A stretch of DNA of 64,000 bases from Auricularia sp. M13 (lineage: Eukaryota > Basidiomycota > Agaricomycetes > Auriculariales > Auriculariaceae): the NCBI GenBank assembly GCA_037042915.1, contig CM073196.1, positions 248,001-312,000 of the forward strand, read 5' to 3'. A program made the position numbers and the translations under genes. The notes under the pieces were generated by a model. That model had not been told where the DNA came from, ran no database searches, and was given only the letters and a program-made list of their open reading frames with translations. Positions 1-64,000 of the stretch are shown here, piece by piece. Every line of letters starts with the position of its first letter. The first letter of the stretch is position 1.

Positions 1-370
1 CCCGAGCTCCGAGTTGCTATCGTGCGAATAAAAAACAGAGAGTATGAAAGATTCATCATATCGAGCCCCGTGGGGAACAGTGCCCCCATTGATAGGCACA
101 ACGACGGTCTAGACAGTTTTGACAGCCATGCCACGACCCCATGACTCAGGAAAATCAAGTTTCTGCCACCTGAGCCGACTGGAGAGGCGCCTTCTGACTT
201 GCGCAGATCAACTTCCGCGCTGTCGAAGCCGATGAGGAGCACGCGGAGAAATCTCGGCCGGCAAAACCTCGGCTCTGCCCGCAATTGCGCAGATCTGTTT
301 TAACAGCCTGCACGGATGCCGCGCCGAACGAGCACTGCTCCTTGTCCTGATACTGTACTCAACAGCGAGC
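1..370. other. 5' flank of the GH3 gene, no gene seen
   Basis: No convincing reading frame is present before the beta-glucosidase start. The stretch presumably holds its promoter and 5' leader. I see no clear TATA box. Confidence 0.5.
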
Positions 371-3300
371 ATGGCGCCGTCCGACTTTGCCAACGCCGAC
401 ATCGACGCGCTGCTTGAGCAGCTCACGCACGACGAGGCCGTCGCGCTCATTGCCGGCGTCGGCTTCTGGCACACTGCTCCCATCCCGCGCCTGGGCGTGC
501 CACAGATCAAGGTTAGCTCGGCATCTCGCAGGCACGCGCTGGGCAGCGGTAACGAGCTTGCGCCAGGTGTCGGATGGGCCCAACGGCGTCCGCGGCGAGC
601 GTTTCTTCATGGGCACGCCCGCAAAGACAATCCCGGTACGCGGGCTCCTGGTCCCAATCGCGCCATTCCTCACGTGGCCAATCAGTGTGCGACAGCGCTC
701 GGCGCTACTTGGAACCCGGCATTGGTTCAAGAGGTCGGAGCCCGCATCCTCGCGGTGGAGTCGAAGCTGCGCGCAGCCAGTGCTCTCCTTGGGCCTACAG
801 TAAACATTCAGAGGGTACGCGGTTGTCTGAAATTGAATAACAGATTTGACAGTATCTCAGTCTCCTTTGGGTGGACGCGTGAGCACTTGCTTGACAGCTT
901 GACATTGGCGCTCATGAGGGACGATTGACAGAGCTTCGAAAGCTTCTCTGAGGACCCTCACCTGAGCGGCACCATCTGTGCGGCTTATATCAACGGCGTC
1001 CAGAGCGAAGGAATTGCTTGCACGATTAAGCACTTTGTCTGCAACGACCAGGAGAATGATCGCATGGGATACAACGTTATCGTCTCGCCTCGCGCTCTGC
1101 GTGAAGTCTACCTCATGCCTTTCATGGTTAGTTTATTAATTCATACCCTTATTATATTTGCGCATTTACTCGCGCCGTAGATTGCGCAACGTGACGCCAA
1201 GCCATGGGCTTACATGACAGCGTACAACCGCATCAACGGTATTCACGGCTCGGAGAACAAGGAGATCATCACCGACATCCTACGCAAGGACTGGGGCCAC
1301 GACGGCTTGGTGATGAGCGATTGGTACGCAGCATAAGCCTTTATGGAATAATACATCAACTTGAGTAGGTTTGGCACGTACTCGCTCGACGAGTCCATCA
1401 AGGCCGGACTCGACCTCGAAATGCCCGGGGAGCGCAAGTGGCGCACGCAGAACCTGGTCGAACGCGCCGTCACCGCGCACAAGTTGACTCCCGCAGACGT
1501 CAAAGCTCGCGCGCGCGAGGTGCTCAAGTTCCTGCAGAAATGCGCGAAGGGAGCGCCCGAGGCAAGTAACTCTACCGTTCAATTGTCATTGCTCACGACT
1601 TCTCGTAGATTTTGGACGGGGACGGTTCTGAGAAGTCTCACGATACTCCAGAGGAAATTGCGCTTGTCCGCCACCTTGCTGCGTCGTCTATTGTCCTTCT
1701 GCGTAACGAGGGTGGTGTCCTCCCGCTCGACAAGAGCAAAGTAAAGAAGGTCGCGATCATCGGTCCCAATGCCAAGGAGCGCATCATCAACGGCGGCGGA
1801 AGCGCATCTCTGCGCGCTGCGTACGTCGTCTCACCTTACGAGGGAATCGTCAACGCGCTCGGGAAAGATGTCGAAGTCATCTACGCTGAGGGAACGCGCT
1901 GTACGCCACTCATTCCAGTTCGCATGTTATCCCTCTCACAAGTAGAACAGCCTTCAAGAATCTGCCGTCCCTCGACTTCGAGCTCACGACGACGCCAAGC
2001 GGCAAGCGCGGCTGGCACCTCTCCTGGTTCACGCATTCCGCATCGGACCCGATGCAGCCTCTGCCCGATGCTGTGCGGGAGATGGACGTGGACGAGACGT
2101 ACGCGCTGCTGAGCGACGCGAAGACGGACGGGCTGACGGAGCGCTGGTCGCTGCGTCTGCGCGGGTTCCTCGTCCCGCGCGAGCGCGACTGCGAGTTTGA
2201 GTTCGGGCTGACCGTCGCCGGGCGCGCGAAGCTCTTCGTCGACGGCCAGCTCGTGATCGACAACTGGACGCGCCAGCGCCGTGGCACGTCGTTCTTCAAC
2301 CGCGGCTCCGAGGAGGAGCGCGGGCGCGTGCAGGTCAAGAAGGGCGTCGCGCACGAGGTCGTCGTCGAGTTCATGAACGTCCGCGCGCCCGCGGATGGCG
2401 ACGAGGACGAGCTCGTGCTCGTGGATGGCTCCGCCGTTCGGCTTGGCGGTGCCGTTGTCGTTGACGCTGAGAAGGAGATGGAGGCCGCGGAGAAGGCCGC
2501 CCGGGAGGCGGACGTTGCGATTGTCGTCGTCGGCCTCAACTCGGACTGGGAGACCGAGGGAGAAGACAGGACCACCCTCGCGCTTCCGGCTCGCACGGAC
2601 GAACTCGTTAGCCGTATCGCCGCTGCCAACAGCCGTACGATCGTTGTTAACCAGTCGGTCAGTCCTGTGGTACATTGTAAGACCGTCTCTGACGTCGCTT
2701 CAGGGCTCCGCTGTCGAGATGCCTTGGGCGGAGCAGGTGGCCGGCCTTCTGCAGGCTTGGTACCTGGGTAACAACACCGGAGACGCCATCGCGGACGTGC
2801 TGCTCGGAAACGTGAACCCGTCCGCACGTCTCAGCCTGACGTTCCCCCGCCGTCTCCAGGACACTCCGAGCTACAACCAGTTTGGCAGTTTCTCCGGCAC
2901 GGTGATATACGGCGAAGACCTCTTTGTCGTACGTCTAACTTATCGTCTGAAATCAGTTTTCTGAAAATGTTCCAGGGTTACAAGCACTTCGTCGACCGCG
3001 CTTTACCCTCGCGTTTCCCCTTCGGCTTCGGTCTCTCATACACGACATTTGAATACTCCGACCTGCGCCTCGGCCAACAGAGCTTGCGCCCGGCGTCTGC
3101 GTCCGATATCAGCCTGAAGGCGACCGTTCGCGTGAAGAATACCGGCAGCCGTGTCGGCACCGAGGTCGTGCAGGTCTACGTCGCCCCTCCGCGGCACCCG
3201 CTCGGCGAGGCGCAGCCCTGTCGCACGCTGCGCGGATTCACGCGCGTAGAGGACTTGAAGCCTGGAGAGGCGCGCGACGCGACGGTTGCGCTGGACAAGT

Positions 3301-3446
3301 ACGCGTTCTCATCGTGGGCGCCGGAACACAATGCGTGGATTGTGCGCAAGGGCACGTACGGCGTCGTTGCCGCAGCTCATGCGGAGGACGTCAAGCTACG
3401 TGCAGACGTCACGTTCGAGAAGGACGTCCTCTGGACCGGGTTGTAG
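371..3446 (+). CDS. GH3 beta-glucosidase with PA14 domain (11 exons)
   Basis: A glycoside hydrolase family 3 enzyme that releases glucose from cellobiose and related beta-glucosides. Ten introns (512-566, 636-685, 815-860, 879-931, 1127-1180, 1324-1368, 1562-1608, 1901-1950, 2658-2703, 2929-2975) leave 2583 nt, exactly 860 codons plus stop. Domain order: N-terminal TIM barrel with the [10 protein letters not shown] motif and the nucleophile Asp in GLVMSDW (near 1320); the alpha/beta sandwich split by a PA14 domain (about 2050-2440, [12 protein letters not shown]); the probable acid/base Glu in [11 protein letters not shown] (near 2550); and a C-terminal fibronectin-III-like domain (from about 3030). 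There is no signal peptide at [11 protein letters not shown], so an intracellular enzyme is likely. The intron at 1562 has a GC donor, which is needed to keep frame. The gene converges on the protease downstream. Confidence 0.93.
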
Positions 3447-3834
3447 TTGTCGGAACGTGTACAGCGCGATGTTCCAGAATGTAACAATATTTGCACGCCG
3501 CCCTGTCTGTCGATCGTGGCACAGTGTTGATGTGTCCGCAGTACCCAAACCTACTAGGCTTACTCTTCAATACACTCCGTTATAGTCTGCGAGTGTGAAT
3601 GAGAACTGATGGATGTGGATGATACGCAGAGATTGACAAGATTGCAGGATGCAAGTGCAGACGTCAAATTATAGTAGGCCTTGGTATATACAGTAACACG
3701 TTAATGAATGTGCGTGTGCTTGAAATTAAGCGGCTGAAGTGCCAGTCAAGGTCCAAAAGAGTGTAACTGCGAGCGCGAGTCCATTGTCCCGTTTCTTTCC
3801 AGCGACATCCACGCGAGGATGAATCTGTGACAGT
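3447..3834. other. convergent intergenic region
   Basis: The 388 bp between the stop codons of the GH3 gene (+) and the subtilase gene (-). It should hold both 3' UTRs. No other gene is seen. Confidence 0.6.
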
Positions 3835-6800
3835 CTAATCCACCCACCCAAATTGCACAGAGAGGTGTACGTCGTAATCCTCGGCCTTGGCGGCGTCGCC
3901 GAAGGGGCGCAGCACGCGGATGAGCACTTTGTACTGCCCAAGCGGAATGCGAGTTCCGTTTGCGAAATCGCGCAGGAAAATGCGATTCTATTACGTCCGT
4001 CAGATTCGAACAGAATGCAAGGAGGAAGGCGTACCAGATCCCCGCGATATGCACCACGGTTGTAGTATTCATACACAGCGAGAGGCGCGAGGATGGGATA
4101 CTCTGCATCGGCGGCGCTGGCAGCGCGGTGCGATCCGGGGAGCGATGGCAGCCAGTTGGACCAGGTCCGCTTGTCATGCGTGCTGGTGAGTGTCACAGCT
4201 GCGTCGACGAGATCGACCAGGATACGCGCGGTCGGGGCCGCCAACCTACGCCTCGAATCAGCTTCAACATAATCACGCGCCAAAGGGCTCACCCAAAGTA
4301 GTAAACTGGTGTCACGGAAGGATCGCGAACGGTGTAGTTCTGAGTTGAACGAAAGGCATCAGTGATATTCGGTAGCGGCTAGGCAAAAGCTCGTACCGCG
4401 GGTCCCGTCTGGAAGCTAGTCTCCCCATAGATATTCGGCACAGCGTCGCGTCCGTTGCTCAGCTTCGCTGACGTGCTGAGAGCGTGCGCATCGTGGAAAG
4501 ACCCGGCCATTCCGAGGTACGACACTTTCACCACTTCACCTGACTTGCTTGTCGCGGTGATCCAGCCAGAGACGATAGGCAGTGTGTGTGGATCGACGCC
4601 GGATGGCGCAGTAATCGTGACAAGAATGGTGGCAGAGTGCCCAGGGGCGACCGTCACGGTGTGCGTGCTGAATGAAACGCGCGCAGGTGCCGAGAGTAAG
4701 GGGACCGGCGCGAGGGTTAATTCATCGGCATCCTGAGGGCGAAGATTAGCCAGCGTCGTATGATATGAGTACCTGGACGCACGGCAGGCTTCGTGACGGT
4801 AGTGCCTGCAGCAATGTGCGCCAGTGAGTATGTTTGCCACTTAGTCCCGCCGTTCTTGATCGTAATCTTATGCCTATGTAACAGATCTCCAGTCAGAGGC
4901 GGAAATGTCGTAATGAAAAATCTCGCGTACAACTTATTCCAGTGTGCCGTATCGTTCAACTGCAGCACAGCAGGAGAAATCGTCGTCGTGGTCTTGATGG
5001 CGGACAGAACGTTGATGAGACCAGCGCCTTGCCACGCCAGGGTCTGAGGGAGAGAACCTTTGTCACGAGTCGCGGGCAGGCCCTGAGACGTGCTCTGCAG
5101 AAGAGAGCGAACACTCGATGCCACGTTCTTGCCCTTCGCTTGAAGAAGCAGCGCCCCGCTTGCTGCGGCATATGGAGTGGCCATGGATGTGCCGGAAAAG
5201 ATGGCCCATGTTCCATCGAGGTACGTGCTCATGATGTCTCCTGCAAGTCACCGAAAATTAACGAGAAGGCACCTGCGAGCCGTGACTTAACCCACCACCG
5301 GGTGCGCTCAGTGCGGGCCTGAACTCGAGCAAGCTAGAAAATATGGATCAGCTCTGGTGACATGAAGGGTTGTTCAGAAAACATACTTCCCAGGGCCCAT
5401 GGTCGAGTAATCATTCATCAGTCCTCCAGCCGACCCCGTCGACTCGTCCACCAGTGGCCCGGGGAACTGGACAGTGAGATTCCCGCTCGTTGCTTGTTCA
5501 GCAAGCCAATCGCCATCCTCGTCGGAGATGATGATGGTGGGGTAGCCCGTACCAATCGTCGGCGTCGGGTACCTACTCGAAGGTCAGCCAATAGTTTCTC
5601 AAACTGATGCCTGCCAACTTGTATAGTATCATGACAGCCGGATTCTGCTCGGGAGTTAGACGCCGCACCGATCAACTCAGATCCAACTGACCCTCATAGA
5701 GACAAACTCCTCCTGAGATCGTTTCTCAGCGTTTAAAATTAATGATTTACAGAACACGCCACGTACCACCGCGCACTCCAAGTTGTCAGAACCACGAAGG
5801 ACAATGGCGAAGCCAGAGAGATCCGCTGGAATATCGGCAGGCATAGTGTTGGGTTGGTTGCATTCAGCCGACGGTATGCCATCGCGGTCTGTGTATGTTA
5901 GGAATTCAGCACTGATGAGACGTCTCGCGACTCACAGGGCGCCAATGCGAGTACTGGAAGAGGCGTCCCCGGCACATCGGGCACAGCCATACCAGGGATA
6001 AGAGGGGCCGCCAGATTCGTATAGATCTAGACAGGCAGTCAGAGGAAAGCTGTCGAGAATTCCGGAAACGTACGAATGGCTCATGGTCAGCATTGATCGT
6101 GAAGGTCTGTGTGATCACCGCCGTGCTGGCAACGTGTCACCCAGGCGCGCATAGACGAGTAATATAGCACGTACTTCTCAACCGAACCGACAGCAATGAC
6201 GTTCTCTCCGATTGCAGGGGACTCGGTGTAAAGCAATCCTGCGTCTCCTGAATTGCCCGCTGCGGCAGCAACCACGATGCCCTGATCGGCGACTCTGCTT
6301 GCGACCGTGGCGGTGGCTGAGTTCGACCACCCGTCCAACTCGCCAAAGCTCATGGTGATAACGTTGGCGCCTTCCGCGGACGCACGAAGTAGAGCCGCGA
6401 TGATGACGTCGTCGCCAATCGAGCCGCGGCAGCCGCCAATCTTATAGATGAAGATAGTCGCCTCAGGTGCGACACCGACGACATTGTACTCGTTCCCGGG
6501 GTTAGCGCCAACGATGCCCGCGACATGCCTAACGAACATTTAGTAAACGCGTAATTCTTTGAGAATCCAACACTCACGTGCCATGTCCATAGCAGTCCTT
6601 CGGGTCCTGCGACGGGTCAGCGCTTCAGCGCTCGCATATTTGATAGTCAGAGCAACGCACATCATCAGGGACTGGTGTGTTATGACCATCGTAATCGTCG
6701 CCGACGAGGTCAGTTCCACCTGACCGCAACGACTGAGTCATGCTGGGATGAAGCTCTGGAAAGTTCGTACCGGCAACTTTGAAACCAGGGCCAAATCCGC

Positions 6801-7629
6801 CGCCGAGAGAGGGGTGTGTGTAGTCCACACCGCTGTCGAGGCTGCGATGGGCATGCATGAGACATAGGAAGAGCAAATATGGGCGGAGAATGGTCCTTAC
6901 ATGGCGATCTGGATGCCTTTTCCCTTAAAGCCAGCTGCGTGCACGCCGTCCACGCCCTGCGGAGACGGGTTAATACCATGAACCGCACCCTATTCGTAAC
7001 TCACAGTCAACTTGTGGACGCTTGCTCCAAGCGCAGGATGGTCCTCGCCCTCCTTCACGATGCGTTGCGAGACAGGTCTTAGGCACGGCTTGTCAGGCAA
7101 GAAGAGAAGCGACATGTTGACTTGCGTACTCGGGCAAGGCGTGAAGATGCAGCGGGTGAACCGAGACGACATTGGGCAAGGAGGCGATGTCAATTAGGTC
7201 CTGTCTCATTGTCAGTGCCGACTTCGAGCACGGCAATGAGTAGCGTACCTCGGGAGACTAATAAACCAGATGGTCTCTCAACACTCGCAACGAAGAATCC
7301 ACGAGGTGCGTACGGTCAACTGGACGGCGAGACCATTGAAAAGCTCGTCGCGATACTGCTGGCGCGTGACGAAGTTGCCCGACGACCGCTTGTCGAGAGC
7401 ATCGAGGAATTCCGCATGGGGCTGGGAGTGTCAGTCATCGGGCCTACAGCTGGAGGTTGTGTCGTACATCAAGTCCCCGTTTGCTCGAAGAAACGGACGC
7501 GAGCTCGACGATGTAACCACCGGGAATTATACGTTGACTGCGCGGATACTGAGTACATTTCGCGTTTGGAAATGCCACTCACGCAGCAATCGCCGCAGCC
7601 AGAAACAGGGGAGTAATGAACGAACGCAT
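3835..7629 (-). CDS. secreted subtilisin-like serine protease (S8), multi-exon
   Basis: A peptidase S8 subtilase, probably extracellular. The ATG at 7629 opens a signal peptide (MRSFITPLFLAAAIAA), split by an intron after 47 nt. It is followed by an inhibitor-I9-like propeptide (IIPGGYIVELAS). The catalytic triad is visible: Asp in DSGVDYTHP (about 6830), His in GHGTHVAG (split by an intron, about 6520-6590) and Ser in FSGTSMATPYAA (about 5185). The oxyanion-side AAAAGNSGDAG lies near 6260. A C-terminal Fn3-like region (about 3990-4840) follows, as in fungal minor extracellular proteases. The natural end is ...VHLSVQFGWVD with TAG at 3837-3835; a longer frame nearby is a shadow. There are about a dozen exons. 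The first exons are 7629-7583, 7537-7468 and 7421-7314; later boundaries are approximate and a micro-exon near 7250 is uncertain. Confidence 0.88.
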
Positions 7630-7946
7630 CCTGGGGTCGGATGCGGAAGCGCAGGCGTGCAAGAGAAGATCTCAGTCCGTCTTCTATACGGTATTCGCGA
7701 CCCATGCACAAGATCGCCCATCAGCGAATCCCCCGATGATTTGTTTTGTCATGCAACTGCGCCGCAGCCCATCAACGCGAGTCCATATGGTCTGGGAGTT
7801 GCATCGGATGCACGTACCTCGACGTAATACGGACTTGAGAAATGAGGCACAATACAATATCCTTTGAAGAAAAGTAACCGCAAGCTTGCCGTCATATAAG
7901 GTGTTTCACCATAAGTGTCCATGTCGTACCGAGGGTAAGTAGCATT
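7630..7946. other. upstream region of the subtilase gene
   Basis: This presumably holds the protease promoter. No gene or clear motif was recognised. Confidence 0.4.
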
Positions 7947-8136
7947 TGCATGTTGAGAAACTCGTAGTTCTGCTTGATCGCGGATTCCTGCCGGCAGTGC
8001 CAGTGCTTGAGCTTCGGCCTGGGCTTGTCACCGAGGTCAGATGCATGTTGAGAAACTCGTAGTTCTGCTTGATCGCGGATTCCTGCCGGCAGTGCCAGTG
8101 CTTGAGCTTCGGCCTGGGCTTGTCACCGAGGTCAGA
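7947..8136. repeat. perfect 95-bp tandem duplication (2 copies)
   Basis: Two head-to-tail copies of a 95-bp unit, 7947-8041 and 8042-8136, read as identical. On the minus strand each contains an open stretch (DLGDKPRPKLKHWHCRQ...), which may be a relic of an unidentified coding sequence. The identity of the copies suggests a recent duplication. Confidence 0.9.
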
Positions 8137-10285
8137 TCAGGCGATCAGGCCCATTGGGTCCTCATTGCAATGATCTGAGGTGCAATATTTACTTATTCAT
8201 GCAGGTCCTCGGAGGTGCCAATGGGAGGTTGCTGACAAAGCTTTGCTCGGTTTGTCGTGAACAGGATCCCTCTGAATTTATCTGTAGCGTCGGAGCCATT
8301 GTCAAAACTTCGAAAAACGTCAAAAATTGAGGGCCTAGGGTGCCTATAGTGACAGAACAGGAAACTTCAGCAGTGGTTTCAAACGACAAGAGCTCGAAGA
8401 GTACCAAGCTGATCATACAAGGATAGGATATGGCAACCTTTTCTAGAGGATTGATTAGCCGGCAGTTGGAGCAAAAGCTGGCCAGGTAGATTAATTTTGA
8501 TGCGGATCTGCTGCGTCGCACAGTATTGCACATCTGATTTTTTATGTGCGCGGCGGGTAAGCGGTAGCGGGTACCGCTAAAAAACGTAGTGCGGCTTACC
8601 CTGGGCTCAAGACATCGCACAGATTCTGTTTAAGAAGGGGGTACATTTATCGAGATCGCTGCACCCATCAAGCTGAGCGCGCAGGTTCAACGTGGCGGCA
8701 AGTGAATTGTGCTTGTTTGTCCTGACCAAACGAACAATCATGGCGGCCTTCCGCCACAACTTCCAGCCACGAAGAAGCCCGGCGTTGACGTATTCGCATT
8801 TTATACCCAATCGTAAAAGCTCTTCAACTCGCAGGAGTCGACCTTGTCCACACCTGGCTCGTGGACTTTTCTTCGTCGCAGCTTAATTATCCCGACCCCA
8901 TCGACGCGGCTGCTAAGCCTGCAGAGCTTCTCGTACGCTGCAACGGGATGTTCTGCGTGCCTTGAGTCCTGTTGAAGACCGGACTTCTTGGTTGATTCTC
9001 AAAACATGGTCCCTGGGCCGCGTGACTTTTGCCTCGTCGCTCGACGTCTCCGAATGTTGCGCCTGACATGTTGTGTCTCCAACTTCTGCTCCGATTTGCA
9101 CGTGGTCGCCTATCTTCCGCGGCTTCGCCTGAATAACCCTCCACGACTCGTAGCGCTCTCGGGTCGCACTATTGCTTATCGGCGATGAACACAACACTCT
9201 GTTTTTTTGCGGCTTTTCATCAAGATTCATACCAGCGCCTGGTAATACTACTGTAACGAAACAAAACGGTGACTCATGTCGAGAAAGCAAAAGGCAGGGT
9301 CGGAGTCCGTTCTGGCTGTCTAGGCAATGCATGCTTGAACTACTTTTTCTTTCCCTGCGTTCACCATCAATCGAGGCTATGTGTCGTTATCACGGCGGAG
9401 ATTTACCTTCGCGTATTGGTCCGTAGCCATGAACATGGGGCGCTAAATGATACCCATCAAGCTGACCAGGACATGCTCAAGAGTGCCTACAATCTGATGA
9501 CAACGAGGGTGGCATTCACGCCTTTCAGGAGCACAGGATCTCCGATCTGAGGTGCAAGACGTACGCCCCACTGGCCCACTATTATGTTCGGGCTTCCCTA
9601 TCGGGCTACTATTACCTGAAAGCGGCTGTTATGAACAGTATGGGTGACTGAGCGCTTCCTATATACGCACCATCTTCGTAATTATGATGATACCAGGATA
9701 GTTGCTGAATGACGTCTTCATTGCTATACCCAATAGCTTCTGCGATACAACGCGATCCGTGTTTTGCATCCGAAGCTTCCGGCTCCGGTCCGGCGCTGTC
9801 GCCTGCTCTCCTTGGCTCTTCCAGCTCATTGCTACTGGGACTGGAACCGTGGCACAGCCAGCATAGGCTGAGCACGCAAGCTGGACCTTCTCTGCCCGCA
9901 AATCAGACCTTGAAAACTACTGCTGCCGTTCATGGCACTATTACCCAGTATGAACTGCTTCAACGTTCTCCTTTTGACCTTATATGATACGCTTCAGGTG
10001 CTGCCATCTGTCGGATATCACATTTGGCCCTGGCTCTTTTTCATATGAGGCTAGACTGAACCTCCTCGACTTTGCTTGTAGTGGAACGATGCTCCGAATA
10101 CTGCTCGCGCCCGAGACCTGCCCCGAGCGGCCTGCCGGTCATCCGCACCATGGGTCCCTTGACCCTTCGAATTCTGTCGTCAATGCTGATGGCCCACTTT
10201 CTCCGACACACATGTGCAGCCTAAATGTGTGGTGGTTTTGTCTTGTTTCGACTTTCATATCATCGAAGTCGAGCACGCAATGGGA
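8137..10285. other. gene-poor region
   Basis: No gene could be supported. On the plus strand 8200-8560 reads like an eroded coding relic interrupted by stops, with no recognisable family. The remaining short frames on both strands have no motifs and no plausible splice structure. Confidence 0.4.
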
Positions 10286-10793
10286 CGCGACGGCAAGGGG
10301 GCCTCGCAAAAAAAATTATTGACACAGGGCCAAAAATTCTCATAAGGGCCTCAAATGGACCCCCTCCCCCCCTATTTGCTTCCGGTGCTTAGTAATCTCA
10401 GGCAAAACGCCATATGGAAGCAAATTTCTCATTGAGAAATTGTCGGAATGGTATGTTACTACTCAATTGGTGCTCTGGAGGCCCATCTCCAGTAGTCGGC
10501 GGCAAATTTGAATGCTGAGCCTGGATGCTTCCGGAGCACCACCCGCTCACACAACCAGCATCCTCAGCCAATTCTTGGGCTTGATTGGCCCATAAATTCT
10601 GCAATGGCTTCTTAGCTACCTATTGATGACTCTGCTGCTCAAAAACATGGATTCCAGGCTGAGACCAAGTGTATTCAATGAGATTCTCACATAAATTCTT
10701 GCCTAAAAAAATTCTCATAAGCTCTCAAATGGACCCCCCTCCCCCCGGCCTCGTGATATCGGATTTTGCCGACGAGGCCCCCTTGCGCGACGG
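10286..10793. mobile_element. hAT-type MITE with 8-bp target duplication
   Basis: A non-autonomous DNA transposon occupying 10294-10785 (492 bp). The ends are inverted repeats caagggggcctcg (10294-10306) and cgaggcccccttg (10773-10785). The 8-bp direct repeat cgcgacgg flanks it at 10286-10293 and 10786-10793. An 8-bp duplication with ends beginning CA is typical of hAT elements. Inside, a roughly 40-bp direct repeat lies near each end (10332-10372 and 10706-10746, both with ctcaaatggaccccc). There is no coding capacity. Confidence 0.82.
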
Positions 10794-11065
10794 AGCCTGG
10801 GCAGGCACAGCAGCACTGCCGCTCTACTAGGGATGTAAGCCGTACCCGTCCAAACCGTGTAGACGGGACGGACGGGACGGGTTCCAGCCCGTCCCGTCCA
10901 AGCCGTTGGACAGCCTGGATGGAGACGGGTAACGGGACGGGGGGAACCCGTCCAGCCCGTCTCGCTGACGGCTTAGACGGCCGTCAGACGGGTTGACGGG
11001 TTGTTCGGTGGCAATACACTCCATTAACGATGTGAAACCTTCTTTGTGAGTTTGCATAGACTAAC

Positions 11066-11480
11066 TGTAAGCTACGGAACCGATAGGTGTAGATAGCTTG
11101 CGAAAAAGAGTCTTTAAACTTTCGGTTGAGCAGAAAGGCTCGTAACGTGAGTTGCTCAAGTTCTCCGATTGCAAAAGAGCTGCCCTACACTGGCATGCTC
11201 GGAGACCTTATATACATGCATGGCTATCCGAGTCACTACTGAGTCAGGGCTTGCCCGAGTCATAGGTTGAGTCTTGAGGTCACACCTGTGCACAGTCCAA
11301 GTCAGTCAGTGGCTCCGAGGCAGCCAGCATGTGCTATTCCAAGTCTCAGGCATATTACAGTGTGTGGCAACGTAAGGTGAGTCGATTAAAAAGTGAATAC
11401 CTTGTCTGCCGCAGCGGGACGAGCCCGGCCGCGGACAGAGGCTGACGCGGTGGGGCAAGTTGCGCTCCGCGCGCATGACA
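11066..11480 (-). repeat. Gypsy 3' LTR
   Basis: 415-bp LTR, identical by eye to the copy at 20989-21403. In element orientation it contains a TATA-like promoter core (tatataagg, complement of about 11208-11216). Confidence 0.9.
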
Positions 11481-11515
11481 CACGCCCTCCCGGCCAGCTG
11501 AGCTGGACGTGCAAC

Positions 11516-14500
11516 CTAGGCCACGGCGTCGCCTTCGCCGCTGTTGGAAGCAGCAGACGATGCGAGGCCGAGGTCCGCGATCCCCTGCTCCAGGGAAACT
11601 GCGGGTTCAGGGACGGCGTCCCCGAGCATGTCATAATCCTCCATGTCGTTCCCTTCGGTCTCCCAAGCCTCTTGGGCCTCCTGCGCGTGCGTCGAAGCAG
11701 CTGCGGTGCTGGAGCCAGATGCCGCTCGGTTGAGCTGAGGGTTGAAAGCAAATCCCCGGAACACTTGCGCGAACGCGGGAGCGGCAAACGCTGAGTTCAC
11801 CGCCTGAGCCGGCGTGGACTCGCGCATCTGGACGTCGCCCTCATGCGAAACTTCGCCGTGAGACCCGCAGTGAGTGAAGTGGGGAGGCGAACGACGCGGA
11901 CGCGCATAAATGCGCCGATTGCCGCCTAGGAGCTGTGAGATGACCAGCATCACGAGGAGCGAGATGCGCGTACCGCGGCGCCCGAGGCCACCATTGCGGC
12001 GAAAGTACCATTCGCGCGGGGTCGCCGTCTGAGCGGAGCGGGCGGTAGCCTGGACCTGGGTGGTGTGCAGGCGAGCCACCGTCGCGTCGTGGTCAAGAAT
12101 GATCTTGAGCGCCGCGACGGGGATGTTAAGCTTGTCGTTGTCGCGGATTTGTTGCATCTCCGCGGCATGAGCCTCCTCCCGCATCTTGATGCGATCCGCC
12201 GCCTCAGCGCGGCGGACGAAATCCTGGTCAATAGCAGCGTTGCCTTGGGCGGCCGACACGGCATGCGGATTGAAGGCATGGAACTCGTCGTACGACGGAG
12301 GCGCGTGGCCAGGGAAATCGGCGCGACGCGTCATGGCGCGACGTATCCCGTCTGCCCAGGCGCAGCAAACGAGAAAAGCGAGGTCGTCGAAGGTCGGCGG
12401 CTTGTTGTAGACCATAGTGTGGCAGAATGCGGTGGTTTCCAACGAGTTGCGTTCTAAGAAACCGCTTTTTATACCCAGAGAGACCCTCAGGAGGGAACGT
12501 AGCCGCGCCGATTCGGGCCACAGCCGCGTTATCCTTACGAGCGCAGCTTGCGCGTCGCCGTTTGTTCCCACGGGTGGCTTCAGGGCCCCAAATTTCCTGT
12601 GCGGGTCGTACCCCATTAGGTCGCAGTACTCAGTAAATGCCGTTTCAGATTGGACCGCCTCGAGGGATTCCTCGGAGATGTGGCGGTCCGTCCATTTGGC
12701 GTAGAATAGGTAGGAGTCACCGGCTTTCTTGAAGCCAACAATCTCCTCGATTCGTCGAGCTGCGCGTTCTAGAGGCAGTGTAGTGATGGCCTGCCAGTTG
12801 CGGGACGGAAAGCGCGCGTCATCATTCTCAACCCACGGCCGCAGCAGCTCCGCATGGAATACCGGGTGAATTTTGCGTCTCAGCATTTCACGCGGTAGGT
12901 CCAGCTTGTAGCTCGCTCCTGGCGCGATTATTTCGAGGATAGGGAATGGTCCAATGAACTTCGGAATGAACTTCCGCCGCAGCGTCTTAGGCAGTGTGAG
13001 ATTCTTTGTACTCAGGTACACTTTGTCTCCCACAGCAAACTGCGCTTCTCGACGGTGTTTGTTCGCTTGAATCGTCTGATCAACCCGCGCGGCGATAATC
13101 GCGTCGTGGGCTGCCATTACCGTTTCCCGCATTGATTCCGCGAATCGTTGTACGCCGGGATACGCCGGGGGTTTGTCCCAAGTAACGGCGTTGGGATTGT
13201 AGCCGTAATTCATAAAGAACGGGCTGTAGCCCGTGGTAGTGGAAGTGGCAGAGTTAAGGGCAAATTCAATGGCTGGTAGTTTACCAGCCCAATCTTTCTG
13301 ATTTTCCCCTATACACTGACGCACCATTTGACCGATGGTTCGATTGGCCCGTTCCGTCATACCATCAGTCTGGGGATGGTAAGCAGTCGACATTCTCAGC
13401 TTAGTTCCCGTCAACTCGTGTAGTTTCCGCCAGAACGGGTTTGTAAACAGGACGTCTCGATCGCTGACGATCGCGTCTGGCATCCCGTGCAGCCTGTATA
13501 CGGAATGAAACAGAACCTCGGCCATATCAGACGCAGTATACGAGGTTCTAGCGGGTACTAGGTGAACCATTGCGGTAAAATGGTCTATGATAGTGCAAAT
13601 ACGGTCGAACCGGCCGTGTCGGGCTTGGGACACGGGCAAGGGTCCAACAAAATCAATCCCAATCATCTCCCATGGCCGCGTTGGTACCGGCAAGGTCTGT
13701 AGCAGCCCCAAGGGAGCTTGGGTATTGTCCTTTGTGACACGGCAGGTGTGACACGCGTCGATGTAATCTTTGACATCTGTAACCATACCCTTCCACCAGA
13801 CTTCTTCCCGCAAATAAGTGAGCGTTTTAAAGGTACCCAAATGAGCAAGAATGCTGTGAGCCTGCTCTATGAGTACTTCCCGAAGCCTGTGGCCGTTGAC
13901 GGTGACGTCTGGGATGCATAACAGTCGCTTTGGCGGCGTTCCTTGAATGGTAAAAACCAATTCCTCGCCCTCCGGCCCGCTGACTTCAAAGTTCTTGAAG
14001 TGCTGTGGGTTACCCAGGACCTTGGCAAAGAATTTGTCTTGGATGTATTGGCCCTGGACGCCGCCTTTGATGTCTAAGCTCGGCCGCTGCTGCGAGATGA
14101 TCAACGCCAAGCCTGCCGAATCGTTGTTGACTTCGTCTGGTGCTTCGACGGTAGTTTCTGCAAGTTTTCCATTCAAAGGGAATTCCCCGTCGCTGACTTC
14201 AAAAGCCGCTTCGCTGGCCTCCGTCTCTGAGGAAGAACCCGCTTCGTTGGTCTTTGACACCGTCGCCTTGCGCTGTGGCGCAGCCCGCAACCGAATCTCG
14301 GGTATTGGCGGCCCTTTCTCTCCCCGGATGCGCGCCGAGCGCCGTGGTACCCGGGTATCGTCTTCAGAATCAGAGCCCGGTTGCTGGCGCGGCTGCAGAG
14401 CCGATAGCAGCACGGCGCGCCCTACAAACACGGGTGCTGAGATCGGAACCTCCGACTCATTTTCTTCGCCCGATGAATCATCATCTGCCTCGGTTATGAA

Positions 14501-17500
14501 TTCGCCGGGGGTTCGCACGGTTCCAGGCTCATCTTCTTGATAGAGCCGCGACAAGCCGTCCGCAAGCACATTGTCAACGCCCGGGATATATTCTATGGTG
14601 AAGTCGAATTCGTTCAAAACGTGTAACCAGCGCATTTGCCGCTGAGACAGCTCCTTCTGAGTCATGAAGTGAATTAATGCCTTGTGGTCGGTGCAGATGC
14701 GAAAGTGAGTACCATGAAGCATAGGTCGGAACCGCTTCAACGACTCAACAATGGCCAGGAGTTCTCGCTCATGCACGGGGTAATTCTGTTGGGCGCTATT
14801 CAATTTAGCACTCCAAAATGTAATTACTCGGGCCGTCTGAACATCGGGTCCCTGACTCAGGTACCCGCTAGCGCCAGTGAGCGAGGCATCCGTAATAAGG
14901 TTGATCGGTCCGGCGGACTTTGAATAGTCAATCGCGTGCCGGCGCCGATCCCGGTGTGCCTGCACGATCTCCTTGACTAGTTCGAACGCGCGCCGATGTG
15001 TGTCGTTCCACAAGAATGGTTTTGTGGACCCGATCAATGAAGACAGCGTGCCCATCGGCACGCGTATACCCTTGCAGTCATTGGCCAAGAAACCGACCGC
15101 CCCGATGAACGACATCAACATACCCTTGGAGGTAGGCATTGGCCAAGAAATGACCTTATCTACTTTGTTAGGGTCCATTTTGATACCATCGCGGTCGATA
15201 ACGTGCCCGAGAATGATCAGCTCGTCCGCAAAAAGCTGCATTTTACTCGGATTAAGGAAGAATTTCTCCTTCCTAAGCACGTCGAACACTTTCAGTAAGT
15301 GTTGCTCGTGTTCTTCCGCAGTATCGGAATAAATGATGATGTCGTCTAGATAAACGTCCATGAATACCCCGATAAAGGGTGCAAAGATGTGATTCATTAG
15401 CGTTTGGTACGTAGCGGGGGCGTTGCAATCCCCGATCTGCATAACCAGGCTTTCCAGGGTTCCATCCGGAGTATTGAACATGGTGCGCGGCACATGCTCA
15501 GGTTTCACCCTTATTTGCTCGTAAGCATCTTTGCCGTCGATGAGGCTTCTGAACTCATGCTTGACTACATTCCGCAGGATTTCCTCGATGTCAGGCAGGG
15601 GTGCCGCGACCTTCACCGTATTCTCGTTTCGTCTTCGCGTGTCTATAACGGTACGGATTTTGATTTGCCCATCAGCTGACTTTGGCTTAGGGATAATCAG
15701 TAACGGGCAGCAGGTGCCGCCCGCCGAATACCGCCATCGTCCCGTATTCAAGTAGTCCAGCTTTTTCTTGATCCATAAGGGCCGCAGTGCCTCTGGACAG
15801 CGAGACGGACGGTACGGATAGATCATATTTACGTCCTTCAACGGTATCTCATGGTTCAGAGCTCGCAGCGGGGGAAGAGGAGTGTTCGCGGCTTCCTGGA
15901 ACAGATCCGCGGCCGCTTTGAAAGCACGTGCACGCAGGCGGTCTATTCGGTCCGTCTCAACGCGCGCGGCAGCGGACTGCAGCACTAACATAGTCTTTCC
16001 TTCCAGCGGACGCGATTCCGTACTCCCGACAAGCACTCGCGTCGGGTTCAGCCCGAGGAGGACGGAGTGCTGCCAAATAAAAGGTGTGCCCAGTACAATG
16101 TCATATGAATCGACGTTCGCAACGTCCCAGGTACGTCGTTCATCTATTTCTTGGTACTGAAACCGCGTCTCACACTCCACATTGACTTTAGATCTCGATC
16201 CTACGATTGCCAGCTGGAGATCCAGCGGCTGAGCTTTGGGTCGGCATTTGACCTTTAACTGGTCCGCCAAAGTGGTCGACATGAAATCTGTGAGCGAACC
16301 CGAGTCTATTAACGCGTTGCATCTCTGACCATTAATGAGCACGTATACAGTGACAGGCATCGGGAAGAGGCGCTCGTCTTTCTTCACTCGCATTCCCCCC
16401 TTCGGTAACCGAGAAACGGTACGTTCACTCTTCGTCGCTGCTTGCCTCGAGTCCGAGCTGACGGCCGATGAATTCCGCGGCGCTGACGACACGCGCGCCG
16501 CGGCGCAAGTCAAGGTACGCCCTCTGGCGCCGGAGACGAGGCTCGCGTCCGTGCGCGTGAGGTAGGGCGACGATGATGCCCTCGTCCTCGAAGCTGGCGC
16601 TGCTGTTAGACGCGCTGGAGGACTCGAGTGATGCAGCGCTGAACAGGCTGCTCGCCTGCTCGGACGGCGCGAGATCCGGGCGAATCGGGACCTCGCTGGG
16701 TACCTCCACAAACGACATGGCCGACAGGGAGCTGGGCGACGATGGTGGGAGTAGGCCCGGCATGTTGCTATAGGTGACGACGGACTCGAGGTCCTCCTCG
16801 CCTTCAGAAGGAGGCGCCGGCGCGCTCGGACGATCAGGGACGGGATCGGCGGGTCCGTAGTCCCCTGAGACGTCCTCCATGAGCGCAGCCCTCTCACCGG
16901 CGCTCCCGACCTCGACGGATTCTCCGCTCTCGGAATCGGAGGCGAAATGGCGAAGGCGTTCATAACTGGCGTCAGGTGCGTACTCGTTCCAGATCTCGCG
17001 CTCGCTGACGGGCAGGGGGTCCGGACTGACAGCGCGGTATGAGGCGTCGCGCGAGAAGATGCGGAAACGGCGCTTCTCGAGGTAGTCGTTCCACTCGCCG
17101 CGACGCGTGACCGCAGCCGCGCTGGGCTCGAACGGGGCCTGCCAATCGCGCTGCATGTCCGCAGCAAAGCTGGAGCAGCGGGTGAACTCGCGGCCACGCT
17201 GCAGGCTCTGTCAGTGCACGGGAAGGTGACGCGAGACGATTCGCGTACCAGCGCTCCCGGCCGTGGCGACAACTGGGTGCGTTGCAGCACCTCCGCCAGC
17301 GTTAGCCCAGCAGTGACCTCGGCGCGCGACAGCTTGTAGCAAGCACCGTAGAGCTGGTCACGGGCCCAAAACTCGGCGCCGTCGGTCTGCAGAAGCCAAC
17401 GGTCCGTCTCGTCTCCTCCAGCGTTAACGAGGTCGAAGACTGTGTTGACCACCGCCCAGGTATCCCCAATGCGAGTGAGAGCGCCCAGGATACGTTCTAC

Positions 17501-20500
17501 GAGCGGCGGCGAGCGTCCTCCGATGCTGAAGATGCGGCCCAGCTCACCCTCAGCGATCCCGAGATGGTGAGCGACGACACGGCCCACGTCCACGCCCAAC
17601 GGCCCGAAAGCTGAGAGCGGGAAGACCAGCTCGGCCTTGCGGACCTCGTCGAAGGCGACGATGTACTCGGGCATGATGTCAGGTGCGTCGACGTCTCCCG
17701 CGGTGAGGATGTGGAAACGGTGCTCAGGCTTGAGGAATCCGCAGTTGTACGCCGTGTTGGGGTCGTGCCAGTTGACGAGGGCGGCCCTGAGCTGGGCGCG
17801 GCGGATTTCGATACCACGCGCCTCTGGCGCAGCGAGGTGGACGGCGACGCGGACAAAGTTGGTGAGTTCATCCTTACGGAACGAGGTGCTCATGACGCGG
17901 ACTGCGGCAGAAGGCAACGACTTCAGGGGACGCCTGACTTTGGGTTTAAGAACCCCAGGCCGCTCAGAGGTCGTGGGAGCGTTCTCAGCAGGTGCGATCG
18001 CCGCAGCTCGAATTCCGGTGCGTCCGGTGGGAATTCTCTTGCGACAACTGCTTGACTCATGCCCAGTTTCGTGACAGGTAAAGCATCGCTTCTGCGCACG
18101 ATGCTCTGCCACCTGCTTTCGGGTGAGACGAGCTCCCACGGCCAAGGCACTGATGCTATCCGCAGGTCGGTCACGTCTTGACTTCACCCCCGCGGGCATC
18201 GATGCAGCTGCCGCCGCAGATTGCGTAACATGGTGAGTACTTCTCCTTTGTCCCTCTGCAGCGTTATCACGCGCAGTATCACCACGGCCAGTCCAGGGCT
18301 TCGTCCCATGTGAGGGACGGTGGCTTCTGCTCAGGGTCGCACGCCGGCGCTCCATCCGCCGACGTTCCTGTTCTCGGCGCTCGACTCTATACGCGTAATA
18401 TACTAGATTATCGAGCGAGGTGTACTCTTGACTGAGGCCCTTGTCCATCCAATAAAGCTTGATGTAGTCGTCGACGCCATCCCAGAAAATGCGCTTGACT
18501 GTGGCTGAATCAATGTCCGAGTATCGTATAGCAAGATTCTCCAAGTCCTTGGCGTAATCCTTGATGGGTCGTCCTTTCTGCGCCGCTGACATGAGCTTTT
18601 CCCTGAGATCTTCGCGGAACCCTGCAGGGAAACAGTATTCATACAGTTCCTGGTATATTTTGCGAATGGTCCATCCCTTGATCTGCAGAGACACGTGACT
18701 ATTGTACCAGATACTAGCCTTGCCTTTCAAAGCATGCTGGAACATCTCCACTGCGTCATCTCCCTTGAGACCATGCGCACGAGCATAAGAGTCCCACTTG
18801 CTGATAAAAGCCTCATAGGTATCATAGTCATCGACACCGTTGTAGGATGGCATGGGAATCTTGAGATCACGCAGGATCTTCTGCTTTCGTTGCTGCCTCT
18901 GCACTCGCTTCTTCTTGCGTCGCCGGCGCCGTTTCCGCCGGGCGTGACTGGACATCTCCGAGTTGGTACCTGACGTACTCGAACTAGAGCTGGAGCTGGA
19001 ATCTGAGCTATCTGACGAGCTGGGGTCTTCTGACGAGCTGCTCGAGCTGCTCGAGTCATCTGAGGACGAGCTAGACGAGCTGCTGTCGTGGTCTGAACTT
19101 CCAGAGCTGGACTCGTCACTGCTCTCCTCCAGCGGCCGATAATGCGTCTTTCCGATACGCCGTGACAGTAATCCACCAGGTGGAGGTGCTGACACCGCCC
19201 GTTCCTTTCTATCACGCGGCGGCGGAGGATCTCGCGGTTTCGGAATTGCAAGATCCTGTCGCTGCAAACGACCCTGACGCTTCTTGGGTTCCTTCCCATC
19301 TGGGACATCTTTGGTAGATCCCGGACCCGGCAGTCGGGATTTGTGGCGGTGTTTACTCCGCACCTTGTCCTTCTTCCCTTTCCGGTGCCCGTGGGACCCA
19401 TCGCTGGGCGACTGACCGCCCGCGCCTGCCGCAGCTGCATCAGGCGCCGGCCCACTTGGTCCGGCCCGGACGGTTGTGGCTGGCGAAGGCGGGTCACGGG
19501 CTCTGTCTTCTGGCTGATCGCGTTCATCGCGTCCCGTATCTAGCACTGGGGCGTCTGGCTGCGCACGGGACTCTGGGCGCTGCAGAATCGACAAGTTCCC
19601 GTACACTGACTCTGGCTGCGCCGTGAAATAGCGGGTCTGCGTCCTCCTGGGTCCGATCTTGGAGCTCGTCACCGGCCTTCCCCAGCCATTGAACAATCGG
19701 CCATAATGGGGATCGTACACCACATAGGCTTGCTTGCGGTCGTCTGGGACATCGCTGGTCTCTGGAATTCGCATATCTGAGCTGGCAGACTGGGAGGCGA
19801 CTTCTTGTCGCCATTGGTCTATTCGGGTCAGATTCTCGTCAGACCGCACCGATTTGGTGTAATCACGGTCTGGGCTGTAATAGACGGTCGAAGGCACCAT
19901 CTTCGCCACTGATTGAACATGGGTCTCCGATTTCTGACGGGAAGGTGCTTTCTCCGGCTGGCTAGGGGCTTTGACCGATTCCAGCAGCACCGACCTGCTT
20001 TGGGGAATTCCCCGCCTGCTAGCCCGGTCTTGGGAATCAGTTACCGTCTGGACCGTGACTCGCGGATGATGCTGTGCCGCCGGCCTTGCCGACTCTGCAT
20101 TCTCGCGGTCACTGTGCCGACTCGGCAAGCGTGAACCTCTACTCACGGCCGAGTCATGCGGTGACTCGCGCTTGGGACCAGTGTGCGCGGGCGAATATCG
20201 CGTTTCCGACCGCGCGGATCTTCTGTGCTCGAAGCCCCCTGCTGCGGGGGGCGGCGTGGATTGAAACGCGTTCTTGATCTGCCCGAACTCAGCGATGACT
20301 GCAGCGCTGGGAGATCGAGGAAACCGCCGCCCTACTGACGGGCTAAACATGGGCGAGTAGGGCGCATCGGAGCGGTACGAATCGTCCGCCCCGAATGGCC
20401 TGTAACTGTAAGGTACCCCGGGAGGGCTTCCCTCCGTTTCATAGGCACGGGTACCAGGTCGTCGAGTCAGATCGTGACTCGCGCCCTCCGTTCCAATGGA

Positions 20501-20932
20501 ACGGGACTCTTCAAACGAGCGGTGCTCGCTCTCCATACCGCCTCGCGGATGGGTAAAGTGATACGACCGAGACTCCTCCTTCCATTGCTGAGGAGTCTTG
20601 GTCACGTAGTACCCCTCGGCATCCTTCTCCAACCGGGAGGGGACTGCCGAGGGAGGTCTGGGAGTCTGCGCGGACCGAACCGGTGTGTACCCGGTATCAG
20701 CGCGCGCAACGCGAGTCAGTAGGTCCGGTGCGTCTTCCGCCCACTCCCCGGGAATATGAGTTACTTCCTCTGACTCCTCGGGGATTGCGGACGCTCTTGA
20801 CACCGGCCGGCTGAACTCGCGTACAGTACCTCGACGGGTGACGGTCGGGGTGATCTCACCCTGTCGAAGTGGGATTTCTCGGGCAAAGTGAGTCTTCCTC
20901 TTTGGATGGCCTATCCCAGAGGCACTCATCAT
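11516..20932 (-). CDS. Gypsy Gag-Pol polyprotein (fossil element ORF)
   Basis: A single frame of about 3138 codons. Parts in element order: a long basic, Ser-rich N-terminus; the Gag core (about 18860-18400, DYDTYEAFISKW); a CCHC zinc knuckle (about 18095-18040, CFTCHETGHESSSC); an aspartic protease (about 16345-16260, ALIDSGS); reverse transcriptase with YLDD (about 15345, domain about 15800-15130); RNase H (about 14915-14540); integrase with an HHCC finger (about 13860-13735) and a DDE core (about 13670-13330); and a chromodomain-like module (about 12765-12660). A C-terminal extension of roughly 350 residues follows. Fused Gag-Pol frames and chromodomains are usual in fungal Chromoviridae. 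Confidence 0.9.
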   Translation of the reverse strand: MMSASGIGHPKRKTHFAREIPLRQGEITPTVTRRGTVREFSRPVSRASAIPEESEEVTHIPGEWAEDAPDLLTRVARADTGYTPVRSAQTPRPPSAVPSRLEKDAEGYYVTKTPQQWKEESRSYHFTHPRGGMESEHRSFEESRSIGTEGASHDLTRRPGTRAYETEGSPPGVPYSYRPFGADDSYRSDAPYSPMFSPSVGRRFPRSPSAAVIAEFGQIKNAFQSTPPPAAGGFEHRRSARSETRYSPAHTGPKRESPHDSAVSRGSRLPSRHSDRENAESARPAAQHHPRVTVQTVTDSQDRASRRGIPQSRSVLLESVKAPSQPEKAPSRQKSETHVQSVAKMVPSTVYYSPDRDYTKSVRSDENLTRIDQWRQEVASQSASSDMRIPETSDVPDDRKQAYVVYDPHYGRLFNGWGRPVTSSKIGPRRTQTRYFTAQPESVYGNLSILQRPESRAQPDAPVLDTGRDERDQPEDRARDPPSPATTVRAGPSGPAPDAAAAGAGGQSPSDGSHGHRKGKKDKVRSKHRHKSRLPGPGSTKDVPDGKEPKKRQGRLQRQDLAIPKPRDPPPPRDRKERAVSAPPPGGLLSRRIGKTHYRPLEESSDESSSGSSDHDSSSSSSSSDDSSSSSSSSEDPSSSDSSDSSSSSSSSTSGTNSEMSSHARRKRRRRRKKKRVQRQQRKQKILRDLKIPMPSYNGVDDYDTYEAFISKWDSYARAHGLKGDDAVEMFQHALKGKASIWYNSHVSLQIKGWTIRKIYQELYEYCFPAGFREDLREKLMSAAQKGRPIKDYAKDLENLAIRYSDIDSATVKRIFWDGVDDYIKLYWMDKGLSQEYTSLDNLVYYAYRVERREQERRRMERRRATLSRSHRPSHGTKPWTGRGDTARDNAAEGQRRSTHHVTQSAAAAASMPAGVKSRRDRPADSISALAVGARLTRKQVAEHRAQKRCFTCHETGHESSSCRKRIPTGRTGIRAAAIAPAENAPTTSERPGVLKPKVRRPLKSLPSAAVRVMSTSFRKDELTNFVRVAVHLAAPEARGIEIRRAQLRAALVNWHDPNTAYNCGFLKPEHRFHILTAGDVDAPDIMPEYIVAFDEVRKAELVFPLSAFGPLGVDVGRVVAHHLGIAEGELGRIFSIGGRSPPLVERILGALTRIGDTWAVVNTVFDLVNAGGDETDRWLLQTDGAEFWARDQLYGACYKLSRAEVTAGLTLAEVLQRTQLSPRPGALVRESSRVTFPCTDRACSVAASSPAAPALLRTCSAIGRPRSSPARLRSRVAASGTTTSRSAVSASSRATPHTALSVRTPCPSASARSGTSTHLTPVMNAFAISPPIPRAENPSRSGAPVRGLRSWRTSQGTTDPPIPSLIVRARRRLLLKARRTSSPSSPIATCRAYSHHRRPAPCRPCRLWRYPARSRFARISRRPSRRAACSALHHSSPPARLTAAPASRTRASSSPYLTRTDASLVSGARGRTLTCAAARVSSAPRNSSAVSSDSRQAATKSERTVSRLPKGGMRVKKDERLFPMPVTVYVLINGQRCNALIDSGSLTDFMSTTLADQLKVKCRPKAQPLDLQLAIVGSRSKVNVECETRFQYQEIDERRTWDVANVDSYDIVLGTPFIWQHSVLLGLNPTRVLVGSTESRPLEGKTMLVLQSAAARVETDRIDRLRARAFKAAADLFQEAANTPLPPLRALNHEIPLKDVNMIYPYRPSRCPEALRPLWIKKKLDYLNTGRWRYSAGGTCCPLLIIPKPKSADGQIKIRTVIDTRRRNENTVKVAAPLPDIEEILRNVVKHEFRSLIDGKDAYEQIRVKPEHVPRTMFNTPDGTLESLVMQIGDCNAPATYQTLMNHIFAPFIGVFMDVYLDDIIIYSDTAEEHEQHLLKVFDVLRKEKFFLNPSKMQLFADELIILGHVIDRDGIKMDPNKVDKVISWPMPTSKGMLMSFIGAVGFLANDCKGIRVPMGTLSSLIGSTKPFLWNDTHRRAFELVKEIVQAHRDRRRHAIDYSKSAGPINLITDASLTGASGYLSQGPDVQTARVITFWSAKLNSAQQNYPVHERELLAIVESLKRFRPMLHGTHFRICTDHKALIHFMTQKELSQRQMRWLHVLNEFDFTIEYIPGVDNVLADGLSRLYQEDEPGTVRTPGEFITEADDDSSGEENESEVPISAPVFVGRAVLLSALQPRQQPGSDSEDDTRVPRRSARIRGEKGPPIPEIRLRAAPQRKATVSKTNEAGSSSETEASEAAFEVSDGEFPLNGKLAETTVEAPDEVNNDSAGLALIISQQRPSLDIKGGVQGQYIQDKFFAKVLGNPQHFKNFEVSGPEGEELVFTIQGTPPKRLLCIPDVTVNGHRLREVLIEQAHSILAHLGTFKTLTYLREEVWWKGMVTDVKDYIDACHTCRVTKDNTQAPLGLLQTLPVPTRPWEMIGIDFVGPLPVSQARHGRFDRICTIIDHFTAMVHLVPARTSYTASDMAEVLFHSVYRLHGMPDAIVSDRDVLFTNPFWRKLHELTGTKLRMSTAYHPQTDGMTERANRTIGQMVRQCIGENQKDWAGKLPAIEFALNSATSTTTGYSPFFMNYGYNPNAVTWDKPPAYPGVQRFAESMRETVMAAHDAIIAARVDQTIQANKHRREAQFAVGDKVYLSTKNLTLPKTLRRKFIPKFIGPFPILEIIAPGASYKLDLPREMLRRKIHPVFHAELLRPWVENDDARFPSRNWQAITTLPLERAARRIEEIVGFKKAGDSYLFYAKWTDRHISEESLEAVQSETAFTEYCDLMGYDPHRKFGALKPPVGTNGDAQAALVRITRLWPESARLRSLLRVSLGIKSGFLERNSLETTAFCHTMVYNKPPTFDDLAFLVCCAWADGIRRAMTRRADFPGHAPPSYDEFHAFNPHAVSAAQGNAAIDQDFVRRAEAADRIKMREEAHAAEMQQIRDNDKLNIPVAALKIILDHDATVARLHTTQVQATARSAQTATPREWYFRRNGGLGRRGTRISLLVMLVISQLLGGNRRIYARPRRSPPHFTHCGSHGEVSHEGDVQMRESTPAQAVNSAFAAPAFAQVFRGFAFNPQLNRAASGSSTAAASTHAQEAQEAWETEGNDMEDYDMLGDAVPEPAVSLEQGIADLGLASSAASNSGEGDAVA

Positions 20933-20988
20933 TGTCCGAGTGAGATTAGTTTAGAAGTAATTAGAGAGATAACAGAAACTCAAAAAGT

Positions 20989-21403
20989 TGTAAGCTACGG
21001 AACCGATAGGTGTAGATAGCTTGCGAAAAAGAGTCTTTAAACTTTCGGTTGAGCAGAAAGGCTCGTAACGTGAGTTGCTCAAGTTCTCCGATTGCAAAAG
21101 AGCTGCCCTACACTGGCATGCTCGGAGACCTTATATACATGCATGGCTATCCGAGTCACTACTGAGTCAGGGCTTGCCCGAGTCATAGGTTGAGTCTTGA
21201 GGTCACACCTGTGCACAGTCCAAGTCAGTCAGTGGCTCCGAGGCAGCCAGCATGTGCTATTCCAAGTCTCAGGCATATTACAGTGTGTGGCAACGTAAGG
21301 TGAGTCGATTAAAAAGTGAATACCTTGTCTGCCGCAGCGGGACGAGCCCGGCCGCGGACAGAGGCTGACGCGGTGGGGCAAGTTGCGCTCCGCGCGCATG
21401 ACA
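20989..21403 (-). repeat. Gypsy 5' LTR
   Basis: 415-bp LTR upstream of the polyprotein in element orientation, identical by eye to the other copy. The sequence just inside it (plus-strand side about 20970-20988) does not begin with the TGG expected of a common tRNA primer site. Confidence 0.9.
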
Positions 21404-21990
21404 CTAACTACTGCATGGAAGGTATTCAATAGACTAACAAGCGCCTGGAGGCAAGAAGTAGTCGTCGTCGATGATGCGCACGGATGCAGATCAGGACCTG
21501 TTACAGTCCAATCGTTCTCCATGAGTGACGATTACCTGTCGCATGAACCTCAGACTAACCTATGATTTTCTGGAACGGTTTAAAGGCCTTCTTTGCTCAC
21601 ACAGGGACTATGGGAAGGCCTTGCATCCGCCTCAGCGACATCCGCCAACCCGTCCCCGTGTGAACCCGTCGGACGGCCGTCGACGAGCCCGTCCCGTCCC
21701 GTCTTTTTTTTTTTTTTTTTAAGATCATATATTGTCCATGAGGCGGAGCCTATGTGGACATGAACATCCGAGATACAATGATTGCAAGCTACATGTATAA
21801 ATGTCTGTCAGGGTGTCCCCTTTATAATCAGCCGCCAGTGCTCGGAGGCATGCCTCAAATGCCGTTTGCAGTGCCGTGCTGTACGTACGCACGACAGGCT
21901 CGCGGCGGACAGGCGGGTGATTGATGACTACGTTTTTGCTGCATCGATACGTCTCTGCGGCTCCTGTAAAAGAGAGAGTTGTGAATCTAC

Positions 21991-24900
21991 TCAATTCTCA
22001 GCGGAAATCATACCGTGTGTAGACCGAAAGCGGTCCGTCTTCGCTACAAAGCGCAGCAGGCTGCGCATTCCTCTCTTTGTGTAGAGCAGCGTCGAAAGCT
22101 TCCCACCGTCGCGGCCTACGCGTGTCCTCATCTCCCAGCGCTCGTGCGAGTGAGCTGGGCATTCCAGAAGATAATGCCGTACCGACTCTGCCGCTCCGAC
22201 ACATCTTGGGCATAGAGCGCTGTCCGCTCGGTTGATGCGAGCCAGGTGCTTATTGAGCGGTGCGTGACCCGTTCTGAGCTGTGTAATAATGCTCATTTGT
22301 CGTCTGGGCAATGGAAGCAGCAAGCGTCGACTAGCGGTCGGCGTTAAGAGTTCGTCCAAATGAGAGTAGCGGTGGTACCGCTTCGAGCGTCGCCAAAGCA
22401 AGTGCCAGGAGTCTCTGAGGCTTTGAGTGTGCGCCTGTCTCAGCGCGGAGGAGCTTAGTGGCAAGCTGCGGCGAAGAATCGGTGGGAGGCTGTGGGTTGC
22501 GCTCGTCGCTGCTGGTCCGGAGGCCGCCAGTTTCGCCGCTCTGTCGGCAGCTTCGTTTCCCCGAATCCCTTCGTGTCCAGGCGTCCAGGTCATGCGCAGC
22601 GGCCCCGACTTGACAACTGTGCTCGCCATTCTATGGATCTCGTTGATTAGATGCTGTCCGGGTCGAGGCCGTATCCGTCGGCAAGCCCTGATGACAGAAG
22701 TGTTGTCGAGCCCGATGGTGGATGGCCCAAAGTCCACATGCTTGCACAGGAGGTGCAAACCCATGAGAGCGCCGACGGCCTCGGCTTCGTACGTTGTATG
22801 CTCGGAAACAGTGCCAAGGTGGTACTGCAGCGACGCGATCTCGTTGCCATTATGGAATAGGACAGCTGCCGCTCCAACGTCCTGGCCGTCTGAGGAGCCA
22901 TCGGAGAAGACCCGATACTCGTTTTGCTGAGCCGCTAGTGCCTCCGCAATTCCCGTTGCACGGTCCGGGGCAATATGGGTGGCGAATGCAGACGTCCAGT
23001 CCGGTCGGCGACAAATGGGCCTAATCTTCTCGACCCTATCAGGGTCGAGTCCGTATGCAGAGAAAAGCAAGTGCAGAGGCGATGCGTGGGCGATTACGCG
23101 CCTGCGTGCGCAGCGGCGAACATGCGGAAACAGCGGGTGGTCGGCCGGCAGAGTGCTCAAACGAATAGCTGCCCGGTAGCAGACTTTGTCCATTAGCAGC
23201 CGAATCGGCCATAGGTCTGCCATGATCTCGAGAAGGTCAGTCGGTGCGGATCGCATCGCACCTGTAATGCATATCGCTGCCGTGTGTTGTACCTTCGCCA
23301 GTTTGCGAGCAAATCCGACTGACCCTGTGCAACGCTTGTGACTATCCTTCAATGGTGTGAACCACACATCACCTGCGTAAGTCATTCTCGGTATTGCTAC
23401 GGCAATGTATAGCCTGCGTGAGAGCTCCCCGCTCATGCCCTTTGTCGTCCGGGCAAGACGCGAGATTTGAAGGACATATTTCATACCTTTCTTAACGGCC
23501 TGCTCGGCGTGCTCGCGGAACGTCAGGGCAGAGTCGATGTACACGCCAAGGAATTTGAGCACTGAGACGTTCTCGATTCTCTTGCCTCGTATCCAGAGCT
23601 CGTTTCTGCAATTTCCAAGTACTTTGCGCTTCTGAGGTGTACAAAAGTCAATTACCTTTGTCTTCTCGAACTCCCAAGGTGAGTTATGTGTTGTAGCCCA
23701 TTCACATCCGCCGCCATCTCGTTCCATCAGGTCCTGAAGGAGGAGGTGTGTCTCAGTAAAATCCCGCCCAACAGCAAGGAAACCAGAGTCATCGACAAAG
23801 CCTAGTGAGACCGTTTGCTTCCCATCGCCCAAGTCTAGCAGGTTGGCGTTGTAGAATAGATACAGCAACATCGATAGCGGGTCCCCCTGGCCGATTCCGT
23901 TGTTGACCGCAAAGAACTCTGTCTCGTAATCGTCAAACCTGATGCACGTAGTCCGTCCACTGAGCATCCTCTCGACAAAGCAAACATAGCCCTCGGGAAC
24001 ACCTCTAGCACGCATGTTGTGACACAGACGTTCAGGGACGGCGTTCGGGAAAGCCGCTGCCACGTCAAGAAAAAGTCCAGAAACCACCTTGCGCGATCGC
24101 CATGCATTTTTGACCGTTTGAGTGAGCAGGTGAAGGGAGTCAGATGTGCATCGACGCGGGCGACCGCCAAAGTGGGTAGAAGGGAGCAAGTGGCGTGTCT
24201 CGGTCAGGTACGTCAGGTCCTCTGCCGCACAAGCCGACATAACCTTAGCTATCGTGTTATAGAGTGCGACAGGACGGAACGATTTCGCCAACTTGTACGA
24301 CGACCGGCCTGGCTTTCGAATGACCACTGTTATAAGCTGCAGCCAAGGTTGCCAGTAAAATCCACGGCGCGCGACTCCGTGAAAGATCCAGTAGAGCCAG
24401 TCGACGATGTCCTCGACGCATTGCTTCAGCACGACGTTCGGGATGCCATCAGGCCCTGGGGCCTTATACGGTGACAAGTTCGATATGACACGTTGAATCT
24501 GCTGGCGAGTGGGAGCATTCATCCCTGCGAAGTCGCGCGAGTCAGGGTTCAGTTCCGGAAGCTCGACGTGACCGGGGTGTGGCGGGAAGAACACAGAGAA
24601 GAACTCGCGGCCTTTAGCATCGTTATCACGGAGTTCGCGGCCCTCATCGCCTGCTGCCGTGCTGAACAGGCTGGGTACCCGGGCGCTGCGTGAATCGAGC
24701 GGCAGTTCCTTCAGGAACTTATGAGCCGACCAAACCGAATGGGAGTCGAGCGTCTCCAGCCAGTCCTGAAAATGAGCAGTCTTAGCATCATCTATCATCT
24801 GGGCGTACTCGTCTGAGCATCTTCGATATTCTGCGTGAACAGGGTGATCGGGAACGGATATCCATCGGCGATGACGATCACTCAGCTTGCGACAAGATTT

Positions 24901-25905
24901 CCGCTTTGCGGTCAGCTCCGAGTTCCACCATCTCTTCAAGAATGGCGTCGGTTTCGGGGATGGGACATGTTTCTCGGTAGCTGTCTGCAAAGCGGACATT
25001 AGCAGTTCGCAGGTTGTGTTGAACTCAGCTTCCGTTCGACATTCTCCAGGTGGTTGAGACGCAGATAGAACCTCCCGGATAGTAGCCCTGAATTTCTCCC
25101 AGTCCACTGCCCGCCAGTTGCGGCGCGGAACAGAATCGGCAATGGCAACCGTAGCGTCGATCTCGAGCACGATAAGGAAATGATCAGTGCGCGGCGCTCG
25201 CAGGTCTTCGCGCGTGTCACAAACGTCGATGTAGTCCATCAGGTCTGCTGAGCAAAACACATTATCCGGGCGTGTGCGGTTTTTGGTGCGCCCATGGGTT
25301 TCGAGAGTGGGAATGTCGCCAGGTAGAGCCATTAGAAGGCCATATTCCGCCACGAGGGAGGCAACCCGTTCTCCCCTATCGCGATCTTTGCGAGCACGCC
25401 AGAGGTGTGCATTCCGCTGCGGCTCCCAGAGCACATGATGCGCATTGAAGTCTCCCAGCCAAATAACAAAGTCCCCATCAGCCAGCTCAAGTCCTTCGTC
25501 CATATAACGCTCAAGGTCGGAGAGTCCCGCGGAGGTAAGCTGGTCGTCGTATATATTGAACAGATAGATGATGCCGATGCCGGTGACCATGCGCAAGCCA
25601 GTTAAGTCGCACGTCTTTGTAGAGACCTCCTCCCAAGCATTAGTGGCGATGCGCTTATTGACAAGAATGGCGCTGCGAGTCCGAGAGTCGTCGCGGCCAT
25701 GATTACAAGGCATTATAGTGTACCAATACGGGTTAGTTGTAATCTTACCTTCTTTTGTCAGAGGGGGTTCCTGGAGGCAGACAATATCCCATTCGTCCGG
25801 ATCAGCTTTCGACAGGGTGTCGCTCAGGGACGTGTGCGAGTTGTTACAATTTTGTTGCCAGATACGAAGTCGCTGCCGAACCGCCGCCGACCGTTTAATT
25901 GGCAT
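21991..25905 (-). CDS. LINE ORF2: endonuclease / reverse transcriptase / RNase H
   Basis: About 1304 residues from the ATG at 25905 (MPIKRSAAVRQR). A longer frame is open upstream, but this ATG gives the tight overlap ATGccaatTAA with the ORF1 stop. Domains in order: an APE-type endonuclease (about 25870-25150; QQNCN, CLQEPP, WLGDFNAHH, TDHFLIVLE); reverse transcriptase (about 24500-23600; FLDVAAAFPNAV, GIGQGDPLS, LGFVDDSGF with FVDD as the catalytic box); RNase H (about 22930-22520; FSDGSSDG, E in YEAEAVGAL, LDNTSV, GNEAADRAA); and a terminal CCHC finger (about 22220-22150; LCPRCVGAAESVRHYLLEC). It would nick target DNA and copy the element RNA there. No stops or shifts were seen. Confidence 0.93.
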   Translation of the reverse strand: MPIKRSAAVRQRLRIWQQNCNNSHTSLSDTLSKADPDEWDIVCLQEPPLTKEGKITTNPYWYTIMPCNHGRDDSRTRSAILVNKRIATNAWEEVSTKTCDLTGLRMVTGIGIIYLFNIYDDQLTSAGLSDLERYMDEGLELADGDFVIWLGDFNAHHVLWEPQRNAHLWRARKDRDRGERVASLVAEYGLLMALPGDIPTLETHGRTKNRTRPDNVFCSADLMDYIDVCDTREDLRAPRTDHFLIVLEIDATVAIADSVPRRNWRAVDWEKFRATIREVLSASQPPGECRTEAEFNTTCELLMSALQTATEKHVPSPKPTPFLKRWWNSELTAKRKSCRKLSDRHRRWISVPDHPVHAEYRRCSDEYAQMIDDAKTAHFQDWLETLDSHSVWSAHKFLKELPLDSRSARVPSLFSTAAGDEGRELRDNDAKGREFFSVFFPPHPGHVELPELNPDSRDFAGMNAPTRQQIQRVISNLSPYKAPGPDGIPNVVLKQCVEDIVDWLYWIFHGVARRGFYWQPWLQLITVVIRKPGRSSYKLAKSFRPVALYNTIAKVMSACAAEDLTYLTETRHLLPSTHFGGRPRRCTSDSLHLLTQTVKNAWRSRKVVSGLFLDVAAAFPNAVPERLCHNMRARGVPEGYVCFVERMLSGRTTCIRFDDYETEFFAVNNGIGQGDPLSMLLYLFYNANLLDLGDGKQTVSLGFVDDSGFLAVGRDFTETHLLLQDLMERDGGGCEWATTHNSPWEFEKTKVIDFCTPQKRKVLGNCRNELWIRGKRIENVSVLKFLGVYIDSALTFREHAEQAVKKGMKYVLQISRLARTTKGMSGELSRRLYIAVAIPRMTYAGDVWFTPLKDSHKRCTGSVGFARKLAKVQHTAAICITGAMRSAPTDLLEIMADLWPIRLLMDKVCYRAAIRLSTLPADHPLFPHVRRCARRRVIAHASPLHLLFSAYGLDPDRVEKIRPICRRPDWTSAFATHIAPDRATGIAEALAAQQNEYRVFSDGSSDGQDVGAAAVLFHNGNEIASLQYHLGTVSEHTTYEAEAVGALMGLHLLCKHVDFGPSTIGLDNTSVIRACRRIRPRPGQHLINEIHRMASTVVKSGPLRMTWTPGHEGIRGNEAADRAAKLAASGPAATSATHSLPPILRRSLPLSSSALRQAHTQSLRDSWHLLWRRSKRYHRYSHLDELLTPTASRRLLLPLPRRQMSIITQLRTGHAPLNKHLARINRADSALCPRCVGAAESVRHYLLECPAHSHERWEMRTRVGRDGGKLSTLLYTKRGMRSLLRFVAKTDRFRSTHGMISAEN

Positions 25906-27787
25906 CAGCAGTGTTGGCAAGCTCTGCCTCTATGCGGGAAGCGGAGAGACTGCGCGAACGAGAGGAGCGGCGAGAGCCGCTGGCCGCTGCGTGCGCGCCG
26001 AGGAGACCTGCGCGACCACGAGTAACAGACTTGGTCCGCGAAGCAGAGACCTGCTCCGCGCGACCCTCAGACGGAGTACGAGAGCGCGAGCGTTCGGAGG
26101 GAGACGCGGAACGACTCGGGGGGCGGGCTGTGCGCCGCTGCTGTTTCCGTGCTGCTTGCGACTCCGCCTCGTATCGAATAGGAATGAAGTGCTGTGCTCG
26201 AGGGAAGACCGAGTCATCGTTCGTGGCTGTCAGGAATAACTGAGTGAAATCCTCTGGGCGACGCTGGCGCATCTGCTCCAAGCGTCGCAATCTTACCGGG
26301 CAATCCCTGAGATCCTCGTTCCGAAGATAACATGACTTGGTGGGGTGGTTTTCAGCACAATTTCCACACGTCTCCGTACCTTTGCAATTTTTCGCCATGT
26401 GACCGTAGCGCTGACAGCGCGCGCACCGAAGTACATCCGGGGTGAGTCTTTCAGCTTCGACCGAGAGCTTCTCTACCGATAGTCTAGAGCCTATCATAGC
26501 ATTCGCCACCTCGGGCGTGGACACAGACAGTCGCAGGTGGGCATTGCGCTGCCCCTGGTTACGACGTTCGACCGGTTTCATCCACTGAGCGTGCATCAAC
26601 GAATGGTCGGGGAGTCCATTAGAAGCCTCAATTCCGCGTAGAAAAGCGTCGCTTTCGACGTCGAACTCAACCGGAACGTTTTTCAGTAGGATCTGGTGGG
26701 AGCGGGCGCGCACGAGAACACCAGGCTCGAATTTCTCGGCGAATAAATCTCGTATGGCCGGCTTCCTGAGCCAGTCTGCAGCGGCCTTTTCGCAGAGCTC
26801 GAAGAGAACCCCTCCATTTTGTAGACGAGAGACAGTTCGAGCTGTTGGCGCGGTAGCAGGCTTATCATCGGGCGCAGATGAGGCATGGGCAGCGGCAAGG
26901 GCGACATTAGCTTTGGCCACCAGAGCAGACGGGGAAAGGTTGAGCCAATTTGTGCTGAACTTCGGATCTGCGTCGACTAGAACCTGGCGTTCGCGCAACG
27001 TCGCGCGCGCTATTGCGTCTTGTTGCTCGCGCGTTCGCCCATAGAAGCGGCCTGCATTGGATTCCGCGCCAAGGTGCGCCTGAGAGTAGAGTGTTCGAGA
27101 AGCCAACGCCGGTGCCGCCGAAACGCGCTCGATAATGGTGTCGCGAGCGTTGTCCACCCTGTCCGTGACCGTTCTGGCTTCAGCCCGGACCAGACCGCTC
27201 AGAAGGTCGAATCGGTGTTCCAGAACCTTTTCAAGCGCAGACACGAGGCCAGGAGCAGTATCATTACCCTCCCTGCCCTCAGATGAGGGCGGGGCAAGGG
27301 CAGCGCGCGTAGCAGTCACGACCTCGGCCCGGATCGCAGCCGCAAATTCCGGCGTCATGTGGCTGTGCGTTGTCGACGTGTTCCCGCTGGTCGTCTGCCG
27401 CATCGCCCCAGCAATAATCCAGACCAGAGCCAGGAGGCATTCGGATACCGCGGGGTTAGTGGGCCGCGCATGGACCGCAAGTTGCAATAGACACAGGCGG
27501 ACCGCGGACAGATCGTCCTTTGGGCTGCTGCCAGCCCACAAATTCCAGAGTCCACAGCTTTCTAGCCAGTTTTTGGCGCCAACCGGGTCCTTTATCGGCG
27601 AGACTAGGCTGTCCATCAGCGTTTTTTCGCCTTCCTGGCGTCCTACCTGGATTGGCTGTATAATGTTAGGATTTGAACGGGTTCCCGTACCGTTGCCAGA
27701 GACTGTCCCTGGCTTTTTCGCCGCCGAATTAGGCGGTCCAGAGCGCGGCAAAGGCGTAGCGCCTTTACCAGAAGACGTAGAAGACAT
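25895..27787 (-). CDS. LINE ORF1: Gag-like protein with CCHC zinc knuckles
   Basis: A 630-residue protein that would bind the LINE RNA. The N-terminal half carries no obvious motif. A probable RNA-binding region precedes a pair of cysteine knuckles (about 26430-26315; CARCQRYGHMAKNC followed by CGNCAENHPTKSC). The C-terminus is a basic Arg/Ser-rich tail (RSASPSERSRSRTPSEGR) suited to nucleic-acid binding. It ends in TAA at 25897-25895, overlapping the ORF2 start by 11 nt. That overlap suggests ORF2 is reached by termination-reinitiation. The frame is open throughout. Confidence 0.9.
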   Translation of the reverse strand: MSSTSSGKGATPLPRSGPPNSAAKKPGTVSGNGTGTRSNPNIIQPIQVGRQEGEKTLMDSLVSPIKDPVGAKNWLESCGLWNLWAGSSPKDDLSAVRLCLLQLAVHARPTNPAVSECLLALVWIIAGAMRQTTSGNTSTTHSHMTPEFAAAIRAEVVTATRAALAPPSSEGREGNDTAPGLVSALEKVLEHRFDLLSGLVRAEARTVTDRVDNARDTIIERVSAAPALASRTLYSQAHLGAESNAGRFYGRTREQQDAIARATLRERQVLVDADPKFSTNWLNLSPSALVAKANVALAAAHASSAPDDKPATAPTARTVSRLQNGGVLFELCEKAAADWLRKPAIRDLFAEKFEPGVLVRARSHQILLKNVPVEFDVESDAFLRGIEASNGLPDHSLMHAQWMKPVERRNQGQRNAHLRLSVSTPEVANAMIGSRLSVEKLSVEAERLTPDVLRCARCQRYGHMAKNCKGTETCGNCAENHPTKSCYLRNEDLRDCPVRLRRLEQMRQRRPEDFTQLFLTATNDDSVFPRAQHFIPIRYEAESQAARKQQRRTARPPSRSASPSERSRSRTPSEGRAEQVSASRTKSVTRGRAGLLGAHAAASGSRRSSRSRSLSASRIEAELANTADAN

Positions 27788-27984
27788 TCCGAGAAGGAGT
27801 AGCGCTATCTACACTCGCTTCAAAATTTCACCGTGGTGGTTTGAAGCAAGCGGAGTTTTCCCGTCCCGTCTACGCGTTACACTGCGCATGAGACGGCCGT
27901 CTGTGGGACGGGCCGTACCCGTCTCCGCCCGTCTTGAGACGGCCGTCACCCGTCGACGGGACGGCTTACATCCCTACGCTCTAC

Positions 27985-29434
27985 CCGTCCCAGCAGCTAG
28001 TCTTCGAGCATTTCGTTGTCTGCAATTGCTAGGCGCAGGTTGCTGCGTGCTGGGGTCAGCGGCTCCGCTGTCTCGCGCTACTCCGCCGCTAACTGCCTGC
28101 TCTGCGCCCCAGAGCAGATACAACATTTCAAGAGTGCTCAAGGCTGCTATTCAATGCTCGGACCGCTGCAGCCAGTGTATCATTTTACCCAGTGCATCGT
28201 GCGCCGCGCCTGCCACTGCTCCTGCCCCTGCATATGCGCTTGCCTCGTGCGCTGCTCACGCGCGGTCGCGCACATTGCGCACGGGCTCCTTCTCCTCGGG
28301 AACGCGTTACATAGCCTCTGACTCGGCGCAGGGGTACATGACAACGGCTATCGCGCAGGACGAGGTCTAGGACATTCCTATACGTGCAGAACCTCAACCT
28401 CACGTAGGATGCCGTTGTTCGTGTCGGACGGGCCGGGACGGCCGAGTGCGCGGCAGCCTCCAGCGCGTTGTCGTACCGCCGAGTAAGCTGCGTAGATCGG
28501 CCCTGGCTGGCGGTTTTTGAGAATACATGAGAGCAAACGTGCACAAATCCCACAACAGCGCCCTGCTGAACGTCCTCCGGTGCCACGGGTACCTCCTCGT
28601 CGGCCGACATTTTATTTTACTGCGTTGTGCGTCCATTCGATGCGTTCCGCCCTCGACTATTCGACGTGCCGGGCACGCTCGCCGTCCCAATCTGACATCT
28701 CCTGACGTTCTGCGGTGTACGACGGGACTTCCGTGGACGAGCCACCCGCAGTACGCAGAACCGCAGCCATTGAACGGGCCCACGGGCACTGAGCTGTGCA
28801 GGCTTGCAAGTGGCATGGCATGGACAGTCGATTTCGTCGTGAAAGGAACTGCCTGTCGCGTGTGCGAGTGCCCGAACGCGCGGCGGCATTCACGGCCAAC
28901 TGTCTCCTCTGCCCGTCCTCAAACGACAATCTACTCCACCAGATTCGCTGAGACAGTCACCGCGAGGCGCTCGCGAGGTGCGACATGCGATTGTGAAATA
29001 TGTTTAACCCAACTCGTTCGTGATCCAAGTATTGTCGTCATTTCCCACAAATTATATTAGTAACACCTTTGATCGCAATCCTACAGCCCTTGGCCCCTGC
29101 TGGTATGAACCTCTGGCTCCGTGTATACCGATAATCAGCTTACGGTGTCCCTTGATTCATGGACCAACCTGCTTAAACGCAAGTTCGAGAAGTATGTGCA
29201 ATGCACTAGACATGGTAATTTCGTAGTCCATACCGATGCAAGTATATCGGATGGACTGTCTTTGCCGAACTTTCGCATATCGTATCATCATACTATATGA
29301 GTCTCCCTTAGGAGGCGGTGACTGCCGCTTGCGGCGCTACGATTGGAAGGCTCCGCAGATTACGCGTGTCGTTTCTTCACCCAGCACTCTGAGCCCTCTG
29401 GACCAGATTGCGCTCCACGGCCAGCTGCATCGTC
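27985..29434. other. region right of the hAT insertion, no firm gene
   Basis: A plus-strand frame stays open from the hAT junction to a TAG at 28370 (ending GYMTTAIAQDEV). It could be the tail of a gene split by the hAT insertion, but I recognise no family. Minus-strand frames at 28185-28930 lack motifs. Nothing else is supported up to 29434. Confidence 0.3.
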
Positions 29435-30064
29435 ATGAATCCCGAGCAGCAGCAGCCCGCCTCTTCAGAGACATCGCAGCGTCAGTCTATCTCGTGCTGC
29501 GCAGCTCAATACTCAGATCCAACAGCTCAGGAACTTGCCCTCTCAGCACATCTGGAGCATCTGAGCCTTCCAATCGACCGCGATATCCAGCTCGAGCAAT
29601 CAGCCTCGCATCCACCTCCGCCTGGCCCTACGGGAGCGGCATTACTCCCACTACTCCAGTTCATTTCAACGCTCGAGCAGCTGCAAACAAACATCTCCGC
29701 TCCTCCATCAGAGATGTTCGCCGCGTTCTACAGCACCCAGGCTCCGAAGATGACGGCAGTTGTGAATAGCGCCGACACCGTGCCTGCCTGCCTGTCGATG
29801 GCGCATGCCATCCGGAACGAAGTCCTTTCCCTTGAGGCGCAGTGGGCTGCATGGTTTGCACCTCCCGTGGGGCCCATGGCGCCCATCATCGTCATATTAC
29901 CAACGACCAAGCAACTCCGGAATCTGCAGCTGAGGGCGCACGTCCTGGTGCTCATCGTGCGGAAAATCGCGACGAGGATGAGGCTGCACGTCAGTGCGCA
30001 ACCAGGAGTCGCAATCACCGGCGGGCAGTCGACTTCTGCGTCTCAACCGGGCACCCAAGATTAA
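29435..30064 (+). CDS. hypothetical protein, doubtful
   Basis: An open frame of 209 codons beginning MNPEQQQPASSETSQ. The N-terminal third is Gln/Ser/Pro-rich. The middle (AAFYSTQAPKMTAVVNSADTV) and a partly hydrophobic stretch (APIIVILPTTKQLRNL) have no recognised motif. Another plus frame is also open from 29842 and is more hydrophilic, so the true reading, if any, may involve an intron. No function is assigned. Confidence 0.3.
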   Translation: MNPEQQQPASSETSQRQSISCCAAQYSDPTAQELALSAHLEHLSLPIDRDIQLEQSASHPPPPGPTGAALLPLLQFISTLEQLQTNISAPPSEMFAAFYSTQAPKMTAVVNSADTVPACLSMAHAIRNEVLSLEAQWAAWFAPPVGPMAPIIVILPTTKQLRNLQLRAHVLVLIVRKIATRMRLHVSAQPGVAITGGQSTSASQPGTQD

Positions 30065-30311
30065 AGTCCGTATTTCACGGCGTCTCACTGATTCTCACTA
30101 GCTCACATCTATAAGCCCGTGCTTGGCCACTGAAATCTCGAATGCTCATGTGTCGGCGCTCAGCGCTCAACACTCATACGAATTGTACTTACTTACTGAG
30201 TCCGCCTCGACTGTCACTGTGATTAGAGGTACAACATGTGAGATGCATTGATCGAGTTTTACATGAAGTCGCGAGGGCATCAGAGCCCTAAGTGCTCGCG
30301 CGGGAACGTCG
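30065..30311. other. 3' flank of the GH11 gene
   Basis: No gene seen. It is presumably the 3' UTR side of the xylanase gene. Confidence 0.4.
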
Positions 30312-33993
<3,682 letters not shown>

Positions 33994-34526
33994 TACAGCC
34001 TTTCTTCTTTTTCTTGGCCGCATCAACTTTTTGTGAAACGCGAAAAGAGTCGTCCCAATTGGGACGCCAAACATCGGCGATGCAAACTGGAGCCCGGCCG
34101 ATGCACCGGCACGCCGTCCAGCAGCGTCCAGAGGTACTGTTGGCGGTCCTGCTCGTCTCTGCGTATGGCAAGCATATGAAATGTTCATATTTCAGCAGTT
34201 TATGTAATCCTCACCAAAAATTTGCGAGTGAGACGCGAGCAAAGTATGCGGAATGCAGTTGACACTGACCGGAGCTGGTTGAAGCACATGTCGAGCCAAC
34301 AGACAGCATCTGAGCGTTCGGGGTACGTCCTTCGGTCCTATTGAGAGGACCCACGGACTTAGGGTCGCCCGAAGGTGTGTCCTGAGCCTCTGCCAGGAAA
34401 ACCTGGCTTGGGAGCTATTCTTGGCGTGTTTGACGGTGCAAAACGGTGTTTGGCGTCCCAATTGGGACGACTCTTTTCGCGTTTCACAAAAAGTTGATGC
34501 GGCCAAGAAAAAGAAGAAAGGCTGTA
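33994..34526. mobile_element. MITE with perfect 80-bp inverted ends and TA flanks
   Basis: Positions 33994-34073 and 34447-34526 are perfect inverted copies (80 bp each), beginning tacagcctttcttc. If the outer TA is the target duplication, the element is 33996-34524 (529 bp) with ends starting CAGCC, as in Tc1/mariner-type elements. The arms carry the palindrome cccaattggg. The 373-bp centre has no coding frame. The perfect arms indicate recent mobility or gene conversion. Confidence 0.8.
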
Positions 34527-34880
34527 TTCGACCGACAATCCTGTTCAGTGTTTCCCACGGACGCCGGGGCCAGCGTGCCGGGTGATCCGGCTTGTGCACC
34601 GCCACGCCGACTCCGTTCCGGCCGCAAACATGGGCAGGCAGAAGAGGCCCAGGGGGGAGAAGCAGCGCCAGGGCGATTCCTTGCCACACTTTTCTTCTCC
34701 GAAGCGGGGCATCCGGGCCGAAAGGGAAGGGAAGAGGGAAAGCAGGGAAGATGTGCGAGACTGAGAGGTGCTGCGGCAGCAAGGGAGCAGGAGGGCCGGG
34801 TGCCGGCAGCTTCCGTCCTCCTCCCCTCCTCCCCATCCCCCATCCCCCGTCCCCTCCTCGCCCGCCGCCGCTGCACGCCG
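34527..34880. other. presumed promoter of the MsrA-like gene
   Basis: GC-rich, with pyrimidine-rich tracts (about 34810-34860) just before the start codon, common ahead of fungal genes. No TATA box or other gene is seen. Confidence 0.4.
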
Positions 34881-35543
34881 ATGACGGGCCTCCTGACGCG
34901 GATCTTCTCTGGGCTGCAGCCGCAGTCGTCGACGCGCGACATCGTGCCCCGGGGCCACTTTGCCGAGGAGGAGGGCGGTCCGTCCTTGCAAAATATATCC
35001 TGGGATAGTCACTGACAGCCCCGCCCCGATACAGCCGAGGTCGCCATCTTCGCGGCGGGCAGCTTCTGGAGCACCGAGCGGCTCTTCATCCAGCACTTCT
35101 CGCACCGCGGCCTGCGCAACTCGTGCGTCGGCTACATCGGCGGCCGCACGCGCGCGCCGTCCTACCGCCAGGTCTCCTCGGGCTCTACAGGGCACGCGGA
35201 GGCGGCGCGCATCGAGTTCGACCCGAACCAGATCTCGTACGCGGCCCTGGTGGAATTCTTCTTCCGCACGCACGACCCGACGACGCGCAACGCCCAAGGG
35301 CCGGACCGCGGCTCGCAGTTCCGCTCCGCGCTCTTCGTGCTCAACGACGACCAGCGCCAGATCGCGCGCCGCATCGCGGCCGAGGTGCAGAAGATCCGGT
35401 TCGACCCGCAGGACAAGACGCTCGTCACCGAGATCGTCGACGCCTCCCAGCTGCCGTGGTGGGACGCCGAGGACAAGCACCAGAAGTACCTCTTCACCAA
35501 CCCCAAGGGCTACCACTGCCCCACCCACAAGCTGCATTGGTAG
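34881..35543 (+). CDS. MsrA-family protein lacking the catalytic cysteine
   Basis: Peptide methionine-S-sulfoxide reductase fold. Two exons (34881-34977 and 35035-35543) give 606 nt, 201 residues. The N-terminus (MTGLLTRIFSGLQPQSS) is short and could be a weak presequence. The family motif GCFWG(T/V)E appears as GSFWSTERLF, so the active-site Cys is Ser and the following Gly is also Ser. Other family features remain: VGYIGG, YRQVSSGSTGHAEAARIEFDP, FFFRTHDPTT, DRGSQFRSALF, the conserved Tyr/Asp region and a C-terminal YHCPTHKLHW. Family knowledge says the Cys performs the attack on the sulfoxide. This protein is probably not a standard reductase. It may bind methionine sulfoxide, have a regulatory role, or be decaying. 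The frame itself is intact. Confidence 0.88.
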
Positions 35544-37119
35544 CCGCGCCCGCCCTCCGTTAGCGGCGTCAGCGGCGCGCATGAGCTGCCCCGCTGCTGC
35601 GGGCTGCGTTACTGGCTGACCGCCGCCGCCGACCGTCTTCGCCGCGCGTCGCAGGCCGACCCCTCTTAGCCGTCCCTCTAATATGTTCGCGCTTCCGCAA
35701 TGTACCCATACATAACCGCCCCCCACACGCGGCTGCTGCTGGAATTCTCCTTCACCAAGCTTTACCCTAGACGCATTAATACATGTGCCCCGAGTTGGAA
35801 GTGTACGCTCAGCAAAGCGCAAGTATGTTCCTCTGTGGATTATCCAAGATCGAGTGTCTCTCTGACGTGTTGCTCCCTTGGCGAGTGTACTTGCTTCACT
35901 CGCTTACTGTCCGTTAGAGTGTACCTCACCCACTTCACGATCACATTCCCTTAGACTGTTTCAGCCGTCCACCCTGAATCCCCATCTGCACGATATGCCT
36001 TCTCCGTAATACCCAACTCAATCACTCCCCAGCGCTCGCCGCCACAGGGGAAGGTTTCACGACTCCCGTTTCGAACTCGATGCCCGCGAGCGGATGGCGT
36101 CTGCCTTTCTACCTGGAGGAGAGACTATAGCTCGAGATCGCCAGATCGGAGCTGCATATAAGTACAGTAGGCCCCCCTGTTTCCGAGACGGCCGTATGTA
36201 ATACAGTAAGTACAGTATGTGTGTACTCTAATAGATCGCAACACATACCGTACCAATTAATATTATATGACTGCATGAGAGTGCCAACGAAGTCTGTCAA
36301 TGGGAGAACGCGTAAGTAATGCTTGACTTGAGAGAATACCAAGCATAGAGTTTGAAGTTTGTCCATGTCAGAATGGTTATGGGCCGTTCTAGGCCCTGTC
36401 CTCCTCCATCAGACAAAGTACAGTATAAGAATCCTCAGTGCAAGTTCAACGCTCAAAATCTCGCCATCCGTACACTGTACAGATTCAGATCAGCTGCGTT
36501 CTCCAAGATTTCCGATTCGTCTGTAACAAAAACTCGCGCCGTCGGGGATTCCGTACATGCCATACGCTAAATTTCCTCATCAGCGGTTTCCCCGGGCCTT
36601 GAAGATGGAGACGGTGTACCCATAGAGTATGTTCAGCTGTCTCGCAGGCTGACGGTTTCGTTCCATAATACGTCGGAGTTACCGGCGCTCCCGTCCGTCC
36701 CACTTCAGAGCTTCAGATGGATGGATCCAGCGACCAGTTGCACAGCGCGGAACCAAAAAAAAATCTTTGCATCTACAGTTCGCTAAACTTCAAAGGTTTT
36801 CTACCAGTGGGATCATGCATCACGATCACGAGTAACGCCATCAGGAGTTCAAATCCTGTAGTACCTGACACCGACTCACCCTGTGCAATGCCTGGACTAT
36901 GACTTCCCGTAGAGGAAACAGCAACTCGATATTCGCATGCGCAGAGTGAGAGTGAGAGTGAGAGTGAGATAGATGATCGGATCGGATCGAATGTATGTAT
37001 GTATGTATGTACCAGAGCATGAGTATGACGAGGCGAACCATGACCAAAAACGAAGAAAGAAAGATCGACCAGCACCGAAACGTTGAACGTTGGACGTGAA
37101 GAGCAAAGGGCGCTACGAC
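35544..37119. other. intergenic region with simple repeats
   Basis: The 3' flanks of the MsrA-like gene (+) and the coiled-coil gene (-), which converge here. Short microsatellites occur at about 36945-36970 (gagtga units) and about 36990-37010 (tatg units). A tRNA-like T-arm near 36846 lacks the rest of a tRNA. No gene is supported. Confidence 0.5.
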
Positions 37120-40100
37120 CTACGACTCGCCGCCGCTCTTATCCTTGTCCTTCTCCATCCGCCGCTGGCGCTCCTTGGCGATCTCGACCTGGCGCTGCAA
37201 CGACCTACAGGAAAGGACACCGCATCAGCATCAGCACAGAAAACCGCGCAGCGCACGACGCACTTGACAGCATTCTCCAGCTCGCCCACGCGCTCCTTGG
37301 CCCCCTGGCGCTCGCGCTTCACGCGCTCCTCCGCGGCCCTTATACGCGCCTCATACTCCCTCACTCTCGCCTCCCACTTCCCATCGGCCGCCGCGGCGCG
37401 CTCCGCCTGGGCCGCGACGCGCTCCTCCGTGCTCGCCAGCTGATTCTGCGCATTCACCAGCCGGCGCTCCGCCATCGTCGCCCGTGCCGTCAACGCCCTC
37501 ACCTCCGCCTCATGCGCCGCGCTACTGCGCGCCTTCCCGCCGTCTTTACTGCTCAGCTGGCTCGTAAGCTCCGCGATGCTCGCGCGCGCGCCCTCCAGCT
37601 CGCCCTGGGCGGCCAGCAGCCGCCTGCGCCACGCGGCCTTGTGCTCCGCGAGCGCCTTGACGGAGCCCTCGAGCCGCTCGACGGTGCGCCAGCGCGCGTC
37701 GAGCGTGCGCCGCAGCTCGCCCGTGCGCTCCGCCAGCCGCGCCTCGGCCTCCTTGACCCGCTTCTCGAACTCGCCGTGCAGCGACGCCAGCGCTTTCAGC
37801 CGCGCGAGCAGCCCCTCGTTGAAGACTGCGAAGTTGGTGAACGGCTTGGTCGTCGTGCTCGCGCTCGTGTTGGCGTTGCCCGACGACCCAGCCTGAGCCT
37901 TCTTCTGCACACGCAGTCAGCGCTGCGTAAAACACGGAAAGAGAGAAAAACAGACGTACCGGCGTCCCCGCAGCACCGAGCACCTTGTCGAGGTACCCCC
38001 ACACCGTGAGCAACAGCGTATTCCTCTCGGAAATCTGGTCGCGGAACGTGCCCTCGGCATTCAACAGCGCCCTCTGGTCCTTCCCCATCCGCGCCTCCAG
38101 CTCCGCAACGCGCTCCCGATCGCGCTCAGCCTGCTTCAGCGCAGCCTGCGCCGCATCGAGCTTCTCGCTCAAGTTCATCCTTGCCTGCGCAGCAGCCGCC
38201 TCCCGCGCAGCCGCCTCGCGCGCCTCGCCCGCCGCGCGGTCCAGCTGCGCCTCCTTCTCGCGCAACCTGCGCTCTTTATCCTCGAGCTCCGCCTTGACGC
38301 GCTCCAAGTCGGTGGTGAGCCGCGCAACCTCGCGCCGCACGGTCTCCAGCTCGAGCTCCAGCGCGAACTTGTCACCCGCAGCCTGCTCCGTGCGCTCGAG
38401 CGCCGCGCGCACCGCCTCGCGCTCGTCCTCCGCGCGCTGCCGCGCGGACTCGGCGGCCGCGACGTCTGCCTCGAGCGCGCGCAGCTCGCCTTGCAGCTGT
38501 TGCAGGTCCGCTGCGAGCTCTGCGGCGTGCTGAGCGAGCTCCGTCTCGCGCGCTGCATGGGCTAGTGCCGACTCGCGGTTCGCGTCCGCTTCTGCGCGCG
38601 CGTCTCGCGCTGCGTCTTTCGCTGCTGCTAGACGCTACAACGAACTGCATCAGCACTCCAGCAGAACACCCAGAACCTGAACAGAAGACGCACGTCCTTG
38701 AGCAACTGCTCAATACCCTGCTCCCTCTCCAGCTCGACTCTCACATCATCTCGTTCTCTGAAAACAAGCCATGCATATTCAGCCAACACACCAGGGAGAA
38801 AGAAAAAACAAAGACATACCGCGCAACACAATCCACCTCGTCCTCCAACTCAAACACACGTTCCCCGAGCCGCTTAATCTCCGCGTTCGCCTGCTCGAGC
38901 TCCTCGGCCGCCTGCGCGAAATTCTCAAGCTCCGCGTTGACCGCGCGCGCGTCGGCCTCGAGGTCCGCCAGGTCCGCCCGGAGCGCGCCGCACTCGTCCT
39001 CGCGCTCGGCCAGCGCGTGCCGCAGGTCGGCCACTTCGGCTTCGAGTTCTGCGTTGGCCTAAGGATGCGGATGCGAGCGTTAGCGAGCCACTCAGAGGAG
39101 AGAAAGCGGGTCTGCGTTTGGGTGTTGCATGGGGGGACGGAGGAAAGTTGAAGGAGGGATGGGAGAGTGCGAGGGAAGAGGCGGTCGGAGGGATGGAAGG
39201 AGGGAGTGAGGTATAGGAGAGAGATAAACCAAGACGACGCACATCGCGCAGATCCTCGAGCTGGCCCCTCGTCTCCTCCATCTCCTGGCGCCACTCGCCC
39301 TCGACGGTATCAACGACACGGTCGAGCTCGGCATCGCGCGCCTCGAGCTCGTCCTCCTTCGTCTGCAGCTCGATCTCCGTCGCCGCCAGCCGGTCGCGCA
39401 GCGCGTTGACCTCCTCCTACAGTCCGCCTCATCATCAATCAGCACACCACGCGCGGAGAATACCGCGCACCTCCAGAGCCTCCCTGCTCAACCGCTCCTC
39501 ATACACCTCGGCACGACTCGCCGAGCGCTCGGCGCTCAGGCCCTCCTGCGCGCGCTGCAGGCCCTCCACCTCGAGCCGCGCGCCGTCGAGCTCGTCGAGC
39601 AGCGCGTCCTTCTCCTCGCGCAGCGCGTCGACCTCGTCGCGCAGCCGCTCCAGCTCAGCGACGTTCTCCTCCATCACCGCGCGCGCGTTCTCCAGCTCCG
39701 CGTGCAGGGCTTCTGTCGCGTCGCCTGCAGTGGCGACGAAGACGAAGGGAGCCAGGTGTGGCGGAGATGTAGGGTGCGACGGAGCGAGTCAGGTGCGGCG
39801 GAGAGGGGCATGGTGCGACGGAGCGAGCGAGCCAGGTAGCGAGTGAAGCATAGGGGTGAGCGACGACGGCGAGGATGGAGGTTGGTCAGGTCAAATGGTG
39901 TTGTGTGGGCGTGCGATAAAAGCAACGCACCAGGCCCAACGCCGCCCTTCCGCCGGCGCATCTCGCGCATCTCGCGCTCGCGCTCGTCGAGCAGCGCCTC
40001 GAGCTCGCGCTCGCGGTCGAAGTGCGACTCGGCGCAGGTCGTGCCCGACGCTGAGGTCGGCGGTCGCGACTATCCAACCGATATCAGGACAATCGCATTA

Positions 40101-41344
40101 AGAGGAAGAACGGTTTGCTGTGCGCGCACCTCATACTCGCGCAGCTGCTTCTTCAGCCGCTTGATCTCGACGCCGCGCGCCTGGACTTCGATCTACAACC
40201 AACACATGAGAAGGCGCAAGTCAGCATGATTTACAAGGAGGGGAGTAGGCAGGGAAGAGGGAACGCACCTTGAGGTTAATATTCTGCTTGAGCGCTAGCT
40301 CGACGTGCTCCGGGTTGTTCTCTTGCAGCCGTTCTTCAAGGAAATGTACTTTAAGCTTGAGCGAGAAGTTCTCCTTCTTCAGCGAGTCGATGACCTGCAG
40401 AACGAGGTGAGCGGTTGGGACTTTGAACGCGGGGTGTGGAGGGTTTTGGGACATGGTGGGTGGGAACGATGTAAGGATACGAGCGAGAGCTTGCGCTCAA
40501 ACACAAGGCCCAAATGCCACCGCTACAATTGGAAAGGCGGACGCAGTAACGTCGCAGAGCGCGACAACGCAAGCCGGGCACGCATCCAAGGCGAAGGTGC
40601 GCGCGCGTCTCAACATTCGTGTATTCGCGTGCGGGTTGCGAATGAACGGCAATAGTAGCCAAGATTCATGGTCGTGGACGCGCTGGAGGACATCAGGAGC
40701 AACTGGGAGATTGGAGGGTTGGTAACGAGACCAACGAGTGAGCCCGACGATGTCCTGAGGCCGGCGATCCCCATTCGGCGCGGGTCGCGCATGCCGTGCA
40801 CAATACACGCGCGCAGCCAGCCGTTGCCGTTGCGAAGGCAAAGGTCCCAAAGGACGCTGTATACAATCCCATGCCACTCGCCGCCCCAGAGCGAGGCCAG
40901 CGTCGTAGTACAGGCCAGCCAGCCAGCGCACCAGCAGACGCGAAACCGAGGCCTCGTGGAGATATAGCACGCCGTCCGGGCCTCGAACAACGACGCAGAC
41001 GCGTAGAACGCCGACCAGCGCAATACCGAACAATAAACTCCATTAAAAGTAAGAAAAATGCTTACTTTCTCCTGCTCGCGCAGCGTCAAGTTCACCCCGC
41101 TCTTGCCCGTCGCCGCGCTGCTCCGTCGTCGATGCAGGCCCGGTTTGCTCGCGGCAATCGGTGTCTTGGTCGGGTCCTCGTCCGGCGTCGAGGAGTCGTT
41201 GTGGGTGTGCGCGGCGGTCGAGCCGCTCATCGTCGACCGGCGCGCATTGCTCGCGCTCGTCGGCCCCGTCAGCGACGAGTTCAGCGAGCCGAGCGAGAGC
41301 TCGGGGTGTAGTTGTGAGTGGGACGAGTTGAATGAGTTGGCCAT
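37120..41344 (-). CDS. centrosomin/Mto1-like coiled-coil protein (gamma-tubulin complex receptor)
   Basis: A long multi-exon gene of about 11 exons and roughly 900 residues. It starts at 41344 (MANSFNSSHSQLHPELSLGS) and ends at TAG 37122-37120 after KDKDKSGGES. The N-terminal third has the centrosomin N-terminal motif 1 split over three exons: LTLREQEK (exon end 41066), VIDSLKKENFSLKLKVHFLEERL (40394-40269) and IEVQARGVEIKRLKKQLREYE (40192-40130). That motif recruits the gamma-tubulin complex to spindle pole bodies and other nucleation sites in Mto1/ApsB/centrosomin proteins. Almost everything after it is Glu/Ala/Arg-rich heptad coiled coil (40.0-37.2 kb). Downstream exon edges are approximate. 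An earlier in-frame start is possible, but the Ser-rich N-terminus at 41344 fits the family. Confidence 0.82.
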
Positions 41345-42339
41345 CTGCGTGGGCGGCGAAAGCGCCGGCCGCGACGGTGGCTGGGATATGTGTGGAGGTT
41401 CGGGACGGAAGCGATGTTCGGTTTGGACCGGACAAACAACAGCGCGTTCTTGTGCTCCGGCTCGCTGCAGACTCAAATCGTGTAATCCACGCATGGGATT
41501 CCGCTGCTACCCAAGATATGCGTGCCTGGTCTTGTAATGGTGCATTATCCAATTCTTCGATGTCCCGCATTTTTCACCTGTCTACAATCTGAGCACCATG
41601 GCCTACTCTTTCACACGTCGACTGCACCGGTCCCCTCTTGCATCCTCGCGCTCTCTAACAGACGTTTACTACGGTTCCTGAACTCTGGCTTCTCTTGGCT
41701 TGGTGCTGTGTGCATCCAATCCCCGCGCTCTCGCATCTACAGAACGTTACAGTAACACGTTCGGTCCTGCATGCCCGTACCCCACAGATCAGCTACGGGG
41801 TGGGGTACCCCGTATTGTGGGCCGAGTGCCCCATCTTAGCAAGCAATACATGTAGAGTTGTGGCTGGGTGCTGAGACCGCCGGTAACTCAAGGCGGTTTG
41901 AGCAACACTAAGTATTCACGGATCTGCTACACTAAGTGTTCATGGGTAACTCTGCATTCTCACACAAGTAAATCATTCGGTCTTATTCACCCAAACATAG
42001 CACTTAGGATGAGGGAGGAATGCCGTGATAGAGCGATCTCATGGATTAGAGAGCGTGCATATAAATCGCACTCTAGCTGGCGAGCGCACGCACACGAGAA
42101 CGGGCCTGAAGGACAAGCAAGCAGCGGCAGCACCGAGCGGCGGTGCAAACGGCGCCAACACGCGGTGGGGCGGCGTGAAGACGCGGGTCGGCCGCTAGCC
42201 AGACGGGACGTGATGACGGAGGGCAGACAGGACGGGACGGTGTAGGCGGCAGCCAGACGCAGACGAGCCGGGCGAGCAGAGCGGGTCGATCGCGAGCAGG
42301 GCCGGACGGGAGGCCGCCGGCGGATCGTCTGCGGCTGCG
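41345..42339. other. intergenic region with GGGGTACCCC palindrome cluster
   Basis: No gene seen. A compact cluster at 41775-41838 contains gtaccccac, cggggtggggtaccccg and tgccccat, that is, inverted copies of a tggggta-type motif. Similar motifs occur around the KDZ gene (54.69 and 60.9-61.09 kb). Confidence 0.5.
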
Positions 42340-43420
42340 CGGCGAGCAGGTGGGCGCGCCGGGCAGACGAGCGCACGGCGCGCGGCGGGCAGACGAGCGC
42401 AGGGGGCGGGCCGTCCGGTTTGACACCTTTGCGCGTCTGCGCGCATGCGCGTACGGTACGGGAAGGGGAAAGGCGGGCAGACGAGCGCGGCTTGGGCGCC
42501 TTTGCGCGTCTGCGCTCGCGCGCGACGATTTTGCGCGTCTGCGCACGCGGCGACGGCGAGCAGGCGGGCGACGGCGAGCAGACGAGCAGAGCGGGGGCGC
42601 CGCGTGCGCGTATGCGCGTCTGTGCGCACGGGGAGACGACGGAGGCCGGCGCGCCGGGCAGACGGGCGCGGCGGACGACGGCGAGCAGGCGGGCGCAGTG
42701 GGCACACGAGCGGGCGCGCTTTGCGCGTCTGCGCGTCTGTGCGCACGGGGAGACGACGGAGGCCGGCGCGCGCGGGCAGACGGGCGCGGCGGACGGCGGC
42801 GAGCAGGCGGGCGCAGTGGGCACATGAGCGGGCGCCTTTGCGCGTCTGCGCGTCTGTGCGCACGGGGAGACGACGGAGGCCGGCGCGCCGGGCAGACGGG
42901 CGCGGCGGACGACGGCGAGCAGGTGGGCGCAGTGGGCACACGAGCGGGGCGCCTTTGCGCGTCTGCGCGTCTGCGCGTCTGTGCGCACGGGGAGACGACG
43001 GAGGCGGGCGACGGCGAGCAGACGCGCAGAGCGGGGGCGCCGCGTGCGCGTATGCGCGTCTGTGCGCACGGGGAGACGACGGAGGCGGGCGCGGCGGGCA
43101 GACGGGCGCGGCGGACGGACGGCGAACGGGCGCGGCGCAGTGGGAACACGAGCGGGGGCGCCTTTGCGCGTCTGCGCGTCTGTGTGCACGGGGAGACGAC
43201 GGAGGCGGGCGCGCCGGGCAGACGGCCGCGGCGGACGACGGCGAGCAGGTGGGCGCCGCGGGCAGACGAGCGCGGCGGATGAGCCGTCCCGTCTGACACC
43301 TTTGCGCGTCTGCGCGCATGCACGTACGGGGCGGGAAGGGCAAAAGGGGGCGCAGACGAACGGGGCGGGAAGACGAGCGGGGCAGGCAGATGAACGGGCG
43401 CGGCTTGCGCTTTCCAAACG
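42340..43420. repeat. very GC-rich minisatellite
   Basis: An irregular tandem array built from gcgcgtctgcgcgtct, tgtgcgcacggggagacgac and gcgagcaggcgggcgcagtg blocks. The block tgtgcgcacggggagacg recurs at 42621, 42738, 42855, 42980, 43061 and 43181 (one copy tgtgtgcac), spacings 117, 117, 125, 81 and 120 bp. The array is framed by near-identical stretches tgacacctttgcgcgtctgc at 42421 and about 43296. Because stops are rare in such sequence, several frames stay open on both strands; I do not consider them genes. Confidence 0.85.
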
Positions 43421-44593
43421 GCGACCGACAAGCGGCTGCTATAGCTCGCCGCCGTTCCTTTGCTCTCTGCAAGGCTGTTACCGCGCTCTCTTTACATGAA
43501 CCGCGCCCGCGACGAGCTCCGCGCAGACAGCGCGACGGATCCCAGCGCCCTGGATTGCGAGGCCACGCGTGTATCGCTGACCTACCGGGGCGCGGACGTT
43601 CCACGACGCGAGCCGGTCGTCCAGCAGGCGCGCTTCGAATCCTTGCATGATTCGAACGCTAACGCAGTTCAGCAGGCGCCCCGCGGCGCGCACAGCCATC
43701 GTATCAACGCGCCTGCCGGTCGAATTGGGAGCACACAGGTGAGCTTCAATTCTTTGATTTTTCGTCCCACCAACGGCTTTAGGCTATCGGCGTTGCCCTC
43801 ACGTCGTTCCTGCTGCTTTTTGTCAACGTTCGCCTCGCGTTTATAGTCTCCTGCATTCTTACCGCTGTCGCGTTCGCGAGTTTATTCGTGATCGTTGCGT
43901 GCCAGTGGTACTTCGTTGCACACTATCCCGACCAGGCATTGTCATTCCATGCCGTCGCTGCCTCAGCGGGCGGACTCACCCTCCATACTTGTGCCGTGTT
44001 TGCTTATGCCTGCGTTCACTTGTCTATTATGTTGACAGATTGAACTACTTGTATCACCGTTCGAAGTGTTTCTTGATGTAGCTTAATGTAGCAGTCAGCT
44101 GCACATATCAATAAATCAGTGTTTTCTTGCAGAACAAAAATACAGAAGTAACAGTGAACGGACGCGACTCACGGATATCTTTCTCGTGGGAGGATCAATT
44201 CCTGACTATAAATTTCTCAACGGCAATGGTTTCTTGCGGGAAAGAAAACTCAACGAAGCAGCCCAACTCACATCGCGATATTGTCATAATTACTGACCGT
44301 TCACATGGACACGCATCGGGTATCCGGTTCCGCGCAAGTGTATAGTCAGCTCGAGAAATTCTCTCACATTGAATCTGATTGTCTTGATTATGACGGATGT
44401 GGTGCGCGTACTGGTGACAATGTTGAGCTAGGCTGCGGGTTACAATAGATGATACGCACCGTGAATCATATAAACCTGCGTCTACTCATCATGTATGCGG
44501 CGTGATCAGCTTTGCTGTCTTGGGTCAAGAACACATCTGGTCAAGTGGTTTACATTGCTGACATTTAAGGGAAAGATTCGACGAGACATGTAT
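43421..44593. other. intergenic region
   Basis: No supported gene. Short open frames at 43460-43846 lack motifs. The second half is AT-richer than its surroundings and presumably includes the 3' flank of the minus-strand gene that follows. Confidence 0.4.
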
Positions 44594-47500
44594 CTACGCG
44601 GACCACGGCACAACGGTCGGGTACAACATCGGAACTGGCGGCTCGCGCAAGAAGTAATCTGAATACGTCTGGGCATAGGCGCGCCAGACATGTTGCTCGA
44701 ATGAGACGAAGCGCGACTCGTCATCGAATGCATCGGGCATTGCGGGGAGAGCTGCGCGCGGCCAAGTAGACGCGACGCGGTGGAATGCCCGTATCGAAGC
44801 TTGCCGCTGGCGCCAGTCCGCAGCGGTCAGAGGACTCGGCCCTTTCGGCACGAACGTTGTGTCGCCCCAGATCTCTGTTATCATGCGCGTACGCTCGAGC
44901 ACCGACTCCGTGTTCAGCGCCTCGCACGACGGGTACGCGCGACGCAGATGGTCATCGAGCTGGAATAGCGCAGTGCGAAACGTGAGCTCGGCCATGTCCC
45001 AGATAATCATCGTCCTCCATTCCGCGGACGGCCAGACGTATTTCAAGTCGCCCGGGGCACATGCGAACGCAGGCAGCATATGATTGTTGTAGAACAACGG
45101 GCCTTCCTCGGGCTGCAGCACATCGTGCAGGCGCTGACGCGGTGTCGGGCCGATTAACGGCCCCGTTTCTGAGGGCGCGACTGACGTCGAGGACGTTGCG
45201 GTGGGCTGCGGCGCCGACGACGCGACGGTAGAGGTGGAGGCGACTGCACCTTGCGGCGCCGACGACGTCGGTGATGTTGCCGTGAGTTGCGGCGCAGACG
45301 ATGTGAGCGAGGATGAAGGTTGCAGCGCGGACGACGCAAAGGATGTTGAGGGGGAGGCAGCTTGCGGCCCGGAAGAGCGATGCTCGGGTCCAGGTGCGGC
45401 TGGATCTGCAGCTGCAGCTGGAGGAAGGCTTCCTGGCAGCGGCGCGTTCGGGTAGAGCTTGGCGTACTCGCTGACTGCCAATGCGAATCTCCGGCTGCGC
45501 GTGCGCGAGCCGACCGCCCCGAGCGCGTCCATGGGAACCTGCAAGCTAGTAGCGCAGGTTGCAATTAGTGATCTTGTCCTCACAGCGATGTCGCGCACTC
45601 ACGGAGCGTCGAAGGACTGCGCTGGCCAGAGGCGCAGCTGAACCGGCTTGTCCTTCGTCCCATACAGGTACTTGGGCGTGTTCCCGCTATACAACCGCAG
45701 CGGCTTTGTCAAGCGCTCTCCTGCCAGAGCGCCGCCTTCGCAGATCCCGTCGTCCATGAGGTAGTACAGCACCCTGCCGTTCTCGTAATCCCACCACTGG
45801 AAACAGTCCTCGTAATCGGCCCGATTGTTGCCCTTGAGACCGAAGAGCTTGAACTCCAGATAGCCATCGTCACCTTCACCTTCCTCGCCAAAGTGCTCGA
45901 AGTCCTTGAGCGCTCGTTTGTTCCCCTTCTTTGTCCAGCGCCAACCCGACGGCTCGTGGAGGTAACGATCGTCCTCGCGCGCCAAAAGTCGTCCGTCCGA
46001 AGTGCGCTGCCCACCCACTGCATTCTCGAAGTACCGGCTCTCGACCTCGATGCGAGTGCCGTCCGGGTTGACGCGCGTCATGTCGACGTCGTCGTCCGAG
46101 TCGTAACCCTGCCCGCCTGCACCCTCGACGGGGCTCGCCACTCGCGTAGTGGGTGCTGTCGATGGAGGCTCGGAAGCGTAAGTCGATGCGGCAGACGACG
46201 AGGACGAGATCGAGGATGACGCCTCGAAAGACGGTATGTGCAGCTGCGACGGTGCGACATCCAGCTCGACCTGGATCGATTCGGGCTCGGGCTCGATATG
46301 TAATCCGAGTGCTCTCGTCCATTCCACATCGCGAGTTGCAGGGATGACGGCGCGCAGGATGGCGCGCCAATCCTCCCGGTCGAACTTGGAAACTTCTCGG
46401 ATAGGCTGCGTCGCCAGGCTGCGCATCCGTTGCGGTCGAATCCTCATCCACGCGGCCAGCATGAGCGAACGCTTCGTCTCCTTGTCCTCGCCGCGAAAGC
46501 CCACGAGATGCTCCATGACAGGTACTAGCAACAGGCGCCCAGGATTTGCTTTTTCGTCGACTGGGAAGTCGGGCGCAGAAGACAGCATCTTGACGCGCTC
46601 TTGGGATCGCCCCAAAGTCTTTGCGACGGCGTCTTCTGCCACCGGCCAGTCCTGCGGCCACCAGGCGGGATACAGAGGCTTGTCGGCACGACGCTTGCTG
46701 TACGGCCATCGCACCTTGTCCGCGGCCTTCGATTCGCGCTCTTGTTTCTTCTTCGCACCACGCGCCTGCTCTTCCCTGCGGGGTTTCTTTTGCTGCCCGG
46801 GTTGACCTGATACATCTCATTAACCCTCACGCCGCAAGGTCCTATGTAGCATACCTTTGGCTTTACGCTTCTGGCCACGGACTGCCTGCTGGATATCCAC
46901 CTCCATCGCGTCCTCGACGCCGCCGCGCACGTCGTTGAGACCGGGGTCGTCGTCGTAGGGAATAACTACTTAGTCAAGATCAATTGCTGCGTAGCACAAT
47001 TGAACGCCGGGACGCACCTGTCAGCATCGAACTGCTAGCCCATCCTGTCTGTGCCGACGGCGGAGCTTGTGGATGTTGCCCTGGCGGTACCGTCGCTGGA
47101 ACGGGCGGCGGCGCCGGCAACACTTTGGGCGCGGGGACTTGGGGCGCGGCGGCTGGCGGCACGGCGAGTTGTGGCGCGGCGACTTGGGGCGCGGGGACTT
47201 GGGGCGCGGGGACTGTCGACACGGGGAGTTGTGGCGCGGCGACTGGTGGCGCGGCGAGTTGCAGCGCGGCGGCTGGCGGCACGGCGACTGGCGGCACGGC
47301 GAGTTGTGGCGCGGCGACTGGTGGCGCGGCGAGTTGGGGCGCAGCGACTGGCGGCGCGGGCGGCGGTGGCGGCACCGGCCCATCGTCGTTCATAATGGTA
47401 TCGTCGTCTTGCCGGAATTCGTCGGTCGCAGGCGGTGGAGGTTGGCCCCATTGCAGATGCTGATCCTCCTGATACGCTCCGACGTGGGACACAGCGCGCG

Positions 47501-49154
47501 AGTCGTTCCAGGCGCGTCGCGCGTGATGCAGCTGCAGCAGGTCGTTGATGAAGACCATGCTGCCGGGTGCGTACTGGTCCACATTCGGCACAAAATCCCT
47601 GGACACCACTTCGACCATGAAAACGGGGATGCCGTACTGCCCGTAGCGCTCCGCGATCTCATGATCGTGAGTGAAGACGCCGCGCGACCAGCGTCGCGTC
47701 CGTCGATCCATTGCGTTCGCGGTGGGAAGCATCGGCGCGCCTGGATGGCGGTCCGACAACTGGCGAAGCCAGACTCGACAGCGCACATATTCATTCCAGC
47801 CGCGCATCTCCAGCAGAGCCCGCTGGAAGCTCGCCATCGATTCCACTGCCTCGCGCTTCGTCACTTGGTGGTGGGTGAGCAGGTCGAGCGCGAGGAGACC
47901 GCTGTTGACGATGGAATAGGGCTGGCCGACAAGGCGGGGGTGGCGTTGCATGTTGTCCAGCAGCTTCTCGTAGTCCATCCTCCAATACAAGTTCATCTTC
48001 CGCCTGAGTTGCTCGCCGCACATGTACATGTTCCGGCCACACGATGTGAAATGCCCAGAAAAGTCGGGCACGTACCACGCGATGTCTTGGTCGAGAGCTT
48101 GATGCTCGTTGCGGTGCGGCCGACCATCTGAGCGCCCCTGGGGAATGAAAGCGCGATACCACATGCCGATCTCATGCCATTGCGCATATCGCGACAATTC
48201 GCCTGCGCCGTAACGGCCGTCCGTACGCCGGACGGGGAGCGATGTAGGCGGCAGTGGCGGAATGTAGTCGACGTTGGTGCGAATGTACACGAGATTTCCG
48301 TGTTGATTAGGCTCGGGAGCGGGGAAGAGCGTATACGAGTTATAGAAGAAATCTCGCAATTTCGGCAGCGCGAGCGGATCGCGTCGGTACGCTTCGCGCG
48401 GGAGGACGTGCCACAGTACGACATGTTCACTGCTGAGCGGCGTCTCGCACGGCTTCATGAACGCAATGCGGTCTTGGGCGCTGCGCCGTAGCTTTTCTTC
48501 TCGGTCCCGAACTCGCATTTGCTCCGGGTTGACCTCGCCTTTCTTGACGACAACGCTCGCTTTCTCCAGCCAGGCCGTTGAGTCCGGTAGCCAAGTCTTC
48601 TCCAAATACTCGGCGAGGTCAAATTCGTCTTTGAACGGCCTGGTGCGCGGCCCCCACGGCTTTGGCAAAGGCATCGGACCGAGGGAGAAGAAGCCGTATT
48701 GGTGCGTACCCTCGGGAGGCGGTTGCAGCAGCCAACGGTGCCATGCTTCATCGTTGATAGGAAAGGGAGGGGGGTCTCGCCACGGCAGTATGAGTCGATT
48801 CAGCGCTGCGTCGACGTCGGGCGTGTGACGCCGACGAAGCTCGTGTATCTCGTGCACGTTCTCCATGCAGCGCAGAAATACGAGCATCTCGACGCTGATG
48901 TACCGGCCGACCTCGCCCGTCAATCGCCGTGTTGGATACCGAATTGCAGCGAAGTCGGCGAGTGCGAGCGCGGTTTCGGTCGTCTCCTCCTCTCCCTTTG
49001 TGAACTCAGCAGGAATTGCAGCGGCTGCCTCTCTGCGGAAGACATCAATCCCATAGGTGACAGATTGGGCAGGCCAGACTTACGGGTCCAGCGGTGGAGT
49101 GACAGCGCGAGCCTGATCGTCGCCGTGCTCGACGGCCGCAAAATCGCCCAACAT
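44594..49154 (-). CDS. 1450-aa protein of unknown function (5 exons)
   Basis: Three large open frames join into one gene. Exons 49154-49084, 49032-47018, 46965-46855, 46806-45603 and 45545-44594 total 4353 nt, exactly 1450 codons plus stop, with clean GT-AG introns of 40-57 nt. I recognise no domain. The N-terminal 600 residues are globular (PINDEAWHRWLLQPPPEGTH, DFSGHFTSCGRNMYMCGEQL, GMWYRAFIPQGRSD). Then comes a Pro/Ala repeat (47.39-47.07 kb, VAAPQLAAPP units), a basic patch (QQKKPRREEQARGAKKKQ), a second globular part (ESRYFENAVGGQRTSDGR, DCFQWWDYENGRVLYYL) and, after a Ser/Ala linker, a third (FYNNHMLPAFACAPGDLKYV). It might be a lineage-specific mushroom family or cargo of the nearby KDZ transposon; no function is proposed. 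An in-frame ATG at 49172 is an alternative start. Confidence 0.75.
47070..47395 (-). repeat. Pro/Ala-coding minisatellite inside the 1450-aa gene
   Basis: Imperfect units of about 15-30 bp (gcgcggcgactggtggc and relatives on the plus strand) encode VAAPQLAAPPV-type repeats. The tract probably forms a flexible linker between two globular regions and is likely to vary in length between strains. Confidence 0.75.
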
Positions 49155-49768
49155 CTGAGGCGCGCTGCGCATCAGTAACCCGCGTCTGGCATCGCACGAC
49201 GGCTGGGCGCTGTGACACGCAGTACCAGCGTTGCACTCACCGTTGCAGATTACGCTTCCTTTGCGGCCTCGAGTGGGATCGCCGGAAGGGTCTTGTTGCC
49301 TATACTGCGTGCAGCTGCTCAACGACGCAAAACGTGGCGTAGCGACGACGACGACGCACCGCTGCAGTCACTGACCTGGCTGCCGCGGCGCGTTGAAGTG
49401 AGTGGGCTTGTCCGTGGGCTGCCGACCTCCGCGCTCTGAGTGGTACACAGTAGTACTAGACTCTTTGCGCGAAGCTCTCGGGGCAACGCACGCGGCACAC
49501 TGTAGTGCTGGGCGCGCGGTGCCTGCGAGAGCCGTCCCTCGGTGAAGACGGTAAAGATGCGGAACGTGCCGATGCGGGCGAATATACCCCGAAGCTCCGC
49601 TCGAACTGAGCACAGCCACATCGGAAGCGCCAAGTCTTTGGTTCGGCTGATGTCAAAATGCCAGAGTCTGCCGATCGCAGGTCTCAGACATTTGCGCACG
49701 CAAGTCTGAGCATAATGCAAATCATATATTGCGGGCAGCATGGATCACAACTGGGAAGACTTCGCTAT
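49155..49768. other. intergenic region between two minus-strand genes
   Basis: Presumed promoter of the 1450-aa gene. A neat gtgagt...cctcag pair just before the ATG (about 49240-49155) could be a 5'-UTR intron. No separate gene is supported. Confidence 0.4.
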
Positions 49769-51615
49769 CTAAGGATCAAAAAAACCAAAGGGATCATTTC
49801 CGGCATTCTCGCGCTCGTCGTCGCCGCTGTCACCACCGCCACGACGCTTCTTGTGCAGACGCTCCTTGTCCTTTCCTGAGCTGCTGCGCTTCTTGCCCTT
49901 TGCCTTGCCTTTGCCCTTGAGGTCGGGCGCGGGCTCTGACTCCTCGTCGCTCGAGGTAATCTCGATGACCTGGGTGATCGACAGCGCCAGCGTGTTGACC
50001 ATGCGGCCGATGACAACATTTTGATGGGCATGCACGCGGAGCTCACTGTATCGGCCGTAGCGCGACCACTCGCGCAAGCAAGAGGGCGTCGAAGAACTCG
50101 AGGGCGACGAGCTTGCCGGGGTCGGCCAGCATGCTGAAGCAGCTCGCGAGCGCAGGAAACTTGAGCTCGTTGTTTACGATGGCGACGGTGTGCTCCTCGA
50201 AATTGTGGTTCTAAACCCGATGTAAGCGGAGCGCAACACGACAGCAGCGAGGCAGACTCACAAGCAGCTCAATGCGGACGGTGATGTTGCGGCTGATGTT
50301 GAGGCCTGCGCGACTCAGCGGAAACGGCGCAACCGCCCGGGGTGCCGAGTCGGAAGCGGCGGTGCTGATGGACGAAGAAGACGCGGGCCCCGGGTTTGCG
50401 TTTGCCTTGTCGTCGTCGTCCGCGTCCGAAATGGTGGATGGCGCGGCGGACGCCTCACGCGCCCGTGACGAAGTGTTGTTGCGCGAAGTCCCGGACCCGC
50501 TGGCCTGCTGCGCGGCCGGCGAGCGCTTAGTCGGCGTGGCGCCGGCGTTCTTGCTGGGCGTGCCCGTCGTCGCAAACTCGGCCTCGTGCTCGGCTTTTGC
50601 AGACAGATACGCCTTGAGGAAGATCTTCATGTTCGCCTGGGTAAACGGGACCTTGCTCGCCGGAGCCCCACTCGCGAGCAACGCAGCAGCCAGTGCGTTA
50701 GCGGCAGGGGCGCCGCTAGCAACGACTGCGTCCACATCGACGGGGCTGTCGGCACTGCCGGCAGCGGATTTCGACGAGGGCGATCCCGGACGCGACGACG
50801 GCAGCGGTGTTGGCGTGGGCGTTGGCGTCTTCGGATTTTATGGGAGGAGCATCCGGCGCGCGAGCGTTCCGCCGCCGCCTTCGTGCGCGTCGGAGACCGT
50901 GTCGGGAATCGCTGAAGTTGACGCCGTCGCGTTATCGCTGCCTACTTTGTTTTTGGCTACTTTCTTTCGCAGAACTAGCAGCGACATCAGTGTATGAACG
51001 AATCGCGCACACTGCAACGACGCACGATCTTGAAGATGTTTGGCTGGGAATGCGGCGAACTCGACGTGCGACAGGTCGTATACAGCGCATGGGCCGGTGC
51101 GACCTTTCGGTGTGCCCGGGACAGGGTCAGGCTTGCACAGAAGGCACTGCGCGCGTTCTAAGTTGGCGAATGAACGACGGAGAAAAAACACGAACCCTGA
51201 TGAATATGCGTTGTTCGTATGCCTTCGTGCGAAAGGTGGACAGATCAGGCCAGGTCGCGCCGCACGTAGTACACATGATGTCCTCCAGCCGCGGCGGTCG
51301 AACGTTAGTGAGCCGGACTTTGGGATCGTGCGGGCCGCAGATGTACACGTGCCCGTCGGGCACGGCGTCGGGCAGGATGTTCTTGAATTCGCGATACGCG
51401 TCCTGGCAGGAGCGCGTGTCCCGTCCGTACACGTCCAGCAGCTCACCGGGACTGACGAGCGCAGGAGCTTGCCGAGACTGAGTTGCAGACGGGGCGCGGA
51501 ACGCGGGCGGCTGGTCGCCGGGCTTCTTGTTTTTCTTGCCGTCGTCGGACTTGGCTGCTTGACTGGCGGCGAGCGCGAGTCTTTTGAGCGGGTTGGGGCG
51601 GTCGAAGGGCAGCAT
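49769..51615 (-). pseudogene. zinc-ribbon-like unknown protein, possibly broken by an in-frame stop
   Basis: The first exon, from the ATG at 51615 (MLPFDRPNPLKRLALAASQ), holds a Cys pair CTTCGATW. An intron to about 51146 brings in a second pair, CLLCKPDP, giving a CxxC...CxxC zinc-ribbon-like module, then GPCAVYDLSHVEFAAF. The frame runs to RRMLLP and a TAA at 50838, yet continues in the same frame without an ATG as NPKTPTPTPTPLPSS... to about 50250. Further minus-strand pieces follow (NHNFEEHTVAIVNNELKFPALASCFSMLAD; WSRYGRYSELRVHAHQNVVIG), ending in a Lys/Asp-rich nuclear-type tail at 49769. Either the TAA is a nonsense mutation in one gene of over 500 residues, or an unseen intron removes it, or two genes abut. 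Unknown function. Confidence 0.55.
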
Positions 51616-52482
51616 GGCGAGAACTAGAGGCGAGAGTGCGCGCAGTGAAGGGGACCAGTGAGGGGATGGTGGGATGGTGAAGTCGACGGATGGGTCGCGC
51701 TTTTATAGAGGTTGAACGAGAACCTGCGCCTTTGCGAGAAAACGCACAAGTCGGTTGTCCGAGCCTGACACGAGAAGAATGACGAGAGATTCCAACAGAA
51801 TTCCACGATATGCAATCCGAAGTACCAAGGCATGATTTAGAAGCACACTGCGGCCACGACGAGATGTATTGTGAAACACGGAGGTTGATGCAGGATTATC
51901 GACCGCGAAAGCAAAAAGACAGCGCCTCCAGCACGACTCCCGCTCCAGCTTTGCAGAGGCAGAAAACTCAAAGAGATGCTTGCGCGCGAGGTACACACAG
52001 ACGCAGACAGACGGGCGACGCGCGCGGGCAAGCAGCAATCGTTGGACCCAAGCGCGACGGCCTTAGGAACGAACAGAGCCCGGAAATCAATGTTCCCCGT
52101 AAATGAGGTCTGCCGACGAGATCTGCACCCACGCGGGCAGCTTCACAGCATGGTCACGACCCAGTCAGCAGGCAACAGCGACGAGCAGCGCGCGAGCAAA
52201 ACCCGCATGAGGCGAACACCAAGCTCCAGCGAGTCGATGTTACATGCTAATAGTCTATCTGTGAGAAGTACACCTCGTTAGTCACTGATTGGCACTGGCA
52301 AGCTTGAATGTTAACTGATGTTTCAACAGCTGACAAACCGACGCACACTATATCTGATCAACTTGATTATCGCGAAGACTGCGCGTGAGAATGCCAACGC
52401 GGATGAACTTAGTAGCGTCGCAACTCGTACGAGGCCATGCCATGGCGGCGACTTTGACTTGTGGCCGAATCTTGGGGCAGAC
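51616..52482. other. divergent intergenic region
   Basis: Separates the minus-strand zinc-ribbon gene from the plus-strand zinc-knuckle gene, so it should hold both promoters. Short open frames on both strands lack motifs. Confidence 0.45.
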
Positions 52483-52490
52483 GTATATAA
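52483..52490 (+). promoter_or_regulatory. TATA box
   Basis: gtatataagc lies about 85 bp before the ATG at 52573, a normal distance for a fungal core promoter. Confidence 0.6.
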
Positions 52491-52572
52491 GCCCACATGC
52501 CCCGGGATATCGCTCTCATTAACCCACCTTGAGTCCTTCGCCGACGCTCACAAACGACACTCATCTTGACAA

Positions 52573-53961
52573 ATGCCGCGCACCAGGAACCGTATGTCGC
52601 ACCCGTTACTCCCCCAAACCATGTTTCACACTGACTTTCACTGGCGCAGTCCCCAAGCCCAAGAAGACGGGCAAGAAGGGCAAGACGGCGGTGGCCAAGA
52701 AGGGTGCCAAGGCCGTTGCTAGCGTCACGCTCCCAGGGCCGACAACTCGCGCTCGCGCCGGCGGCAGAGCTCCCGTCGCGGTCGCCAGCGATGGCTCCAA
52801 CAGGAAGGCGCCGAAGTGCACTCACTGCGGCAAGCCTAGGGCGGGACACGGGAAGAAATGTCTCGTGAGTCACAGAGTTCAGTGCGATCGCTGTCGAGCT
52901 CACCGGGTTCAGGACGGATATTCGAAGGCCAAGGAACTCGAGACGCTGACCGACAGAGCTGAAGCGCTCGCCAAAGGCGTTGCCGAGGCCGAGGCCAAGA
53001 TGCTCGAGATGCGCATCGACGAGGAGGTCGCCAAGGTGCTCGAGGACGCGGGCGGTGAGGTAAGCATGGAGGACGCCGTGCGCGCCTTGGCGCCCGAGCT
53101 CGCGGCCGTCGCGGGTGGCGGGTTGTCCATGCAAGAGCTCGTCGCGGCGCTGCCGATGATGTCCGAGACGCCCGAGACCGCGCAGGGAACCATCGACCCT
53201 GCTGTCCTCGCCATTGCCAAGCGTACCATCGATCCGGCCGACCTCGGTGAGGACGAGATGGTCGTCGAGGACGATGAAGACGCGCCACCGTCGACCACCA
53301 CCGCGGATGTCGCCATGGGTACCCCGCGGGCCACCACCACCGCTCGTGACGGCGACGAGGCGACCACGACGCTGCAGAACGGGTGGAAGTCCACTCCCGC
53401 TGGCGATAGTCCGTTGGGTTCGTCGCTTCATAACGTGGATCGCGCCAGAAACTGATCTGGGATTCGTTCAGAGCTCGAGCGCAACGGCTGCAAGAAACTG
53501 CCTTACGGTACGCAGATCGAACGCAGCAAGAGGATCCCTCGCCTGTTCCAGGCCATGGCGCAGAAGGTGAGCAACGCGATGCACGTTCTGCGAGCCGAGC
53601 GCTGATATCATCTCAGGGAGACGTGTTGGCCAGTCGCGCTGACGGCTGGGCGTTCTGCATGTTCGTGCCCAAGAACGGGCGCGGCGAGATGAGGACGTGG
53701 CACTCGGACCAGGTCCAAGCTGAGGTACCGGCACTACCTAGCGCCATTTGCGAGCTCGTGTTCAAGACCCTCGAGCCCATCCGCCGCCAGCGCCTAGCGG
53801 AGATCGCCAAGATCGATGAGGCCCGTCGCAGGGAGCTGAGGCGCTGGCAGAAGGAAGCCGCCGCCGCGAAGAAGCAAGCTGAGTCGCTGCGCGCACAGCT
53901 GGACCAGGCGGTGAAGTCGCTCAAGCTCGAGAAGGCGATGAAGAAGGTCGTCCAGGCCTAA
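52573..53961 (+). CDS. 405-aa zinc-knuckle and coiled-coil protein of unknown function
   Basis: Four exons (52573-52591, 52650-53408, 53472-53566, 53617-53961) give 1218 nt, 405 residues plus stop. After MPRTRN comes a Lys-rich stretch (KPKKTGKKGKTAVAKKGAK) that looks nuclear or nucleic-acid-binding. A Cys/His cluster CTHCGKPRAGHGKKC follows, with a further CDRC. Then come an acidic helical region, a Thr-rich linker, a compact domain (LPYGTQIERSKRIPRLFQA; GDVLASRADGWAFCMFV) and a C-terminal Arg/Lys/Glu coiled coil. The TATA box and splice sites are good. I do not know the family. It lies between the zinc-ribbon gene and the KDZ gene and may travel with either. Confidence 0.75.
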
Positions 53962-55251
53962 GCAGCGTCGTTGCTGTCGGGGAGAGAACACGAATATGCA
54001 TGCCTCGCCTGTCTATGAAATCTATGTCAATCTGCTAGTCTCGTCTGCCAATATCACCCCCGCTCACAGTGCTTACAAATTTGACCCTGCCGGATTCCCG
54101 TGGCTGAGCACATGTGCACCTTGTTCCGGCTCAGCTTGAATGATTATCGACAGTGACTGCAGCTTCGGATCACCTCAGTTGTGGCGCCGCTGGCCTATGA
54201 TAGGGGTACATACATGCACCGACCCGACGACAGAGCAAACACGATGATTACGGCGATGGCAATGAGGAATATAGAGCAGAAGCTACGAGGGTCAGCAGGG
54301 AACAGCACGCGAGAAGAGTGTAATAGCAAAGAAGTTAGGAGCGGTGGCGACAGAGCAGAGCGCGTTGCAGGAGAGCAAGGGGATAGGATAGCGAAGGACA
54401 GGGAGGAATAGGATTGCGAAGGAGAGCGAGCGAATAGGACAGCAAAAAGGACGGATGGTCAACGGATACAGCAGGCGACGACGGGTATCGTGGGTAAGGC
54501 AGCGTTAGTATGGGACGTGATGAGTGAACGGCGACGAGTACATCGACATGCGAAGCAATAATTAAGGATATGCACGGACTCGCGCAACGGGCACAACGAG
54601 CAGTCACACTGTAGTGAGGGTGCTCTGGCCCTTCGTCGCTGGGCGGCGGTCACACGGTAGTGAAGACGCCGACGCAGGAGAGGAATGTGGGGCATTTGAA
54701 AGTCAGATGCCCCACCCTCGTAGCGGAGACCAAAAGGCCCGCCGGTCCGCAAAAAGCTCCGTCGGTACCGCGACCATGCTGACCAAGTCAAGGACTTGAC
54801 CACGTGACGAGACGCGCGCCGGGCCGGAGATCTCGAGCGCGTCGCGTCGCGTCAGCATCCGAGTGAGATCTGTGTCCGCGCGGAGTTGCAAACGGACTTT
54901 GACTCTTTCCGCTCGCCCACCACCCACTCGGGCGGCCGCCGCCCGTCGACTCGCGCCCACCCCCGACCGGAGCCGCGTCACCTCTGGCGTGGCTCTCACA
55001 GTAGCTTGCGCACGCCGCGGGCACGGGCAAGTTTTTTTTGTTTCGTTTATTTTGATGCCTCCCTGCGACTCATGCCGTTGCAGGACTTGCCTGGCAACGT
55101 TGCCGCAGACCCAATCGCTGGCGCCCGCGACCGCATTCACTACCATGTGACCGGTCAAAGGCGTCAGTAAGGAGGGAATCCACCGTTTTGACTGCTGTGT
55201 CACCGGGGATCCTCTTGTGATTTCTGCTCGTCGCCGCACTCACTTAGGACT
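53962..55251. other. region upstream of the KDZ gene
   Basis: No gene supported. A purine-rich stretch with gcgaaggacag/gcgaaggagag-like units lies at 54360-54460. An inverted motif pair tgtggggcat ... gatgccccac (54685-54714) resembles motifs seen downstream of the KDZ gene and may belong to its element's end. Confidence 0.45.
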
Positions 55252-58200
55252 ATGGCACCGACCACCACAGGCTGCCCCAAAACTGATCTCTTAGATGTAA
55301 CCCTCCCTATCAGGAGATGGATCTAAAGGATGCTTTTCAACTAGGCATGCCTAGGCATGCCTGAGGTGTTTGGGGATTGCTCAAGAAGCGTGATGAGATA
55401 CCTCAAACAATGCATCAATCAATGTTAGCTATTCAGGCAGCTCCAAGGCTGCCTAGGCACACAGCCCAGGCAGCCTAAGCGAAGCTACCAAGTATTTGCA
55501 CTAATTCCTATTGTATGGACATTACACAGGCATCAAGCAGGCATCACACAGGCATCACACACATAGTTCTTGGGCATCATGTAGGCATCAGGCAGGCAGC
55601 TCTCAGGCAGCAGGCAGGCATCACAACTTTATGCAGGCAATGACTCGAGATGCCTAGATCATGCTCAGTTTCTGCAGGCAGACTAGGCATCATAGGCATC
55701 ACAGCAAGGATAGTAGGCATCACAGACATGCCTAGAAATTTGATAGGCATCACAGGCAAGTCAGCGTAGTTGCCAGGCATCACAGGCAAGTCAGCGTAGT
55801 TGCCAGGCATCACAGGCATGCCTGTCTGATTTCTAGGCATCACAGGCATGCCTGTTTGACTTCTAGGCATCAAAGGTACGCCTGTATAACTTTTGGGCAT
55901 TACAGACTTTCGCTATACTGTAGGCAGAACATGCAGGTGCAATCAAGGAAAATCGTAGCAGCACACCGCAACCCAGGACAGAAGTCAGAGGGTGTCAAAG
56001 TGGTGCAGGAGATCTGGAGAGGCTTGCGGAATAAGGATATGTGCCAAAACGAGTGGGAAAAGCTGCAAAAGAAATCTAACAGGAGTGGCATATGGACGCA
56101 ATTGACGCAAAACGTAACAGTACGTCCTGCTAGGGATCTGTAGTGGCTTCACAACACCAATTCAAATGTACAATCATGGCCTGTGATAGCTGCCAATTAC
56201 CTAGGCGCACATCTGACTCTAGACAGCCCATTGGAGGTTCGGTTGAACGTTCAAAGGATCCCCACTATAAATCCACCATGGACAATACGTAATAGCTCTG
56301 ATCGTAGGCTTAACACAGTGACAGAACTGTGGGTCCCGCTTGGGTAGGCACGGAAGTGTTATTATGATCAGGCGTATCGGCAGTGTGGGATGTTGTTCGT
56401 GGAGCATCCCTCATGTACCCTACCTTCATCTATGCTTGTATCATTGCACCTTCTGCTGAGCGCCCACAGTGCTTTATGAGACTGTCGATGTGAGTGGAAT
56501 GGATTGGCTAAGCCACAACAACTCTGTCAGATTCCCACCATGCACCCTCTGCCTGATGTACGCACCTCTCCAACCATGCTAAGCTTGGTTGCTATATGTA
56601 CCTTGGTTCTCCATCAACATGGGCTATACTCTGGAGACCGTCTGGCATGCAGGAAGTCTCTATGGCCTGGATTACACTGCTTGTCCACCGCTTCATCAAC
56701 CCTCGTCCCATCTGAGCACTAGCCTTGACGAGTGATATGTGCCCTTCCACATGAATAGCAAGCATGTTGCCTCCAAGATACGCACATGTAGTTAAGAAAA
56801 CTGTCCTAATAAAAAGCTTTACTGCTGGACAAAACCCACTTCTGGACTAGAAAGCTTCTGGACAAAAACTTCTGGACACAAACACTTCTGGACACAAATA
56901 CTTCTGGACACAAATACTTCTGGACACAAATACTTCTGGACACAAATACTTCTGGTCACAAACACTTCTGGACATAGATTGATTGTAGTCCTCACAGATC
57001 TAGAGTAATAGGGTGACATATTACTTACTAGCTAATGCAGGGACTAGTAGGGCTTTTGGTTCATTACAGCTCTACATTCTGCACTTCGAAGGCAGGCAGA
57101 CAGCCTAGAAAGGAGATAGGCAATTGATCTGATGCCTATCCCACACACAGGCAGCCTGATTGCCTGAGATTTATGCCTGCACATGATTCTCACAATTAGG
57201 CAGCCTGCAGGCAGGGGAAGGCAGGCGGCTTTTGATGCCTGCAATGGGAGCAGGCAACCAGCTTGATGCCTGATCCTTGGGAAGGGTATGCCTGCAAGTC
57301 TTTCAGGTAATCAATCTGACGTACTTGGGATGTTCCCAGAGCAGCTTACTGATGCCTGTGAGGTCTAGGCAGGTGCATAGATATGCCTGAGATGACGCCA
57401 AGATGCCTGCATTGAAGTTTGGATGCCTGCAGGCAGCAGGCAGGCAGTGCCCAGATGCCTATAAATTGCAGGCAGGAGGCAGTTTGATGCCTTCAAAATT
57501 AGGCAGGCATTGGGATGATGGGCTGTGATGTGTGGTAGCTGCCTGTGCTTGCCTGAGCCTGCCTGAGATGTGTTATATTATTAGGTGTGGGGCTGCAGGC
57601 ATGCCTAGGCTGCCTGTATAAAAAACATCCTTTAGACCCATCAGATAGATGGGGGGAATACATCTAACAGGTACTTATTTGGGACAGCCTGACCTGGCAC
57701 CGACAACCTCTACCTATGAACCACCTCGCAAAGGCCGCGGCAAGAACAAGCTCAAGCGACCCGCATCGTCGTCTGGGACGCCGTCGCCATCAAAAAAAGG
57801 TCGCACATCTATCACCGGTGAGATCAGCTCGTCTGCGCGGCAGGCGGTGCGACTGACGCAGTATCTGAAACAGCATCAAGCACGGCGGTCGAGGCGTCAG
57901 GACAGACGACACCGACACTGAGTAAGTGTTCGTGATGCATTCGCGCATGAGTGTCCCATGATGTCGTTTACAGTCAGCGTTCCGACGACCCCGCGACGAG
58001 CGTCCAAAATCTCTGTACCGCGCACACCGTCTCTGCGGCGAGCGCGACCCCCGGCTTCGAAGCTTCATCCTACACAGGCATATGCTCAATATCGGGAACT
58101 GGTCGACTATCGAGCAGCCCAGGTCTTCCGCCTCGACGAGCGCACTTGGGTCGCCGAACTCCACGACGTTGCTACAGGCGAACGGCACGTCGGTGTAAAT

Positions 58201-60800
58201 GCGTGGACGGTCCTCCAGCGGCATGTTCACCTGGCGGGCCCTGCGACGCATACGTGCTCACCATGTCCAGATTTCCAAAAATACGATACCTGTGTTCATG
58301 TTCAACTTCTCGAGAGTACGGACCGCCGAGAATTTAAAGAATTGTCTGCAATGGGTGAGATCTGATTCCAAAGTAACGGCTGCCGGAGCGCTCAAGTGAG
58401 AACTCAGACAATCCCGAGTGCCTGCCCATCGGCTACGACCCCCCGTGCGGAGACGAGGACGCGCTGTATACGTTCGTCTGCATGTCGCCCTCCGAAAAGC
58501 CCGTCTTCGTATGCCATAGCCGTTCGAGCGACAAGACGAGCTCGTGGGCATGCAGCAAGGATCGCGCGGGCGGCTGCATCCATATCTCGCGCGCCCGCAA
58601 GGCTCTGAAGATGACCGAGGGGGGCGAAGCCGCGCAAGCGGACGAGGAGGAAGCGGGAGAAGATCCTGCTGATGAAGAAGATGCCATGGCGGCGAAGCGT
58701 CGTAAAGGTCGGTCGGAATGTTGTTGCCTTCGCCACGGGGTACTCAGCTGTTGTAGTCAACGAACGCAGCCTCAAGATGCTCGCGGATGAGCAGAGCGTG
58801 TCGTACGAGAGGGTCGGCCCGCCTGCCTGGAGCCGTCTGGCGAGCGACACGGCTCCTTGGTTCCCGCTTGTCTCTCCGCTGCCCGCGTTGCTGCCACTCG
58901 GCTCAGCGCCCCGCTGCCGCTGCGGCAGCGGTCCGAAACCAGGCAGCACAGTCCAGCGTATGGAGTGCACGGTCTACAGCTCGACGCGTGCGGAAAAGAT
59001 TCAGATCGAGGTCCAGCCTTGCGCAAAGGAAGAGAGGGTCTTCGCTGGGCCCGACTTGCGCGAGCTCGGTCTCTTTAACTACAACAACCATCGCGTCTAT
59101 ACGCACGAGCTCATCAACAAGTTCACCAGCTCGTACTGCGCGCACGAGCTGCCATTCCATGCGTACCAGAGTGTGATTCAGAGGACGTACGTAGAGAACC
59201 TCAGTCCGATCGACTTCGTGAACGACGACACCTTCCGCCTCGTGTGGTACTCGTTCTCCCGCATACAGGACCTTGGCGACAGCTTCCAATGCGAGAAATG
59301 CGGTCCCAACCCAGCCGTCGTCATCTTCGACGGTGTGACCGCGGGTTTCAACTCCAAGCACCGAACAGCAACGCTCACGCCCCCAACGACGATATTACCT
59401 GGAGCGCCAACGCGATCGTCTGTCGGCGGTCCGCCGGAAAGCACCGCCGCAGTGTGGGGTCAGTTACGACAACGTGCACAGCGGGCAGTGCGCTGGCGCC
59501 TCAGGTTGACGAGTTCCAATAAGTCCAAGTTGGACGGCATCAGCACCGAGGATAACGAGTCCAACACGCGCGCCGTGCCCGACGCCGACGCCGAGTCACA
59601 AAAGGCAACCCGCGATACCGACGCCCGAGTCTCGAAGCGCGACGCAGCTGACGAGGCGATGCGGGCGAGCCTTCTGGGTATCGCGAAAGAGCTGAGCGGT
59701 GTTGATCCGAGTCTCGGCGCCATGTTCGAGGCGATGGTGCGCACCGACTACGACGCGAAGGAGCTGCAGAGACGGCCCTATCTTGAATTATTGAATCATG
59801 TGAGCACTGCAACGTTGAACCTCGGGCCCGTCACTTATTGTAGCCCGCAGGTTCTTGCTTACGAGTCGGTTCTGATGTTTACCCCGGGTTCGACTTGGCT
59901 CGCGCTGAAACGCTTGTGTGCGGACGACAAGCGCGCAGCCGATGTACTGCTGCGCGAAGTCCCTGCTATTGGGATCGTGGCCCGTCAGGAGCTACAAGCA
60001 GACGGTCAATACTCGCGCGTCTTGAAGGGCCTCGTCGCGTTCGTGCTGGCGCGTGCCATGCGCGTTCTGAGCTCGTTGGGGGAGCATGACTTTGAGCCTG
60101 CAAACCCGACCGGCGACGACGCCGATTGGCGCGAGGTGAGTGCATAATCAGCATCGCCGTTGCTGTCGCTGATCGATATGGTAGACCGGTACCTTCTATG
60201 GGCGCCCTCGCGTGCGTCTGCGCCCGGAATACCCTCACCTGCCTGGCGACAAGAAGGTCGACCGCTCGACCGTGACTCAGAGTGGCGCGGGCGGCATCGG
60301 CTGCTCAGTACTACGAAACCTACGGTCTCAGCGGTCAGACGGGCGGCCTGATGGCCGCATGGTGCCCCCATTGTGTATGCCTCGGTTTTCATATTATTCC
60401 GACTGGCGAGGGGCGAAACGACGTGTTCTCAGCTGTATTCACCCGTTGGGAGAAGGCACCGGACATCATCATCTACGACTTCGCGTGTGCGCTGGGACCC
60501 TACTGCATGCTCCGCGAGCCCAAGTTCTTCGCTCACACGCGCTTCCTCATCGACGGCTTTCACGAGAAGGGGCACAGCCGCTGCTCGAATGCGTGCAAGA
60601 TCAGCACGTTCAAGAAGAACTCCCCCGAGCTGCTCTCTGTGAACTCCAGTGCTGCCGAGTGCGGCAACAGCGGCTTGCGCAAAATCCGTCGTCCGATGAG
60701 CTATATGACGCAACGACACGCCATCGTCTTTGCATATACTTATCTCGCGGCCTGGAATCGCGTTCGCCGTGTCATGCCCGGCCGGCGCGGCCGGAACTGA
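55252..60800 (+). CDS. KDZ-superfamily transposase, interrupted after codon 3 by an inserted element
   Basis: A DDE-type transposase of the Kyakuja-Dileera-Zisupton class. Leaving out the insertion, exons 55252-55262+57705-57817, 57862-57921, 57974-58354, 58408-58707, 58748-60135, 60185-60271 and 60309-60800 total 2832 nt, 943 residues. Parts: a basic Ser-rich N-terminus; a SWIM-like finger (CSPCPDFQKYDTCVHVQLLE, about 58255); a Cys cluster (FVCMSPSEKPVFVCHS...WACSKDRAGGCIH); a CxC-type cluster (CRCGSGPKPGSTVQRMEC, LRELGLFNYNN); and the C-terminal catalytic part (GGLMAAWCPHCVCLGFH, GEGRNDVFSA, Asp in IIIYDFACALGPYC, Asp in FLIDGFHEKGHSRC, Glu in NSSAAECGNSGLRKIR). The last intron would be only 37 nt; a frameshift is the alternative. 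The present copy could start from an ATG at 57649 inside the inserted element. Confidence 0.85.
55735..55890. repeat. 30-bp aggcatcac tandem units
   Basis: About five diverged copies of a unit of the type taggcatcacaggcatgcct, two of them (caggcaagtcagcgtagttg version) adjacent and identical. They are part of the Mutator-like element's repetitive body. Confidence 0.7.
56868..56979. repeat. 16-bp tandem repeat, 7 copies
   Basis: Unit acttctggacacaaat repeated at 56868, 56884, 56900, 56916, 56932, 56948 and 56964 with few changes. It lies inside the Mutator-like element. Confidence 0.9.
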
Positions 60801-63334
60801 CTGACTTGTGCGGTGTAGTTAGTTTTAGACCGTAGTTACTTCGTTGCCTCTACGGGGCACGTCTTGCGGACTTGTTTCCGGAGGCAGCTTACTTACCTTT
60901 GTTTGTGGGGTATGTCGCCAGCGCGCATTTTGTGGGGTACGGTACTTAGATTAGATTTGTGGGGCAGGGACTTGGTACTATTGCTCGGGGTATCCTAGTT
61001 GTATGTAATTTCTGGGTCATGTACATAGTTCTCCGATGTGGGGTGTTTCGGGCCAAAACCCGGGGCATTCCACTCGCAACATGGGGCAATTATCCCAAGA
61101 AGAGACCGATCTGGATACTCCTGTGAGAGTCCCATCGCCCCCATCCGCTAGTGCCATTGACGTCAAACATGCAGGTTGTCGGTGGCCGCCATGGGCATAT
61201 TTGGACCCCAACTCTTTCGGGATATGCGGCAGATGCTCACAGCTTCGGGGGGACGCGATCCCACCTTCAGCACCATCCAGCTTGGAACGCGAAATACATT
61301 GCCGGAGGAGGGAGGAGCTTGAACACGCGACACTCGGAGTTGAGCGTCTCCCTCGCGGATAAATGTTTTCCTCGAGTCAAAGTATCTAATCATGAATTCA
61401 TCGCGGACACTTCGTGGAACAGTGACCGCTCGCTGCACCTGCCTGCCACGAATCCAGGTGCAACTTGGTTCACATATCCCAGCATCGCCGCCTCGAGTCA
61501 TGGCAGCGCTATAAATCCGGACATTGCAATTGTGGCCTGTGCACCCAACTCGGCGATTCATCTGAGCAACCGCCCCGGGCATTGATGGTCAGATAGGAGG
61601 TGGAAGCGATGGCGTTGGACTTTTGTCCGTCGGTCAGATGCGGTCTGCGTGTCATCTTCCGGGCCCACCAGTCTGCGACGGCACTTTCAGCAGAGGAGCG
61701 AGTCTAGCAGAGCATCGTCCAACGAGGAATCACAGCTATCGGGTTTAGGACACACTCTCCGCGCGAGCGCTCCGGAACGATCTGCAGCGTCTAATATTTA
61801 ATATTTGCACTTGCACACCAAACAATGAAGTGTTGATCACAACAGCCCTTCGTGGGCCATGTGCGACTGCCATTGCGGTAGTCGATTCGTAGTCTCAGCC
61901 GAAGCGCCCAGCGCAGCTGAAAGAAGCCTCCTCGCATCCTCCGCCAGCCACGTGACCCCGCCGATTGACGCTTTCGCACATGTATGTAAGTATGTGTTCC
62001 ATCATATGCTCATGTGTGCCCACCGCTAATCTCAAGTTCTCATGTGCTCATCGCATATGTATCTCATGACTGTGCGCCTTCCCCCGCGCTATCGGCGCGC
62101 AAACAACTTCGGGGCGTCGACGCCGTCTGCACCCGCCCGCTTCTCGCATTCAACGAAGCCAAGTACGTTGTGTGACGTCGACGCCGCTTGGAGCTTCCAG
62201 CTTCAAGCTTCAAGGATGCGTCGCAAGCAACGCTCTTCCCGCTTCCCGGTTCTTGCACCGTCGACTCCGACCCTGCAGTTGCCGCCATCGCCAGCTCAGA
62301 AGAACAAAGCTCAGTCAACGCCTACGCCGCTCGGCAGCTCATGACACAACCGTTCCCAGCCGCGGGAGCACTGTAACTATTCCCAGCCTGAGCCCGCCCG
62401 CCATGCTAGTCCTCCGAGTCGCGAGCCTATTGAAACAGTGAATTCCAATTCATCGGCTGCAGTCACGCGCCTGCATGCGCATTCCACCCTGTCGACGTCA
62501 TGTAACAACTCCCGCCCTCCGAGTCCGAGTCCGCGTTTCAGTCCATGGGACCCGGGCTCAACAGCATCATTCGAGGCAATCAAGTCCACCTCTCTCAAGC
62601 CGTTCAAGCTGTTTCAAATATTTGACTGACCATACCATTACAGTATGGCGCGCTGCGGATTCCTGACGCAGACGCACACAATGACACATGTGCAATCAAT
62701 ATTTTCAATTCAGATTCCCAGCTGCCTCCTCAAACAGTTTCAAAAAACTCCTCAAAGTCAAACAGTCCCAGCCCGATCCCACACGGGAGCAAGCCCAGAA
62801 AGAAATCAAGAGAGGAAGCACACTATATCAGCAATCGCAGTAACCTATATACCAATGCGGTGGGGGGCGGCCAGCAAAACGTTAACTCTCGGGGAGGGGT
62901 AGGTTGTGTAAGGCAAACAGGGGGGCGCGGATTACTACACACGGCATGGGACGGGCGAGGGGGGGAGGATATAACAGTATGTACCTCTGAACTCTGAACT
63001 CTGAAGGGAACTGTACAACGGATGGGGGGCGATAGTACACGAGTGGACAGGGATGGGATATGACGGGAGGAGAGGAGAGGAGGGAACGAGCACTAGGTGT
63101 TACTCGGGTAGTGGTAGACGTAGAGGAAATTAACACATTACTAAAGCAAAATGGACGGGGCTCGAGCGGACTGGGAGGGGGGTCGGGGAAGCGCGCGGAG
63201 ACGGCCAAGCTCGCACGCGTGGCAAACAAAAACGGCTAAGTTCACACGCGGGGCAAAAAAGCAGAGCCTCCCACGCGCAGCAAGCAAGCACCCGGACACG
63301 GCCAACCCACGCACCGGGAACGGTCGCTAGACCC
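60801..63334. other. region downstream of the KDZ gene, no gene seen
   Basis: From 60900 to 61090 the motif tgtggggta/c recurs (60905, 60934, 60957, 61037) with related cggggcatt and catggggcaatt, probably the KDZ element's subterminal or terminal repeats. Beyond that, frames at 61151-61585 and 62042-62630 have no motifs. Positions 62880-63330 are G-rich and non-coding, including the 3' flank of the last gene. Confidence 0.45.
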
Positions 63335-64000
63335 TCACCCCGCGCGGTGATACGGGTGGCGGAGCATTCCCTCCGCCGAACTCGCCTGCGCGTGTGGGCG
63401 GGGGGCTGGCGGAGGAGGATACGCTGCTGCTGGCGTCCCCTGCGCGGGGTGATAGGCTGGCTGAGTCGCGCTCATGCTGATGCCCGCCGCCTGCGCCGTG
63501 GGGTCCTCCATCGGCACGGGCAGCCCGTCCATACCGATCATACCGTCCACCATCATCAGCATATCCATACCCGTGGGGTCGTACGAGCGCGGGCTCGCCT
63601 GCACAGCGCGGTGAGACAGAGGGAAAGAGGGGATGGAAGAGAGGAAGGAACGCGAACGCACCTGCCATGCTAAATGCGAATGGCCCGCCTCGACGCGGCT
63701 CGTCGTCGCGGTCTGAATCGGACGAAAGATCTGCTGCTGCTGCTGCTGAGCTTGCTGCTGCTGATGATGATGGTAATGGTGCGAGTCGCCGTTGGTCTGC
63801 TGCGCCATATGCGGGTGCGGGTGCGGGTGCTGGTCCACCGAAAGCGGCGCCCCCACCCCCATATCCATATCCGGAGGCGGGACGATAGGCACCTGCGCGT
63901 GTCCCCAGAACGCCTGCGTGTTGGCGTACATCTGTTGGTGCGGCGGGTCCGGAGCCTGTGCGAAGAAGTGCTGGTAGTCCTGCGCGTACGGCATCACCCC
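63335..64000 (-). CDS. 3' end of a His/Gln-rich protein (partial)
   Basis: The gene enters from beyond the right edge. Two exons are visible: from the window end to 63662, then 63598-63335 (TGA at 63337-63335). The sequence is low complexity: Met/Pro-rich (VPPPDMDMGVGAP), His-rich (HPHPHPHM, HHYHHHQQQQAQQQQQQ from a CTG/TGC repeat near 63735-63770) and Pro/Ala-rich at the end (ending HPYHRAG). Such tails are common in fungal transcription factors and RNA-binding proteins, but no DNA-binding domain lies in view, so the function is open. Confidence 0.65.
   Translation of the reverse strand, partial: GVMPYAQDYQHFFAQAPDPPHQQMYANTQAFWGHAQVPIVPPPDMDMGVGAPLSVDQHPHPHPHMAQQTNGDSHHYHHHQQQQAQQQQQQIFRPIQTATTSRVEAGHSHLAWQVRSRSFLSSIPSFPLSHRAVQASPRSYDPTGMDMLMMVDGMIGMDGLPVPMEDPTAQAAGISMSATQPAYHPAQGTPAAAYPPPPAPRPHAQASSAEGMLRHPYHRAG

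Follow-up and report, generated by a model that had tools for sequence, protein, structure and literature searches.

Can one transposon rewire another by handing a start codon to the gene that it interrupts? This question is raised by a 64,000-nucleotide stretch of the genome of the fungus Auricularia sp. M13 (hereafter the window), in which a 2,434-bp insert sits eight bases behind the ATG of a CxC4/KDZ transposase gene and carries, in its right terminal inverted repeat (TIR), an ATG in frame with the interrupted gene. A first-pass annotation made from the sequence alone had considered the insert to be Mutator-like and its TIR to be a possible replacement start and promoter. We therefore asked what the insert is, whether the interrupted gene could still yield a transposase and whether the TIR-supplied ATG is anything other than a chance feature. 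The relevant features of the insertion are the following.

55252..55254, + strand: native start (ATG) of the KDZ-type gene, which the insertion parts from the rest of the frame
55255..55262, + strand: left copy of the target site duplication (TSD), GCACCGAC, the eight bases immediately 3' of the ATG
55263..57696, + strand: interrupting short element, 2,434 bp, which starts with CACCACAGGCTG and ends with CAGCCTGACCTG
55263..55363, + strand: left TIR, about 100 bp, aligning with the reverse complement of the right end over bases 6-101
57596..57696, - strand: right TIR, about 100 bp, holding a TATA-like word TATAAAA (57617) and the ATG at 57649
57649..57696, + strand: 16 TIR-encoded codons, MGGIHLTGTYLGQPDL, in the frame of the host gene
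57697..57704, + strand: right copy of the TSD, GCACCGAC, placed by comparing the ends of the copies

The limits of the insert follow from a comparison of nine elements that share its ends, seven short and two long, all of which are flanked on both sides by exact 8-bp repeats. In all nine the terminus ...GACCTG is fixed and is followed directly by the eight bases of the left flank. The seven short copies all start with CACCACAGGCTG and end with CAGCCTGACCTG, and their TSDs are GCACCGAC, TGCCCTCT, CATCATGT, GAAAGACC, CGTTGAGG, CGAGAGTC and GCGTGTCC; the two long elements have their own exact 8-bp TSDs, CGGTCAAC and TGTTTCGT. The 10-bp repeat that had been taken for the duplication thus shrinks to a true TSD of 8 bp, and appears longer in the window because the terminal TG of the element precedes the right GCACCGAC while the host ATG provides a matching TG by chance at the left, a coincidence also seen at the junction of the short copy on C5. 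Mutator-like elements generate target duplications of about 9-11 bp. The length of the TIRs and the 10-bp match spanning the junctions in the window copy are what would make the insert such an element, with a 10-bp duplication, and against this stand the duplication of exactly 8 bp and the fixed end in 9/9 elements, as well as the content of the long relatives described below. The inserted copy itself is without a recognised transposase, and the longest of its listed open reading frames (ORFs), 107 aa, is composed of tandem repeats. Subterminal tandem repeats occupy positions 55500-55910 and 56832-56980 of the window (11-/30-bp repeats of the AGGCATCACAGGCATGCCT type and 16-bp repeats of the CTTCTGGACACAAATA type), and are possible candidates for transposase binding sites.

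The insertion is genuine and recent. In the genome (52 Mb in 14 contigs) there are seven copies of the short element with both ends, the window copy and six others, which are 97.87-99.75% identical to each other at ungapped sites. The window copy differs from the short copy on C5 by six substitutions in 2,434 sites, and this high similarity bears out the recent date proposed in the first-pass annotation. There is in addition a partial short copy at C3:165054-166560, in which the left TIR is split by about 520 bp of unrelated sequence and no right end was seen.

The identity of the insert is best read from its long relatives. Two long elements have the ends of the insert, one of 16,058 bp on C5 and one of 15,943 bp on C3 (C3:3552302-3568244), and these ends match those of the short element at 86.8% over 136 bp on the left and 81.2% over 165 bp on the right. 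Both hold a match to the KDZ transposase (PF18758): in the C5 element it lies at C5:4290529-4291228 in two pieces free of stops, one of them with an E value of 3.2e-32 in a Pfam scan, and in the C3 element at C3:3562557-3563243, where it is read across four stops that could be introns or defects. Among the 20 ORFs scanned out of the 48 of at least 120 aa in the C5 element, KDZ was the one Pfam match. Another of its ORFs looked Ulp1-like by eye and was set aside, as it had no Pfam match at E 0.1. Since the two long elements are 99.4-99.5% identical to each other over their aligned stretches, they count nearly as a single observation. A third, diverged end was found at C4:3052486-3052575 (78%), in the same orientation and with a KDZ gene at a distance of about 9.4 kb, compared with about 5 kb between the KDZ gene and the end in the C5 long element; the two KDZ genes are 67% identical. 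A search for the right end of this third element did not find one. Neither 16-kb element contains a match to a MULE transposase, the six such matches in the genome at E <= 0.001 all lying elsewhere, whereas at this threshold there are at least 149 PF18758 matches genome-wide (a few of them below the curated cut-off), and KDZ transposons look strongly expanded in Auricularia sp. M13. The 8-bp duplication and the presence of KDZ rather than MULE sequence in the related long elements count against the earlier Mutator-like label, to which we now give next to no credence.

Another way to explain these observations is that the insert is a non-autonomous hAT-type element and that the 16-kb elements carry their KDZ gene as a passenger. 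Target duplications of 8 bp are usual for hAT elements, according to PMC12730594, and an 8-bp duplication with CA..TG ends cannot by itself separate hAT from Zisupton. However, the 20 ORFs scanned out of 48 in the C5 long element gave no hAT domain, and the diverged end on C4 also lies near a KDZ gene, a relative of the one in the 16-kb elements. This leaves the hAT reading a slim chance. We conclude, with a probability of roughly 85%, that the insert is a non-autonomous Zisupton-like KDZ transposon that recently nested behind the start of a different, CxC4-type KDZ gene and was probably moved in trans. The class assignment follows from the combination of 8-bp TSDs, TIRs and KDZ sequence in the long relatives.

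The gene that was hit belongs to a mobile element of its own, the features of which are given here.

44583..61121, + strand: host CxC4-KDZ mobile element, the part to which its paralogs align
57705..60135, + strand: exons 1-4, from splice prediction, with the CxC4 cysteine cluster (PF18717)
57649-57817, 57974-58354, 58408-58707 and 58748-60135, + strand: predicted exon borders when read from the TIR ATG, the third intron having several alternatives
60185..60800, + strand: KDZ transposase core (PF18758, E 1.6e-5), out of frame from about 60306

Five close paralogs, 96.8-98.8% identical to the host element over the longest alignments with the insert left out, align with this element. On the left the alignment reaches to 44572-44583 in four of the five and to 45340 in the other, and the right border of the element is sharp at 61121 in all six copies, the window included. 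Searches of the window and the paralog stretches examined turned up neither the right end in inverted orientation nor a convincing duplication at the flanks. All five close paralogs have an uninterrupted ATGGCACCGACAACC, which was the comparison that the first-pass annotation had called for, and its statement that the KDZ gene was struck directly behind its start codon agrees with the insertion that we find behind the ATG at 55252. This ATG is probably the true start of the host gene as predicted, a view favoured because the site is kept in 5/5 close paralogs and because one distant paralog aligns with it methionine to methionine. That paralog, one of four distant ones with upstream DNA, pairs MAPTTSTYEPPRKGRG with MAIRTAKYRPPRQGRG (42% over 31 residues, E 0.005) and shows about 57% identity over the CxC4 region. 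Two others share with the native amino end a ten-residue PP-RGRG match alone (E about 0.95), and the fourth shows nothing convincing against it. A start lying elsewhere in the paralogs, which had been named as a refutation of the first-pass interpretation, was not what these comparisons revealed.

The host gene carries a CxC4 cluster (PF18717, E 6.2e-37), and its KDZ core, a weak match, is broken. The PF18758 score of the window copy, 25.1 bits, is under the cut-off of 26.6, as are those of two close paralogs with an open core (23.6 and 23.7 bits); core homologs at C8:2211941, C8:2991692 and C1:7599975, which are 73-74% identical, score above it with 28-30 bits. Near 60306 the window copy is two bases shorter than its paralogs, which shifts the frame within the core, and the match of a paralog core, used as query, to the window copy is divided between two frames, with residues 1-43 and 38-205. 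When a core match is called open if it reaches from residue 5 or earlier to residue 196 or later without a stop, 18 of 71 matches in the genome are open (the query included, with identities of 60-100%); another two span the core, each with a single stop, and all other matches are split or partial. Within the group of six close copies, the core is open in one frame in two and not open in four, including the window copy. An unbroken model of 943 codons, proposed in the first-pass annotation for the gene with the insertion skipped, could not be reproduced, as the core loses the frame at about 60306. With ordinary predicted splicing the model has 962 codons; it keeps to the frame of the family over roughly the first 787 and leaves the core out of frame. 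The frame would be regained, with 909 codons in total, if splicing used a predicted alternative acceptor after 60308, at the price of about 41 conserved residues, a segment that 18 of the 71 core matches possess; such use is unlikely. The frameshift in the core means that a new start, wherever it came from, could not yield an ordinary full transposase.

It is against this background that the TIR-supplied ATG has to be judged. The reading frame opened by the ATG at 57649 runs, as first described, through MGGIHLTGTYLGQPD into LAPTTSTYEPP; 16 TIR codons lead into the host frame, and 746 codons stay open across the four predicted exons. In one rival interpretation, the right TIR would replace both the lost start and the promoter, with transcription arising in the TIR, translation beginning at 57649 and a fusion protein as the product. 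What speaks for the TIR as a putative start and promoter is this reading frame together with the TATAAAA word 32 bp upstream of the ATG in the window copy. Several observations point the other way. First, all seven short copies share the ATG, and those outside the window close the frame 62, 22, 33, 1, 23 and 14 residues past the TIR. Second, an in-frame ATG open to the junction is expected by chance, given the phase, in 36% of 5,000 first-order Markov sequences, and one of the six phase-and-end combinations of the insert is open. Third, TATAAAA is present in three of the seven short copies (the window, C5 and C9a), the other four having TATGAAA and the two long elements TAAAAAA at this position. 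At a distance of 32 bp, moreover, the TATA-like word would place the start of transcription about at the ATG or slightly past it. Fourth, the base at -3 matters for the context of a start codon, and the TIR ATG has a T there, a weak context, compared with an A at the native ATG. Lastly, the transposase core downstream is frameshifted. The three copies with TATAAAA are also those most similar to each other.

Taken together, these data suggest that the TIR-supplied start codon is probably a chance feature, and make a replacement of start and promoter by the right TIR improbable. Rescue of a working transposase by the TIR start is likewise unlikely, judging from the predicted gene models. We consider slightly less probable still a variant in which the TIR start would be used together with the acceptor after 60308, for a protein of about 909 residues, or in which the 746-residue amino-terminal part, bearing the CxC4 cluster and lacking a working core, would be produced from the TIR start by itself and might repress paralogous elements. 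Among the titles listed in a literature search for TIR-supplied start codons none was directly comparable, which does not show that no such case exists. The locus makes a weak example of start-codon rewiring, with a feature at chance level in a gene that is broken elsewhere.

Some of the other sites at which the family has inserted also lie in transposons, in numbers too small for a preference to be claimed. The 16-kb element on C3 splits another CxC4-KDZ gene, by eye inside a coding exon, the parts of which are 46% and 62% identical to the CxC4-region and core queries, and at the site of the 16-kb element on C5 there is a Plavaka transposase ORF (E 3.1e-47). The flanks of the remaining six short copies hold 33 listed ORFs, of which 13 were scanned against Pfam. 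Two flank pieces of the C1b copy matched DDE_1 (E 8e-16 and 9.4e-5), and the remaining 10 of the 13 gave no domain match. A few hundred bases off the right end of the C1a copy there is a match to a lipoyl ligase domain (PF21948, E 1.9e-7; a second match is below the cut-off), so this copy may lie near a perhaps ordinary gene. Overall, four of the nine sites are nested in other transposons, which is too few to claim a preference for nesting. Two of the nine (the window and C3) are in CxC4-KDZ genes; a preference for such genes was considered and dropped, because the window was the starting point and one in eight other sites is too few.

From what is observed directly, namely the nesting, the ends, the duplication length, the copies, the KDZ-holding elements with shared ends and the frameshift, we propose the following course of events. 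The short non-autonomous element would have been mobilised in trans by the KDZ transposase of the related elements of about 16 kb, and would recently have landed behind the start of a different KDZ transposase gene, of the CxC4 type. By parting the promoter and ATG from the coding sequence, the insertion would most likely have inactivated this gene. The ATG in the right TIR would be a fixed trait of the short family that by luck falls in the host frame, and the right TIR presumably plays no promoter role. The window is, in other words, an ordinary nested insertion that is neatly documented.

Among named systems, the insert most resembles the Zisupton branch of the KDZ (Kyakuja-Dileera-Zisupton) superfamily. 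PMC12730594 reports TIRs and 8-bp duplications for Zisupton, 8-bp duplications for one Dileera family, and 7-bp duplications with CA..TG ends and no TIRs for Kyakuja families of Laccaria; it also describes Zisupton as the only member whose ends had been well characterised before. With Zisupton the insert shares the 8-bp TSD and the TIRs, and its long relatives share the KDZ transposase sequence, the main difference being that the inserted copy is without a recognised transposase. With Dileera it has the 8-bp duplication in common, as far as that one family is described in the same source. Kyakuja, which occurs in mushroom-forming fungi, has the same CA..TG termini, but the Laccaria families differ, on the evidence of PMC12730594, by their 7-bp duplications and lack of TIRs, whereas the insert has an 8-bp TSD and TIRs about 100 bp long. 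The CxC4-associated KDZ transposases (PF18717 with PF18758) find their counterpart in the interrupted host gene, of which the window copy differs in being interrupted behind its start and frameshifted in its core. The ends shared by short and long copies connect the short non-coding family with KDZ transposons, and the seven short and two long copies with exact 8-bp duplications provide clean sites for the KDZ superfamily.
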